DNA of 47,710 nucleotides, from contig JAJDTT010000134.1 of the NCBI GenBank assembly GCA_022827025.1, forward strand, positions 1 to 47,710, read 5' to 3'. The notes under the pieces are model-generated. The model saw only the letters and a list, made by a program, of their open reading frames with translations. It searched no databases and was not told the DNA's origin. Source of the stretch: Acidobacteriota bacterium (GTDB lineage Bacteria; Acidobacteriota; UBA6911; RPQK01; JAJDTT01). Below, piece after piece: positions 1 through 47,710 of this stretch. Made by a program: the position numbers and the translations under genes. Position 1 is the first letter of the stretch; each line of letters begins with the position of its first letter.

Positions 1-536
1 AGCGCGTGCTCGTGACCGAGAGCGTAGTGGTGACTACGCTTGAGGGAGCATGTGCGCGCTGAGGGCGAAAAGACCAGCGAGCGCGCGCCCAGCGCAGTCT
101 GTCTCGGAAAAACATTGGAAAAATCTGCGTAAATACTCAAAAACAGATTATTTTTCATCATACGCATAGCGACCTGGTGAGAATTGCGGGCTAGAGACTT
201 CGTCCAAAAAAAGAAAGGCCGTGGAGAACTCTCTCCACGGCCTTTCTTATGATCTCTATCTTGGCCCTTTGACGATGGACAGTTCTCCGATAACGATTTG
301 TGCTAGAAGCGCCAGCCGTATCGGGAAAAACTGAAAATCGCCATGTCCAAATTGCCTTCTGCGAAGATACAGAGTCGGCGCCCGGCAGTCAACCCCGGAA
401 TTGGGAGGCGGCGGACGAGGCGCCGGCAGCCGGGATCGACCTGGCGCCACCCCGTTGCTCCAGCACCCTGCCCGGGCGGTTGCCCCGGGGTTCGGTCCGG
501 TTCGAAACGAAGAGGGCACCCCCTACGCTTCGTCTC
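1..536. other. Intergenic region, no gene recognised
   Basis: No convincing coding sequence is visible in the first 536 bases. An 8-bp perfect hairpin lies at 21-40 (arms AGCGTAGT and ACTACGCT, loop GGTG). Around 120-170 the sequence is AT-rich. The intrinsic terminator at 213-246 is described separately. Bases 436-466 carry, in reverse orientation, a copy of a short dispersed repeat (core GGAGCAACGGGGTGGC) that recurs near 41345. The minus-strand open frame at 256-519 runs through this repeat and is not taken as a gene. Confidence 0.6.
213..246 (-). terminator. Intrinsic terminator downstream of rho
   Basis: There is a perfect 15-bp stem (213-227 and 232-246) with a 4-base loop. A run of seven A residues lies on its left at 206-212. 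Read on the minus strand, this is a GC-rich hairpin followed by a T run, the classical Rho-independent terminator. It lies about 290 bases beyond the rho stop codon and would close the tig-clpP-clpX-lon-rho direction of transcription. Confidence 0.85.
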
Positions 537-1832
537 CTACCCTCCCGACATGGAGCGGAGGAAGCTGGCGTTGTCGCGGGTCTTGCTCAGCTTGTCCAGC
601 AGGAGCTCCATGGACTCCGTGACCGAGAGGGGATTGAGGACCTTGCGCAGGATCCAGACTCGATTCAGATCTTCCCGCTTGAGCAGGAGCTCTTCCTTGC
701 GGGTGCCGGACCGGTTGATGTCTATGGAGGGGAAGATCCGCTTGTCGACCAGGCGCCGATCCAGTCCCAGCTCCATGTTTCCGGTTCCCTTGAATTCCTC
801 GAAGATGACGTCGTCCATCCGGCTGCCGGTATCGATCAACGCAGTGGCGATGATGGTGAGGCTGCCGCCTTCCTCGATGTTCCTGGCCGCCCCGAAGAAT
901 CGCTTGGGCCGCTGCAGCGCGTTGGAGTCCACTCCACCTGACAGCACCTTGCCGGAGGGCGGGACCACCGAATTGTAGGCCCGGGCCAGACGGGTGATGG
1001 AATCCAGCAGGATCACCACGTCCTTGCCGTGCTCCACCAGCCGCTTGGCCTTTTCCAGAACCATTTCGGCGACCTGGATGTGGCGGGAGGCCGGCTCGTC
1101 GAAGGTGGAGCTGATCACCTCGCCTCGAACCGATCGCTGCATGTCCGTCACTTCTTCCGGACGCTCGTCGATGAGGAGGACGATCAGGATGACTTCCGCG
1201 TGGTTCCCGGCGATGGAATGCGCGATGCTCTGCAGGATCATGGTCTTGCCGGCCCGGGGTGGAGAAACGATCAAACCCCGCTGACCCTTGCCGATGGGTG
1301 TGAGCAGGTCCATGACCCGTCCCGTCAGGTTGCTCTGAGTCGTCTCCTGATTGACGCGCTCGTCAGGATAGATGGGGGTCAGGTTCTCGAAGAAGGTGCG
1401 GTCGCGAGCCACGTCCGGATGCTCGAAATTGATGGCTTCCACCTTGATCAGGGCGAAGTAGCGCTCTCCCTCCTTGGGAGGCCGGACCTGTCCGGAGACG
1501 GTATCGCCGGTGCGGAGATCGAAGCGGCGGATCTGCGACGGAGAGACGTAGATGTCGTCGGGGCCGGGCAGGTAGTTGTACTCGGGAGCCCGCAGGAAAC
1601 CGAACCCGTCGGGAAGCGTCTCCAGAACTCCTTCCGAGAAAATCAGTCCGCTCCGTTCCGTTTGGGCCTTCAGAATCTGGAAGATCAACTCCTGCTTGCG
1701 CATCCCCGCGGCTCCGGAAATGGCCAGGCGCTTGGCGATCAGGTTGAGCGAGTTGATGTTCAGTTCCTTCAGCTCCTGAATATTCAGGGGCTTGCCGGTC
1801 TCCCGAAAGGTGGACGTGCTTGCATCAGACAT
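537..1832 (-). CDS. rho: Transcription termination factor Rho
   Basis: Rho is a hexameric RNA-dependent ATPase that translocates along nascent RNA and releases RNA polymerase. The 431-residue product is close to the usual 420 residues. The N-terminal Rho-N helical domain covers about residues 15-55. The cold-shock-like RNA-binding domain has the RNP motif DGFGFLR at 75-81 and [13 protein letters not shown] near 92. The ATPase domain has Walker A PPRAGKT at 191-197, DERPEE at 222 and the conserved Q/R-loop region around 290-320. The ATG start is preceded by an A/G-rich stretch. It is the last gene of a minus-strand block with lon, clpX, clpP and tig, 160 bases below lon. No rpmE follows it. 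Confidence 0.97.
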
Positions 1833-1992
1833 TTTTCAATGGCCTTTCCGATTGATCGCCACGGATTCTCTCACACCAGCCGTCTGTGGCGGGACGGCCG
1901 GGAGCCTCGGAGGGTGATCACTCCCCAGAGACCGCAAATCTCAAACCTGATGGTTGTCGTCCGGACGGATTCGCTGGAACCAGCACGTCCTC

Positions 1993-4425
1993 TCAGTGGA
2001 CGCCGGCTTGCTCTCCCCCCTCCAATTGAGGCGGCTGCGGGTCGTTCATGTATTCCTCCCGCTCCTCCCGACTCTTGCGATTGATGGGCGTTTCGAGCGC
2101 GATGTCAAGAACCTCGTCCATGGTATCGACGAGGATAATCTTGACCTTGTCCAGAACAGAGTCAGGGATCTCCTTCAGATCCTTTTCATTGTCTTTGGCC
2201 AGAATGACGGTGCCGATCCCGGCCCGGTGAGCCGCCAGAATCTTCTCCTTGACGCCGCCGATGGGAAGGATCTTGCCCCGCAGGGTGATCTCCCCGGTCA
2301 TGGCCACGTCGCGGCGTACCGCGATTCCCGTCAAGGCCGAGACGATGGTGGTGGCCATGGTGATGCCGGCCGAGGGACCGTCCTTGGGGATGGCTCCTTC
2401 CGGCACATGGACATGCATGTCCAATATCTTGTGAAAATCCTTGAGCAGGCTGTAATCCGAACTTCGGGAACGAATGAAGGAAAGGGCCGCTTTCGCCGAT
2501 TCCTGCATCACCTCGCCCAGCTTCCCGGTCAAGAGCAGATCGCCCTTGCCCTGCATGGTGGTGGCCTCGGTCAGAAGCACTTCGCCACCCACTTCGGTCC
2601 AGGCGAGACCGGTGGCCAGACCGACTTCATTCGATTCCGCCGCCATTTGGTTCCGGTACTTGTGAGGACCCAGATAATCCCGGACCTTGCCGGGAGAAAT
2701 GTCGAAGACCTGATCCTGGAGTTTGATCTTCTTCCGGGCTAAAACCACCTTGTGCGCCACCTTCCGGCAGATGCTTCCGATCTCCCGCTCCAGGTTGCGA
2801 ACCCCGGATTCGCGCGTGTAGTGGCGAATGAGCTCCAGGATCGCGTCCTCTTCAAACCGCAGCGGCCTCCTCTTCAGGCCGTTCCGGTCCAGTTGCTTGG
2901 GCAACAGGTACTGCTGGCCGATCTTGAGCTTCTCCCATTCCGTGTAGCCGGAGATCTCGATGATCTCCATGCGATCCTGCAACGGTCTCGGAATGCTGTG
3001 GCGAACGTTGCCGGTGCAGATGAAGAGGACGTCCGAGAGGTCGTATTCCGTATCCAGATAGTGGTCCACGAAGCTGTTGTTGTGCTCCGGATCGAGGACC
3101 TCCATGAGGGCGGCCGACGGGTCGCCCCGGAAGTCCATGCTCATCTTGTCGACCTCGTCCAGAAGGAGCAGGGGATTCCGGGTCCCCGCCTTCTTCATCA
3201 TCTGGATGATCTGCCCGGGAAGAGCTCCGATGTAGGTTCGCCGGTGCCCGCGAATCTCCGCTTCGTCACGGACTCCGCCCAGCGAGAGGCGCACGAACTT
3301 CCTTCCCGTCGCCCGCGCGATGGAATGGCCCAGAGAGGTCTTTCCCACGCCGGGGGGGCCGATGAAGCAGAGTATCGACCCGTTGGATCTCTTGCGGGAG
3401 AGCTGCCTGACGGCGAGATACTCCAAGATCCTCTGCTTGACCTTGTCCAGGCCGTAATGGTCCGCTTCGAGGACTTTCTCGGCCCGCGAGATCTCGCGGA
3501 TCTCCCGGCTCCGCTTCTTCCATGGCATGGCGACGAGCCACTCGACATAGGTCCGGCTGACCGTGCTCTCGGCGCTCATGGGCGGCATGTGCTGAAGCCG
3601 CCGGATCTCGTTCATCGCCTTCTCTTTGGCGTCCTTGGGCATGGAGGCTTCTTCGATCTTCTTCTTCAGCTCCTCCAGCTCGTCCTTGTCCCCGCGCCCC
3701 AACTCCTCCTGAATGGCCTTGACCTTCTCGTTCAGGTAGTACTCCCGTTGGGCCTTTTCCATCTGCCGGCGCACGCGGCCCTGAACCGACCGGTCCATCT
3801 TGATCTTCTCGATCTCGATCTCGATGGACTCGCAGATCTTCGTCATCCGTTCCGCGGGGTCGACGATCTCCAGCAGAACCTGCTTGTCCTCGACCACGAT
3901 GGGAAGGTTGGCGGCGACCGTGTCCGCGAGCCGCTCGGGCGTGGTTTTCCGAGTCGACTGGACGATGGTCTCGTAGCTGACATTGGGGTTCAGCTTGGCG
4001 AATTCCTCGAACAGCAGGTTCAGGCGTTTCGTGAGCAGGCTCATCTTGGCGCGGGAGACCACCGGAACCGGCTCCACTTCGACCTCGGCCCGAAAATAAC
4101 CCGCGACGCCCGACACGCGAATGGTCCGTGCGCGCTGGACCCCCTCCACCAGCACCTTGATGTTTCCGTCCGGAAGCTTGAGGCTCTGGACGATGTTGGA
4201 AACGGTTCCGACCTCGTAGATGTCCGCGGAGGACGGACTATCCTGCGACGCGTCCTTCTGGGTGGCCAGGTAGATCTTCTTGTCCGCCTTCAACGCCACT
4301 TCCAGCGCCTTGACCGAAGAATCCCGCCCGATCACGAACGGGACCATCATCGCCGGGAAGACGACGACGTCGCGAATGGGAACCATGGGGTAGCTCGCGG
4401 TGCGCTTGTCTTGAATTTCCGCCAT
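1993..4425 (-). CDS. lon: ATP-dependent protease Lon
   Basis: Lon is a cytoplasmic AAA+ serine protease that degrades misfolded and regulatory proteins. The product is about 810 residues, typical of LonA. Visible parts in order are the N-terminal substrate-binding domain ([12 protein letters not shown]), a coiled-coil stretch around 200-260, Walker A GPPGVGKT at about 356-363 and Walker [10 protein letters not shown]. The protease domain follows, with catalytic Ser in PKDGPSAG (about 685) and Lys in GGVKEK (about 726). I chose the ATG at 4425; a TTG six codons upstream at 4443 is also open. The gene lies between clpX and rho on the same strand, as is common for protease clusters. Confidence 0.96.
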
Positions 4426-4512
4426 GCTCGTGCCGTGTCGCAATCGAATTACGTAGGACCGCTTCTCACTGTAAGATGCAGCACTCCGGGATTCGTTTCA
4501 AAGGCCGTTTCG

Positions 4513-4540
4513 CCGCCGGCCGGACCGGCAGGGCCGGCGG
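4513..4540 (-). other. GC hairpin between clpX and lon
   Basis: A perfect 9-bp inverted repeat (CCGCCGGCC and GGCCGGCGG, loop of 10 bases) sits in the 137-base gap between the clpX stop and the lon start. There is no following T run, so it is not a classical terminator. It could attenuate transcription from clpX into lon or be a repeat remnant. Confidence 0.35.
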
Positions 4541-4562
4541 AAGGAATCCCCTTCGAAAACCA

Positions 4563-5804
4563 TTATCCCGCCTTCTCGAGAACCCGAAACACCATTTCGC
4601 GGTTCTCCACCATTTCCCTGGTCACCACCAACTCCTCCGTCGTCTTGTTGGAGGGGAGTTCGTACATGAGATCCAACATAAGATCCTCTACGACCAACCG
4701 CAAGCCGCGCGCTCCGATCTTACTCTTCAGCGCCAGATCCGCAATGGCCCGCAGGGAGCCCTCGGTGAACCTCAGAGAGACGCCCTCGAACTCGAACATC
4801 CTCTGATACTGCTTCACCAGGGCGTTGCTGGGCCGGGTCAGGATCTCGACCAACGCGTCGCGGTCCAGATCGTGCAGCGTGCAGACGATGGGGAGGCGCC
4901 CCACGAACTCGGGAATCAGGCCGTACTTGATCAGGTCCTCGGGCAGATTCTGGCTCAGGACCTCGGAAGCGCTTTCCTTCTTCCATCGATTGTCGCTGAG
5001 CGAGGATCGGAACCCCATGCCGCTCCGGCCCAGGCGGCTCCGAATCAACTTCTCGAGACCGACGAAAGCGCCTCCGCAGAGGAACAGAATGTTGGTAGTG
5101 TCCACCTGAACGAATTCCTGGTGAGGGTGTTTGCGGCCTCCCTGAGGAGGAACGTTGGCCACGGTCCCTTCCAATATCTTGAGCAGCGCCTGTTGGACTC
5201 CCTCGCCCGAGACGTCCCGCGTAATGGAGGGATTCTCATCCTTGCGCGAGATCTTGTCGATCTCGTCGATGTAGATGATCCCCTGCATGCAGCGTTCCCG
5301 GTCGCCTCCGGCGGACTGCAGCAATCGAAGAAGGATGTTCTCCACGTCCTCCCCCACGTAGCCGGCCTCGGTCAGCGTGGTGGCGTCGACAATGGCAAAG
5401 GGAACCGAGAGCATGCGGGCCAGCGTCTGCGCCAGGAGCGTCTTGCCGGTCCCGGTGGGACCGATGAGCAGAACGTTGCTCTTGGAAAGCTCGACGTTCT
5501 GGCGGCGGCGCCTGCCCAACTTGATTCTCTTGTAGTGATTGTAGACGGCAACGGCCAACTTCTTCTTGGGGACCTCCTGACCCACGACATACTGGTCCAG
5601 GAACTCCTTGATCTCCACCGGCTTGGGCAGGTTCTCCTTGATCGATGCCGCCTCTGCGGTCAGTTCATCGGCGATGATCTCGTTGCAGATGTCGACACAC
5701 TCGTCGCAAATGAAGACTGACGGACCCGCGATCAGCTTCTTGACGTGTTTTTGGCTCTTGTTACAGAAAGAGCACTGGAAAATGTCTTCCACATTCTTCT
5801 TCAC
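4563..5804 (-). CDS. clpX: ATP-dependent Clp protease ATP-binding subunit ClpX
   Basis: ClpX is the AAA+ unfoldase that feeds substrates to ClpP. I place the start at a GTG (5802-5804) with an AGGGGA ribosome site upstream. This gives 413 residues beginning [14 protein letters not shown] and leaves clpP free of overlap; the open frame itself extends to 5939. The N-terminal C4 zinc domain has Cys at about 11, 14, 33 and 36. Walker A GPTGTGKT is at 115-122, followed by the Walker B region IIYIDEIDK and the sensor region. The ClpP-docking loop reads GMGF where Escherichia coli has GIGF. The gene lies directly downstream of clpP. Confidence 0.95.
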
Positions 5805-5901
5805 TTGAGTTCCCCTGTTGACCGCGAGCACCCCGGAATACCGGCCAGAGGCGTGGGTTCCGGCGTACGATTTTCGAGGCTGTCTGGGATGACCGAGTCC
5901 G

Positions 5902-6489
5902 TCAAGTGTGCTTCTCGATGGCCATGTCGATAATACCATACTCCTTGGCTTCCGGAGTCGCCATGATGAAGTCCCGGTCCACGTCCTTGGCGATCCGGCG
6001 CAGGGTCTGCTTGGTGTGCCTGGCCAGAATCCGGTTGGTCGTATCCCGCATTCTCAGGATCTCCCGGGCATGGATGTCGATGTCGGTCGCCTGACCCGAG
6101 AGCCCCGACATGGTGGGCTGATGGATCAGGATCCGGCTGTGGGGCAGAGCGAACCGTTTGCCCGGGGCGCCGGCGGCCAGCAGCAACGCCGCCATGGACG
6201 CGGCCTGCCCGATGCAGATGGTGGTCACGTCGTTCTTGACGAACTGCATGGTGTCGTAAATGGCCAGACCCGCGGTAATCGAGCCTCCCGGAGAATTGAT
6301 GTAGAGGGAAATGTCCTTGTCCGGTCCCTCGGCTTCCAGGAAGAGCAGTTGAGCGGTGACCAGGTTGGCCACGTTGTCATCGATGGGCGTGCCGACGAAG
6401 ATGATGTTGTCCTTCAAGAGACGGGAATAGATGTCGTAGGCGCGCTCGCCGCGATTGCTCTGCTCGACCACCATGGGGATCAAAGGCAT
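5902..6489 (-). CDS. clpP: ATP-dependent Clp protease proteolytic subunit ClpP
   Basis: ClpP forms the tetradecameric serine-protease barrel used by ClpX. The 195 residues match the family length. The catalytic triad is visible as Ser98 in GQAASMAA, His123 in ILIHQP and Asp169 in AKDVDRD. The glycine-rich substrate groove INSPGGS is at about 65-70. The ATG at 6489 has a strong AGGAG ribosome site. clpX follows 97 bases downstream and tig lies 77 bases upstream on the same strand, the widespread tig-clpP-clpX order. Confidence 0.97.
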
Positions 6490-6566
6490 CCTGGATCTCC
6501 TCTCGCCGCTTGCCGTCCCGGGGGATCGATTCCCCGCAGGTCACCGCAACGCCATATTCTCGCTCC

Positions 6567-7856
6567 TCACTCGTCCCGAACCACTGCATGCTCCATCAGC
6601 ACTTCCAGCGCCTTGCGGCGCAGGATCCGAATTTGCAGACCGCCTCGCGCCCCCTCGTCGTCAAATTGCGGCCGAATCTTCTCTACCGGCTGATTCAGGG
6701 CCTCGGCCGTCTTGCGAAGCTCGTCCTCGAACTCCCACAATTCGACCTCCAATTGCTCGACCTCCGCGATCTCCGAAAGGATCAACGCTGCCCGGGTCTC
6801 CTGCTCGGCGCCGTGGCGAAGATCCTCGCGGATGCGATTCCAGTCCAGTTTCGCCTTGGCGGGATCCACGCCCTGCTGCACCAGATTGTAGGCGATGTCC
6901 CGGATCTTGTTGTCGATCCGTTCTTCCACGAGGGTTTCCGGCACCTGAAAGGGGCAGGCCTCGGAAAGCCCCCGGACCAGTTGGCCCCGGATGCTGGAAT
7001 CTCGCGCCTGTTGCCATTGGCTTGAGAGTCCTTGCCGAATCTGCTCCCTGAGCTGATCCAGATCGTCGAAGTCTCCCAGGTCCTTGGCAAACTCGTCGTT
7101 CAGGTCCGGGAGGTCCTTGACCTTGATGTCGTTGAGTTGCAGGTTGAAGCGGACGCGGCGGCCGGCCAGCTTCTCCTCCGGATAGTCTTCGGGATAGTCC
7201 ACGGCGAAGGTCTTCTCGCCGCCGATTTCCATTCCCGGCAGGGCCTGATTGAATTCGCTCTGGGTGCGCTCGTCGCCCACGCGGATGGTCGTGTTCTCCT
7301 GCCGAATGGCCTCCTCTTCGCCGGGAACGTACCTGCCCAACAGATCCACCACGGCGTAGTCCCCATCGCGGACCGTCTCCCGGTCCGGCGCCGAAATCAG
7401 GGGAGCATGCCGATCCCGGAGCCGTTCCAACTCCTGGTTCACCGATTCCTCGTCCGGAGCCTTCTTCTCCAAACGGACTTCCAGTCCCTTGTATTCCGGA
7501 ACCTGGAATTCGGGCAGGGTCTCCACCACAGCCTCGTACACCAGGGGCTCCCCTTCATCGAGGGCCACTTGTTCCAGTTGCAACTGGCCGAGAGGGCGGA
7601 TCTTCTTTTCGCGGATGGACTGGTCGTACGACTCGGAGATCAACTTTCGCAGGACATCCTGGCGGATGTCCTTCCGATACCGCCGTTTGACCATCGCCAC
7701 CGGGGCCTTGCCGGGACGGAACCCGGCAATCCTGGAGCGCCTCCGATAGGTCGCGGCCACCCGGTTGAACTCGGCGAGCACCGTCTCCACCGGCACTTCG
7801 ACCCGCAACCTCTTCTTGACCGGGCTGATTTCTTCCAGTTCCGTGCGGACGTTCAT
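6567..7856 (-). CDS. tig: Trigger factor
   Basis: Trigger factor is the ribosome-bound chaperone that receives nascent chains at the exit tunnel. The 429-residue product has the N-terminal ribosome-binding domain with the signature GFRPGKAP at about residue 45. The FKBP-like peptidyl-prolyl isomerase domain lies around 155-240 (RDGDYAVVDL to NLQLNDIKVKDLP). A long helical C-terminal domain contains DEFAKDLGDFDDLDQLR. The stop is followed by clpP on the same strand. Upstream, on the 5' side, is a cluster of the GC-palindrome repeat at 7964-8026. Confidence 0.95.
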   Translation of the reverse strand: MNVRTELEEISPVKKRLRVEVPVETVLAEFNRVAATYRRRSRIAGFRPGKAPVAMVKRRYRKDIRQDVLRKLISESYDQSIREKKIRPLGQLQLEQVALDEGEPLVYEAVVETLPEFQVPEYKGLEVRLEKKAPDEESVNQELERLRDRHAPLISAPDRETVRDGDYAVVDLLGRYVPGEEEAIRQENTTIRVGDERTQSEFNQALPGMEIGGEKTFAVDYPEDYPEEKLAGRRVRFNLQLNDIKVKDLPDLNDEFAKDLGDFDDLDQLREQIRQGLSSQWQQARDSSIRGQLVRGLSEACPFQVPETLVEERIDNKIRDIAYNLVQQGVDPAKAKLDWNRIREDLRHGAEQETRAALILSEIAEVEQLEVELWEFEDELRKTAEALNQPVEKIRPQFDDEGARGGLQIRILRRKALEVLMEHAVVRDE

Positions 7857-7963
7857 GATCTACCGCCGGTGCCCCGTGCAGCACGGGCTGCCAGGGCGGC
7901 ACACATTCTACCAGCCCTCGGCAAACCCCGTGGTGATCGCCGTGGCGATGTTGAATAATGAAA

Positions 7964-8026
7964 GGGTGCCCACAAGGGGCGCCCCGGGAAAATAAGGAAT
8001 GGGCACCCACAAGGGGCGCCCCTACG
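7964..8026. repeat. Two tandem copies of dispersed GC palindrome (family R1)
   Basis: Two copies of a 22-26 base near-palindrome lie here, at 7964-7985 and 8001-8026. The consensus core is GGGCACCCACAAGGGGTGCC, usually followed by CCTACG. The same unit recurs at 22156, 33653, 34905, 35101, 41271 (reverse), 41390, 46480 (reverse) and 46604. The copies sit between tig and the small plus-strand ORF. Confidence 0.8.
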
Positions 8027-8028
8027 CC

Positions 8029-8205
8029 ATGGCCGATCGTGAGAGAGAGCTCCTGGAACAGAAGGCCCGGGCGCTGGATCGAATCCTGAGCCTCTACCTG
8101 GAACTGCAGCACTCGGCCTTCTACAGCCGCAACTGGGTCGAGCTGGCCGAGTTGATGGAAGAGGAAGCCGCCCGGCTCACCCAGGCTGAAGCGGGCGAGG
8201 AATGA
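8029..8205 (+). CDS. Small charged helical protein, unknown
   Basis: This is a 58-residue open frame starting MADRERELLEQKARAL. It is rich in Glu, Arg and Leu and probably forms one or two amphipathic helices; no signal peptide or membrane segment is seen. An in-frame ATG at 7999 would add ten residues encoded by the R1 repeat (GTHKGRPYA), so the later ATG is preferred. No good ribosome site is visible for either. Third codon positions are GC-rich, like neighbouring genes. It stands alone between two minus-strand genes. I do not recognise a family, and it may not be expressed. Confidence 0.45.
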   Translation: MADRERELLEQKARALDRILSLYLELQHSAFYSRNWVELAELMEEEAARLTQAEAGEE

Positions 8206-8233
8206 AGATCCGGCCGCCGGGAAACGCAGGGCG

Positions 8234-9502
8234 CTACGAACTGACGATCTCGCCGATGTCGATCAGGTGCATCTGGCGGCCCTCGCCGGTGTGAGGCGAA
8301 TCGATGACGACCTTGCGCCCGTCGGGGCTGAAGCGCGGATGCGTGTCCACTCGTCCCTCGCGGGTGTACTCCGGCGGCGAGTAGAACCGGCCCAGCGGGA
8401 CCCGCCGGCGCGTGGCCACGTGGTAGAGGTACACGTGCTGCATCCTTTGCGCGTCCGGATACGTGTCGTTCAGGATCCACTCGCCTCCCGGCAGATAGGT
8501 GCAGTGCCCGTTTCCGGTCATGACACCCTCTCCGACCCTCTCGACGGCGCCCCCGGTCGCGTCTTCGAAAAGATAGAAGCCCCACGGTCTTGATTCGGGC
8601 CGGGTCCAGGCAAGAATCGATTCCGGGTCCCTCCAGATGAAGTGCGACGTCAGGCCCGAGGCATCGACGACCCGGAGGTCCGAGCCGTCGCGGCCGGCGG
8701 TGAACATTCTCGTGGCGCCGATGAACTTGGGGAATCCCCAGCGATGCAGGAATATGAAACGGGCGCCGTCGGGACTGATCAGCAGGTGGTTGAAGTAGCT
8801 CTTGGCCTTGGCCAGGTCCACGCCCGGCATCGGGATCCTGACGACCTGATCCACCGACACCAGCAGCTCCTGGCGCCCGGTTTCCAGGTCGACGCGGAAG
8901 ATCCCCGAATCTTCGGGCGCCCCGACGTCGCGGTAGGGGTCGTCCGGACCCGGATAGCCGTAGGCGGGCCGCATGTCGCCGACGCGGCGAAAGTCGGGCG
9001 CCACCGCCCAGCCGCCGTCAGGGCTGACCGTATAGACCGGATGGGGGACCGTTCGCACCTGGCGAGTCTCGATGTCCAGGATGCGGCACACGAAGCGGTC
9101 CCGCTCCCGATCGTTCCAGAGGACTTCGGTCCTGGAGCCGGGCCGCCACTGGAGCATGCAGCCCTGCTGCCAGCACCAGGCGCGGCTCTCTCCCAGCTCG
9201 ATCCACCTGTCGCCGTCCTGAAGGTCGACCATGCCGATCCTGATCGCATCGGCGGGTCTGGGCGAGCGGTGTTCGAAATCGACCTCCATCCCCAGCACGA
9301 AGCGGCCGGTGGGGTCGAACTGCAGTTTGTCGTAGTACCCGAACCAGTGATGCCCGGGACCGCGGGTGATGGCTCGCACCGGGGGCAGTTCGCTTCCGGC
9401 GCCCGCCAACGCGGGCCGAGGCAAGGAGGCGAGCCCCAACAGGGCGGGGGCGGCGGATCTGAGCAGGTCGCGGCGTGTCAGAGGCGTATTCAGCTCAGGC
9501 AT
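8234..9502 (-). CDS. Tat-exported beta-propeller protein (TolB/WD40-like)
   Basis: The product is about 422 residues from the ATG at 9502 (the open frame extends to 9562). The N terminus carries a twin-arginine signal, PLTRRDLLRSAAPALLGLAS, so it is probably folded before export. The mature part shows repeated propeller-blade phrases such as FDPTGRFVLG, VSPDGGWAVA, ISPDGARFIF and FSPDGRKVVI, as in TolB-like propellers. The C-terminal phrase HPRFSPDGRKVVIDS resembles oligogalacturonate-lyase-type propellers, but no catalytic assignment is safe. It is downstream of tRNA-Lys on the same strand and lies near exported sugar-isomerase and oxidoreductase genes. Confidence 0.75.
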   Translation of the reverse strand: MPELNTPLTRRDLLRSAAPALLGLASLPRPALAGAGSELPPVRAITRGPGHHWFGYYDKLQFDPTGRFVLGMEVDFEHRSPRPADAIRIGMVDLQDGDRWIELGESRAWCWQQGCMLQWRPGSRTEVLWNDRERDRFVCRILDIETRQVRTVPHPVYTVSPDGGWAVAPDFRRVGDMRPAYGYPGPDDPYRDVGAPEDSGIFRVDLETGRQELLVSVDQVVRIPMPGVDLAKAKSYFNHLLISPDGARFIFLHRWGFPKFIGATRMFTAGRDGSDLRVVDASGLTSHFIWRDPESILAWTRPESRPWGFYLFEDATGGAVERVGEGVMTGNGHCTYLPGGEWILNDTYPDAQRMQHVYLYHVATRRRVPLGRFYSPPEYTREGRVDTHPRFSPDGRKVVIDSPHTGEGRQMHLIDIGEIVSS

Positions 9503-9581
9503 GAGACGAAACGTGACGCGACCACCGAGATTGACTGCCGGTCGACAGCCAGGGGCCCGCAAGAGCCGGCAACCGGAAAAC

Positions 9582-9658
<77 letters not shown>

Positions 9659-9707
9659 ATCCATCCCAAGAAAGACCTTTAGTCTAACAGCCCGCCGCGT
9701 GGCTTGC

Positions 9708-10583
9708 CTACGCGGGGGTGGAGCCGGAGATGGCCGCGGCGACGACGTCCAGACACCGCAGCATGGCCGGGACCGGATCTTCCTTGTCCCCTTCGAACTC
9801 CAGCGAGACGGGACCCAGAAACCCCAGACTCTGAAAGGTCTCGAAGGTCTTGACCACATCCAGCCTGCCCTGGCCCAGGACCACGTCATGCTCGTCGGCG
9901 TCGATATCCTTGAGATGGACTCCCAGGACCCGGCTCCCCAGGAGTTCCAGAGCCGCCACCGGATCGACTCCGGCGCGGATGAAGTGCCCCACGTCGGCAC
10001 AAGCGCCGATCCGCGGGTCGAGGCCGTCCACCGCTTCCATGATCCATTCGGGCCGCCGCCAGCGCTCATCCTCGGGACCGTGGTTGTGGATGGCGATCCG
10101 GATGTCGTACTGGTCCACCAGCTTCTCCAGGCTGTCGAAGGCCTTCTTGGAAGGGTTCGCGCTGAGGACGCCGACGCCAAGATTCCGGGCCAGGCGAAAG
10201 ATCGCCTCGTTTTTCTCGTGTTCATCGGTGAAGCGTTCCACCCCGAACGCGTTCATGGTGATTCCCGCCTCCCGCAGCCGGTCTCGAAACCGGACGATCT
10301 CGTCCTCGCCGGCGTCCTCCGGAAGGTGGCCTCTCCAGAGCTCCAGGAAGGGCAGATTCAACCGTTTCGCCTGTCCGAGAAAGTCCTCGGCGGCTACGAA
10401 ATGCCTGAGCGAGTAGCTCTGGAACCCCATTTCGTAGCTCCCGTAATCACGATCCGGCGCCGGCGATTCCGGCGAGTCCGCCGGCGGCGAAGTGCATCCC
10501 GAAACGCCGGCGCCCAGGCCGGCTCCGGCAACTCCCAGGGACAAGTGCATCCAATCTCTGCGGGTCAACTGTTCCATCAGCAT
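9708..10583 (-). CDS. Sugar phosphate isomerase/epimerase, Tat lipoprotein
   Basis: The 291-residue protein belongs to the xylose-isomerase-like TIM-barrel family. The start MLMEQLTRRDW at 10583 follows a clear AGGAGG ribosome site. The leader has a twin arginine (TRRDWMHL) and a lipobox-like GVSGC near residue 28-32, so it is probably a Tat-exported lipoprotein. The barrel begins MGFQSYSLRHF. It contains metal- or substrate-site-type segments IAIHNHGPEDE, GACADVGHFIRAG and GVHLKDIDA, and ends with SLEFEGDKEDP. The substrate is not predictable. The gene points toward tRNA-Lys and away from apbE. Confidence 0.85.
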   Translation of the reverse strand: MLMEQLTRRDWMHLSLGVAGAGLGAGVSGCTSPPADSPESPAPDRDYGSYEMGFQSYSLRHFVAAEDFLGQAKRLNLPFLELWRGHLPEDAGEDEIVRFRDRLREAGITMNAFGVERFTDEHEKNEAIFRLARNLGVGVLSANPSKKAFDSLEKLVDQYDIRIAIHNHGPEDERWRRPEWIMEAVDGLDPRIGACADVGHFIRAGVDPVAALELLGSRVLGVHLKDIDADEHDVVLGQGRLDVVKTFETFQSLGFLGPVSLEFEGDKEDPVPAMLRCLDVVAAAISGSTPA

Positions 10584-10764
10584 CAGCGATCTCTCCTCCT
10601 GCCGAGCGACGAGCCGTTTCCGTGCCAGTTTACTACGACCTGAGGGGAGTGTCGCAACGGACCTACCTGACCGGGAATATTGGTTCTCCCGGCGCCGCCG
10701 GCCCCGGGACCGGGAACGCCGCTTCTTGATCTCGTCCCGAATTTCCGGGTACCTTCCAAGGGGG

Positions 10765-10806
10765 CCCGGGAGCCTGCGCGGCAGAAATGAATCTACTGCG
10801 AAAGCG
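10765..10806. repeat. Dispersed repeat R4, single copy
   Basis: About 42 bases containing GGAGCCTGCGCGGCAGAAAT, followed by a TGAATCTACTGCGAAAGCG-type tail. Related copies lie at 12401-12440 (two arms as a hairpin) and at 40937-41106 (two arms as inverted termini). This copy sits in the divergent gap between the sugar-isomerase gene and apbE. Confidence 0.75.
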
Positions 10807-10855
10807 CGGACTCCCAGCGGGAACATCATCCCCCTGAGTTCGAGGAAACCGGAAA

Positions 10856-11920
10856 ATGGCGACTTCCGGAACCCGCCGGAGAGACCTGCTCCATCCCCAA
10901 CGCATGGCCGCCCTGGCCGCCGCGGCCCTGCCTCGTGCTGCTTCGGAAATCGAGTCCCTCCCTGAGGAACTGATCCGGGCCGGCCGGCCCGCCATGGCCT
11001 GCCTCTTCGAGATCATCCTGTCCAACCGGGACCGATCTCGTATCATGACGGTCCACCGGGCCCTGGATCTGATCCAGGAGCTGGAAGGCCAGATGACCGT
11101 CTTTCGGGACGACAGCGAGATCAACCGCTTGAACCGGAGCGCCTTTGATCGTCCGGTTCCGGCCGAGACCGGCCTTTTCCAGCTCCTGAGTCTGGGAGCG
11201 AGGATTTCCAGCGAGACGGGAGGGGCCTTCGACATGACGGCCGGTCCGCTCTGGAAGGTCTGGGGGTTTTCCCGGCGCCGGGGCACGCTTCCCGATCCGG
11301 AGGCGGTCGAGAAGGCTCGAAGCCGCGTCGGTTCCCGTTTCCTGGAATTGGACGAGTCCGCCGGAACCGTCCGCTTCCGGCGCCGCGGCCTGGAGCTGAA
11401 TCTGGGAGCGATCGGAAAGGGGTACGCGCTGGACCGCGCCGGCCGGCTGCTGCGGCGGGAAGGCATGAGCCGCGCTCTGCTCCACGCCGGTTACAGCAGC
11501 ATTCTGGCGCTGGGGGGGCCCGGAAAGGAATCGTCTTCGGGATGGAAGGTCAGCATCCGGGATCCGTCGGGAAGGACCGGGCCGCTGGCGACGGTGCAGC
11601 TTCGAAATCGCGCCCTCTCCACCTCAGGCGTGGGCGAGCAGTTCTTTCGGGCCGGAAATCGACGCTATGGCCATGTTCTGGACCCTCGGACCGGTCATCC
11701 GGTGGAGAAGAACCTGGCCGCCACGGCCCTGGCTCCTGCGGCGGCGGAGGCGGACGCCCTTTCCACGGCGTTTCTGGTCATGGACCTGGAGGATATTTTG
11801 TCGTACTGTCGTCGGCGCCGGGGCATAGGAGCCGTCGTGGTCGCCTCAGGTCCCCGGGATGGGGCCGTTCAGGTCCATCACTGGGGTCTGGACGAGGATC
11901 ATCTGGAGGTCTTCCGGTGA
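10856..11920 (+). CDS. apbE: FAD:protein FMN transferase (ApbE family)
   Basis: ApbE-type enzymes attach FMN covalently to Thr/Ser of membrane redox subunits, using FAD and a divalent metal. The 354-residue product carries the family landmarks: AGRPAMACLFEI near the start, the segment SSETGGAFDMTAGPLWKVWGF, the flavin/metal motif LNLGAIGKGYALD, VSIRDPSG, and HVLDPRTGHPV with Asp/Thr metal ligands. The N terminus (TRRRDLLHPQRMAALAAAAL) looks like a twin-arginine or other export signal, fitting the periplasmic location of ApbE. The stop overlaps the GTG start of the DoxX gene (GTGA), so the two are probably translated together. Confidence 0.92.
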   Translation: MATSGTRRRDLLHPQRMAALAAAALPRAASEIESLPEELIRAGRPAMACLFEIILSNRDRSRIMTVHRALDLIQELEGQMTVFRDDSEINRLNRSAFDRPVPAETGLFQLLSLGARISSETGGAFDMTAGPLWKVWGFSRRRGTLPDPEAVEKARSRVGSRFLELDESAGTVRFRRRGLELNLGAIGKGYALDRAGRLLRREGMSRALLHAGYSSILALGGPGKESSSGWKVSIRDPSGRTGPLATVQLRNRALSTSGVGEQFFRAGNRRYGHVLDPRTGHPVEKNLAATALAPAAAEADALSTAFLVMDLEDILSYCRRRRGIGAVVVASGPRDGAVQVHHWGLDEDHLEVFR

Positions 11921-12423
11921 ATCGACTCAATCAACTCAATCCGATCCACAAGTTCCTGCTGCTGGTGCTTCGCTTCTGCATCGGATGGCACCTGTTCTAC
12001 CAGGGCGTGGGGAAGTTTCTGGCTGTGAATTGGACCTCCCGCGGGTATCTGGAAAATTCCACGGGGCCTTTCTCCGGAATCTTCCACCGGATCGTCGAGA
12101 ATCCTTCATTGCTGGCCATGGCCGACGCCGGGACCAAGTGGGGACTCGTCATTTTGGGCCTGGGACTGATGTTGGGATTGTTCACGCGCCTTTCCGCGCT
12201 TGGGGGATTTGCGCTTCTCATGTTGTTCTACCTGGCTTCGCCGGCGCTGGTGTCGGACGGCTTCGTAGTCCAGGCGGCCGAGGGGACGGAACTCTACGTC
12301 AACAAGACGCTGATCGAGGCCTTGGCGCTGTCGGTGATTCTGGCCTTCCCCACCGGTCAGATCGCCGGTCTGGACATACTGGTCCGTCATTGGAAGACCA
12401 GGAGCCTGCGCGGCGGGAATTGA
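11917..12423 (+). CDS. DoxX-family membrane protein
   Basis: The 168-residue membrane protein starts at a GTG overlapping the apbE stop, with GGAGG eight bases upstream. Four hydrophobic segments are visible: FLLLVLRFCIGWHLFYQGVGKF, LVILGLGLMLGLF, LGGFALLMLFYLA and LIEALALSVILAF. The first carries the DoxX-type RxxxGxxFxxxGxxKF pattern. DoxX family members are small four-helix membrane proteins, often linked to quinone or thiosulfate redox reactions. Pairing with ApbE suggests a membrane redox role, but the partner is not known. The last codons and the stop lie inside the left arm and loop of the hairpin at 12401-12440. Confidence 0.85.
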   Translation: MNRLNQLNPIHKFLLLVLRFCIGWHLFYQGVGKFLAVNWTSRGYLENSTGPFSGIFHRIVENPSLLAMADAGTKWGLVILGLGLMLGLFTRLSALGGFALLMLFYLASPALVSDGFVVQAAEGTELYVNKTLIEALALSVILAFPTGQIAGLDILVRHWKTRSLRGGN

Positions 12424-12440
12424 TCTGCCGCGCAGGCTCC
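12401..12440 (+). repeat. Perfect 14-bp hairpin made of two R4 arms at the doxX end
   Basis: The arms GGAGCCTGCGCGGC (12401-12414) and GCCGCGCAGGCTCC (12427-12440) pair perfectly around a 12-base loop. The left arm encodes the last DoxX residues, and the stop TGA (12421-12423) lies in the loop. The arms match the core of repeat R4. The hairpin could slow transcription, but no T run follows, so a terminator role is uncertain. Confidence 0.8.
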
Positions 12441-12567
12441 CAGCCGACTCCGCAGGCGGCGCGCGAGGAAACTCGAGTATTCCGGACGGGACGATCCGGG
12501 ACAAACCGTTGCCACGGGCTGTTAATATGGCAGAAATTGAGCCGGACCGATCTCCATGGAGGCGGGT

Positions 12568-13842
12568 ATGTTAAGCGACGAACAGAAAAAACTGGGACGC
12601 AGGAATTTCATCAAGGCCGTGGCCACGGTTCCGCCCACCGGAGCGCTGCTCTGGAAGACCTCCGGCATGTGGCCGGTGAGGGCAGGCATCATCGGCATCG
12701 GAGGGCAGGGCGGCGTGCTGATGGAGAACGCCCCGCCCAGCCACATGCGGATCTCGGCGGTCTGCGACATCTTCCCCCCCAACCGGGAGAAGGCCCTCAA
12801 GACCGCCCAGGAGCGATTCGACCCGAACGCCGTGGCCTACTCGGATCATCGCGAGCTGCTGAAACGCGGTGATATCGAGGCCGTCCTCATCGCGGCTCCC
12901 CTCTGGATGCACGAGCCTCTCGCCATCGACGCACTGAACGCGGGAAAGCACGTCTTCACCGAAAAGGCAATGGCCAACAGCATCGACGGTTGCCGCCGCA
13001 TGATCGAAGCGGCCCGTTCCGCCGGCAGGCATCTCCAGGTGGGTCACCAGCGCAATGCCAACCCGTTGTACCAGGAGGCCTACCAGCTCATCCGGGAAGG
13101 CGTCATCGGAGACGTCTACCACGTCCGCAGCCTCTGGCACCGGAACAAGAGCTGGAGGCGCGCGGTGCCCGAAACCGACTTCGACCCCTCACCCTGGGGT
13201 TACCCGGACATGGAGCACCTGAGGAACTGGAGGCTCTACCGGAAGTACTCGTACGGACTCAATGCCGAACTGGGCACCCACCATCTGCAGGTGGTCAACT
13301 GGTTCACCGGCAAGCTTCCCAAGGCCGTATACGGTTCCGGCGGGATCTACGCCTACGACGACGGCCGCGAGGTGGAGGACCACATCTACGTCACCTACGA
13401 GTATCCGGAAGGCCTGACCTACACCTTCTCCTCCATTCAGACCAACGCCTTCGACCACTTCTACGAGCAGTTCATGGGCACCGAAGGCACCATCATCCTC
13501 ACCCGGGAGCGGGAAGCCATGCTCTTCTCGGAGGGCGGACAGGCGGCGGCGACCGAGCTCAAGACCCAGGCCATGGGAGACGCCCCTCTGCTGGAGGCTT
13601 CGGAAAGCCGGGTCCGGGATGCCGCCGGGTCCCAGGTCACGGGTGGAGGCAAGAGCGCGGCCTCGGCTCTGAGGGGGTATTCCAAGGAACTGGAAGGATT
13701 CTGCCGGACCATCCGTTACGGGTCGGAGAATCTCTGCGACGGGCCGGCGGCCATGAACGTGTGCGTGCCCATGATCAAGGCCGGCGAGTCCCTCGATACC
13801 GGGCAGAAGGTGGACATCCCCCGGAATCTCTACTGGACCTGA
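12568..13842 (+). CDS. Gfo/Idh/MocA family oxidoreductase, Tat-exported
   Basis: The product is about 424 residues from the ATG at 12568, which has GGAGG five bases upstream; an ATG at 12556 would add four residues. The leader LGRRNFIKAVATVPPTGALLW fits a twin-arginine signal, as in glucose-fructose oxidoreductase. The Rossmann motif follows as GIIGIGGQGG. EKAMANSIDGCRRMIEAA matches the conserved EKP-type motif region with EKA. GHQRNANPLYQEAYQLIREGVIGDV and LGTHHLQVVNWF are typical of the C-terminal domain. It is probably an NAD(P)-dependent sugar or sugar-derivative dehydrogenase in the periplasm. The substrate is unknown. It converges with another family member at 13880-15049. Confidence 0.88.
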   Translation: MLSDEQKKLGRRNFIKAVATVPPTGALLWKTSGMWPVRAGIIGIGGQGGVLMENAPPSHMRISAVCDIFPPNREKALKTAQERFDPNAVAYSDHRELLKRGDIEAVLIAAPLWMHEPLAIDALNAGKHVFTEKAMANSIDGCRRMIEAARSAGRHLQVGHQRNANPLYQEAYQLIREGVIGDVYHVRSLWHRNKSWRRAVPETDFDPSPWGYPDMEHLRNWRLYRKYSYGLNAELGTHHLQVVNWFTGKLPKAVYGSGGIYAYDDGREVEDHIYVTYEYPEGLTYTFSSIQTNAFDHFYEQFMGTEGTIILTREREAMLFSEGGQAAATELKTQAMGDAPLLEASESRVRDAAGSQVTGGGKSAASALRGYSKELEGFCRTIRYGSENLCDGPAAMNVCVPMIKAGESLDTGQKVDIPRNLYWT

Positions 13843-13879
13843 TCCGCCGGGCCGTATGCCCGGCGCCAGGGCAGGCCGG

Positions 13880-15049
13880 TCAACCGGAATCCGGCGCCAA
13901 CTCGGGAATATCGACCCAGGAACGATTCCGCCAGGACTCGCGGGCGCACTCCGCCAACTGGACCCCTTTGGCTCCCTCCAGCATGTTCCAGGGGAACGGC
14001 TCGTCGGCAAGAACGTGGCGCAGAAACAGTTCCCACTGCGTCCGGAAGGGCCCGGACGCGGGAGGGGCGCCGGGTGCGGGAAACCACGATTCCAGCCACG
14101 CGTGCGACGGCTCCAGATCCGGATTCCAGGTCACCCTTGGAGTGGACCGGGCGAGTTGCACCCGGCATTGGTTCAAGCCGCAGACGGCCGATCCCCGAGT
14201 GCCGTCGACTTGAAGGGTGAAGAGGTCGTCCCGGCGCACTCGAACGGCCCAGGAACTGTTGAAGTGGGCCACGACGTCTCCCTCGAGCAGAAACGTCGCG
14301 TAGGCCGAATCGTCGGCGGTGACCGCGTACTCCCGGCCCTCTTCGTTCCAACGCCTGCGAACGTGGGTGGCTCCCAGGCAGGAGACGGAGCGCACCCGGC
14401 CGAAGAGATTATCCAGCAGATACCTCCAGTGGGGGAACATGTCCAGAATGATGCTGCCGCCCTCTTCCTTGCGGTAGTTCCAGGACGGCCGCTGCAAGGG
14501 GGCATCCCGCCCGTCGAAGACCCAGTAGCCGAACTCGCCCCGGACCGACAGGATCCGGCCCAGACACCCGTCTCTCAACAACCGTCTCAAGCGCACGACC
14601 CCGGGCACCCAGAGCTTGTCCTGGACCACGCCGTGCTTGAGCCCCCTCCCTTGGGCCATCCGGTAGATCCGATGCGCCTCGGCGCTGGTGGCGGCGGCCG
14701 GTTTCTCGCAGTAGACGTGCCGGCCCGCCTCCACCGCCCGCTCCAGCGCCGCCGCCCGGAGCGGGGTGGTCTGGGCGTCGAAATAGATCCGGTTGGCGGG
14801 ATCTTCCAGGGCCCGGTCCAATTGATCGGTCCAGGCTTCGACGCCGGTCTCCCGGGACAGCCGCTCCAGCTTGACCCGGTTCCGCCCCACCAGAACCGGC
14901 TCGGGAAGGATCCGGCCGATGCCGGCGATCTCCAATCCCCCGTCCCGGCGGATGCTCAGGATGGACCGGCGCAGGTGCTGGTTGGTCCCCATGCGGCCGG
15001 TGACCCCGTTCATGATGACGCCGATCCGGAGGGGCGAGGCTGCGGACAT
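13880..15049 (-). CDS. Gfo/Idh/MocA family oxidoreductase
   Basis: The 389-residue protein has no export signal. The N terminus LRIGVIMNGVTGRMGTNQHL is a Rossmann-type fold with a longer glycine region than usual. YCEKPAAATSAEAHRIYR is the canonical EKP motif. DKLWVPGVVRLRRLLRDGCLGRILSVRGEFGYW and GGSIILDMFPHWRYLLDNLFG match the substrate domain. Related proteins act on inositols or rare sugars; no substrate can be named here. The ATG follows a cupin gene by nine bases on the same strand, suggesting a two-gene operon for one small-molecule pathway. Confidence 0.87.
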   Translation of the reverse strand: MSAASPLRIGVIMNGVTGRMGTNQHLRRSILSIRRDGGLEIAGIGRILPEPVLVGRNRVKLERLSRETGVEAWTDQLDRALEDPANRIYFDAQTTPLRAAALERAVEAGRHVYCEKPAAATSAEAHRIYRMAQGRGLKHGVVQDKLWVPGVVRLRRLLRDGCLGRILSVRGEFGYWVFDGRDAPLQRPSWNYRKEEGGSIILDMFPHWRYLLDNLFGRVRSVSCLGATHVRRRWNEEGREYAVTADDSAYATFLLEGDVVAHFNSSWAVRVRRDDLFTLQVDGTRGSAVCGLNQCRVQLARSTPRVTWNPDLEPSHAWLESWFPAPGAPPASGPFRTQWELFLRHVLADEPFPWNMLEGAKGVQLAECARESWRNRSWVDIPELAPDSG

Positions 15050-15058
15050 TTTCCAGCG

Positions 15059-15493
15059 TCAAACGTGTTGGGAGCGGGCCCCTTGAGGGAGGGAGGGCGC
15101 CTCGCGGCCGGCGCGGGGAAGGGTGCCCGTGAGTTCCTGGCGCCAGTGGGCCACGTCCCCGGCGGGACCGTAGCAATAGATGAAGGTCAGGGGCCGCTTT
15201 CCCAGGTTGGTGAGCTGGTGGAAAACACCCGGCGGAATATAGACGATGTCCCCCGGGTTCAAGGTTCTCCGCTCCCGGCCCAGGCACATTTCGCCGGTCC
15301 CCTCCACCACGTAGTAGATCTCCTCCTGCTCCTGATTGTGCCAGGGCACCTGGCCTCCGTCCGGGTCCAGGACCACGGACCCCATGCAGAAGCTGGAGGC
15401 CTGAATGGGCGAAGGTCCGCCCACCAGGTTCCTCGACTCCCGGCCGGCGGGGAAACGGCGGGAGTTCAACCGGTCGAGACTGGCAACGATCAT
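15059..15493 (-). CDS. Cupin domain protein
   Basis: This is a single-domain cupin of about 144 residues. I start it at the ATG at 15493 (MIVASLDRLNSRRF), which has a GGAGG-type site; an in-frame ATG at 15511 is possible. Cupin motif 1 reads VPWHNQEQEEIYYVVEGTGEM, with the His and Glu metal ligands. Motif 2 reads GDIVYIPPGVFHQLTN, with the second His. Such proteins bind a metal and act as isomerases, dioxygenases or sensors. The downstream neighbour is a Gfo/Idh/MocA oxidoreductase nine bases away, so it may share that enzyme's sugar or polyol pathway. Confidence 0.85.
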   Translation of the reverse strand: MIVASLDRLNSRRFPAGRESRNLVGGPSPIQASSFCMGSVVLDPDGGQVPWHNQEQEEIYYVVEGTGEMCLGRERRTLNPGDIVYIPPGVFHQLTNLGKRPLTFIYCYGPAGDVAHWRQELTGTLPRAGREAPSLPQGARSQHV

Positions 15494-15642
15494 CTGCTCC
15501 GTCCTCCACATGTGCCGCCGGCTGCCGGCCCCGGCTGCCGGGCCATCGAAAGCTGAAGCCCGTTTTCGGATCCGGCCGAAAATTGCATCCGGGCAACGCT
15601 ATCAACCGCCGACGGACGGACGCAAGGTCGCGGCAGCTCCCC

Positions 15643-17193
15643 TCATCCGAAGGTCTTTTTCCAGAAACTCCGGTCCAGGGACCGGTACTGGATGGCCTCC
15701 GAGACATGGGTGGTCGTGAGGCCGGACGAACCGTCCAGGTCGGCGATGGTGCGAGCCATCTTGAGGATGCGATCGTAGGCTCGAGCCGAAAATCCCAATC
15801 TGGGAAGGGCGTCGTCGAACAGCCGCTTGACCGCGGGGCTCAGAGCGCAGAACCGCTGGATCTCCTGGGCCCCCATCTGAGCGTTGCAGAAGATCGGCAT
15901 TCCCGAGAAACGGTCCCGCTGGACGTCCCGCGCCCGGGCCACCCGCCTGGCGATGGAACGGGACGGCTCTCCCGAAGGCTGGGACGCCAGATCGCGGAAC
16001 GGCACCTCGGGGACCTCGACCTGCAGGTCCATCCGATCCAGGAAGGGTCCCGAAATCCGCGTCAGATAGCGGTGAATCGCGATCGGGGAGCAGACGCACT
16101 CCCGGTGAAGACTGTTGGCATAGCCGCAGGGACATGGGTTCATGGCGGCCACCAGCATGAAGCGGGAGGGAAAGGTCAAGCTGCGGGTGGCCCGGCTGAT
16201 GGTGACTTCTCCGGCCTCGCAGGGTTGGCGAAGCGTTTCCAGCACCCGCCGTTGGAACTCGGGCAGCTCATCCAGAAAGAGGACTCCGTTGTGGGCCAGG
16301 GAGATCTCGCCGGGCCGGGGCGGCGATCCCCCACCCACCAGGCCGGGTCCGCTGATGCTGTGGTGGGGAGACCGGAAGGGCCGCCTCACCAGGATGGAGC
16401 GGCCCTTTCCCAGCAATCCGCAAACGCTGTGCACCGCCGTCGTCTCCAGGGATTCGGAGAAGCTCATGGAGGGAAGAATGGAGGGAATGCGCCGTGCCAG
16501 CATGGTCTTGCCGGCGCCGGGCGGGCCCATCAGGAGCAGGTTGTGTCCGCCGCCGCAAGCCACCTCCATGGCCCGCTTGGCCGCCTGTTGCGCCTTGACG
16601 TGAGAGAAGTCGGGCAACCGGTCGTCCGATCCCGATTCTTCTGCCTCCGGATCGATCCGGAGGGGCTCCTGGCTCCGGTTGCCGTTGAGAAGGTCCAGAA
16701 CCTGGGGCAGACTGGACGCGCAATAGACGTCGATTTCCCGGACCGCCGCCGCCTCCCGGGCGTTGCCGGCCGGGAGCAGGAGCCGCTTGAACTTCCGCTT
16801 GACGGCTCCCAGTGCCACCGGCAGCGCCCCGCGAATGGAACGCACCTTTCCATCCAGCGACAACTCGCCCAGAATCAGCCACTTTCGGAGTTCCCGCTTC
16901 TCCAGCTTTCCACCCAGTCCCAGGATCCCCAATGCAATGGGCAGGTCGTAGCAACTGCCTTCCTTCTTGAAACCCGCGGGAGCCAGGTTGACGATGAAGG
17001 TCCCTTGGCGGGGAAAGGGGAAGCCGCAATTGCAGATGGCGGCTCGCACTCTCTCGCCGCTCTCCTTGACCGCCCTGTCCGGCAGGCCAACGACGTGGTA
17101 CCTGGAACGCATGGTCTGGGAGAAATCGACCTCCACGTCGACGATCTCGGCCTGGATGCCCAACACGGAGGCACTGTGGACTTTCAGCAGCAT
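15643..17193 (-). CDS. comM: YifB/ComM family Mg-chelatase-like AAA ATPase
   Basis: The product is about 516 residues from the ATG at 17193, beginning MLLKVHSASVLGIQ; the open frame extends to 17322 without typical family sequence. The N-terminal Lon-protease-like S5 domain has GLPDRAVKESGERVRAA and VNLAPAGFKKEGSCYDLP. The AAA core follows, with Walker A GPPGAGKTML, Walker B NGVLFLDELPEF and the C-rich segment NPCPCGYAN. The end carries the Mg-chelatase C-terminal domain. ComM in Vibrio is a helicase promoting branch migration in natural transformation. The gene is divergent from hemE. Confidence 0.93.
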   Translation of the reverse strand: MLLKVHSASVLGIQAEIVDVEVDFSQTMRSRYHVVGLPDRAVKESGERVRAAICNCGFPFPRQGTFIVNLAPAGFKKEGSCYDLPIALGILGLGGKLEKRELRKWLILGELSLDGKVRSIRGALPVALGAVKRKFKRLLLPAGNAREAAAVREIDVYCASSLPQVLDLLNGNRSQEPLRIDPEAEESGSDDRLPDFSHVKAQQAAKRAMEVACGGGHNLLLMGPPGAGKTMLARRIPSILPSMSFSESLETTAVHSVCGLLGKGRSILVRRPFRSPHHSISGPGLVGGGSPPRPGEISLAHNGVLFLDELPEFQRRVLETLRQPCEAGEVTISRATRSLTFPSRFMLVAAMNPCPCGYANSLHRECVCSPIAIHRYLTRISGPFLDRMDLQVEVPEVPFRDLASQPSGEPSRSIARRVARARDVQRDRFSGMPIFCNAQMGAQEIQRFCALSPAVKRLFDDALPRLGFSARAYDRILKMARTIADLDGSSGLTTTHVSEAIQYRSLDRSFWKKTFG

Positions 17194-17383
17194 GGCCCGG
17201 AACTCCCGCGAATCCGCAGGACCGCCGCCCGGTGCGGCAGATCCTCTCGCCCTCGCCCACCCGGCGCCGCGCCGAGCTCGCATGGTGCGCTTCAACAACC
17301 TGCTAACGTCCCGGGAAGGCAAAATGCGAAGCCGCGGGCCGGTTCCGGCGCGCGCCTGGAGCGGATCAGGGGGCCGGAGCCGA

Positions 17384-17410
17384 TTGGAGTTGGAAGTTCC
17401 GGGGTATACT
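17384..17410 (+). promoter_or_regulatory. Possible hemE promoter
   Basis: A good -10 hexamer TATACT lies at 17405-17410, about 68 bases before the hemE ATG. The only nearby -35-like hexamer, TTGGAG at 17384-17389, is 15 bases away, which is shorter than ideal. The call rests mainly on the -10 box and its place in the divergent comM-hemE gap. Confidence 0.3.
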
Positions 17411-17477
17411 CTGTGTCTTTCCGAAGCGTACGGAGCAACCCGGCGGGAGCTCCGGACCAGGGACCGGGAGCGAATCC

Positions 17478-18524
17478 ATGACGGAGAAGAATGATCGACA
17501 GGAGGGACGCTTCCTGCGGGCTTGCCGGCTCCAGGAGGTGGATTGCACTCCCGTCTGGGTGATGCGCCAGGCGGGCCGCTACCTGCCCGAATACCGGCGG
17601 TTGAGGGAGCGTTACACGCTCCTGGAGATCTGCGGAAACCCGGAGTTGGCGGCCGAGGTGACCTTGCAGCCCATCCGGCGTTTCGATCTGGACGCGGCCA
17701 TTATTTTCGCGGACATCCTCCTGCCGCTGAAGGGAATGGGCCTGGATTTCCGGTTCGCCGCGGGAGAGGGTCCCGTCATTTCCCAGCCGGTCAGGAGCCC
17801 CGAAGCGGTCCGGGCGTTGCACACCATGGACCCGTGGGAGCACCTGTCCCACGTGATGGAAGCCCTCCGCCTGGTGCGGCGGGAGTTGGACCCGGGACGG
17901 GCCTTGATCGGATTCTGCGGGGCTCCCTTCACTCTCGCCAGCTACATGATCCAAGGGGGCAAGTCCAAGAACTTCCTGGAGACCAAGAGGTTCATGTACA
18001 CCCATCCGGACGCCTGGAAGGAGTTGATGGGAAAGCTGGTGCAAGTGCAGGTCTCCTATCTGAATGCGCAGGTCGACTCGGGAGCTCAGGCGGTCCAGCT
18101 CTTCGACAGTTGGGTCGGCAGCCTGGGCCGGGCCGACTACCGGGAATATGTCCTTCCCTTTTCCCGGGCCCTGTTTCAAGGGCTCAAGAGCCGGGGGGTC
18201 CCCCTGATCCATTTCGGAACCGTCACCGGAGCTCTCCTGGAGGACATGCAGGAAGCGGGGGGAACGGTGTTGGGTGTCGATTGGCGCGTCGACCTGGACC
18301 AGGTCTGGGACCGTCTGGGTACGGGTCAGGCCATCCAGGGGAATCTCGACCCGCTTGCCCTGATGGCCCCCCGGCCGATCCTGAAGCGGAAGGTGCGCGA
18401 GGTTCTGGCCCAGGCCCGGGGACGCCGGGGACATATCTTCAACCTGGGTCATGGCGTTTTGCCGCCCACCGACCCGGACGCTGTCGCGGCCATGGTGGAC
18501 TGGGTTCGAGAGGAGTCAAAGTGA
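17478..18524 (+). CDS. hemE: Uroporphyrinogen decarboxylase
   Basis: HemE removes the four acetate carboxyls of uroporphyrinogen III to give coproporphyrinogen III in heme synthesis. The 348-residue product has the signature VMRQAGRYLPEYR near residue 28-40, the catalytic Asp region IIFADILLP near 76, and GFCGAPFTLASYMIQGG. DSWVG, HFGTVTGALLEDM and the C-terminal NLGHGVLPPTDP complete the family pattern. The ATG follows a GGGAG site. The stop overlaps a GTG start of the next gene, so the three genes to 20196 form one translationally coupled operon. Confidence 0.97.
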   Translation: MTEKNDRQEGRFLRACRLQEVDCTPVWVMRQAGRYLPEYRRLRERYTLLEICGNPELAAEVTLQPIRRFDLDAAIIFADILLPLKGMGLDFRFAAGEGPVISQPVRSPEAVRALHTMDPWEHLSHVMEALRLVRRELDPGRALIGFCGAPFTLASYMIQGGKSKNFLETKRFMYTHPDAWKELMGKLVQVQVSYLNAQVDSGAQAVQLFDSWVGSLGRADYREYVLPFSRALFQGLKSRGVPLIHFGTVTGALLEDMQEAGGTVLGVDWRVDLDQVWDRLGTGQAIQGNLDPLALMAPRPILKRKVREVLAQARGRRGHIFNLGHGVLPPTDPDAVAAMVDWVREESK

Positions 18525-19162
18525 TCGTTTTCGGCAGGGATTTCATCAAGAAAGGAATGGATGCCCAGCAGAGGATCCCGTCCGGCAGTCGCCGGCTGCT
18601 ATTGGGATGCACGATCCTGTCCGCGGCTCTATTCGGCGGGATGGAGGCGGGCGCAGCCGGCCCGGACTGCGAATCGATCCTCCCCGGCCTGAAAGTCCCC
18701 GCCAAGCTCAAGACCCGGGGAAAGCCGAAACGGGCACGTTGGGAGAACGTGGACAAGGTCGTCACGCGGGTGCGGGAGGCCGTCGAGGACCAGGAGTGTT
18801 CGCTGACGCTGGAGCAGTTGTTCCGGGTCCGCCGCCAGGAGATCTTCTTCCCCTTGACCAACAACCTGCTCAGAACGATCCCGGAGGAATCCCTGCAGGG
18901 CGTGTCCGTCTACTCCAGCGACGGCGAGCTGCTGGGAAAGTTTTCCAACACCGTGCCGTATCACCGCAGCGGAGGACTCTACGCCGTCAGGGGATACACT
19001 CTGCACTATTTCCAATATCAGGATGAGGAGGGCGGCCTCCACTCCAGCGGCACCGATCTACTGTTGGACAACTTTCTGCTAAAGTGGACCGAAATCAAGG
19101 ATCGCGTCGTGATCTCCACTCCGCGCCAGACCGAAGGGAATCTGCAACTCAGACAACACTGA
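18521..19162 (+). CDS. Secreted protein of unknown function, coupled to hemE
   Basis: The 213-residue product starts at a GTG that overlaps the hemE stop, with GAGGAG six bases upstream; an ATG at 18557 has a poorly spaced site. After a short charged start comes a hydrophobic stretch, RRLLLGCTILSAALFGG, ending before AGAAGPDC, which fits a signal peptide. The mature part is mixed alpha/beta with no recognised motif (SVYSSDGELLGKFSNTVPY, YAVRGYTLHYF). The stop overlaps the ATG of the next gene (TGATG). The function is unknown. Confidence 0.7.
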   Translation: MIVFGRDFIKKGMDAQQRIPSGSRRLLLGCTILSAALFGGMEAGAAGPDCESILPGLKVPAKLKTRGKPKRARWENVDKVVTRVREAVEDQECSLTLEQLFRVRRQEIFFPLTNNLLRTIPEESLQGVSVYSSDGELLGKFSNTVPYHRSGGLYAVRGYTLHYFQYQDEEGGLHSSGTDLLLDNFLLKWTEIKDRVVISTPRQTEGNLQLRQH

Positions 19163-20196
19163 TGACGAGACCGGTGCATCGATTTCCCGGCAATCGGGCA
19201 GGCAGGCTGCTTCTGGTCCTGTTCCTGCTCTGCTCCCAGGGTTGGGCCTGGACCCTGTCGGGCCAGGAACCTGCATCCGACACCGGCAGGACCGCGTACG
19301 GCCGCGGTTACGGGGATGGCCGCCGGGCGGGAGAAACTGACCGGGCGGCGCGCCATTACTACGACATGGCCAACAAGCGGGACTACCAGCGCCTGGATCC
19401 CGGGTTCGATCCGGAGCGGGACGACCCCGAGGTTTATCGGAATGCCTATCGGCGCGGTTTCGAAGCCGGATATGACGACGGGTACCATCCTGACCGGCCG
19501 CGCTCCCTCCGGCATGACCCGGCCTCGGAACCGGATGGCCCGGAGACCCGGTCTCCGGCCGCGGCGGATTCGGAATCCAAACTCCGGGTCCCGGCGGGGA
19601 CCGAGATTCGCGTTCGAATGAAGGAGCCGCTCACGACCAGAACCCACAAGGTCGGCGATACTTTCTCGGCTCGCGTGATTCAGAACATCGGTGCCGGGAG
19701 GGAAAGGGCCATACCCAAGGGTGTCGAGGTGCGGGGTTCCATCTCCCAATTGGCGCGGGCCGGCCGGATCCGGGGCCGGGCCCGGATGAACCTGCACTTC
19801 AAGGAGCTGCGCTTCAGAGACGGACGAGTGGTTCCCATGGATGCCCAGATGGCTTCCCTGGTGGAGCCGCGCAAGAGCAGCGTCCCCGACGAAGAAGGCA
19901 CGCTGGAGGAGCCCGGGGAGAAGGGCCGCGATGCCGGCAAGGTGGGGGCCTCTTCCGCCATCGGTGCGCTGATCGGCCTGATCGGCGGCGGGAAGGAAGG
20001 GATCGCGGTGGGAGCCGCCGCCGGGGCCGCGGTGGGAGCGGCCGGGATTCTGGTGACCCGGGGGAGGGACATCGTGATTCCGGCCGGGACTGAAATCGTC
20101 ATTCGACTGAGCAAGGACCTCGACATCCCCGCGTCTCGCCGGTCCCCTCCTCGTCTCCGCGAGGAACATTTCCCCGCCCACGACGACGCCTTGTAA
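19162..20196 (+). CDS. Secreted glycine-zipper protein of unknown function
   Basis: The product is about 344 residues from the ATG at 19162. A signal peptide (RLLLVLFLLCSQGWAWTLSGQ) is followed by repeats of the form YGRGYGDGRRAGETD and YRRGFEAGYDDGYHP. A domain starting LRVPAGTEIRVRMKEPLTTRTHKVGDTF then resembles secreted acidobacterial proteins. A long Gly/Ala-zipper (IGALIGLIGGGKEG, VGAAAGAAVGAAGIL) near residues 270-300 may insert in a membrane. A second VPAGTEI-like phrase, IPAGTEIVIRL, ends the protein. It is the third gene of the hemE operon. The role is unknown; the envelope is the likely location. Confidence 0.72.
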   Translation: MTRPVHRFPGNRAGRLLLVLFLLCSQGWAWTLSGQEPASDTGRTAYGRGYGDGRRAGETDRAARHYYDMANKRDYQRLDPGFDPERDDPEVYRNAYRRGFEAGYDDGYHPDRPRSLRHDPASEPDGPETRSPAAADSESKLRVPAGTEIRVRMKEPLTTRTHKVGDTFSARVIQNIGAGRERAIPKGVEVRGSISQLARAGRIRGRARMNLHFKELRFRDGRVVPMDAQMASLVEPRKSSVPDEEGTLEEPGEKGRDAGKVGASSAIGALIGLIGGGKEGIAVGAAAGAAVGAAGILVTRGRDIVIPAGTEIVIRLSKDLDIPASRRSPPRLREEHFPAHDDAL

Positions 20197-20231
20197 GGCT
20201 GAAGCATCTTCAATTCCCAAGCTGTTGCGGA

Positions 20232-22145
20232 TCAGGCCAGGTGCTCGGCCAGGAAAGCCTGCAACGCCTCCAGGTAGGTTTCGATCGTCCGCGACTTCTT
20301 CCAACCGTGTCCTTCGCCGGGGAAGCGATGGTAGACATGGGGCACTCCACGCCCCGCCAGAGCTTCGGCGATCCGGTCCGACTGGCTGGGGGGCACGACC
20401 TCGTCGTCTTCGCCCTGAAAGAGTGCGACCGGATCCCGGATCGATCCGGCCCGGCCCAACGGCGAGCGTTCCCGGTAGAGGGACTCCTCCCGGGGCAGGA
20501 GGCCCACCAACGAGTCCAGGTAGTGCGCCTCGAACTTGTGCGTCTCCCGGGCCAGGGCGAGAAGGTCGGAGACGCCGTAGAGGCAGACTCCGGCTCGAAA
20601 CAGGCCCGGATAGCGGATCAGGCACAGCAGTACGGTGAGTCCCCCGGCACTGCCGCCCAAGACGACGAGGCGGTCGGGATCGGCCCGCCCGCTGGAGACC
20701 AGGGTTTCGGCAGCGGACCGGGCATCCTCGACGTCGGCCACTCCCCAGTGACCCTTCAGGGCATCCCGATAAGCGCGGCCGTAACCGGAGCTGCCCCGGT
20801 AGTTGAGGTCCAGCACCGCGAATCCCCGGCTGGTCAGGAATGGGATCTCGAAACGGTATTCGATCAGGGCCTGCGAGGTGGGACCGCCATGGACCCGAAC
20901 CACCGCAGGGGGCGGACCCGTGCGCCGGTGTGCGGGATTGCGGGGACGGTAGTACAGACCGTGACAGTCCAGGGGTTGCGGACGGGCGACCTCGGATTTC
21001 ACTCTCCAGGAAAGGGGACGGGGATGTCCCAGGTAGGCGGCTTCCGGCGGATCGGGAGTCACCTCGGACCAGGTCGCGACCGTTCCCTGAGCTGAAACCG
21101 TGAGCACCCGCGGCGGATGCAGCGGGGAGGAGCCGACGAGCGCGATCCGTTCACCGTCCGGGGCCGCCGAGAGCTGACTCAACGCCGTATAGCGGGAGAG
21201 GCCGCCGACCGGTTGGGGTCGCCGCTCCTCCAGGTCCACCCGCACCAGCTCCGCACGGCCCCGGCTCAGCCGAATCGCGTAGATCGCATCGCCCGACGGG
21301 GTCCAGGCGTGGGACCGGAGCCCCTGGATCCAAGCCGGCCCCGCATATTCGGAAGGCTCCCGCACCAGCGCCCGCAGCGATCCGTCCGCCAGGTCGCAGA
21401 GCCAGAGATTGAACCAGCCTTCCCGATCGCAGACGAAGCTCAGGTAGCGGCCGTCCGGGGAAAAAGCAGGCTGGAAGACCGCGACGGAACCTGCCGGATC
21501 GCCGGCCACCCGCACCGGTTCCGGTCCTTCTCCGGCCGCTGACCCGGAGCCGGCGCCGCCCAGGTAGAGGGCGCTTCCGTCCCACGGCATGTTGGGGTGG
21601 TCCCAAGCGACCCAGGCGACCCGGCGGCCGTCCGGGTGCCAGGCCGGCTGCATGTAGAAGTCGTGTCCGGACGCCAATTGAACCGGCCAGCCGGAGCCGT
21701 CCGTCCGGGCCAGACCGAGGCAGTCGACACCCTCGGCGGAATGCACGTAGACCAGCCGGCGCCCGTCCGGAGAGGCGGCAGGCGCCGCCGCCCGGCCCCA
21801 CGGAGGGGTCACGGGCACCGATTCCGTGTCCTCCAGTCCGTGGCGAAAGATCCTCCCGCCGGAGACGAAAAAGACCTGGCCGCCGGAAACCGAAAAGTCG
21901 CCGCCGCCGTATCCCACGCGGGCTCGGACGGAACGTTCGGCGACCAGGTCGCGGGGGGGGCCGCCGAGCGATTCGCGAACCACCAGGATCCCGGTCCCGG
22001 AACGGTCTTCCCGCCAGACCAGGCCTCCGGACGCCGTCCATTGGACGTCGCCCGGACGGACCCGCGCAGCCCCCTGGCCAGGCGCCAGAGGACTCTCCCA
22101 GAGTCCGTTCGAGAACACCTTCATTCGTTCATCCGCGGCCGGCAT
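20232..22145 (-). CDS. S9 family prolyl oligopeptidase / acylaminoacyl-peptidase
   Basis: The product is about 637 residues from the ATG at 22145; the open frame runs to 22376 but crosses a dispersed repeat and the sucC start. The N-terminal two thirds form a beta-propeller (SPDGRRLVYVHS, HPDGRRVAWVAW, SPDGRYLSFVCD). The C-terminal alpha/beta hydrolase has nucleophile Ser in GGSAGG, Asp in QGEDDEVVPP and His in FPGEGHGW, a complete triad. VRVHGGPTSQ is the oxyanion-region motif. No signal peptide is evident, so it probably acts in the cytoplasm on small peptides. It converges with the hemE operon. Confidence 0.92.
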   Translation of the reverse strand: MPAADERMKVFSNGLWESPLAPGQGAARVRPGDVQWTASGGLVWREDRSGTGILVVRESLGGPPRDLVAERSVRARVGYGGGDFSVSGGQVFFVSGGRIFRHGLEDTESVPVTPPWGRAAAPAASPDGRRLVYVHSAEGVDCLGLARTDGSGWPVQLASGHDFYMQPAWHPDGRRVAWVAWDHPNMPWDGSALYLGGAGSGSAAGEGPEPVRVAGDPAGSVAVFQPAFSPDGRYLSFVCDREGWFNLWLCDLADGSLRALVREPSEYAGPAWIQGLRSHAWTPSGDAIYAIRLSRGRAELVRVDLEERRPQPVGGLSRYTALSQLSAAPDGERIALVGSSPLHPPRVLTVSAQGTVATWSEVTPDPPEAAYLGHPRPLSWRVKSEVARPQPLDCHGLYYRPRNPAHRRTGPPPAVVRVHGGPTSQALIEYRFEIPFLTSRGFAVLDLNYRGSSGYGRAYRDALKGHWGVADVEDARSAAETLVSSGRADPDRLVVLGGSAGGLTVLLCLIRYPGLFRAGVCLYGVSDLLALARETHKFEAHYLDSLVGLLPREESLYRERSPLGRAGSIRDPVALFQGEDDEVVPPSQSDRIAEALAGRGVPHVYHRFPGEGHGWKKSRTIETYLEALQAFLAEHLA

Positions 22146-22155
22146 GAGCCAAAAA

Positions 22156-22178
22156 GGGCACCCGCATGGGGCGCCCTT
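22156..22178. repeat. R1 palindrome copy between S9 peptidase and sucC
   Basis: One copy of the R1 unit (GGGCACCCGCATGGGGCGCCC) fills the short divergent gap between the S9 peptidase start and sucC. It is symmetric enough to fold into a hairpin. Confidence 0.75.
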
Positions 22179-22220
22179 CCACGTCAATTCTCTTGAACTG
22201 CGCCCATTGTATGGTGTTTC

Positions 22221-23414
22221 ATGGCGGCGATGAAAATTCACGAGTTCCAGGCCAAGGAGATTCTGGCCCGGTACGGGATCAGGATTCCCCGCGGAAAAGT
22301 CACCCGGAGTCCCGCCGAAGCCTATGAGATCGCACGGTCTTTGGGAGGCGTCGTGGCGGTCAAGGCCCAGGTGCATGCCGGGGGCCGCGGCAAGGGCGGA
22401 GGCGTCAGGATCGTCCGCTCTCCGGAAGAGGCGGAGCGGCGCACCCGGGAAATGCTGGGGACCCGGCTCGTGACTCCGCAGACCGGTCCGGAGGGAACCC
22501 TGGTGCGTCAGGTCCTGATCGAGGAGGGACTGGATATCCGGCGGGAGTTCTACCTGGGCATGGTCATCGACCGGAGCCGGGAGCGGCCGGTGCTCATGGC
22601 CAGCACCGAAGGGGGCATGGAAATCGAGGAGGTGGCCGAAAAGACACCCGAATTGATCCTGAAGGAGCAGGTGAACCCGGCCTTGGGACTCCAGGGCTTC
22701 CAGGGAAGGAACCTGGCCTACGGCCTCGGTCTGGAGAAGAAAGCCGTGGGCCGGGCCGCCGGGTTCATGAAAGCGCTCTCCGAAGCCTTTGCGGCGACCG
22801 ACGCCTCACTGGTGGAGATCAACCCGCTGGTGCTGACCGGCGACGGAGATTTCTACGCTCTGGACGCCAAGATGAACTTCGACGACAACGCCCTCTACCG
22901 GCACCCGGAACTGAGGGAGCTGCGCGACTATCACGAAGAGGAACCGCTGGAGATCCTGGCCCACCGGTCCGGCCTGAACTACATCAAGCTGGACGGGAAC
23001 GTGGGTTGCATGGTCAACGGCGCCGGGCTGGCCATGGCCACCATGGACATCATCAAGTTGGCCGGCGGCAACCCGGCCAACTTTCTGGACGTGGGGGGCG
23101 GCGCCAGCGTTCAGCAGGTGAAGACGGCGTTCGAGATCCTGATTTCCGACCCCGGCGTCCGCTCCGTGCTGATCAACATCTTCGGCGGAATCATGCGCTG
23201 CGACACTCTGGCCGAAGGCGTGGTCCAGGCCGCGCGGGAGGTGGGCGTCGTCGTTCCGGTGGTGGTGCGGCTGGAGGGCACCAACGTCGAGCGAGGCCGG
23301 GAGATCCTCCGCGACTCGGGTCTGGATTTCGAAGTCGCGTACGGGATGCAGGATGCAGCCGAGAAGGTCTGCCGCCTGGCCGGCGAGGCGGCCCCATCAG
23401 TGGAGAATAGTTGA
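22221..23414 (+). CDS. sucC: Succinyl-CoA synthetase (ADP-forming) beta subunit
   Basis: SucC pairs with SucD to make succinate, CoA and ATP/GTP in the citric-acid cycle. The 397-residue product begins MAAMKIHEFQAKEILARYGI; an ATG at 22230 (MKIHEFQ) is an equally good start. The ATP-grasp domain contains VKAQVHAGGRGKGGGV, EINPLVLTGDGDFYALDAK and the C-terminal FLDVGGGA and INIFGGIMRCD segments. The sucD GTG follows directly at the stop, so the two are co-translated. Confidence 0.96.
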   Translation: MAAMKIHEFQAKEILARYGIRIPRGKVTRSPAEAYEIARSLGGVVAVKAQVHAGGRGKGGGVRIVRSPEEAERRTREMLGTRLVTPQTGPEGTLVRQVLIEEGLDIRREFYLGMVIDRSRERPVLMASTEGGMEIEEVAEKTPELILKEQVNPALGLQGFQGRNLAYGLGLEKKAVGRAAGFMKALSEAFAATDASLVEINPLVLTGDGDFYALDAKMNFDDNALYRHPELRELRDYHEEEPLEILAHRSGLNYIKLDGNVGCMVNGAGLAMATMDIIKLAGGNPANFLDVGGGASVQQVKTAFEILISDPGVRSVLINIFGGIMRCDTLAEGVVQAAREVGVVVPVVVRLEGTNVERGREILRDSGLDFEVAYGMQDAAEKVCRLAGEAAPSVENS

Positions 23415-24284
23415 GTGTCCATCTGGGTGGATTCGACAACCCGAGTTTTGGTTCAGGGCATCACGGGCCGTGAGGGCAGCTTTCATGCGGCCCAGTGCCG
23501 CAGCTACGGCACCCAGGTGGTCGCAGGCGTCACTCCCGGCAAGGGAGGCTCCCGGCACGACGGCCTTCCCGTCTACAACACGGTTCGGGAAGCCGCTGCC
23601 AGGGAGGGAGCCGACGCCAGCGTGATCTTCGTGCCGCCCCCCTTTGCGGCCGACGCCATTCTGGAGGCGGCCGACGCCGATCTGGGACTGGTGGTCTGCA
23701 TCACCGAGGGGATCCCGGCGCGGGACATGCTGCAGGTCTGCAGCTTTCTCAGGGGCCGGAACACCCGCCTCATCGGTCCCAACTGTCCCGGCATCATCTC
23801 TCCCGGGAAGTGCAAGATCGGGATCATGCCGGGCCACATCCACCGCCCGGGAAGGGTGGGATGCATTTCCCGGAGCGGCACCTTGACCTACGAGGCGGTG
23901 GACCAGCTCACCTCCCGGGGCATCGGGCAGAGCACCTGCATCGGGATCGGCGGCGATCCTCTCATCGGGACCGGATTCATCGACGCCCTGGAAGCCTTCG
24001 GAAAAGACCCGGATACGGACGCGGTGGTCCTGATCGGAGAAATCGGCGGCAGCGCGGAAGAAGAGGCGGCGGAGTACATCAGGGATCATTTCCGGAAGCC
24101 GGTGGTCGGTTTCATCGCCGGCCAGACGGCGCCTCCGGGACGGCGCATGGGTCACGCCGGCGCCATCATCTCCCAGGGCAAGGGGACGGCGGCGGAAAAG
24201 ATGGAGACGATGCGCCGGTGCGGGGTTCGGGTGTTGGAGAGTCCGGCCCAGATCGGCGCCGCCATGGAGGAAGCCCTGGGATGA
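23415..24284 (+). CDS. sucD: Succinyl-CoA synthetase alpha subunit
   Basis: SucD carries the CoA-binding domain and the phospho-histidine. The 289-residue product starts at the GTG right after the sucC stop. [16 protein letters not shown] is the CoA-binding Rossmann start. [20 protein letters not shown] and [10 protein letters not shown] follow. The active His lies in [10 protein letters not shown] near residue 246. The last codons overlap the ndk ATG by four bases. Confidence 0.97.
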
Positions 24285-24700
24285 ACCAGTCCACCCTGGG
24301 CATCGTCAAGCCGGACGCGGTGAAAGCCGGGTCCCTGGGCGCCATTCTGGAACGGCTGGAGTCAGGCGGTCTGACTGTGGTCGGCCTGAAGATGATCCAC
24401 CTGACCGGGGAGATGGCGCAGGGATTCTACCGGGTGCATCGAAACCGCCCCTTTTTCGACAGCTTGACCGGCTTCATGTCCGAGGGGCCATGCGTGGTCA
24501 TGGTGCTCCAGGGAGAAAACGCCATCGAACGCTGGCGGGACCTGATGGGCGCCACCGACCCGGCTCAGGCCGGCGAGGGGACGATCCGCAAGGACTTCGG
24601 CCAGAACATCGAACGCAACGCCGTCCACGGCTCCGACAGCCCCGAATCGGCGAACATTGAGATCCCCTACTTCTTCAACGCACTGGAACTCGCCGGCTAG
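24281..24700 (+). CDS. ndk: Nucleoside diphosphate kinase
   Basis: Ndk transfers the gamma phosphate from ATP to other nucleoside diphosphates through a phospho-histidine. The 139 residues match the family. [13 protein letters not shown] opens the protein, and [21 protein letters not shown] and [19 protein letters not shown] follow. The catalytic His is in [10 protein letters not shown]. The ATG overlaps the sucD stop (ATGA), so expression is tied to the succinyl-CoA synthetase, which uses the same nucleotide pool. Confidence 0.97.
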
Positions 24701-24707
24701 CCCCCCC

Positions 24708-24929
24708 ATGTTCCAAGACCTGGGAAAAGTCCTGATCTTCCTGGGACTGGCCCTGGCGGCGGCCGGTTTGTTGCTGACCTGGATTCCATCGTTGAGGCCG
24801 GGACGTCTTCCCGGGGATCTGTACATCCGGCGGGAAAACTGGAGCCTGCACTTTCCCGTGGTCACCTGCCTGCTGGTGAGCATCGCCCTGACTCTCGTCT
24901 ACTGGCTGATCCAGTGGTTCCGGCGGTAG
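24708..24929 (+). CDS. DUF2905 family small membrane protein
   Basis: This 73-residue protein has two hydrophobic helices (VLIFLGLALAAAGLLLTW and VTCLLVSIALTLVYWLI). They are joined by the conserved hydrophilic loop RPGRLPGDLYIRRENWSLHFP typical of DUF2905. It starts at an ATG seven bases after the ndk stop. Its function is unknown. It travels here with sucCD-ndk and midA. Confidence 0.85.
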   Translation: MFQDLGKVLIFLGLALAAAGLLLTWIPSLRPGRLPGDLYIRRENWSLHFPVVTCLLVSIALTLVYWLIQWFRR

Positions 24930-24935
24930 CCCGCC

Positions 24936-25955
24936 ATGTCTTCCGGCGACACCATGACCTTTGCCCGGTTCATGGAGCTCTGCCTCTATGATCCGGAAGA
25001 GGGCTATTACCGGCGTGGGGCCAGGGTCTTCGGTCCCCGCGGAGACTTCTACACCTCTCCCTATACCCACCCCCTGTTCGCCCAGGTCCTGGGAGACGCC
25101 CTGGCCGGGTATCTGTCCGGTCTGGACGCGGACCGTCCCCTGGACCTCATCGAGCTGGGTTCCGGCGAGGGGATTCTGGGAAAGGGCGTGCTGGGCCGGC
25201 TGGAGAACCAGCATCCCGGGATCTTCGCGCGCGTCCGATACCGGGGCGTGGAGTTCGGAGACGCCGGTCTGCCGGAGCGAATCCACGGCGTCGTCTTCTC
25301 CAACGAACTCTTCGACGCGCTGCCGGTGCACCGGGTGCGGGTTTCTCAGTCGGGATTGAAGGAGATCTTCGTCCGCTTGGGCGAACCCATCGCCGAGGTG
25401 GAGGGAGAGCTCTCCGACCCGCGCATTCCGGAGTACATGCGGCTGGGATTCCCCCGTTGGCGGGAGGGATGCGTCTACGAGGCGAATCTCCGGATGGTGG
25501 AGATCCTGGAGGACCTGGACCGCCGCTTCCAGCGGGGCTTCGTCCTGACCCTGGACTACGGATTCGAGGCGGCCGAATACGAGGCCATGGACCGGAGGGA
25601 GGGTACGCTGCTCTGCTACCATCGCCACCGGGTTCATTCCGACCCCTACGTCAATCTGGGCCGCCAGGACCTGACCTCCCACGTCAATTTCCGGGTGTTC
25701 CGCAAGACGGCCGCGCGCCTGGGCTGGACCAACGAGCCGCTTAGGAGCCAGCGCCGGTTTCTGATGAAATGGGGCTTGGCGGACCGCCTGCTGGAAGAGG
25801 AGAACAGGGGCATCCTGCGAGCGGAAAGAGTGGAGGACCGGCTCGGAATCAAGGCCCTCCTGGCGCCGGGGGGCATCTCCGATACGCTCAAGGCGCAGGT
25901 GCAGGCGGTCCGCCTCCCGACGGCAGGCGGCAGCTTCGGAGCAGGCCGGATCTGA
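24936..25955 (+). CDS. MidA/NDUFAF7-type SAM-dependent methyltransferase
   Basis: The 339-residue protein matches the DUF185 family. The eukaryotic member, NDUFAF7, methylates an Arg of a complex I subunit. Visible motifs are MTFARFMELCLYDPEEGYY at the start, GDFYTSPYTHPLFAQVLG, and the SAM site DLIELGSGEGILG. SNELFDALPVHRV, the LTLDYGFE segment and the HVNF phrase follow. It starts six bases after the DUF2905 gene. Bacterial targets are not established; a complex I role is an inference from the family. Confidence 0.9.
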   Translation: MSSGDTMTFARFMELCLYDPEEGYYRRGARVFGPRGDFYTSPYTHPLFAQVLGDALAGYLSGLDADRPLDLIELGSGEGILGKGVLGRLENQHPGIFARVRYRGVEFGDAGLPERIHGVVFSNELFDALPVHRVRVSQSGLKEIFVRLGEPIAEVEGELSDPRIPEYMRLGFPRWREGCVYEANLRMVEILEDLDRRFQRGFVLTLDYGFEAAEYEAMDRREGTLLCYHRHRVHSDPYVNLGRQDLTSHVNFRVFRKTAARLGWTNEPLRSQRRFLMKWGLADRLLEEENRGILRAERVEDRLGIKALLAPGGISDTLKAQVQAVRLPTAGGSFGAGRI

Positions 25956-25994
25956 TACAATCCGGTTTCCGGCCAGAGGTTGCGGGGGAGTGGA

Positions 25995-26071
25995 TGGTGG
26001 GCGATACCGGATTCGAACCAGTGACCTCCGCCGTGTGAAGACGGCGCTCTAACCAGCTGAGCTAATCGCCC
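25995..26071 (-). tRNA. tRNA-Val (anticodon CAC)
   Basis: On the minus strand the acceptor arms GGGCGAT and ATCGCCC pair fully. The anticodon stem CCGTC/GGCGG carries loop TTCACAC with anticodon CAC (codon GTG). The T arm contains GGTTCGAATCC. Discriminator A and an encoded CCA are present at 25995-25998. The gene lies between midA and the YpdA-type reductase gene. Confidence 0.95.
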
Positions 26072-26106
26072 GAAACAGGAAGTTCATTCTAGAAAGTCGA
26101 GTCGAA

Positions 26107-27105
26107 GTGAGTCAACTACTGGATCTGATCATCATCGGCGCCGGACCGGCGGGTCTGGCCTGCGCTATCGAGGCCCGGAAACGAGGGATGGATTTCTGGG
26201 TGGTGGAGCGAGGCTGCCTCGTCCACTCCATCTACAGATATCCGGTCAACATGACCTTCTTCACCACGGCCGATCTGCTGGAGATCGGGGACGTGCCCAT
26301 GATCATCTCCGCCGACAAACCCAAGCGGGTCGACGGCCTCAAGTACTATCGCCGGGTCGTGGAGCACTACCAGCTTCCCATTCGGGACTACGAGGAGGTC
26401 CTCACCGTCCAGGGAAGCCTGGGGGACTTCGTGGTGAACACCCGGGACCGGCTGGGACGCTCGCACGACTACCGCACCCGCCGGATCGTGGTCGCCACGG
26501 GCTACTACGACAATCCCAACCTGCTGGGAATTCCCGGAGAGGACCTGCCCAAAGTCAGCCACTACTACACCGATCCCCACCCCTACTACGGCAAGAACGT
26601 GGCCATCATCGGGGGGAACAACTCCGCCGCCGAGGCAGCCCTGGAGCTGTTCCGAAGCGGATCGAACGTGACATTGATTCACCGGGGCGAGCGCATGGGC
26701 AGGAAGATCAAGTATTGGGTCCTTCCCGACATCGAGAATCGGATCAAGAACGGAGAGATCCCGGCTCTCCTGTCCAGCCGCGTGGTGGAGATCCGTCCCC
26801 GGAAGATCGTGGTCGAGACGCCCGGCGGAATCGTGGAGCTGGACAACGACTTCGTCCTGGCCATGACCGGCTATCATCCCGACTCCGGTTTTCTCCGGCA
26901 GATGGGAATCCGGGTCGAACCCGAGACCCACATTCCCGACCACGATCCCGATACGCTGGAAACCAACGTCGCCGGCATCTACCTGGCCGGCTCCATCTGC
27001 GCCGGGAAGATGACGAACCGCATCTTCATCGAGAACGGGCGCTTCCACGGCGGCCAGATCTTCAGCCACTGGAAGGTGCCCGCGACGGCGGCGACGGCGG
27101 ACTGA
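26107..27105 (+). CDS. ypdA: YpdA-type bacillithiol disulfide reductase family protein
   Basis: The 332-residue flavoprotein has an FAD site LIIIGAGPAGLACAIEA at the start and a second NADPH-type Rossmann VAIIGGNNSAAEAAL near residue 165. The family-typical VNMTFFTTADLLEIG and LAGSICAGKMTNRIFIENGRFHG are present. It lacks the CxxC of thioredoxin reductases, as expected for YpdA (Bdr), which reduces bacillithiol disulfide. The start is a GTG. No bacillithiol synthesis gene is in this window, so the thiol partner is inferred from the family. Confidence 0.87.
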   Translation: MSQLLDLIIIGAGPAGLACAIEARKRGMDFWVVERGCLVHSIYRYPVNMTFFTTADLLEIGDVPMIISADKPKRVDGLKYYRRVVEHYQLPIRDYEEVLTVQGSLGDFVVNTRDRLGRSHDYRTRRIVVATGYYDNPNLLGIPGEDLPKVSHYYTDPHPYYGKNVAIIGGNNSAAEAALELFRSGSNVTLIHRGERMGRKIKYWVLPDIENRIKNGEIPALLSSRVVEIRPRKIVVETPGGIVELDNDFVLAMTGYHPDSGFLRQMGIRVEPETHIPDHDPDTLETNVAGIYLAGSICAGKMTNRIFIENGRFHGGQIFSHWKVPATAATAD

Positions 27106-27136
27106 CCGCCGTCCCGACTTCAATCGATCCAAGCCG

Positions 27137-28474
27137 ATGATGGGTAGCCGTTTCCGAGTGGCCATCGTGGGCCGGCCCAACGTGGGGAAATCCACCCTCT
27201 TCAACCGGCTGACCCGGACCCGCCGGGCCTTGGTGGACCGCCGTCCGGGAATGACCCGGGACCGAATCTGCGGGCTGGCCAAATGGAGCGGCCGGACCTT
27301 CGAAGTCATGGACACGGGCGGCATCACGCCCGGGGACCGGGAACACATTCCGGAGCAGGTTCTCCGGCAGGTGGAGGTCGCCATCCGGGAAGCGGACCTC
27401 ATCCTCCTGGTGGTCGACGTTCGGGAAGGTCTGCAGCCCTTGGATGAGAGTTTGTGCTCCATGCTGAGAGCCCGTGGCCGGGAGCCCGTGCTGGTGGTGA
27501 ACAAGGTGGAGACTCTCCGCATGGAAACGGAGGCGCTCCAGTTCCATGCACTGGGCCTGAAGCTTCTGTTCCCGGTTTCCGCCGAGCACAACCTGCAGAT
27601 GGAGCCCTTGCTCGGGGAGATCGTGAGCCGCCTGCCCGATGCCGCTCCCGGCGCCGCCGAAGCCGAGGAGATACGCGTCGCCATCATCGGACGTCCCAAC
27701 GTGGGCAAATCTTCTCTGCTGAACCGGATCGTGGGTGAAGAACGCTCGATCGTGACCTCCATTCCGGGCACGACCCGGGACGCCGTGGACACGCTGGTTC
27801 GCGTGGGGGATCAGGCGTACCGGTTCGTGGACACTGCGGGAATTCGCAGAAAGAGCAAGACGGTGGAGGTCGCCGAGAAGCTGAGCGTCGTCATGGCTCG
27901 CAAGAACCTGGAACGGGCCGACGTGGCGCTGCTGGTGCTGGATGCCTCCGAACCCCCCACCACTCTCGACGCGATCATCGGCAGGTACGCCCAGGATGCC
28001 GGCGTCTCCATTTTGATTATGGTCAACAAGTCCGACCTCATGCCGTCCGATCCGGAGACTCGCGCCGCCATGACCGCAGCCTACCGGGACCGGATGCCGG
28101 CCCTGGTCTTCGCCCCGCTGGCCTACGTTTCGGCCAAGACGGGAAGCGGCGCCTCCAGGATCTTCGCCCGGGTGGACCGTGCCTACGAGGGCCGGATGAT
28201 CCGGGTTGGAACTTCCGAGTTGAACGTCTACCTGGAACGGCATGTGGCGAATGCGCTGACTCCGGAGGGAAGCCCCCGGAAGTCGCGCTTGAAGTACGCC
28301 TGCCAGGTGGCGACGGGTCCTCCCACCTTCGTCTTTTTCACGCGGGGATCCGGAAAGCTGGATCTTCCCACGCGGCGGCATCTGGCCCGGCGGCTCCGGG
28401 AGAGATACCATTTTCACGCCACGCCGATCCGGATCCTGCAACGCACGGGAAAGCGGAGACAGGGGCTATCTTGA
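27137..28474 (+). CDS. der: Ribosome-associated GTPase Der (EngA)
   Basis: Der is an essential GTPase with two tandem G domains that helps assemble the 50S subunit. The 445-residue product has GRPNVGKST (about 12-20) with DTGG and NKVE in the first domain. The second domain has GRPNVGKSS (about 183), DTAGIRRKSK and MVNKSD. The C-terminal KH-like domain ends QRTGKRR. It follows the YpdA gene by 31 bases on the same strand. Confidence 0.97.
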   Translation: MMGSRFRVAIVGRPNVGKSTLFNRLTRTRRALVDRRPGMTRDRICGLAKWSGRTFEVMDTGGITPGDREHIPEQVLRQVEVAIREADLILLVVDVREGLQPLDESLCSMLRARGREPVLVVNKVETLRMETEALQFHALGLKLLFPVSAEHNLQMEPLLGEIVSRLPDAAPGAAEAEEIRVAIIGRPNVGKSSLLNRIVGEERSIVTSIPGTTRDAVDTLVRVGDQAYRFVDTAGIRRKSKTVEVAEKLSVVMARKNLERADVALLVLDASEPPTTLDAIIGRYAQDAGVSILIMVNKSDLMPSDPETRAAMTAAYRDRMPALVFAPLAYVSAKTGSGASRIFARVDRAYEGRMIRVGTSELNVYLERHVANALTPEGSPRKSRLKYACQVATGPPTFVFFTRGSGKLDLPTRRHLARRLRERYHFHATPIRILQRTGKRRQGLS

Positions 28475-28540
28475 CATCCGAAAATGGGCGTGCCTAACAT
28501 GAACCTCAGCTTGTGACACCGCCTCCGTAGCAGGTATTTC

Positions 28541-28807
28541 ATGGTCAAAGCGGATCTGGCGCGTGCCGTCTATGAGACCCATGGCGGTCTGACTCACCAG
28601 GAGTCGAAGGAAGTCGTCAAGCTGATCTTGGACTGCATCAAGTCCGAGCTGCTCCGAGGAAAGAACGTGAAGTTGTCCGGATTCGGGTCGTTCCGCGTGA
28701 TTTCACTGAAGGCCCGACGCGGCCGCAATCCCCAGACCCGGGCCCAGATGCGGCTGGGACCCAGCCGGCGGGTGACGTTTCGCCCATCACGCCTGATCAA
28801 AGTGTGA
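28541..28807 (+). CDS. Integration host factor / HU family DNA-binding protein
   Basis: The 88-residue protein has the HU/IHF fold: helical N terminus MVKADLARAVYETHGGLTHQES, then VVKLILDCIKSEL, VKLSGFGSFRVISLKARRGRNPQT and a C-terminal VTFRPSRLIK. The RGRNPQT turn is the DNA-bending arm with the intercalating Pro. It resembles IHF alpha more than HU by eye, but the subunit type is not certain. A MerR gene follows 11 bases later, as often seen for ihfA-merR pairs. Confidence 0.9.
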   Translation: MVKADLARAVYETHGGLTHQESKEVVKLILDCIKSELLRGKNVKLSGFGSFRVISLKARRGRNPQTRAQMRLGPSRRVTFRPSRLIKV

Positions 28808-28817
28808 TTCCATCCTG

Positions 28818-29240
28818 ATGGCCAGGAAAGGCAAGCTCTTCTACAAGATCGGCGAAGTCTGCAAGATCTGCGACGTCCCCGCTCACGTCCTGCGTTACTG
28901 GGAGACTGAATTCCCGCCGCTGACCCCCAACAAGAACCGCTCCGGACAACGCATCTTCCGGGAGAGGGACGTGCAACTGGTGGTCGAAATCAAGCGGCTT
29001 CTGTACGACGAGGGGTACACCATCGCCGGGGCCCGCAAGCAGCTCCGCCGAAACGGCGCCAACCTGCGGGCGGCGCCCCTGTTCTCCAAGTCCGGGGCCA
29101 ACTCTTCCAGGAAACTTCTGGCCCAGATCCGGGGGGAACTTCAGGACCTGATGACACTTCTGGACCAGGATCTCCCCACCTCCAACATGCAAACGGCGAA
29201 TCAGCGACAGCTCGCCGGGAGCGACGAGAACGGCGAGTAG
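28818..29240 (+). CDS. MerR family transcriptional regulator
   Basis: The 140-residue protein has an N-terminal MerR winged helix (YKIGEVCKICDVPAHVLRYWETEFPPL with the RYW signature). RSGQRIFRERDVQLVVEIKRLL and YTIAGARKQLR follow. The C-terminal tail is short, with no metal-binding Cys cluster; C-terminal residues 110-140 are probably a coiled coil and a disordered end. Regulators of this type next to ihfA are common but poorly characterised. The last 34 codons are duplicated at 30651-30750. Confidence 0.88.
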   Translation: MARKGKLFYKIGEVCKICDVPAHVLRYWETEFPPLTPNKNRSGQRIFRERDVQLVVEIKRLLYDEGYTIAGARKQLRRNGANLRAAPLFSKSGANSSRKLLAQIRGELQDLMTLLDQDLPTSNMQTANQRQLAGSDENGE

Positions 29241-29351
29241 CGGACTTTCACGGCCGCCTGGACCAGCAAACCGTGGCAACTGTCGTCATGGCTTTCGACA
29301 CGGACTGCCATACTGGCCATCATCCGCCGGCCGGGACGTGGCGCAGTCTGG
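29139..29351 (+). repeat. Direct repeat copy A: merR 3' end plus start of tRNA-Pro
   Basis: This stretch matches 30651-30852 in the same orientation, with a few substitutions and one 11-base length difference. It contains the last 34 codons of merR, the spacer with a CATACT box and the first 20 bases of tRNA-Pro (29332-29351), where identity stops. The tRNA part here is not functional. The intact tRNA is in copy B. Confidence 0.85.
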
Positions 29352-29386
29352 CACGCCAAGGGCGCGGCTGGAGACAAGGAGACAAG

Positions 29387-29728
29387 ATGACCCATCAACA
29401 ATTCCTGACCATCGTCCTTTCGCTGGGAGTCCTCATCCTGGGGGCGACCTTCGCGCTCGCCCGTCTCATCCTGGTCCAGTCTCGCGCGACTCGCCGCGAG
29501 CTCAGCGAACAGATCTCCTCTCTCCGTTCCGATCTCCACTCGGGGCTTCAAGAGGCGACCCAGGAACGCACCATGCTCCGCAACCGCATGGATCGCCAGA
29601 TCGGAGAAATCCGGCAACACGTGGATGGTCGAATCGGGGACCTTCGGGACCGCCTGGGACGGATCGAAGGTTATCTCGACATTCTCCGGGAGTTCTTCGT
29701 GAGGTCCGGCCGCGGCACCGGCGCTTGA
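29387..29728 (+). CDS. Membrane-anchored coiled-coil protein, unknown
   Basis: The 113-residue product starts at the ATG at 29387, preceded by AAGGAGACAAG. One N-terminal transmembrane helix (FLTIVLSLGVLILGATFALARLIL) is followed by about 80 residues of heptad-like, charged sequence (RELSEQISSLRSDL, RNRMDRQIGEIRQHVDGRIGDLRDRLGRIEG). This is a probable coiled-coil stalk in the cytoplasm or periplasm. It lies inside the segment bracketed by the merR/tRNA-Pro direct repeats. No family is recognised. Confidence 0.65.
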   Translation: MTHQQFLTIVLSLGVLILGATFALARLILVQSRATRRELSEQISSLRSDLHSGLQEATQERTMLRNRMDRQIGEIRQHVDGRIGDLRDRLGRIEGYLDILREFFVRSGRGTGA

Positions 29729-29791
29729 CATCCTCCACGATCCGGCCCGATTCGGGAGAGCGTCCCCGAAGTGGCAGACCGCCCTGGCAGG

Positions 29792-29980
29792 ATGGAGCGC
29801 GTGAGCGAATTGCGGCAAGACCTTCACGAGCGACGGCTGGAGACCCTTGGGAGACGGGCTCCGGGCCGGCTTCGGAGACGGCGCGCCGGTCACTGCGGGC
29901 AGTTCGGCGATCGGAGGTTCCAGGTGGACTGTCCCCGCTGCGGTGCAGTGTGCGAGTCCCTGGCGCAGCGGCCCCCATGA
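29792..29980 (+). CDS. Small Arg-rich protein with CxxC, unknown
   Basis: This 62-residue open frame begins MERVSELRQDLHERRLE; a GTG at 29771 would add seven residues. The C terminus has VDCPRCGAVCESL, a possible half zinc site. It is strongly basic. Its stop overlaps the ATG of the next ORF (ATGA), suggesting coupled translation, which is the main support for it being real. Third codon positions are GC-rich. No family is recognised. Confidence 0.4.
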   Translation: MERVSELRQDLHERRLETLGRRAPGRLRRRRAGHCGQFGDRRFQVDCPRCGAVCESLAQRPP

Positions 29981-30222
29981 GCTTCGAGCGGTCCTGTTCC
30001 GGATGCCGAGAGATCCGGGGGCTGCCCGGTCTCCAGCACTGCGCGCGGTGCAGAAAGGTCACCGAGACCGTCTGGCGCTGGATGGAGGTGCGCCCCTGCA
30101 CCCGGTGCGGACGGGAGACACGGATCGTGGATCCGCTCTGTCCTCGTTGTCAACGCGCGGTGCGCGCCGCCCGGCAGCGGGAACGCGCCGAGCGGAGGGA
30201 CGGTCAAATTCGGCTCTGGTGA
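29977..30222 (+). CDS. Small zinc-ribbon-like protein, unknown
   Basis: The 81-residue protein has four CxxC-type pairs: CSGC, CARC, CTRC and CPRC. They are spaced as two zinc ribbons (residues about 7-10, 22-25, 40-43 and 54-57). A basic C-terminal tail follows (RAVRAARQRERAERRDGQ). Such double ribbons usually bind nucleic acid or act as protein-protein adaptors. The ATG overlaps the previous ORF. It lies in the insert between the merR/tRNA-Pro repeats. Confidence 0.55.
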   Translation: MSFERSCSGCREIRGLPGLQHCARCRKVTETVWRWMEVRPCTRCGRETRIVDPLCPRCQRAVRAARQRERAERRDGQIRLW

Positions 30223-30249
30223 GTTGAAATTCCTTCTCTTGCCCTCCGT

Positions 30250-30282
30250 AAAGAGCACGATAATTTGTTTATCATGCTCTTT
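30250..30282. other. AT-rich inverted repeat
   Basis: The arms AAAGAGCACGATAA (30250-30263) and TTATCATGCTCTTT (30269-30282) pair with one mismatch around a 5-base loop. The AT-rich composition stands out from the GC-rich surroundings. It lies 103 bases before the small ORF at 30385 and could be an operator, or a bidirectional terminator after the zinc-ribbon gene. Confidence 0.5.
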
Positions 30283-30384
30283 GGTCATCCCTTGGAAGAA
30301 CACGCCGCCCGCTCCAGGCCAACACAGGCTAATTGACGGGCTTGGGTATTTCGAGATCAGCTCAGAAATGGGGCAGAGCAATAC

Positions 30385-30633
30385 ATGGTGAACGTCGAGA
30401 AGATGTCAAACACAGAGCTTGCGGAAATAGCTGCAAGCGATCCAAAGGCGAACCGTGAGTTGACACAACGTCTTGGTTCGGATCTGGCCAAATTCGCGAT
30501 CAGCGTCGCCGAGAACAAGGACTACATAGCGAGGCGGTCAAAGGAGTTGAGGGACCGCGTCGACAAGATCCTTACAGAGCGGGGGAGAGATCGTCTCGCC
30601 AAGATGTTCGAGGATCGATTCGGTTCCGATTGA
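30385..30633 (+). CDS. Small helical protein, unknown
   Basis: This 82-residue frame begins MVNVEKMSNTELAEIAASDPKANRELTQRLG. It is rich in charged residues and predicted by eye to be all helical, without a signal peptide. Codon use is less GC-biased than in neighbouring core genes, which fits recent acquisition. No family is recognised. It is the last ORF of the insert between the merR/tRNA-Pro direct repeats. Confidence 0.5.
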   Translation: MVNVEKMSNTELAEIAASDPKANRELTQRLGSDLAKFAISVAENKDYIARRSKELRDRVDKILTERGRDRLAKMFEDRFGSD

Positions 30634-30650
30634 TCCAGATCCAGTGAGTG

Positions 30651-30852
30651 CTTCAGGACCTGATGGCACCTCTGGACCAGGATCTCCCGGCCTCCAACGT
30701 GCAAACGGCGAATCAGCGACAGCTCGCCGGGAGCGACGAGAACGGCGAGTAGCGGACTTTCGCGGCCGCCTGCGTGGCAAAAGTCGTCACGGCTTTCGAC
30801 ACGGACTGCTATACTGGCCGACATCCGCAGGCCGGGACGTGGCGCAGTCTGG
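30651..30852 (+). repeat. Direct repeat copy B: merR 3' end plus start of tRNA-Pro
   Basis: This is the second copy of the sequence at 29139-29351. It still reads the last merR codons in frame (LQDLMAPLDQDLPASN to DENGE and stop) and runs into the intact tRNA-Pro. The -10-like TATACT at 30810-30815 lies 18 bases before the tRNA and is better preserved than in copy A, so this copy probably carries the working tRNA promoter. Confidence 0.85.
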
Positions 30853-30909
30853 TAGCGCACCTGAATGGGGTTCAGGGGGTCGGGAGTTCGAATCTCCCCG
30901 TCCCGACCA
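30833..30909 (+). tRNA. tRNA-Pro (anticodon GGG)
   Basis: This is a complete cloverleaf. The acceptor arms CGGGACG and CGTCCCG pair fully. The anticodon stem CCTGA/TCAGG has loop ATGGGGT with anticodon GGG (codon CCC). The T arm GGGAGTTCGAATCTCCC and an encoded CCA (30907-30909) are present. Confidence 0.95.
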
Positions 30910-30941
30910 GCATTTTCGAAGTCATTTCGAGTAGCGGGCCT

Positions 30942-31217
30942 TCAGGTCCGCAGCCGGAGCATGCGAGCCCCATTGTCGCAGGTGATTCGCCGCAACATCA
31001 GGGGACCGGGCAGATACTCCTTCAGACGCTCCAGGATCTCGTGAAACCGGTCCAGGCCTTGGTCGTGCCGGGAGCCGAAATGGAGCAGCACCGGGACTCC
31101 GGACTCCCGGGCCGCCTCGTACACCCGGCGCAGGGGAGCGGAGTCGGCGTCCACCTCGAATTTCTGCTCTCCGATGCCCCGGGCTCCCTTCTCCAACTCC
31201 CGGCGATCGATCCGCAT
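30942..31217 (-). CDS. Amidohydrolase remnant with internal deletion
   Basis: The 91-residue frame starts at an ATG overlapping the M14 peptidase stop (ATGA). It reads LEKGARGIGEQKFEVDADS and RVYEAARESGVPVLLHF, the middle of TIM-barrel amidohydrolases (PF04909-like). It then jumps from GLDRFHEILERL to LRRITCDNGARMLRL, which matches the extreme C terminus of such enzymes. The N-terminal metal motif and roughly 150 central residues are absent, so it cannot be an active hydrolase. It could be a pseudogene or a reused short protein. Confidence 0.6.
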   Translation of the reverse strand: MRIDRRELEKGARGIGEQKFEVDADSAPLRRVYEAARESGVPVLLHFGSRHDQGLDRFHEILERLKEYLPGPLMLRRITCDNGARMLRLRT

Positions 31218-32785
31218 CACGGCTCCTGCTCTTGCCAACCGAGACCGAAGACCCGCTCCTCTCCCGGGTCGTACAGGCAGGTCACCACGAAGAGATCCTC
31301 TTTCCGGGATCGCTCCGGGGGAATGTTCACCTGGACGTAGGTGAAACCGCGGGCGACCCACGTGAGATACCCCTCCCGGGGTGAGACCGGCGCGGGATAT
31401 CCGTTGACTCGAACCTCGGAGATGCGGGCCTTGGGATAGGGGATTCGCAGGCGAAGCGAGAGCCCGTTTTCGATGGGACCGCTCTCCGACTCCGGCGGGA
31501 GCTCGGACTCGTCGGCGCGCCCGGACAGCAGAAGCAGATGCGCTTTGAATTGACCGTCCGCGTCGGGATGGTCCTTCAGCGCCGATCGGATGGGCCCGGC
31601 CTCGATGTCCGGATGTTCTCCGATTCGCCGGGCGAAACGAGGCAGACTTTTGTCCGAGAGCCAGCGGCGGGCCGCTTTGCCGGTCGTGGAGCAGACGAAG
31701 AGGACCATTCCCTCGGTCTGAGGATTGTTGAGCGCCGTGACGATCTGTCCCTGCTTGTTCCAGAGCTCCACCCGGGACCGGCGGCGCGCGGCGGCCGTCT
31801 CGCCATAGGCGGTGATGAAGTGGAGCTCGTTCTTGAGGATGACCCGCGTGGGATAACCGGGATAGTACTCCCCGGGCCAGATCTCCTGGCCGATCTCCAG
31901 CAGGCGGCGATGACGCAGAAAGCTGCTCCGTTCCCAGGCGTTCTCGTTGGCAAAGGCCAGAGTATGGTAATGCTCGTAGCCATAGGTGGCCGCATAGTAG
32001 AGGGGCCTTCCGCTCCACAACTTGGGCCCCAGCGCCTCAAGCTCCGGGCCCCAGTAGATCCGTTCCGCGTCCTGCTCCAACTGGTCGGAAGGATAGCCTT
32101 CGGCCAGAGCGGCCTGGTCCATCTGCCGGATGATCTCGTGCTTGTACGACTTCAGGGCGATGTTGGAGTAGGCCGCACCCGAATTCTCGGCCATGATGTA
32201 ACCTCGAAACTGCATGCCGGTCCCGTGGTAGTCGGCATGGAGCTCCGCCTGGAGTTCGTCCATGAGACTCTTTGCCGCCAAGGCTTCCGGCATCTGTTCC
32301 GGGTACAGGGGTCCCTCCCGGTTCCACTCCTTGTAGGTATCCCGGTTGTGGCTGTTGCGCAGGCTTCCGGCCACGTAGCCGTCCGGATTGACCACGGGCA
32401 TGAAGGCGATCACCTGCCCCCGGAGGATCTCTCGAGCGCCGGGACTCCCCCGCAGCAACCAGTCCATGAGATAGAAGATGCCGGTGGCGGCCGAACGCTC
32501 TCCCCCGCAGTGGAGCGCCGTGATCAGGACATGCTCCTTCTGCTCGGCGGGAGATTCGGGATCGGTGAGGACGGCCGCCAGCAGAGGACGGCCCTGGGCC
32601 GTGGTCCCCAGCCTCCGGAGCTTCATGATCCCGGGGTGGGACTTCTCCCACTCCAGCAGCCGGGCCTCGAGTTGGGACAAGGAGGGATAGACGGCCGGAC
32701 CGAACCTGGGCCCGGAGGGAGCGGCCCCGATCGTCGAAAGCACGCCGAGCAGGACTGCCAGAGCCAGACCGGCGGCTTTCTTCAT
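31217..32785 (-). CDS. Secreted M14 family zinc carboxypeptidase
   Basis: The product is about 522 residues from the ATG at 32785, which has an AGAGGA site and a clear signal peptide (KKAAGLALAVLLGVLSTIGAAP). An upstream ATG at 32845 overlaps the HAD stop. The peptidase domain shows PSLSQLEARLLEWEKSHPG, the zinc segment ITALHCGGERSAATGIFYLMDWLL, VNPDGY and the second zinc His in LHADYHGTG. The His and Glu of the first motif are separated by three residues (HCGGE) rather than the usual two. The C-terminal part is a beta domain. It is probably periplasmic or extracellular. Confidence 0.85.
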   Translation of the reverse strand: MKKAAGLALAVLLGVLSTIGAAPSGPRFGPAVYPSLSQLEARLLEWEKSHPGIMKLRRLGTTAQGRPLLAAVLTDPESPAEQKEHVLITALHCGGERSAATGIFYLMDWLLRGSPGAREILRGQVIAFMPVVNPDGYVAGSLRNSHNRDTYKEWNREGPLYPEQMPEALAAKSLMDELQAELHADYHGTGMQFRGYIMAENSGAAYSNIALKSYKHEIIRQMDQAALAEGYPSDQLEQDAERIYWGPELEALGPKLWSGRPLYYAATYGYEHYHTLAFANENAWERSSFLRHRRLLEIGQEIWPGEYYPGYPTRVILKNELHFITAYGETAAARRRSRVELWNKQGQIVTALNNPQTEGMVLFVCSTTGKAARRWLSDKSLPRFARRIGEHPDIEAGPIRSALKDHPDADGQFKAHLLLLSGRADESELPPESESGPIENGLSLRLRIPYPKARISEVRVNGYPAPVSPREGYLTWVARGFTYVQVNIPPERSRKEDLFVVTCLYDPGEERVFGLGWQEQEP

Positions 32786-32841
32786 TTTCCTCTTTCTCGG
32801 CCGGAACCCGGAGGAATCAGCCCGGTCGAGCGCGGACGGGG

Positions 32842-33564
32842 TCATGGACCCGGTCCCGCCTCCCCTTCGACGGCTTCCCGGCCGGTTCGTGAACCGCTCG
32901 ACATGAAGTCCAGAACCGGTCCCATGGGTTGGAGACCGGCCACCGCCAGGTCCGGACCGCAGCCTCTCAGCTCATCGAGCCCATAGTGACCCGTGGCGAC
33001 CGCAATGGTGGTTGCGCCCGCGGCGCGGCCGTGCTGGACGTCCCTGGGGGTGTCTCCGATGACGAACACTTCGTCTACGGCCTGCGGAGCCGCCAATTCG
33101 CTGCCGCGGCGGACGGCCGTCCGGATCAGCTCGGTCCGATCTCCCGAGTCGGAGCCGTATCCGCCGAAGGGGAAGTAGGAGCTGAGCCCCGCCCTTTCCA
33201 GCTTCAGCCGCGCTCCGGTCTCGACGTTGCCGGTGGCCAGTCCGATCAGAAACCCCGGATCGGCCGAAAGCTGGGTCACCAGCTCCCGTGCTCCGGCCAG
33301 GACCTGGAAATTGGGGCTTCGGCGAACTTCGTCCGGCAGGATGGACAGGTAGATGTCGTAGAGATCCTGTCCGGGTTCCTCGTCCACACCGTACATGGAG
33401 ACGATCTCTTGAATGATCAGGGGGTCGGTCTTCCCGTCGAACCGGATCGCCGTCCAATCGGGCTCGATCCCATACCTGACCTGGAAGGCGCGATACAGGG
33501 ATCGCGTGCCGGCCCCGCCGGAGAGGAGGAGGGTGCCGTCGATGTCGAAGAGGACCAGCCTCAT
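32842..33564 (-). CDS. HAD family hydrolase (phosphoglycolate-phosphatase-like)
   Basis: The 240-residue protein starts at the ATG at 33564 with MRLVLFDIDGTLL, HAD motif I with the nucleophile Asp. Motif II Thr lies in IGLATGNVE near residue 120. Motif IV is FVIGDTPRDVQHGRAAG near 180. The helical cap contains YGIEPDWTAIRFDGKTDP. These features match subfamily I phosphatases such as Gph, but the substrate is not certain. It is upstream of the M14 peptidase on the same strand. Confidence 0.88.
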   Translation of the reverse strand: MRLVLFDIDGTLLLSGGAGTRSLYRAFQVRYGIEPDWTAIRFDGKTDPLIIQEIVSMYGVDEEPGQDLYDIYLSILPDEVRRSPNFQVLAGARELVTQLSADPGFLIGLATGNVETGARLKLERAGLSSYFPFGGYGSDSGDRTELIRTAVRRGSELAAPQAVDEVFVIGDTPRDVQHGRAAGATTIAVATGHYGLDELRGCGPDLAVAGLQPMGPVLDFMSSGSRTGREAVEGEAGPGP

Positions 33565-33652
33565 GGCGGGGATTATAGCAGTCGATTGTGAAGGCCGGAC
33601 AAGGGAGGAGGAGCGCCTGCGGCCAGCGCCTGACTCCGTCCCGGAGCGAAGA

Positions 33653-33678
33653 GGGCGCCCACAAGGGGCGCCCCTACG
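33653..33678. repeat. R1 palindrome copy
   Basis: A full R1 unit (GGGCGCCCACAAGGGGCGCC, then CCTACG) lies between the HAD gene start and the hydroxyacid dehydrogenase stop. A second, degenerate GGGGGGCCCTACG end follows near 33720. Confidence 0.75.
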
Positions 33679-33728
33679 TTCGTGAGTTGACCAGGGTTCC
33701 AAAGGAACAGCGGCGCCGGTGGGGGGCC

Positions 33729-34691
33729 CTACGTTCGGGGGTTGACCAGGTTGTCTGCGGTGGGGCGCCTCCCTTCGAGCACCGCCATCATGTCTCCCGC
33801 CACCGTTTCCAGCACCCCGCGCTGGGCTCCCAGAGTCGCGCTCCCCACGTGAGGAGTCAGAACCGCGCCGGGGTGGCGGAAAAGGGGATGGGACCGGTCG
33901 GGCGGTTCGTCGTGAAAGACGTCGAGAGCCACCGCCTGAAGGCGGCCCGTCTCCAGGGCTTCATGGAGCAGGTCGTGGCTCTCGACCAATTTGCCGCGTC
34001 CCAGGTTGACCAGAATCGATCCCTGCTTGAAGCTCCCGATATTCTCCGAGTTGATGAGGCCGCGCGTCTCCCGGTTGAGCGGGGGGTGCAGAGTCACGAT
34101 ATCGGAACGCCCCAGCAGCTCGAGCAACGGAACCGCTTCGACGCCCTCGTCCACGATTTCACCAGGCGCCAGGTTGGGGCCGTTCACCAGGACCTTGCAA
34201 TCGAACGGCGCCAGCAGCCTCCGGACCTGCCTGCCGATTCGGCCGTACCCCACGATCCCCACGGTGGCCCCCTGCAGATCCAGGTTCCGCCTTCGGTAGC
34301 GGTCTCTCCATTCCCCTTCCAGAAGCACTTGGCGCCAGTGGGGAAGGTTCTTGGCGGCGGCCAGCATCAATGCGAGCGTATGCTCCGCCACGGCCCGGGC
34401 CATGGCCCCGGGCGTATAGACCACCGGGACGCCCCGCCTGGACGCCTCCGCCACGTCCACCGTGTCGTAACCGACGCCGGCGCGCCCGATGACCCTCAGA
34501 TTCGGAGCGGCACTCATCATCCCGGCATCGATGAGGACCGGTCCCCGAGCCAGGATTCCGACCACCTGCGGACTCATCCGGGCCAGGACGGCTTCCCGGG
34601 TGAACTGGTCCGAGAACATCAGCGTGTAGGGAGAGAACAATTCACGGGCCCACGCAGGCAGCGGCCCGGTGGACGCAATCAATTCGAACAT
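33729..34691 (-). CDS. D-isomer 2-hydroxyacid dehydrogenase (phosphoglycerate dehydrogenase-like)
   Basis: The product is about 320 residues from the ATG at 34691; a TTG two codons earlier is open. NAD-binding Rossmann GIVGYGRIGRQVRRLL lies near residue 150. Catalytic Arg is in LVNLGRGKLVE, Glu in HDEPPDRSHPLF and His in LTPHVGSATLGAQ. The family signatures AGVGYDTVDVAEASRRGVPV and VAEHTLALMLA are clear. No ACT domain is present, so it is not the long SerA form. Likely substrates are phosphoglycerate, glyoxylate or similar acids. It borders a repeat cluster on its 5' side. Confidence 0.9.
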   Translation of the reverse strand: MFELIASTGPLPAWARELFSPYTLMFSDQFTREAVLARMSPQVVGILARGPVLIDAGMMSAAPNLRVIGRAGVGYDTVDVAEASRRGVPVVYTPGAMARAVAEHTLALMLAAAKNLPHWRQVLLEGEWRDRYRRRNLDLQGATVGIVGYGRIGRQVRRLLAPFDCKVLVNGPNLAPGEIVDEGVEAVPLLELLGRSDIVTLHPPLNRETRGLINSENIGSFKQGSILVNLGRGKLVESHDLLHEALETGRLQAVALDVFHDEPPDRSHPLFRHPGAVLTPHVGSATLGAQRGVLETVAGDMMAVLEGRRPTADNLVNPRT

Positions 34692-35165
34692 GAGCAAATG
34701 ATGACACAGAAGTCCCCCACCGCCGGGCCTCCGGCATGATCCCGCGAGAAACCGGGCGGGTGGAGCGGCGACTTTCTAGTCGCCGACTGGGACCGGCGTC
34801 CGGAGCGGCGTCGTCCTCGGCGCCGACTGGGACCGGCGTCCTTCCGGGCGCCGGGAATGGCGACGTGGAGCGGCGACTCAGCCGGGGAACGATGTGACCC
34901 CGCAGGGCACCCACAAGGGGTGCCCCTACGGTCGTCGGGGATTGGAAGTTTCAAAGAAGTCCCCCACCGCCGGGCCGCCGGCATGATCCGACCAGAAACT
35001 GGGCGGCGATGGTGTCGGCGGCGGCGCCTGTCCGCGTTGCGGTCTGACGAACGACCCGGTCCCGACCGGACCGGGTGCCGGGGAACGATGCGACGCCGGA
35101 GGGCACCCGCAGTGCCCCTACGGTCATCGAGGAGGTGAAGTTACTAAGAAGCGTTTCATGACGGG
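34692..35165. repeat. Repeat cluster without genes (R1 and R2 families)
   Basis: No gene is visible. R2 units (core AGTCCCCCACCGCCGGGCCT, then CCGGCATGATC and a GAGAAACTGGGCGG-like end) lie at 34708-34758 and 34955-35007. R1 units lie at 34905-34931 and 35101-35121. A 7-bp hairpin (GGCGACT, TTCT, AGTCGCC) is at 34767-34784. The order R1 then TTGGAAGTTTCAAAG then R2 at 34905-35007 resembles the 46.4-46.6 kb cluster, so a composite unit has been copied. Confidence 0.8.
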
Positions 35166-35245
35166 ATGGCCGTCTACGAGCGCGCTCAGATCTCGACCCT
35201 CCTCGACCGCCTGGATGAGACGCCCCAACGGCTGATCACCATTCG
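35166..35245 (+). pseudogene. N-terminal stub of an AAA ATPase
   Basis: The frame MAVYERAQISTLLDRLDETPQRLITI matches the first residues of the ATPase family that usually reads RRRQLxxLLxRLxEPPQRLIxxxGPRQVGKT (DUF4143-type partners). Here the sequence stops just before the expected Walker A and runs into the antisense antitoxin gene. Only about 26 codons remain, so the gene is broken. The match is by eye and short. Confidence 0.4.
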
Positions 35246-35481
35246 TTACGCAAGCTGTCGACGAACTCTGTCGGGTCGCCGAAGCAACCCCGCTCGGAGC
35301 CGCGCAGGTCCCCGAGTTTGGGTAAATAGGACAGCACTGCCGACACTGGTGCGACCGCCGCATAGGGCACGCCTTTCCGGGTGACGACGGTCACTACACC
35401 CTCTCGATGGGCGACCCGCAGAATGTCGGGCAGCTTCACTCTGACTTCTTCAACATCCGGTGTCCGCATCCTGCCTCGCAT
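35236..35481 (-). CDS. Phd/YefM-like antitoxin, orphan
   Basis: The 81-residue protein has the Phd/YefM core LPDILRVAHREGVVTVVTRKGVPYAAVAPV, which forms the DNA-binding beta-alpha fold. Its C-terminal tail (FGDPTEFVDSLRNEW) would normally neutralise a toxin. The start is ATG at 35481 or 35469. No toxin gene is seen immediately downstream; instead the AAA stub and repeats follow, so it looks orphaned. Such antitoxins usually repress their own promoter. Confidence 0.7.
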   Translation of the reverse strand: MRGRMRTPDVEEVRVKLPDILRVAHREGVVTVVTRKGVPYAAVAPVSAVLSYLPKLGDLRGSERGCFGDPTEFVDSLRNEW

Positions 35482-35555
35482 GATTCCCCTTCGATGATCC
35501 GGACTTTACACACAAGAGCCCGCCGTTCGTCTCGCCAATCTTAGTTCCGCCTCGT

Positions 35556-36107
35556 ATGATACTCGCCGGGAGACGGAGGCCCCGTCCGGAAGAGACCTTT
35601 CGGGAGTTCTTTACCGGCTCGACCGCGGAGCCTGCGGAGCGAACTGTGACCACGCAAGCCGGGAACAGCGACATCCCCCGCACCGGTATGCTCGCCACCG
35701 TCCGCAACCGGACCGACGTGATCGCGGCCGTCGAACCCTTCGACGGCGACGACGGACGCATCCACCTGGTCCACCTGGAATACCAGGACGAGCATGCTCC
35801 GGGACAGGAGCGCCTGCTCTGGGAGCTGGAGCCCGAACGGAAACTCCAGGGACGACTCTTCGACGAGACCGAGCGGCTCGAAGGGATCGAGCGGTCTATC
35901 GAGGAAAGGGAAAAGGAGCTCAAACGCCGTCGGTCCCACTACGAAGAGATCCGCGAACAACTGGGGCGGGAACGCACCCGCATCCTGGACCGCCTCCTGC
36001 CGGCCCGTTTCACTCTGGCGGGCGAGGCCCAGGTGTTTCCCGTGGCGGTGGAGATTCGCCTGCCGGAGCGGTCATTCTACGGGAGACCCGAGTCGGCGCC
36101 CGCTTGA
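35556..36107 (+). CDS. Helicase remnant: terminal regions of a SNF2/DrmD-like protein fused
   Basis: The 183-residue frame contains TVRNRTDVIAAVEPFDGDD and HLVHLEYQDEHA then LLWELEPER, which resembles the N-terminal domain of large SNF2-type defence helicases (DISARM DrmD-like). It then passes through a charged coil into RTRILDRLLPARF and AQVFPVAVEIRLPE, which resembles their C terminus. The helicase core is absent. A GTG at 35646 is an alternative start. The family assignment is from memory of sequence phrases and is uncertain. Confidence 0.45.
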   Translation: MILAGRRRPRPEETFREFFTGSTAEPAERTVTTQAGNSDIPRTGMLATVRNRTDVIAAVEPFDGDDGRIHLVHLEYQDEHAPGQERLLWELEPERKLQGRLFDETERLEGIERSIEEREKELKRRRSHYEEIREQLGRERTRILDRLLPARFTLAGEAQVFPVAVEIRLPERSFYGRPESAPA

Positions 36108-36163
36108 TCTACCCTGGTAATGTGAGAAACGATATTCGGGACCAACGTCGAGGAAAAACGGAT

Positions 36164-36424
36164 ATGAGACCTGTCGAGTCCAAGATAACGTCCCAGGGTC
36201 AAGTGACGGTGCCGGCTCCCATCCGCCGCAAACTGAACTTGGCGCCGGGTTCAAGAATCGAGTGGCGCCAGCAGGGGGACGACGTGATCGTTCGGCGGGC
36301 GGCCAAATACTCGTCGCTGGACATTCACGAAGCGGTGTTCGCCACGGTCCCGGATCGCAGGAGCCTTCAGGACATGGATGAAGGCATCGGATCTCGCATG
36401 AGACGAAAGTATGCGCGCCGTTGA
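36164..36424 (+). CDS. AbrB/SpoVT-type antitoxin (VapB-like)
   Basis: The 86-residue protein has the swapped-hairpin AbrB domain: ESKITSQGQVTVPAPIRRKLNLAPGSRIEWRQQGDDVIVRRA. The C-terminal tail ending RMRRKYARR would bind a PIN toxin. The ATG at 36164 follows an AGGAAAAAC stretch. Its 3' end overlaps the start of a truncated vapC (36411), so it was the antitoxin of a VapBC pair and is now without a full toxin. Confidence 0.8.
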   Translation: MRPVESKITSQGQVTVPAPIRRKLNLAPGSRIEWRQQGDDVIVRRAAKYSSLDIHEAVFATVPDRRSLQDMDEGIGSRMRRKYARR

Positions 36425-36515
36425 CACCAGTGTTCTTATTCGGTTGATGGTCCGCGACGACCCGGAGCAGGTCGATGGGACGCTTTGGGCACAGGGCGTC
36501 GCGCCCATCGCCTGA
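36411..36515 (+). pseudogene. Truncated VapC-type PIN-domain toxin
   Basis: The frame starts at an ATG overlapping the antitoxin by 14 bases and reads MRAVDTSVLIRLMVRDDPEQ, the canonical VapC N terminus with the first catalytic Asp in DTSVLIR. After about 22 family-like residues it degenerates and stops at codon 35. The remaining 100 or so residues and other acidic residues are missing. An R3 repeat begins 23 bases later. Confidence 0.75.
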
Positions 36516-36537
36516 ATTCCGTTCTGCTGTTCACCGT

Positions 36538-36559
36538 GCAGAAGGGGACAGTCACTTTC
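36538..36559. repeat. Dispersed repeat R3 copy
   Basis: One copy of GCAGAAGGGGACAGTCACTT followed by TC. Other copies are at 37092-37113 and 41178-41199, all in the same orientation. On the minus strand it supplies the last codons and the TGA stop of the membrane protein gene at 36552-37013. Confidence 0.8.
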
Positions 36560-37013
36560 CTGCACTGCCCTCCCGTTCACTCGCCGAAACCGGCTTCCAC
36601 TTGCCCGTGGTCCAGCGACGCCACAAGAGCGAGACCGCTGCCCCCGCTCCCAGAGCGATGTAGACTCCCGCGACGCCCAGACGGTATCCAATGGAGTGGT
36701 CGTACCACGTGACCAGGAGCATGGTCGACAAAATGAAGAACATGTCTTCTTTGTCCGACTGGTCGAGTTCCCCTCTCCAAAGCTTCGTCAGGACGGGTAC
36801 GTCAGTGTTCTTGCGACGGCGCCAGGTGAACTCCATCGCGAGAGCTCCGGAAACCAAGAATCCAAAGAACGTGATGGGGATCACCGCGTAGGGAGGGACA
36901 ACCTCCGGGATTTCCTCCAAGGCTCCATGCAACCAGGAAGCGGCGAGGACAGCGATGATGAAGACCCCAACTCGGAGAATTCGGGATCTTGACAGGAAAT
37001 CATCATTTCCCAT
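36552..37013 (-). CDS. Integral membrane protein, unknown
   Basis: The product is about 153 residues from the ATG at 37013 (a TTG two codons earlier is open). Hydrophobic segments are VGVFIIAVLAASWLHG, YAVIPITFFGFLVSGALA, FFILSTMLLVTW and LGVAGVYIALGAGAAVSLL, giving about four transmembrane helices. A hydrophilic loop (RRRKNTDVPVLTKLWRGELDQSDKED) lies in the middle. The C-terminal residues and stop come from an R3 repeat, so the original end may have been replaced. No family is recognised. Confidence 0.6.
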   Translation of the reverse strand: MGNDDFLSRSRILRVGVFIIAVLAASWLHGALEEIPEVVPPYAVIPITFFGFLVSGALAMEFTWRRRKNTDVPVLTKLWRGELDQSDKEDMFFILSTMLLVTWYDHSIGYRLGVAGVYIALGAGAAVSLLWRRWTTGKWKPVSASEREGSAGK

Positions 37014-37321
37014 TGGCAAGCCTGTTGGTAATTGAATTGTACATGGAGATCAGAGCGTGTCGAGCGCGTGCCTGAAACCGTTCAGAAAATTGCAGAAGGG
37101 GACAGTCACTTTCTTGCGCTGTCAGGACCACCGTGCACCGGGGACCGGAGAACTGTGAGAAAAGAGGGTGGCGGGGGGAGCGGCAGTTTTCTTGTCGCCG
37201 ATTCCGGGCGGTAGTGCGGGCGACAAGGATGACCCCCGTCCCATTGGGGGTTTTCCTACCCCCGCCTCCGGCAGCTCGTTCTTGGAAACGACCTCCGACC
37301 GTTGCTGGAGGGCCAGAAGGA
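37014..37321. repeat. Gene-free gap with R3 and a GGGGG-palindrome repeat
   Basis: No gene is seen. An R3 copy lies at 37092-37113. At 37246-37270 the unit GGGGGTTTTCCTACCCCC is found, which recurs at 46235-46260 and in part, inverted, at 46341. Bases 37170-37205 resemble the GGAGCGGCGACT-type hairpin of the 34.7-kb cluster. Confidence 0.65.
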
Positions 37322-37918
37322 TCACTTGTCCGACTGGCGCGCCGATTGAACAGATCTACTTTGTCGAGGCGAACCCCAGTACCAGACCGCGAACGCGAGC
37401 GTACGCACTCGTCGGGCCACGCTGCGAACAGAGGCGGGGAACCAGGCCAACTCGCGATCAGAAGGTTGCCGGGATTGCGCCGATCGAGCATGAACGCCGC
37501 GCAGACGCGCCGCTCTGACCCGCACTCCGATGGGCTGACAGCGAGCGTGTGGCACCAGAGTTCCGTCCGCTTCGAGCGGATAGGTCTCGGGCAGTCCGAG
37601 AGCCCGAACACCAGCCTGAGAATGTGCGTCACAGACGACCTGCCGGCGCGGCAAGACGCATCCCAGCAGAATCGGACCCGTGTCATCGCGAAGATCTTCC
37701 GGTTCGTAGGGCCACTTGGCGATGAAAGCCCGAAGATTCAATTGCGCCGTCATCATGTCTTCGTTCAGGTAAAGCACAGGGAAACTGTCCGGCGGATTCC
37801 AGCGACCACCCAGCTTCCGCGCATAACTCGGATCAAGCGGATTGGTCCATGCCGGATCGGCGATACGCCACCAGACGTGCGCATCCGAAACCGTTTCGCG
37901 CCGCAGTTCCAGGGTCAC
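37322..37918 (-). CDS. RES-domain toxin
   Basis: RES toxins degrade NAD+ in the cell. The 198-residue product has the RES core WWRIADPAWTNPLDPSYARKLGGRWNPPDSFPVLYLNEDMMTAQLNL, including the R, Y and E positions usual in the active cleft. It also has VRAARLRGVHARSAQS and a C-terminal VWYWG phrase. The GTG start overlaps the upstream antitoxin stop (GTGA). The 3' end carries a short Arg/Ser-rich tail. It forms a RES-Xre toxin-antitoxin pair with 37915-38364. Confidence 0.85.
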   Translation of the reverse strand: MTLELRRETVSDAHVWWRIADPAWTNPLDPSYARKLGGRWNPPDSFPVLYLNEDMMTAQLNLRAFIAKWPYEPEDLRDDTGPILLGCVLPRRQVVCDAHSQAGVRALGLPETYPLEADGTLVPHARCQPIGVRVRAARLRGVHARSAQSRQPSDRELAWFPASVRSVARRVRTLAFAVWYWGSPRQSRSVQSARQSDK

Positions 37919-38364
37919 GCGTGCACTCGATCAAATCGGAACATGTCGCGGCATGCCACCACGACCGCTCGCGTATCACCCTGTGCCAACAGGTTCACGA
38001 GGGACACGCCGCCAAGCGATTGGATAGGTCTGCGCACGACGGCCGGGATTCGGTCACGTTTGAGATAGTTTACGAGGAGGTCGGTGGCGCCCGCCAGATC
38101 CGACACTGCGCCAGCGCGTTCCGCGGGCACACCCTGCTGCAGCCATTTACCGACTGCCTGGCGGCTCACACCGAAGAGACGGGCCGTTTCGGCTTGGCTC
38201 AGATCCCAGACCCTTAGGGTTCGCGCCAAGGACCCGCCTGCCCGTCGGCGATCAAGGCTACTGGTAAACGCGTCCAGCCAAGCGCTTTCGTTCTCGTGCG
38301 CTCTGAATATCTGCTCGGCCGCCTCTTCCGGGCCGAGTCCGCTGATCGTCGCGACCGTTTTCAC
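37915..38364 (-). CDS. Xre/MbcA/ParS-type antitoxin
   Basis: The product is about 149 residues from a GTG at 38364 with GGAGAG upstream; a TTG at 38388 is also open. A helix-turn-helix is visible as LSQAETARLFGVSRQAVGKWLQQGVP. The C-terminal part contains DLLVNYLKRDRIPAVVRRP and VSLVNLLAQGDTRAVVVACRDMF, as in antitoxins paired with RES toxins. It overlaps the toxin start, and a promoter with repeated AGTCAAC boxes lies upstream, which fits self-regulation. Confidence 0.82.
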   Translation of the reverse strand: MKTVATISGLGPEEAAEQIFRAHENESAWLDAFTSSLDRRRAGGSLARTLRVWDLSQAETARLFGVSRQAVGKWLQQGVPAERAGAVSDLAGATDLLVNYLKRDRIPAVVRRPIQSLGGVSLVNLLAQGDTRAVVVACRDMFRFDRVHA

Positions 38365-38387
38365 CCTTCGCTCTCCGATGGCCCGCA

Positions 38388-38417
38388 ACCATAAGTCAAC
38401 CGCTACCGAAAGTCAAC
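38388..38417 (-). promoter_or_regulatory. Promoter and possible operator of the RES-Xre pair
   Basis: On the minus strand, TTGACT (plus positions 38411-38416) and TATGGT (38388-38393) are separated by 17 bases, a good sigma-70 pattern 24 bases before the GTG start. The heptamer AGTCAAC occurs twice on the plus strand (38394-38400 and 38411-38417), 17 bases apart, and may be the antitoxin operator. Confidence 0.55.
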
Positions 38418-38528
38418 TTGTGATCCCGTTAAGCCAGCCTTCCGTGCTCGGCACCGATGACGATACCTGATGTGATTGAACTGCCTCTCTCACTCCGTCG
38501 CCGTCTACCGGCAGCCGGTCTAGGGAGT

Positions 38529-38960
38529 CTATTCGTCACAGCCGTCGCAGGCATAGTGATCGGGGGCGTCTATCACGTAATCCGTGAAATAAATTCGTTC
38601 ATTGTCGTCTGTACGGTCACAATCCGCCCCTGTACTCACTTCCTGCGATTCCCCCTTCCGCAGGTCCCACACTGTGAATTGTTCGAGGCCGGTCCACGTG
38701 CCGTTACACTTGATTCTCGCGTTCAGTGATACACGCTCAAGGTGTGTGTTCCCGCCTTCGACCTCAACATATAAATACCCATATCGGGACCACCCGGAAA
38801 CGACTTTGAAATCGAACTCCACGTCAGGGGCCACCGTGCAACGGAACTCTCTCTCTTCGTTATCCGTCGGACCCAAGTCCCGACACAAATACCAGTCCGT
38901 CCCGAACGAAACACTGGAGATGAGCAGAGTCAGCAATAACATACAAACCGACTTGATCAT
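38529..38960 (-). CDS. Small secreted protein, unknown
   Basis: The product is about 143 residues from the ATG at 38960 (ribosome site AGGTGG). A signal peptide (IKSVCMLLLTLLISSVSFG) is followed by a Cys-containing mature part. That part has WYLCRDLGPTDNEEREFRCTV, EFDFKVVSGWSRYGYLYVEVEGG and ACDGCDE at the end, so a disulfide-bonded beta fold is likely. GC content is visibly lower than in the core genes. The ATG overlaps the stop of the upstream gene, making a coupled pair. No family is recognised. Confidence 0.65.
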   Translation of the reverse strand: MIKSVCMLLLTLLISSVSFGTDWYLCRDLGPTDNEEREFRCTVAPDVEFDFKVVSGWSRYGYLYVEVEGGNTHLERVSLNARIKCNGTWTGLEQFTVWDLRKGESQEVSTGADCDRTDDNERIYFTDYVIDAPDHYACDGCDE

Positions 38961-39391
38961 TTTCCCACCTTCGGTTTTCTCCACCATTCCTTAGAAATCC
39001 CTTTTGGGTTGTTTTTCAATTCCTGAACTACACCTCGAATGTAGTTGCAAGTGTCCTTCACGATATTCGAGGATGACATAACACCCCCACGGTAAGCCAT
39101 TAAATCCCCCTGGGAATTCCACAGGAGTAAATAGTGGCGGTGTTCGTACTCATACTCTACGACAAAGTCTGCCGCTTCCTGTTTGATTGTGGGGACAATT
39201 CCGGCACATTCCTTCCGCTGCAACAAATGGATTGTATACTCGTACCGCGTGGGACCTTCAGTTCCAAAAGGAATATCGGTGACAGCTCCGATATAGAGCC
39301 GCACCAAGGAAGAATCGCCCGTCTCTGCCCCAAACACAACCCCGACGGCCAAGGCGGCTAGTGCCAGTGTGAGAATCAGTTTGCGTTTCAT
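38957..39391 (-). CDS. Small secreted protein, unknown, partner of 38529-38960
   Basis: The 144-residue product has a signal peptide (KRKLILTLALAALAVGVVFGAE) after a well-placed AAAGGA site. The mature part includes SLVRLYIGAVTDIPFGTEG, YTIHLLQRKECAGIV and YRGGVMSSSNIVKDTCNYIRGVVQEL. Two Cys residues may pair. It is AT-rich for this genome. The stop overlaps the ATG of the next gene. A perfect -10 box TATAAT (minus strand, 39458-39463) lies 67 bases upstream, without a clear -35. The role is unknown. Confidence 0.65.
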   Translation of the reverse strand: MKRKLILTLALAALAVGVVFGAETGDSSLVRLYIGAVTDIPFGTEGPTRYEYTIHLLQRKECAGIVPTIKQEAADFVVEYEYEHRHYLLLWNSQGDLMAYRGGVMSSSNIVKDTCNYIRGVVQELKNNPKGISKEWWRKPKVGK

Positions 39392-39757
39392 TGGTTTATT
39401 TCCTTTGTATTAGCCAAGAAGCCTGTCCGCGTCTTCCGTGTTTCCATCATGGCTAGCATTATAACGGAAATCTATGACACTTCTTCGGCTAGTTTGTTAT
39501 ATAATTCCCCTTATCAAACCAATCAATGAACTCGGAGACCCCTCCTCTGATTTCCTCTCCTCAACATACATTCTCCTTCCAGAGTACGATTGCATCCGAA
39601 CTGACATCTACACTGGACCGCTTTTCTCCGAACTCCCGACGAACTGCCGGAGCCGCCGGACGTCTATCAGCACTCCTTCTATTCCCCTGGTGAATACCAG
39701 ATTTCGTCACCGAGATCCGTCTGATGATCTGACGTTGCACTTCTCCACCCATTCCCA
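39392..39757. other. Intergenic, low-GC, no gene recognised
   Basis: No convincing gene lies here. The segment is AT-richer than the rest of the window. A TATAAT hexamer on the minus strand (39458-39463) may be the -10 element of the secreted pair. Another TATAAT-like string lies on the plus strand near 39498. The open frames in this stretch have irregular codon use and no recognisable motifs. Confidence 0.5.
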
Positions 39758-40678
39758 CTACCTTCGATACCGGGAGATCAACGTCTCCAGATCATTCAGG
39801 ATCTGATTCCCCATTTCCGGCAACACGATCACCTTTCGGAGTGAACCAAAGTGGATCTCCAGGCACTCCATGAGAACCCGACCAATGGCCTTCTCGCTCA
39901 CCGAATTCCGGACCATGCTTTTCGTCACAAGCTCCTCCATCGCCTGCTCCTTCGCCTCGAACCAGCCCATCAACCGATCCAAACTCCACTCTCCGGCACG
40001 GATGGAGTTGTATACCTTGGAATCCCGATCCAGTACCAGATGACCCGAACTCAATATCTGCTCACACTCCAGCATGAGCCGGATCAGGTGGTATCCGTAC
40101 TTCACATCGTACCCGTACTTTTCGATCGACTCCGCCCGTTTCGGATTCCTCTTGGCCGTTTTCTTCTTGATCTTGGCCAGCTGCGCACAGGCGTACCCGC
40201 GGAACGTGTGATAGGACCGTTTCGACAGGAACAGTCGACGGTTACTCCTCAGATGCTCAAATACGGATGAGGACTTCGTCACACACCGCCTCGGGGCAAA
40301 CAGGGAGTCGAGCATATTCGGATTGTTCTGCATGGTCAGGTGGAAGTACTTCACGATACCGTAGATCACGAAGTCATACGTCAGACCATGCTCCTTGTAC
40401 TCGACATGATGGCGCTGTAGCTGCTCGAACGACTCCGGCTTTCGACCGAATCCAGGGATGTATCCCGTGAGATGAGGGAACACCATCTCCTTACGTGGGA
40501 TCGTGAATCCAACGATGTCCCGGTCCGAGCTATTCCGATCCCGGCACCCGTACGCCTCGCTTCCCATGATGCACTCGTACATCAGATTGTCCGAGACATA
40601 CCTCAGTGCCGGAGGGAGTTCAATCAACCCCTTCCGGACAAATTTGACAAAGTGAGAACTATTCGCCCCTTTGCTCAT
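39758..40678 (-). CDS. RlaP-like DNA polymerase beta family nucleotidyltransferase
   Basis: The 306-residue protein has the nucleotidyltransferase motif MGSEAYGCRDRNSSDRDIVGFTIPR: a GSxAYG turn, then a DxD-like SDRDIVG. A long helical C-terminal domain follows. This matches the RlaP family (PF10127-like), found with RNA repair genes and in phages. Family members are predicted to add nucleotides to RNA ends, but activities are mostly untested. The GC content is near 50 percent by eye, lower than in the core genes. Its ATG overlaps the stop of the 84-residue gene upstream (ATGA), so they form a pair. Confidence 0.75.
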   Translation of the reverse strand: MSKGANSSHFVKFVRKGLIELPPALRYVSDNLMYECIMGSEAYGCRDRNSSDRDIVGFTIPRKEMVFPHLTGYIPGFGRKPESFEQLQRHHVEYKEHGLTYDFVIYGIVKYFHLTMQNNPNMLDSLFAPRRCVTKSSSVFEHLRSNRRLFLSKRSYHTFRGYACAQLAKIKKKTAKRNPKRAESIEKYGYDVKYGYHLIRLMLECEQILSSGHLVLDRDSKVYNSIRAGEWSLDRLMGWFEAKEQAMEELVTKSMVRNSVSEKAIGRVLMECLEIHFGSLRKVIVLPEMGNQILNDLETLISRYRR

Positions 40679-40929
40679 TGATCCTCCTGATCCTTCTGGA
40701 CCCGATACTCCGGACCATAGAACTGGAACCCGAAGATCGATATCAGATCCCGAGCCTTACGCATGAACCTGACTGTCTCGACTTCCCCTTTCTCATACTC
40801 CATCCACTTCCGGGCAGCCGTGAGATAGTCCGAATCCGACTTCGGAAACGTGTTCGGATCACCCTGTTTCCGATAGAGCCTCGCGGTAGACAACAGACCC
40901 TCCTCAAAGTTCCTTTTTGCCTGGCACAC
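40675..40929 (-). CDS. Small protein paired with RlaP-like nucleotidyltransferase
   Basis: The 84-residue protein begins MCQAKRNFEEGLLSTARLYRKQGD. It is mostly helical and charged and contains KSDSDYLTAARKWMEYEKGEVETVRFMRKARDLISIFGFQFYGPEY. There is no signal peptide. Its stop overlaps the start of the nucleotidyltransferase gene, so co-translation is likely. Upstream, eight bases before its ATG, begins the 40937-41106 inverted-repeat element. It could be a substrate-binding partner or an antitoxin-like regulator; neither is shown. Confidence 0.55.
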   Translation of the reverse strand: MCQAKRNFEEGLLSTARLYRKQGDPNTFPKSDSDYLTAARKWMEYEKGEVETVRFMRKARDLISIFGFQFYGPEYRVQKDQEDQ

Positions 40930-40936
40930 AGTGTCC

Positions 40937-41106
40937 CCCTGGGAGTCTGCGCGGTAGAAATGATCGTAGCGAGAAAGTGGAGACTCGAGGCCAGATTTTC
41001 ACGATTTGGAGGTGCATAGTTGTTCTATTCGCCGAGAAATCGGGGAAATATGGACCGATTCTACGCTTTCGCAGTAGATTAATTTCTGCCGCGCAGGCTC
41101 CTGGGC
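40937..41106. mobile_element. MITE-like element with R4 inverted termini
   Basis: About 170 bases are bounded by imperfect inverted repeats of about 40 bases. The left end reads GGGAGTCTGCGCGGTAGAAAT and continues to GCGAGAAAG. The right end (41066-41106) is its inverted counterpart, ending CGCGCAGGCTCCTGGG. The internal 80 bases hold no ORF. The termini are the same sequence as repeat R4 at 10765 and the hairpin at 12401. No transposase is in the window. Confidence 0.65.
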
Positions 41107-41535
41107 AAAGCAGTCCACTTCGACCGACTCGGCAAACCAGCCATCTCCGTGACCTTGCCGCACATGTACTCGAAATTGCAGAAGGGGACAGTCACTTTCG
41201 CGCGCGTGCGTGGTGCGTGCCGCCAATTGGGGGGACACGGGGAATTGGGTCCGGCGTCGAATCGGAATTCCGTAGGGGCACCCCTTGTGGGTGCCCTCTT
41301 CCGTCCGAACCGACCCACACCCGGCCCACCGACGGGACTTGGCATCGGAGCAACGGGGTGGCCCCCGGTCGCTCTCGGTTGCCTGGGGAGGGCGACCACA
41401 AGGGTCGCCCCTACGGCCGGGAAACCGGTCCGCGTCGGCGATCAACCGGTTCCTGCTCCCCGGGGTCGTCCCTGCGAACGGGAAGGAGACCAGAACCCCC
41501 ACAATGCTTACGCCGAGGCTGCCTTCCGGCATCGC
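41107..41535. repeat. Repeat-rich gap (R3, R1 and a GGAGCAACGG unit)
   Basis: No gene is seen. R3 lies at 41178-41199. R1 lies at 41271-41296 (reverse) and 41390-41416 (forward), about 90 bases apart and in opposite orientation. Between them, near 41345-41380, is the GGAGCAACGGGGTGGC unit also found at 436-466. The gap separates the MITE-like element from the 3' end of the primase-helicase-nuclease gene. Confidence 0.7.
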
Positions 41536-44358
41536 TCAACGGGGCCGACTTCTCTGGGCCAGAGCGCGCAGGATCTCGTCGAGCACCGTCTCCAGTTCGG
41601 CGCCGACGTCTTCGGCCAGGAACCTGAGCACGAAGTAGCCGTGTCGCTGCAGCAGGGCGTCCTTGCTGCGGTCCCGCCGATAGGCCTCGCGGTCCGCCAG
41701 ATGGTGGGCGCCGTCCAGTTCCACGACCAGCCGGGCCGAGGGGTCGAGGAAATCGACTTCCACGTGGTTCTGCCCGAAAAACGGAATGGGCAACCGTTCG
41801 TTCAACCGGAATCGACCTCGGGTTTCGGGCAGACTTTGCAGCCGACGAAAGAAGAACGCTTCGCTGGAGCTGCGGGCCCGCGCGGCATCGGGACTGCCGT
41901 CCGGCGATGCGGTCGTCAGACGACGGAACAGGTCGCCGAGCGGTGGGTCCACGCCATCCCGTGACAGACGCCTCACACTCCCAGCGTACCGCTGTTTCCA
42001 GTCTCCGTCGGCGGGAAGAGGGACGGACGGAGGCCAACCGGGAACCGCGCTGGCCGGCGGCGAGACCTTGTATCCAAGGGACTCATAGCTGCGGCGGCGC
42101 CTGTCGAACATGCGGGACAACATCGGTACGTCCAAGTCGGCATAGTCGTACACTTGGACCTGCCGCTTGGAACGGCGCCTGCGATGCAACCGGCCGACGT
42201 ATTGCGTGATGGTCCCACGCCAGGACACCGGCATGGTGAGAAACAACGTATCGAGCCGCGGGTTGTCGAACCCTTCTCCGACGAACCGGCCCGTCGCCAA
42301 CAACACCCGTCCGGCGGCGTTCTCGGCGGCGCGCGCCAGGGCGGAGGCGAGTGGCTTCCGTCTCATGCCTCCCTGGAGCGACACGACGTCGAGACCGTCG
42401 GCCCGGAGCTTCGCGGCGAGAACCTCGAGATGCCCGACTCGTTCGGTCAGCACCAGCGGCGCCCGCCCGGCGCGGACGCTCTCCGCCACGTCCGCGCAGA
42501 TGAGAGAGTTCCGGGGCTCGTCGGCAGCCAATTGACGCAGGATCCGCTGGAACTCGACGCGCTGATCGGCGTCCGGTTCTCCCTGGACGCGAAAGCCCGT
42601 CGGCCGGACGAGCACGTCGCGGGTGAACGGCGTCGCCAGTGCCTGCAGCCCGGCATCCACCCGGCGCCGGACGGGACCGCACTGCATGAACACGATGGGG
42701 TGATGACCGTCCTTCCTCGTCACCGTCGCCGACAGTCCCGCGACGTACTTCGCCTTGGCGCGACCGACGGCCAGCTCGAAACCGCGGGCGGGAACATGGT
42801 GGCACTCGTCCACGATCACGAAGCCGTAGTCCGCGACGCAGTCGTCCACCTCGCCCCGGCGCACCAGGCTCTGCATCATGGCGACATCGACCCTTCCGGT
42901 GAGCTTCCTCCGTCCCCCTCCCAGGCGACCGATCTCCCCCTCCGCGATGCCCAGAAACTGGGACAACCGGGCGACCCACTGATCCAGCAACTGTTGGCGA
43001 TGGACCATGACCAGGGCGTTGACGCCGCGCTCTGCAATCAACCATGCAGCCACGACGGTCTTCCCGAACGCGGGGCCCGCCGCCAGAACGCCGGTGTCGT
43101 GCGCCAGCATGGCTCTCGCAGCCGCTTCCTGTTCCGGACGCAGGGCGCCGCGGAAGCGGAGCGAAAGAGGGACTCCCGAGTTGCGCTCGTCCCTGATGGC
43201 GGTCCGGATCTTGTACCGGGCGAGCAGTCCTTCGACCGGTTCCAGGCAAACCCTTGGAAATCCAATGAATTTCGATCCATGCTCCACGCAGTCGATGATC
43301 CTCGGCTTGCCGAACGTCGACAGGCGCATCGCCTGCGCCCGGTAGAACTCGGGATTCTGAAATGCGGCCAACCGCATGAGCGCCGCGACGATGCCCGGCG
43401 GCAAGGCGTCCTTGGCGACGTAGATCCGATCGCCGAGAACGATCTCAACAAGATCGGGAACGGGACCGCCGATGGGCGGAAGCGGAAATCGACGGGACGG
43501 CGGTGCAGCCCACGGCGCGTCGGCGAAGGCGTCTTCGTGCCCCACCACCGCCGCGACTCCCATGACGGGTCCCTGCTTCTCCGCATGGGACACGATGGAC
43601 TCCGCCTGGGCCGCAGGGATCCGGCGAAGCTCCGAGAGGAACGCCCACTGGTCCGGATACGGCTTCAGCTCGGAATCGACGAAGACGCTGTTGCCGTTTC
43701 GACGCGGCCCGTGCTGCAGCGGAAGGGCGATGAGATTGCCGAATCCGCCCCGGGGCAAGGTATCCTGATTCGGAAAGAACCGGTCGTAGGAACGAAAACC
43801 CAGGTCCGGTCGCTCCTCCATGGCCTCGGTAAGAATCAGGGACGCCAATCGTCGAGCCAGACCGGCCGGCAACGCCTCGTCGAAAAACATCCACGCGTGG
43901 CCACCGTTCCCGGATCGGGACCGTTCCAGCGCCACGGGGACTTCGAGCCTCCTGCTGGTCTCGAGAAAGGCCGTTGCGTCATCGCGCCAGCTCCCGCCGT
44001 CGAAATCGACCGCCAGGAAATGACACGAATCGTCGAGCAGCATGGGGTAGACCCCCATGGTGAACGGCTTGCCCCGAGGGTCCGCCCCCGAGAGATGCCA
44101 GCGGACGACCTCGTCCGTCACCGCAAGGAATCGGCGGTTGGGACAGTCGACGCACTTGATCCTCGGTTTCTCGCACACGCCGGGCAGCCACTCGTTGGAA
44201 CAGGCCGGCGCATAACCGGCCCGGCCCGACCGGAGACTCTCGAATCGGCGTGGATAGACGTCTTCTCGGCCCCTTAATAGGGACCGGAAGAGTGCGATCT
44301 TGCTTTCCGGAGTGGACCGGCGGTGGACGTCCGGGACTCGACGGTTTCCGATTCTCAT
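41536..44358 (-). CDS. TOTE-type primase-helicase-nuclease fusion protein
   Basis: This 940-residue protein joins three enzymes. Residues 20-260 match the archaeo-eukaryotic-type primase of TOTE systems: a Cys4 knuckle (Cys53, 62, 69, 72 in PACSNEW and KCVDCPNRRF), the metal motif LAVDFDGG (115-122) and SGNGGHAWMFF (149-159). Residues 400-740 are a superfamily 2 helicase with Walker A AAGPAFGKT (426-434), DECH (517-520), GLSAT (541-545) and the arginine-finger motif QYVGRLHRRRR (719-729). Residues 830-940 are a DUF559/Vsr-like PD-(D/E)xK nuclease, with Asp869, Glu880 and Asp882 in VEVDFLDP and VVELDGAHH. TOTE proteins are predicted defence or conflict factors acting on nucleic acid. The frame is intact. 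Confidence 0.88.
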   Translation of the reverse strand: MRIGNRRVPDVHRRSTPESKIALFRSLLRGREDVYPRRFESLRSGRAGYAPACSNEWLPGVCEKPRIKCVDCPNRRFLAVTDEVVRWHLSGADPRGKPFTMGVYPMLLDDSCHFLAVDFDGGSWRDDATAFLETSRRLEVPVALERSRSGNGGHAWMFFDEALPAGLARRLASLILTEAMEERPDLGFRSYDRFFPNQDTLPRGGFGNLIALPLQHGPRRNGNSVFVDSELKPYPDQWAFLSELRRIPAAQAESIVSHAEKQGPVMGVAAVVGHEDAFADAPWAAPPSRRFPLPPIGGPVPDLVEIVLGDRIYVAKDALPPGIVAALMRLAAFQNPEFYRAQAMRLSTFGKPRIIDCVEHGSKFIGFPRVCLEPVEGLLARYKIRTAIRDERNSGVPLSLRFRGALRPEQEAAARAMLAHDTGVLAAGPAFGKTVVAAWLIAERGVNALVMVHRQQLLDQWVARLSQFLGIAEGEIGRLGGGRRKLTGRVDVAMMQSLVRRGEVDDCVADYGFVIVDECHHVPARGFELAVGRAKAKYVAGLSATVTRKDGHHPIVFMQCGPVRRRVDAGLQALATPFTRDVLVRPTGFRVQGEPDADQRVEFQRILRQLAADEPRNSLICADVAESVRAGRAPLVLTERVGHLEVLAAKLRADGLDVVSLQGGMRRKPLASALARAAENAAGRVLLATGRFVGEGFDNPRLDTLFLTMPVSWRGTITQYVGRLHRRRRSKRQVQVYDYADLDVPMLSRMFDRRRRSYESLGYKVSPPASAVPGWPPSVPLPADGDWKQRYAGSVRRLSRDGVDPPLGDLFRRLTTASPDGSPDAARARSSSEAFFFRRLQSLPETRGRFRLNERLPIPFFGQNHVEVDFLDPSARLVVELDGAHHLADREAYRRDRSKDALLQRHGYFVLRFLAEDVGAELETVLDEILRALAQRSRPR

Positions 44359-44372
44359 CGACTCAGGGATTT

Positions 44373-44583
44373 CTATCCTGATGTTCCGATTCTACACGGC
44401 AATCCAGATGCCGTGACTTCCCGCACCTCGTCGAGTATGGGCGCGAGGACGACAACCCGCCCGACATGCCGAGCCGCCAGTTCCAGAATCTCCGACTCAG
44501 ACTCGCGGTAGCCGATGAGGCGGTCGTCGACATAATCGTAAGGTGTCGCGCTTGGTCTCCAGCACCAGCTTTACCCCAATCAT
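44373..44583 (-). pseudogene. Frameshifted PIN-domain gene
   Basis: The minus strand from an ATG at 44583 reads MIGVKLVLETKRDT. A one-base shift is then needed to continue as YDYVDDRLIGYRESESEILELAARH, then GRVVVLAPILDEVREV, stopping at 44373. Together these resemble a PIN-domain protein whose first motif (LVLDTN) has changed. The frame is broken and the protein is short, so it is not functional. It sits just upstream of the primase-helicase-nuclease gene. Confidence 0.55.
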
Positions 44584-44605
44584 GCGAGATGCCCCGTCGC
44601 CCTTT

Positions 44606-44634
44606 TTGGGAAACCGGCAGTTCGGAGGTATATT
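44606..44634 (+). promoter_or_regulatory. Sigma-70 promoter of the MntA-HepT operon
   Basis: TTGGGA (44606-44611) and TATATT (44629-44634) are separated by exactly 17 bases. The inferred transcript start lies near 44641, about 60 bases before the mntA-like ATG at 44702. Confidence 0.6.
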
Positions 44635-44701
44635 GAAAACAATCGAACCGTTTCGGTCGTTTCACGGCTGGGTGGGACCATTGTGGTCGAGTCGGTGTGT
44701 C

Positions 44702-45157
44702 ATGGCGGGCAAGTCAGAAAGGACGAACGTGAACCGGGAGCTTCTCGCGCGGCTCGCGAATGCTCTGGAGGGGCGTGAGGAGATCATGGAAGCCTACCTT
44801 TTCGGATCTCGGGCCCGGAGGCAGGCACAACCGCACAGCGACATCGATGTCGCGGTCTACATTGATGAGGAATGCGCGCACGACGGAGCGTGGGGTTATC
44901 AGTCGCAGCTCACTACGGATCTCATGGTGGCGCTCGGCACGAATGACGTGGACGTCGTCGTGCTCAACCGAGCCTCTATTTTGTTGTACCACCGGGTTCT
45001 GCGCGACGGCGTCCGATTTCTCTCCCGGGATCTCCGGGCGACGACGAACCGTGCGGGTCAGGCCCTTTCGCGTTACTTCGACTTCCTGCCACAACTGGAA
45101 AAGATGGACCGCGCACGCCGATATGCCGCGCGCGCCGGTAACGAGGTCCGGCGGTGA
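44702..45157 (+). CDS. mntA: MntA-like minimal nucleotidyltransferase antitoxin
   Basis: The 151-residue product has the minimal nucleotidyltransferase motif YLFGSRARRQAQPHSDIDVAVYI (GS followed by DxD). The third acidic residue is in NDVDVVVLNRAS. In characterised MntA-HepT pairs this enzyme AMPylates HepT on a Tyr and so silences it. The C terminus RARRYAARAGNEVRR is basic. The last codons overlap the GTG start of the HepT gene (GTGA). A promoter lies at 44606-44634. Confidence 0.85.
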   Translation: MAGKSERTNVNRELLARLANALEGREEIMEAYLFGSRARRQAQPHSDIDVAVYIDEECAHDGAWGYQSQLTTDLMVALGTNDVDVVVLNRASILLYHRVLRDGVRFLSRDLRATTNRAGQALSRYFDFLPQLEKMDRARRYAARAGNEVRR

Positions 45158-45594
45158 CTCCGGGCCGTCCGGACCGCCGTGTAGTGAATCGGCGGCTCAT
45201 GGCACTACGGCGAGCGGTCGCCATCCTGCGCCGGCATGCCGGATGCACTCCCGAGGAACTCCGCTCCGATATCGATCGCCGTTGGGCCATCGAACACGGT
45301 CTTCAGCTCTCTGCGCAAGCCGCCCTCGATGTCGCAACTCATCTCGGCTCCGCGTTGGGATACGATCCGGCAACGTACGGATCTTCCATCGACAGCCTGG
45401 TCGAGGCAGATGTGCTGCCGCCGAATTTCGGGGCGCGTTTCCGGCAGATCGCCGGTTTCCGGAACGTGCTCGTCCACGGCTATCTGGATGTCGACCTCGA
45501 CCTGATCGTCGAGATCCTCTCCGAACGACTCGATGACTTCGAGGAGTTCGCGCGCCACATCGAACGGTGGCTCAGGGAGTCCTGGCAAGAGTGA
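45154..45594 (+). CDS. hepT: HepT-like toxin (DUF86)
   Basis: The 146-residue all-helical HEPN protein carries the R-x4-H-x-Y motif as RNVLVHGY near residue 102-109, the RNase active site and AMPylation target of HepT toxins. The start is a GTG overlapping the MntA stop. The N terminus contains LMALRRAVAILRRH. It is intact and therefore probably functional. A further small membrane-protein gene overlaps its stop. Confidence 0.85.
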   Translation: MTPGRPDRRVVNRRLMALRRAVAILRRHAGCTPEELRSDIDRRWAIEHGLQLSAQAALDVATHLGSALGYDPATYGSSIDSLVEADVLPPNFGARFRQIAGFRNVLVHGYLDVDLDLIVEILSERLDDFEEFARHIERWLRESWQE

Positions 45595-45770
45595 GCTGGT
45601 TTCGACGGCACAATGATGCTCTGCACATCACTCTGTTGGGCTACTCCGGGGTGATCGCTCTGCCCATGACCATCGTGATCTGGTGGGGTGTCGAGGGACT
45701 GGTTCTGTTTCTGCTGGGAGGAGCCGCCATGGGCTTGGCCGGAGAGAGGTTCGCGGGCGGAGGCCAATAG
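45591..45770 (+). CDS. Small membrane protein coupled to HepT
   Basis: This 59-residue frame starts at a GTG overlapping the HepT stop (GTGA), the same junction used between MntA and HepT. It begins SWFRRHNDALHITLLG. It has two hydrophobic segments (ITLLGYSGVIALPMTIVIWWG and GLVLFLLGGAAMGLAG), so two membrane helices, and ends ERFAGGGQ. Nothing comparable belongs to the standard MntA-HepT pair as I know it. A chance ORF cannot be excluded. Confidence 0.55.
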   Translation: MSWFRRHNDALHITLLGYSGVIALPMTIVIWWGVEGLVLFLLGGAAMGLAGERFAGGGQ

Positions 45771-45800
45771 CCCGAATACTGAACGGAAAGATCGTTCGGA

Positions 45801-45838
45801 GTGTCCGAAATCGGACAGTTTGTCCCGATTTCGGACAC
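45801..45838. promoter_or_regulatory. Two tandem palindromes forming a long hairpin
   Basis: GTGTCCGAAATCGG (45801-45814) pairs perfectly with CCGATTTCGGACAC (45825-45838). Each half is itself a palindrome of the form TGTCCGA-two bases-TCGGACA, the second with one extra C. The site is 31 bases after the coupled membrane protein gene and has no T run. It could be a pair of operator sites, a hairpin protecting the operon transcript, or a recombinase target. Confidence 0.6.
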
Positions 45839-46022
45839 TTGCAACCGACTCCCCGGACGGCGAGAGGGACGGGAGCGTGTCGGCGGAAAAGAGGGGCGGC
45901 AAGAACGTCCCCTTCATCGTCGTCCCTCCCGGTCGTTTGCAAATGGACGAATGTTTCCTGGTTCCGGCGACGCCGGATCAGGTTGATGACCGGTCTTCCC
46001 TGGACACCCTTGGACGAGAAAT

Positions 46023-46068
46023 TGGTGGAGCTGATGGGATTCGAACCCACGACCCCCTGAATGCCATT
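46023..46068 (-). other. 3' half of tRNA-Ala (GGC), probable attachment-site scar
   Basis: On the minus strand the 3' part of a tRNA-Ala is present. It has anticodon-loop sequence ATGGCAT (anticodon GGC), variable and T arms with GTGGGTTCGAATCCCAT, acceptor strand CAGCTCC, discriminator A and CCA (46023-46025). Matching stops at about tRNA position 29; the 5' half and its D arm are missing. tRNA 3' ends are classical integration sites, so this is probably an island att copy. Confidence 0.75.
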
Positions 46069-46843
46069 CATCTAATATGGTTGTCCAAGCAAGTCTTATC
46101 CAATCCAATATAGTCCTTCACCTGACTGATATAACTGTACTTGTCAGTCTACAATCGTTTTGTTCCGTCTTAGGAGCTCTCCCACCGGACATGAGCCGGC
46201 GAGATCCTGGAAGAAACAGGGGTGATCCAGGAGCGGGGGTTTTCCTACCCCCGCGTCCGCATCCTGTTGTCCCTGGCCATGGTTCCCGGTTGGTATGAAA
46301 GAGAGTGCCTGAAAGAGGCCGCCTATGGGGGGAGGGGGACAGGAAAACCCCCTTCCTGACACTCCTGCGTGTTTCTCAGAAGTCCCCCACCACCGGGCCT
46401 CCGGCATGATCCCGCGAGAAACTGGACGGGGATTGTTGTCCATCAGCGGCGCCCACCGCGTTGCCGCTGTCGAACGACTCGTAGGGGCGACCCTTGTGGT
46501 CGCCCTACCTCCGAACGGCGCCACCGTCCGCCGGCCATTGCTTGGGCACTACCGAACCGGGGGGGTGGAGCGGCGACTCAGCCGGGAAACGATGCGACCC
46601 CGCGGGCACCCGCAAGGGGTGCGCCTACGGTCATCGGGGACTGGAAGTTTCAAAGCGGACAAATCTGTGCAGGAAATCCGGGATCGATCCTTTCCTGGCT
46701 CCTTCGGAGTTCGGGTCAGGATAAGCGGTCGAAAGACCTTCAAGTCCCTCTATCGAACCGGTGGCCGACGACGACGAATGAAGGTGGGCATCTGCCGGCT
46801 CTTTCTCTGGCGGATGCCAGACCTCAGGCCTTCAACTTGCTGA

Positions 46844-47079
46844 GTGCTGTCCAGCGAGGTGAAGACCCGGCGGAACAACGTCGGCAAGAGCGCAGGGCGA
46901 CCGAGGTTTTTCTCGCCCCATTCGTTTCGCGTCCTGGTGGTCACGGATCTGCTTCCCGAGAATGTGCCGCCGGATGACGTCCAGTACTGGCCGGCCACGT
47001 CCACCCGCACACGACGCAGATCTACGACCGGCGGCGCCGGCGCGTCACACGCAAAATCGTTGAGCGGTTTTCGGTCTGA
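46844..47079 (+). pseudogene. Frameshifted tyrosine recombinase (integrase) C-terminal fragment
   Basis: The frame from 46844 contains FFSPHSFRVLVVTDLLPENVPPDDVQY, with the HxxR catalytic box (SPHSFR). After one lost base near 46987 the sequence continues in another frame as LAGHVHPHTTQIYDRRRRRV and TRKIVERFSV, stopping at 47077-47079. GH and the nucleophile Tyr of TTQIYDRR are the last catalytic positions. The N-terminal two thirds are gone. It is the only recombinase trace in the window. Confidence 0.75.
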
Positions 47080-47275
47080 AGGCATTGTATGGCCCACAAG
47101 CAAAAGGGGGAGGCAAATTGCCATCCAGGGTTACGAAAAATCTCGCCTGTGGCTCAGCATAGTCTCACCACGCCAGCGTGCTTCCCCAAGAATCCATCCT
47201 GCAACGTCGTAGTCTCCCTGAGAACGTCGATTTTAGAGACTCACAAAACGGAAATTTTTCGGGTGTTCGGAAATG

Positions 47276-47710
47276 TTAGCCTGAATGCGTGGAGTTGATG
47301 CGTGCGAAAAGATCAGTAGCAAGTTTCTGCGCCTTCGCCACTTGCTCAGCGGTCATCAATGGCCGGAGATTGTCTTTGAGCGTGACACCCTGTTTCAATC
47401 CTTGGGCAGCAGCAAGATTCGCCCAAGCATAAGCGTCTATGTAATTTTCCGGCACACCCTCGCCACGAGAGTACATAAAGCCCAGGTTGAATTGGGCTAT
47501 GGCGTGTCCCTGCTCCGCGGCTTGGCGATACCACTTCACGGCTTCGCGGTCGTCCTCCGGCACGCCCTTGCCAGTGTCGTACATGAATCCTAGTCTGAAT
47601 TGGGCTCTGGCGCGCCCCTGCTCCGCGGCTTGGCGATACCACTTCACAGCTTCGCGAGAGTCTTCCGGCACGCCCTCGCCAGTGTCGTACATAACGCCCA
47701 GGTTGAATTG
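47276..47710 (-). CDS. Sel1-repeat protein, partial (N terminus beyond window)
   Basis: The frame runs off the right edge. The visible 145 or so residues contain Sel1/TPR-like repeats of 36 residues: YDTGEGVPEDSREAVKWYRQA, YDTGKGVPEDDREAVKWYRQA and YSRGEGVPENYIDAYAWANLA. The end reads LATDLFARINSTHSG. Sel1 repeats build helical solenoids for protein-protein contacts. The repeats are close to identical in DNA as well, suggesting recent expansion. Confidence 0.85.
   Translation of the reverse strand, partial: QFNLGVMYDTGEGVPEDSREAVKWYRQAAEQGRARAQFRLGFMYDTGKGVPEDDREAVKWYRQAAEQGHAIAQFNLGFMYSRGEGVPENYIDAYAWANLAAAQGLKQGVTLKDNLRPLMTAEQVAKAQKLATDLFARINSTHSG

Follow-up and report, generated by a model that had tools for sequence, protein, structure and literature searches.

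Remnant of a mobile element at a tRNA-Ala(GGC) gene in an Acidobacteriota genome

Features of the locus

The window, which is the entire contig C6 (47710 bp) of a draft genome (G000) of 5.33 Mb in 318 contigs, carries near its right end a displaced piece of tRNA-Ala(GGC), a stretch of AT-rich DNA, a dispersed repeat and remnants of two recombinase genes (Table 1). The right end itself interrupts a Sel1-repeat gene that resumes on C199, the contig that bears the whole tRNA.

Table 1. Coordinates of the features at the right end of the window
Feature	Position	Strand	Evidence
Original chromosomal flank downstream of tRNA-Ala, with nucleotidyltransferase/HepT pair; outside the element	44738..46020		Identity to G001-G003; Pfam HepT-like, Polbeta
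Displaced 3′ part of tRNA-Ala(GGC), nt 29-76 plus 2 bp; element-chromosome junction (attR)	46021..46070	-	100% over 50 bp to C199:4909-4958
Remaining att-arm/integrase-upstream DNA of the element	46071..46174		AT-rich, GC 0.385
Composite dispersed repeat in place of integrase promoter, start codon and first ~21 codons	46175..46655		Copies on at least 20 other contigs, 81-95% identical
P4-like tyrosine integrase remnant, arm DNA-binding domain, about codons 22-106 of 400	46655..46893	+	82% DNA identity to L079 integrase (G003:C24)
XerC/D-like recombinase C-terminus, last 64 codons	46911..47079	+	84% DNA identity to L083:7726-7896 (G001:C30)
Sel1-repeat gene, 3′ part; cargo, continues on C199	47276..47710	-	Pfam Sel1 3.5e-37; 47-bp in-frame overlap with C199:6538-6584

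The tRNA fragment extends from the anticodon stem (5′ strand) to the CCA and two further bases, with its CCA end pointing left, towards the chromosome. The same 50 bp recur at L003:4909-4958, within a whole tRNA-Ala(GGC) called by ARAGORN at C199:4881-4956, and the att core corresponds to the anticodon stem-loop. A 40-bp core of the tRNA, with up to 3 mismatches allowed, occurs in exactly two places in the 5.33 Mb, the window and C199:4917-4956, and its reversed control gave 0 matches over the same 5.33 Mb. The first-pass annotation had described a 46-base 3′ fragment and proposed to look elsewhere in the genome for a whole tRNA-Ala(GGC) with identical 3′ bases; the fragment is real and the whole gene is present on C199, the exact copy being 50 bp long rather than 46. 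Its reading of the site as the scar of an element integrated at tRNA-Ala(GGC) agrees with this 50-bp pair, in which one tRNA is whole and the other a 3′ part.

Between the fragment and the integrase remnant, positions 46111-46175 are 74% identical to the stretch that separates the att site from the integrase at L079. The dispersed repeat that follows had been overlooked in the first pass. Its modules are also found in G001-G003, several copies lie at contig ends, and it holds GC-rich hairpins such as GGGCGACCCTTGTGGTCGCCC.

Empty sites in related genomes

The side of the fragment on which the element lies was tested in three same-genus genomes (G001, G002 and G003). On contig C51 of G003, the backbone of C199 (90-93% identity over 4.6 kb) leads into tRNA-Ala and then, after ~460 bp, into the left flank of the window (segments 45758-45630 and 45582-44738), with no element in between. 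The order is identical on C420 of G002, where the spacing is ~600 bp and the empty site again lies on one contig. These same-genus genomes give the original order as C199 backbone, tRNA-Ala, window left flank; the DNA that follows the tRNA on C199 differs from that of the relatives. Positions 44746-45582 and 45629-45757 are 80-82% and 88-90% identical, respectively, to the DNA that immediately follows tRNA-Ala in G002 and G003. In G001 the same matches sit beyond an insert of 26.3 kb that parts tRNA-Ala from this flank, and left-flank matches are colinear on G001:C36 up to about position 35.5 kb of the window.

Because this flank directly follows tRNA-Ala in G002 and G003, the DNA to the left of 46021 is chromosome downstream of the original tRNA and lies outside the element. 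Since the CCA end faces left, the logic of tRNA islands likewise requires that the element be to the right of the fragment.

The flank includes, at 44714-45594 (plus strand), genes for an MNT-type nucleotidyltransferase and a HepT-like RNase, a likely toxin-antitoxin pair whose DNA from 44738 onward is common to G001-G003 downstream of tRNA-Ala. The insert in G001 (C36:382771-409077, L048 2772 to L049 9078) occupies the same tRNA-Ala site and contains ORFs of 4918 and 1860 aa; a search at its end for a second tRNA fragment or att copy found none.

Extent and cargo of the element

C199 stops 1.6 kb past the tRNA, inside the Sel1-repeat gene, and its end shares 47 identical bases with the end of the window, in frame. 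Read across this overlap, the Sel1-repeat gene forms a complete frame of 313 aa, and the 47-mer is present on no third contig of the genome, even with 2 mismatches. The element thus joined runs from the tRNA of C199 through a membrane-protein gene to the Sel1-repeat gene that is split between the two contig ends, and its GC content is 0.55-0.58 vs 0.65 for the C199 backbone. The membrane protein, which from its sequence likely carries a coiled coil, is encoded by a gene absent from the 20 relatives searched. As the element is divided between two contigs, the join depends on the 47-bp overlap inside the repeat gene, and as the number of Sel1 repeats is not fixed, neither is the exact size of the element, which would be about 3.3 kb plus any collapsed repeats.

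Remnants of two recombinases

The piece nearer the tRNA fragment, which the first pass had missed as a separate integrase N-terminus, changes frame near 46790 (blastx frame 1, then 3). Arm-DNA-bind_3 is recognized in both of its halves (E 0.0017 and 1.1e-5), each singly just below the Pfam cut-off, and its DNA identity to an intact member marks it as the arm-binding domain of a P4-like integrase. That member, L079, encodes a 400-aa protein with Arm-DNA-bind_3 and Phage_integrase domains. In the window, no P4-like catalytic domain with its tyrosine was found, and the C-terminus that adjoins the remnant belongs to another recombinase family.

This second piece resembles L083, an intact XerC/D-like recombinase of 331 aa with Phage_int_SAM_1 and Phage_integrase domains (Pfam). 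The likeness covers the last 64 codons, including the HSFR, GH and TTQIY tyrosine motifs; in the window, however, only this frameshifted C-terminus is present, and the family has no known tie to the tRNA site. One base is missing at 46987, leaving 170 bases vs 171 in the intact homologue (blastx frames 1, then 3). The genome being a draft, frameshifts may in part be sequence errors; truncations could not. A single internally deleted integrase was considered as the source of both pieces and rejected, since the two match different proteins: the N-terminal piece the L079/L074 family, the C-terminal one a distinct XerC/D-like protein of 331 aa. The latter is present intact once (L083 6900-7892 in G001); broken partial copies are numerous in the genus, on contigs of G000, G001 and G003, among them the piece at 46911-47079.

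Much of the earlier description of a dead integrase thus holds: a recombinase C-terminus does lie about 0.84 kb from the tRNA fragment (0.8 kb had been given), the one-base frameshift near 46987 is real, and the gene is inactive. It is not one protein, however. Alignment in the different frames, as had been suggested, recovers the shift at 46987 and assigns the N-terminal remnant to a separate family, so that the dead integrase comprises pieces of two recombinases, of which the C-terminus that had been noticed is the second, XerC/D-like one.

In a small survey of the P4-like family, in which the contig scan returned four relatives, three of them probably identical with the records G007, G014 and G015, the genes of five intact integrases (L074, L076, L078, L079 and L085) all point away from a 3′ tRNA half, with their starts 171-182 bp from its inner edge. 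The remnant in the window keeps this order and orientation, with its start side close to the att site and the spacing stretched by the dispersed repeat. The tRNA halves are tRNA-Ala-like at three of the five loci and of other sequence at two (L079 and L085); the latter can be read as tRNA-Lys from the anticodon region, by eye and not by program call. No intact member of the family and no other close relative of the integrase was found in G000, where the next best match is 26-29% identical. The survey describes a family of P4-like integrases in Acidobacteriota that is tied to a fixed layout, the start codon standing at that distance from the 3′ tRNA half.

Contig C445 of G014 carries on one strand a 5′ half (L075 8073-8115), a whole tRNA-Ala(CGC) (L074 15314-15390) and a 3′ half (L074 2093-2144), 12 and 13 kb apart. 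This arrangement resembles a single tRNA with an island on each side, one island having displaced the 5′ half.

Comparison with known systems

In the tRNA islands collected in Islander, the island is enclosed by a regenerated tRNA and a 3′ fragment downstream of it (PMC4383910), and the anticodon-centred ‘A’ class accounts for 2083 of the 3919 islands (PMC4383910). The locus resembles these islands (PMC4383910) in its co-oriented whole tRNA and 3′ fragment with the element between them, in the integrase sequence that adjoins the fragment and in a core at the anticodon stem-loop. The genome contains both the whole tRNA and its cognate fragment; the placement of the fragment downstream and in the same orientation follows from the empty sites and the contig overlap, the ends being on separate contigs; and empty sites exist in related genomes (G003:C51 and G002:C420). 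The locus differs from Islander islands in that its two ends are split between contigs, in its size of only ~3.3 kb with two recognizable cargo genes, and in its integrase, an N-terminal scrap. Instead of an integrase ORF, the island holds truncated, frameshifted pieces of two recombinases. As the integrase exists only in pieces, the locus is the remnant of a tRNA-integrated island and not an intact island.

Compared with the intact P4-like integrases of Acidobacteriota (Arm-DNA-bind_3, Phage_int_M and Phage_integrase; L079, L074, L076, L078 and L085), the window shares the arm domain (up to 82% DNA identity), the upstream att-arm DNA and the position and orientation beside a 3′ tRNA half. It differs in lacking the start and the core-binding and catalytic domains, and its closest relatives, L079 and L085, are located at another tRNA (read as tRNA-Lys).

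Origin of the remnant and alternative explanations

A mobile element with a P4-like integrase very probably integrated at tRNA-Ala(GGC) and is now a decayed, fixed remnant of ~3.3 kb to the right of the fragment; the att pair, its orientation, the empty sites and the decay of both recombinases are direct observations. That the fragment could instead belong to a dispersed repeat, or be a chance tRNA-like stretch with no tie to integration, deserves hardly any weight. A dispersed repeat does start just 105 bp away, yet the genome has the 50-bp sequence at just two places and it is not part of that repeat, which contradicts the refuting case foreseen in the first pass; in addition, the fragment sits at the exact junction of the empty site, and the relatives of the integrase are all found at such tRNA fragments. 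Very improbable, too, is the version originally proposed, in which an island occupying the window to the left of the fragment, with the fragment at its right-hand end, explains the dense accessory content. Accessory genes are indeed present there, namely a TOTE-type AEP-helicase-nuclease gene and an RlaP-like gene within ~6.3 kb absent from G001 and G003, but the CCA end points towards them, the integrase remnant and the att-arm DNA are both on the right, and the left flank, which matches G001 in the same order as far as ~35.5 kb, directly follows tRNA-Ala in the empty sites of G002 and G003.

An alternative that accepts the same integration but places a larger island between the end of C199 and the end of the window, both broken within Sel1 repeats, is unlikely, if less so than the preceding two. 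It would accommodate the fact that both contigs end within a repetitive gene, and intact relatives can be bigger, with 13 kb between tRNA-Ala and the 3′ half in G014; against it, the 47-bp overlap is found on no third contig even at 2 mismatches, and the join yields one complete frame of 313 aa.

Under the preferred reading of a small decayed element, the attP of the P4-like integrase element would have recombined with the anticodon-loop region of the genome's single tRNA-Ala(GGC) gene. The element would have brought its own copy of the tRNA 3′ part, through which the whole tRNA was rebuilt at one end (C199) and the original 3′ part pushed to 46021-46070. Later, the dispersed repeat would have replaced the start of the integrase, and most of the integrase would have been lost, a loss that would have left the element fixed in place. 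A C-terminal piece of an unrelated XerC/D-like recombinase would have come to adjoin the integrase remnant, and what remains would be a fixed element of ~3.3 kb with genes for a membrane coiled-coil protein and a Sel1-repeat protein. The order of these steps of decay and the original size of the element are inferred. The element is probably immobile; a distant integrase could act in trans. There is a small chance that the two cargo genes of this ~3-kb minimal island, for the membrane coiled-coil and Sel1-repeat proteins, form a functional unit that selection maintained once mobility had gone, or that they were moved by a helper integrase.

The locus is an ordinary tRNA-island remnant, a familiar type of feature at a new location. 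It defines exactly where one tRNA-Ala(GGC) integration in an Acidobacteriota genome begins and ends, and adds nothing new mechanistically. It also corrects the map, in that the accessory genes to the left of the scar, including the TOTE-type conflict-system gene, need another explanation.

Accessory genes to the left of the scar

The TOTE-type and RlaP-like accessory genes are unconnected with the tRNA scar. The TOTE-type gene (41536-44358, minus strand) encodes a 940-aa protein with the AEP primase, helicase and DUF559/REase domains of TOTE systems, and lies inside the ~6.3-kb stretch (about 38430-44738) that is missing from G001 and G003 at this place. The RlaP-like gene (39758-40678) is part of the same stretch. 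At 40939-41105 there is a repeat of ~165 bp, of which about 40 or more copies, mostly 90-98% identical, occur across G001-G003.
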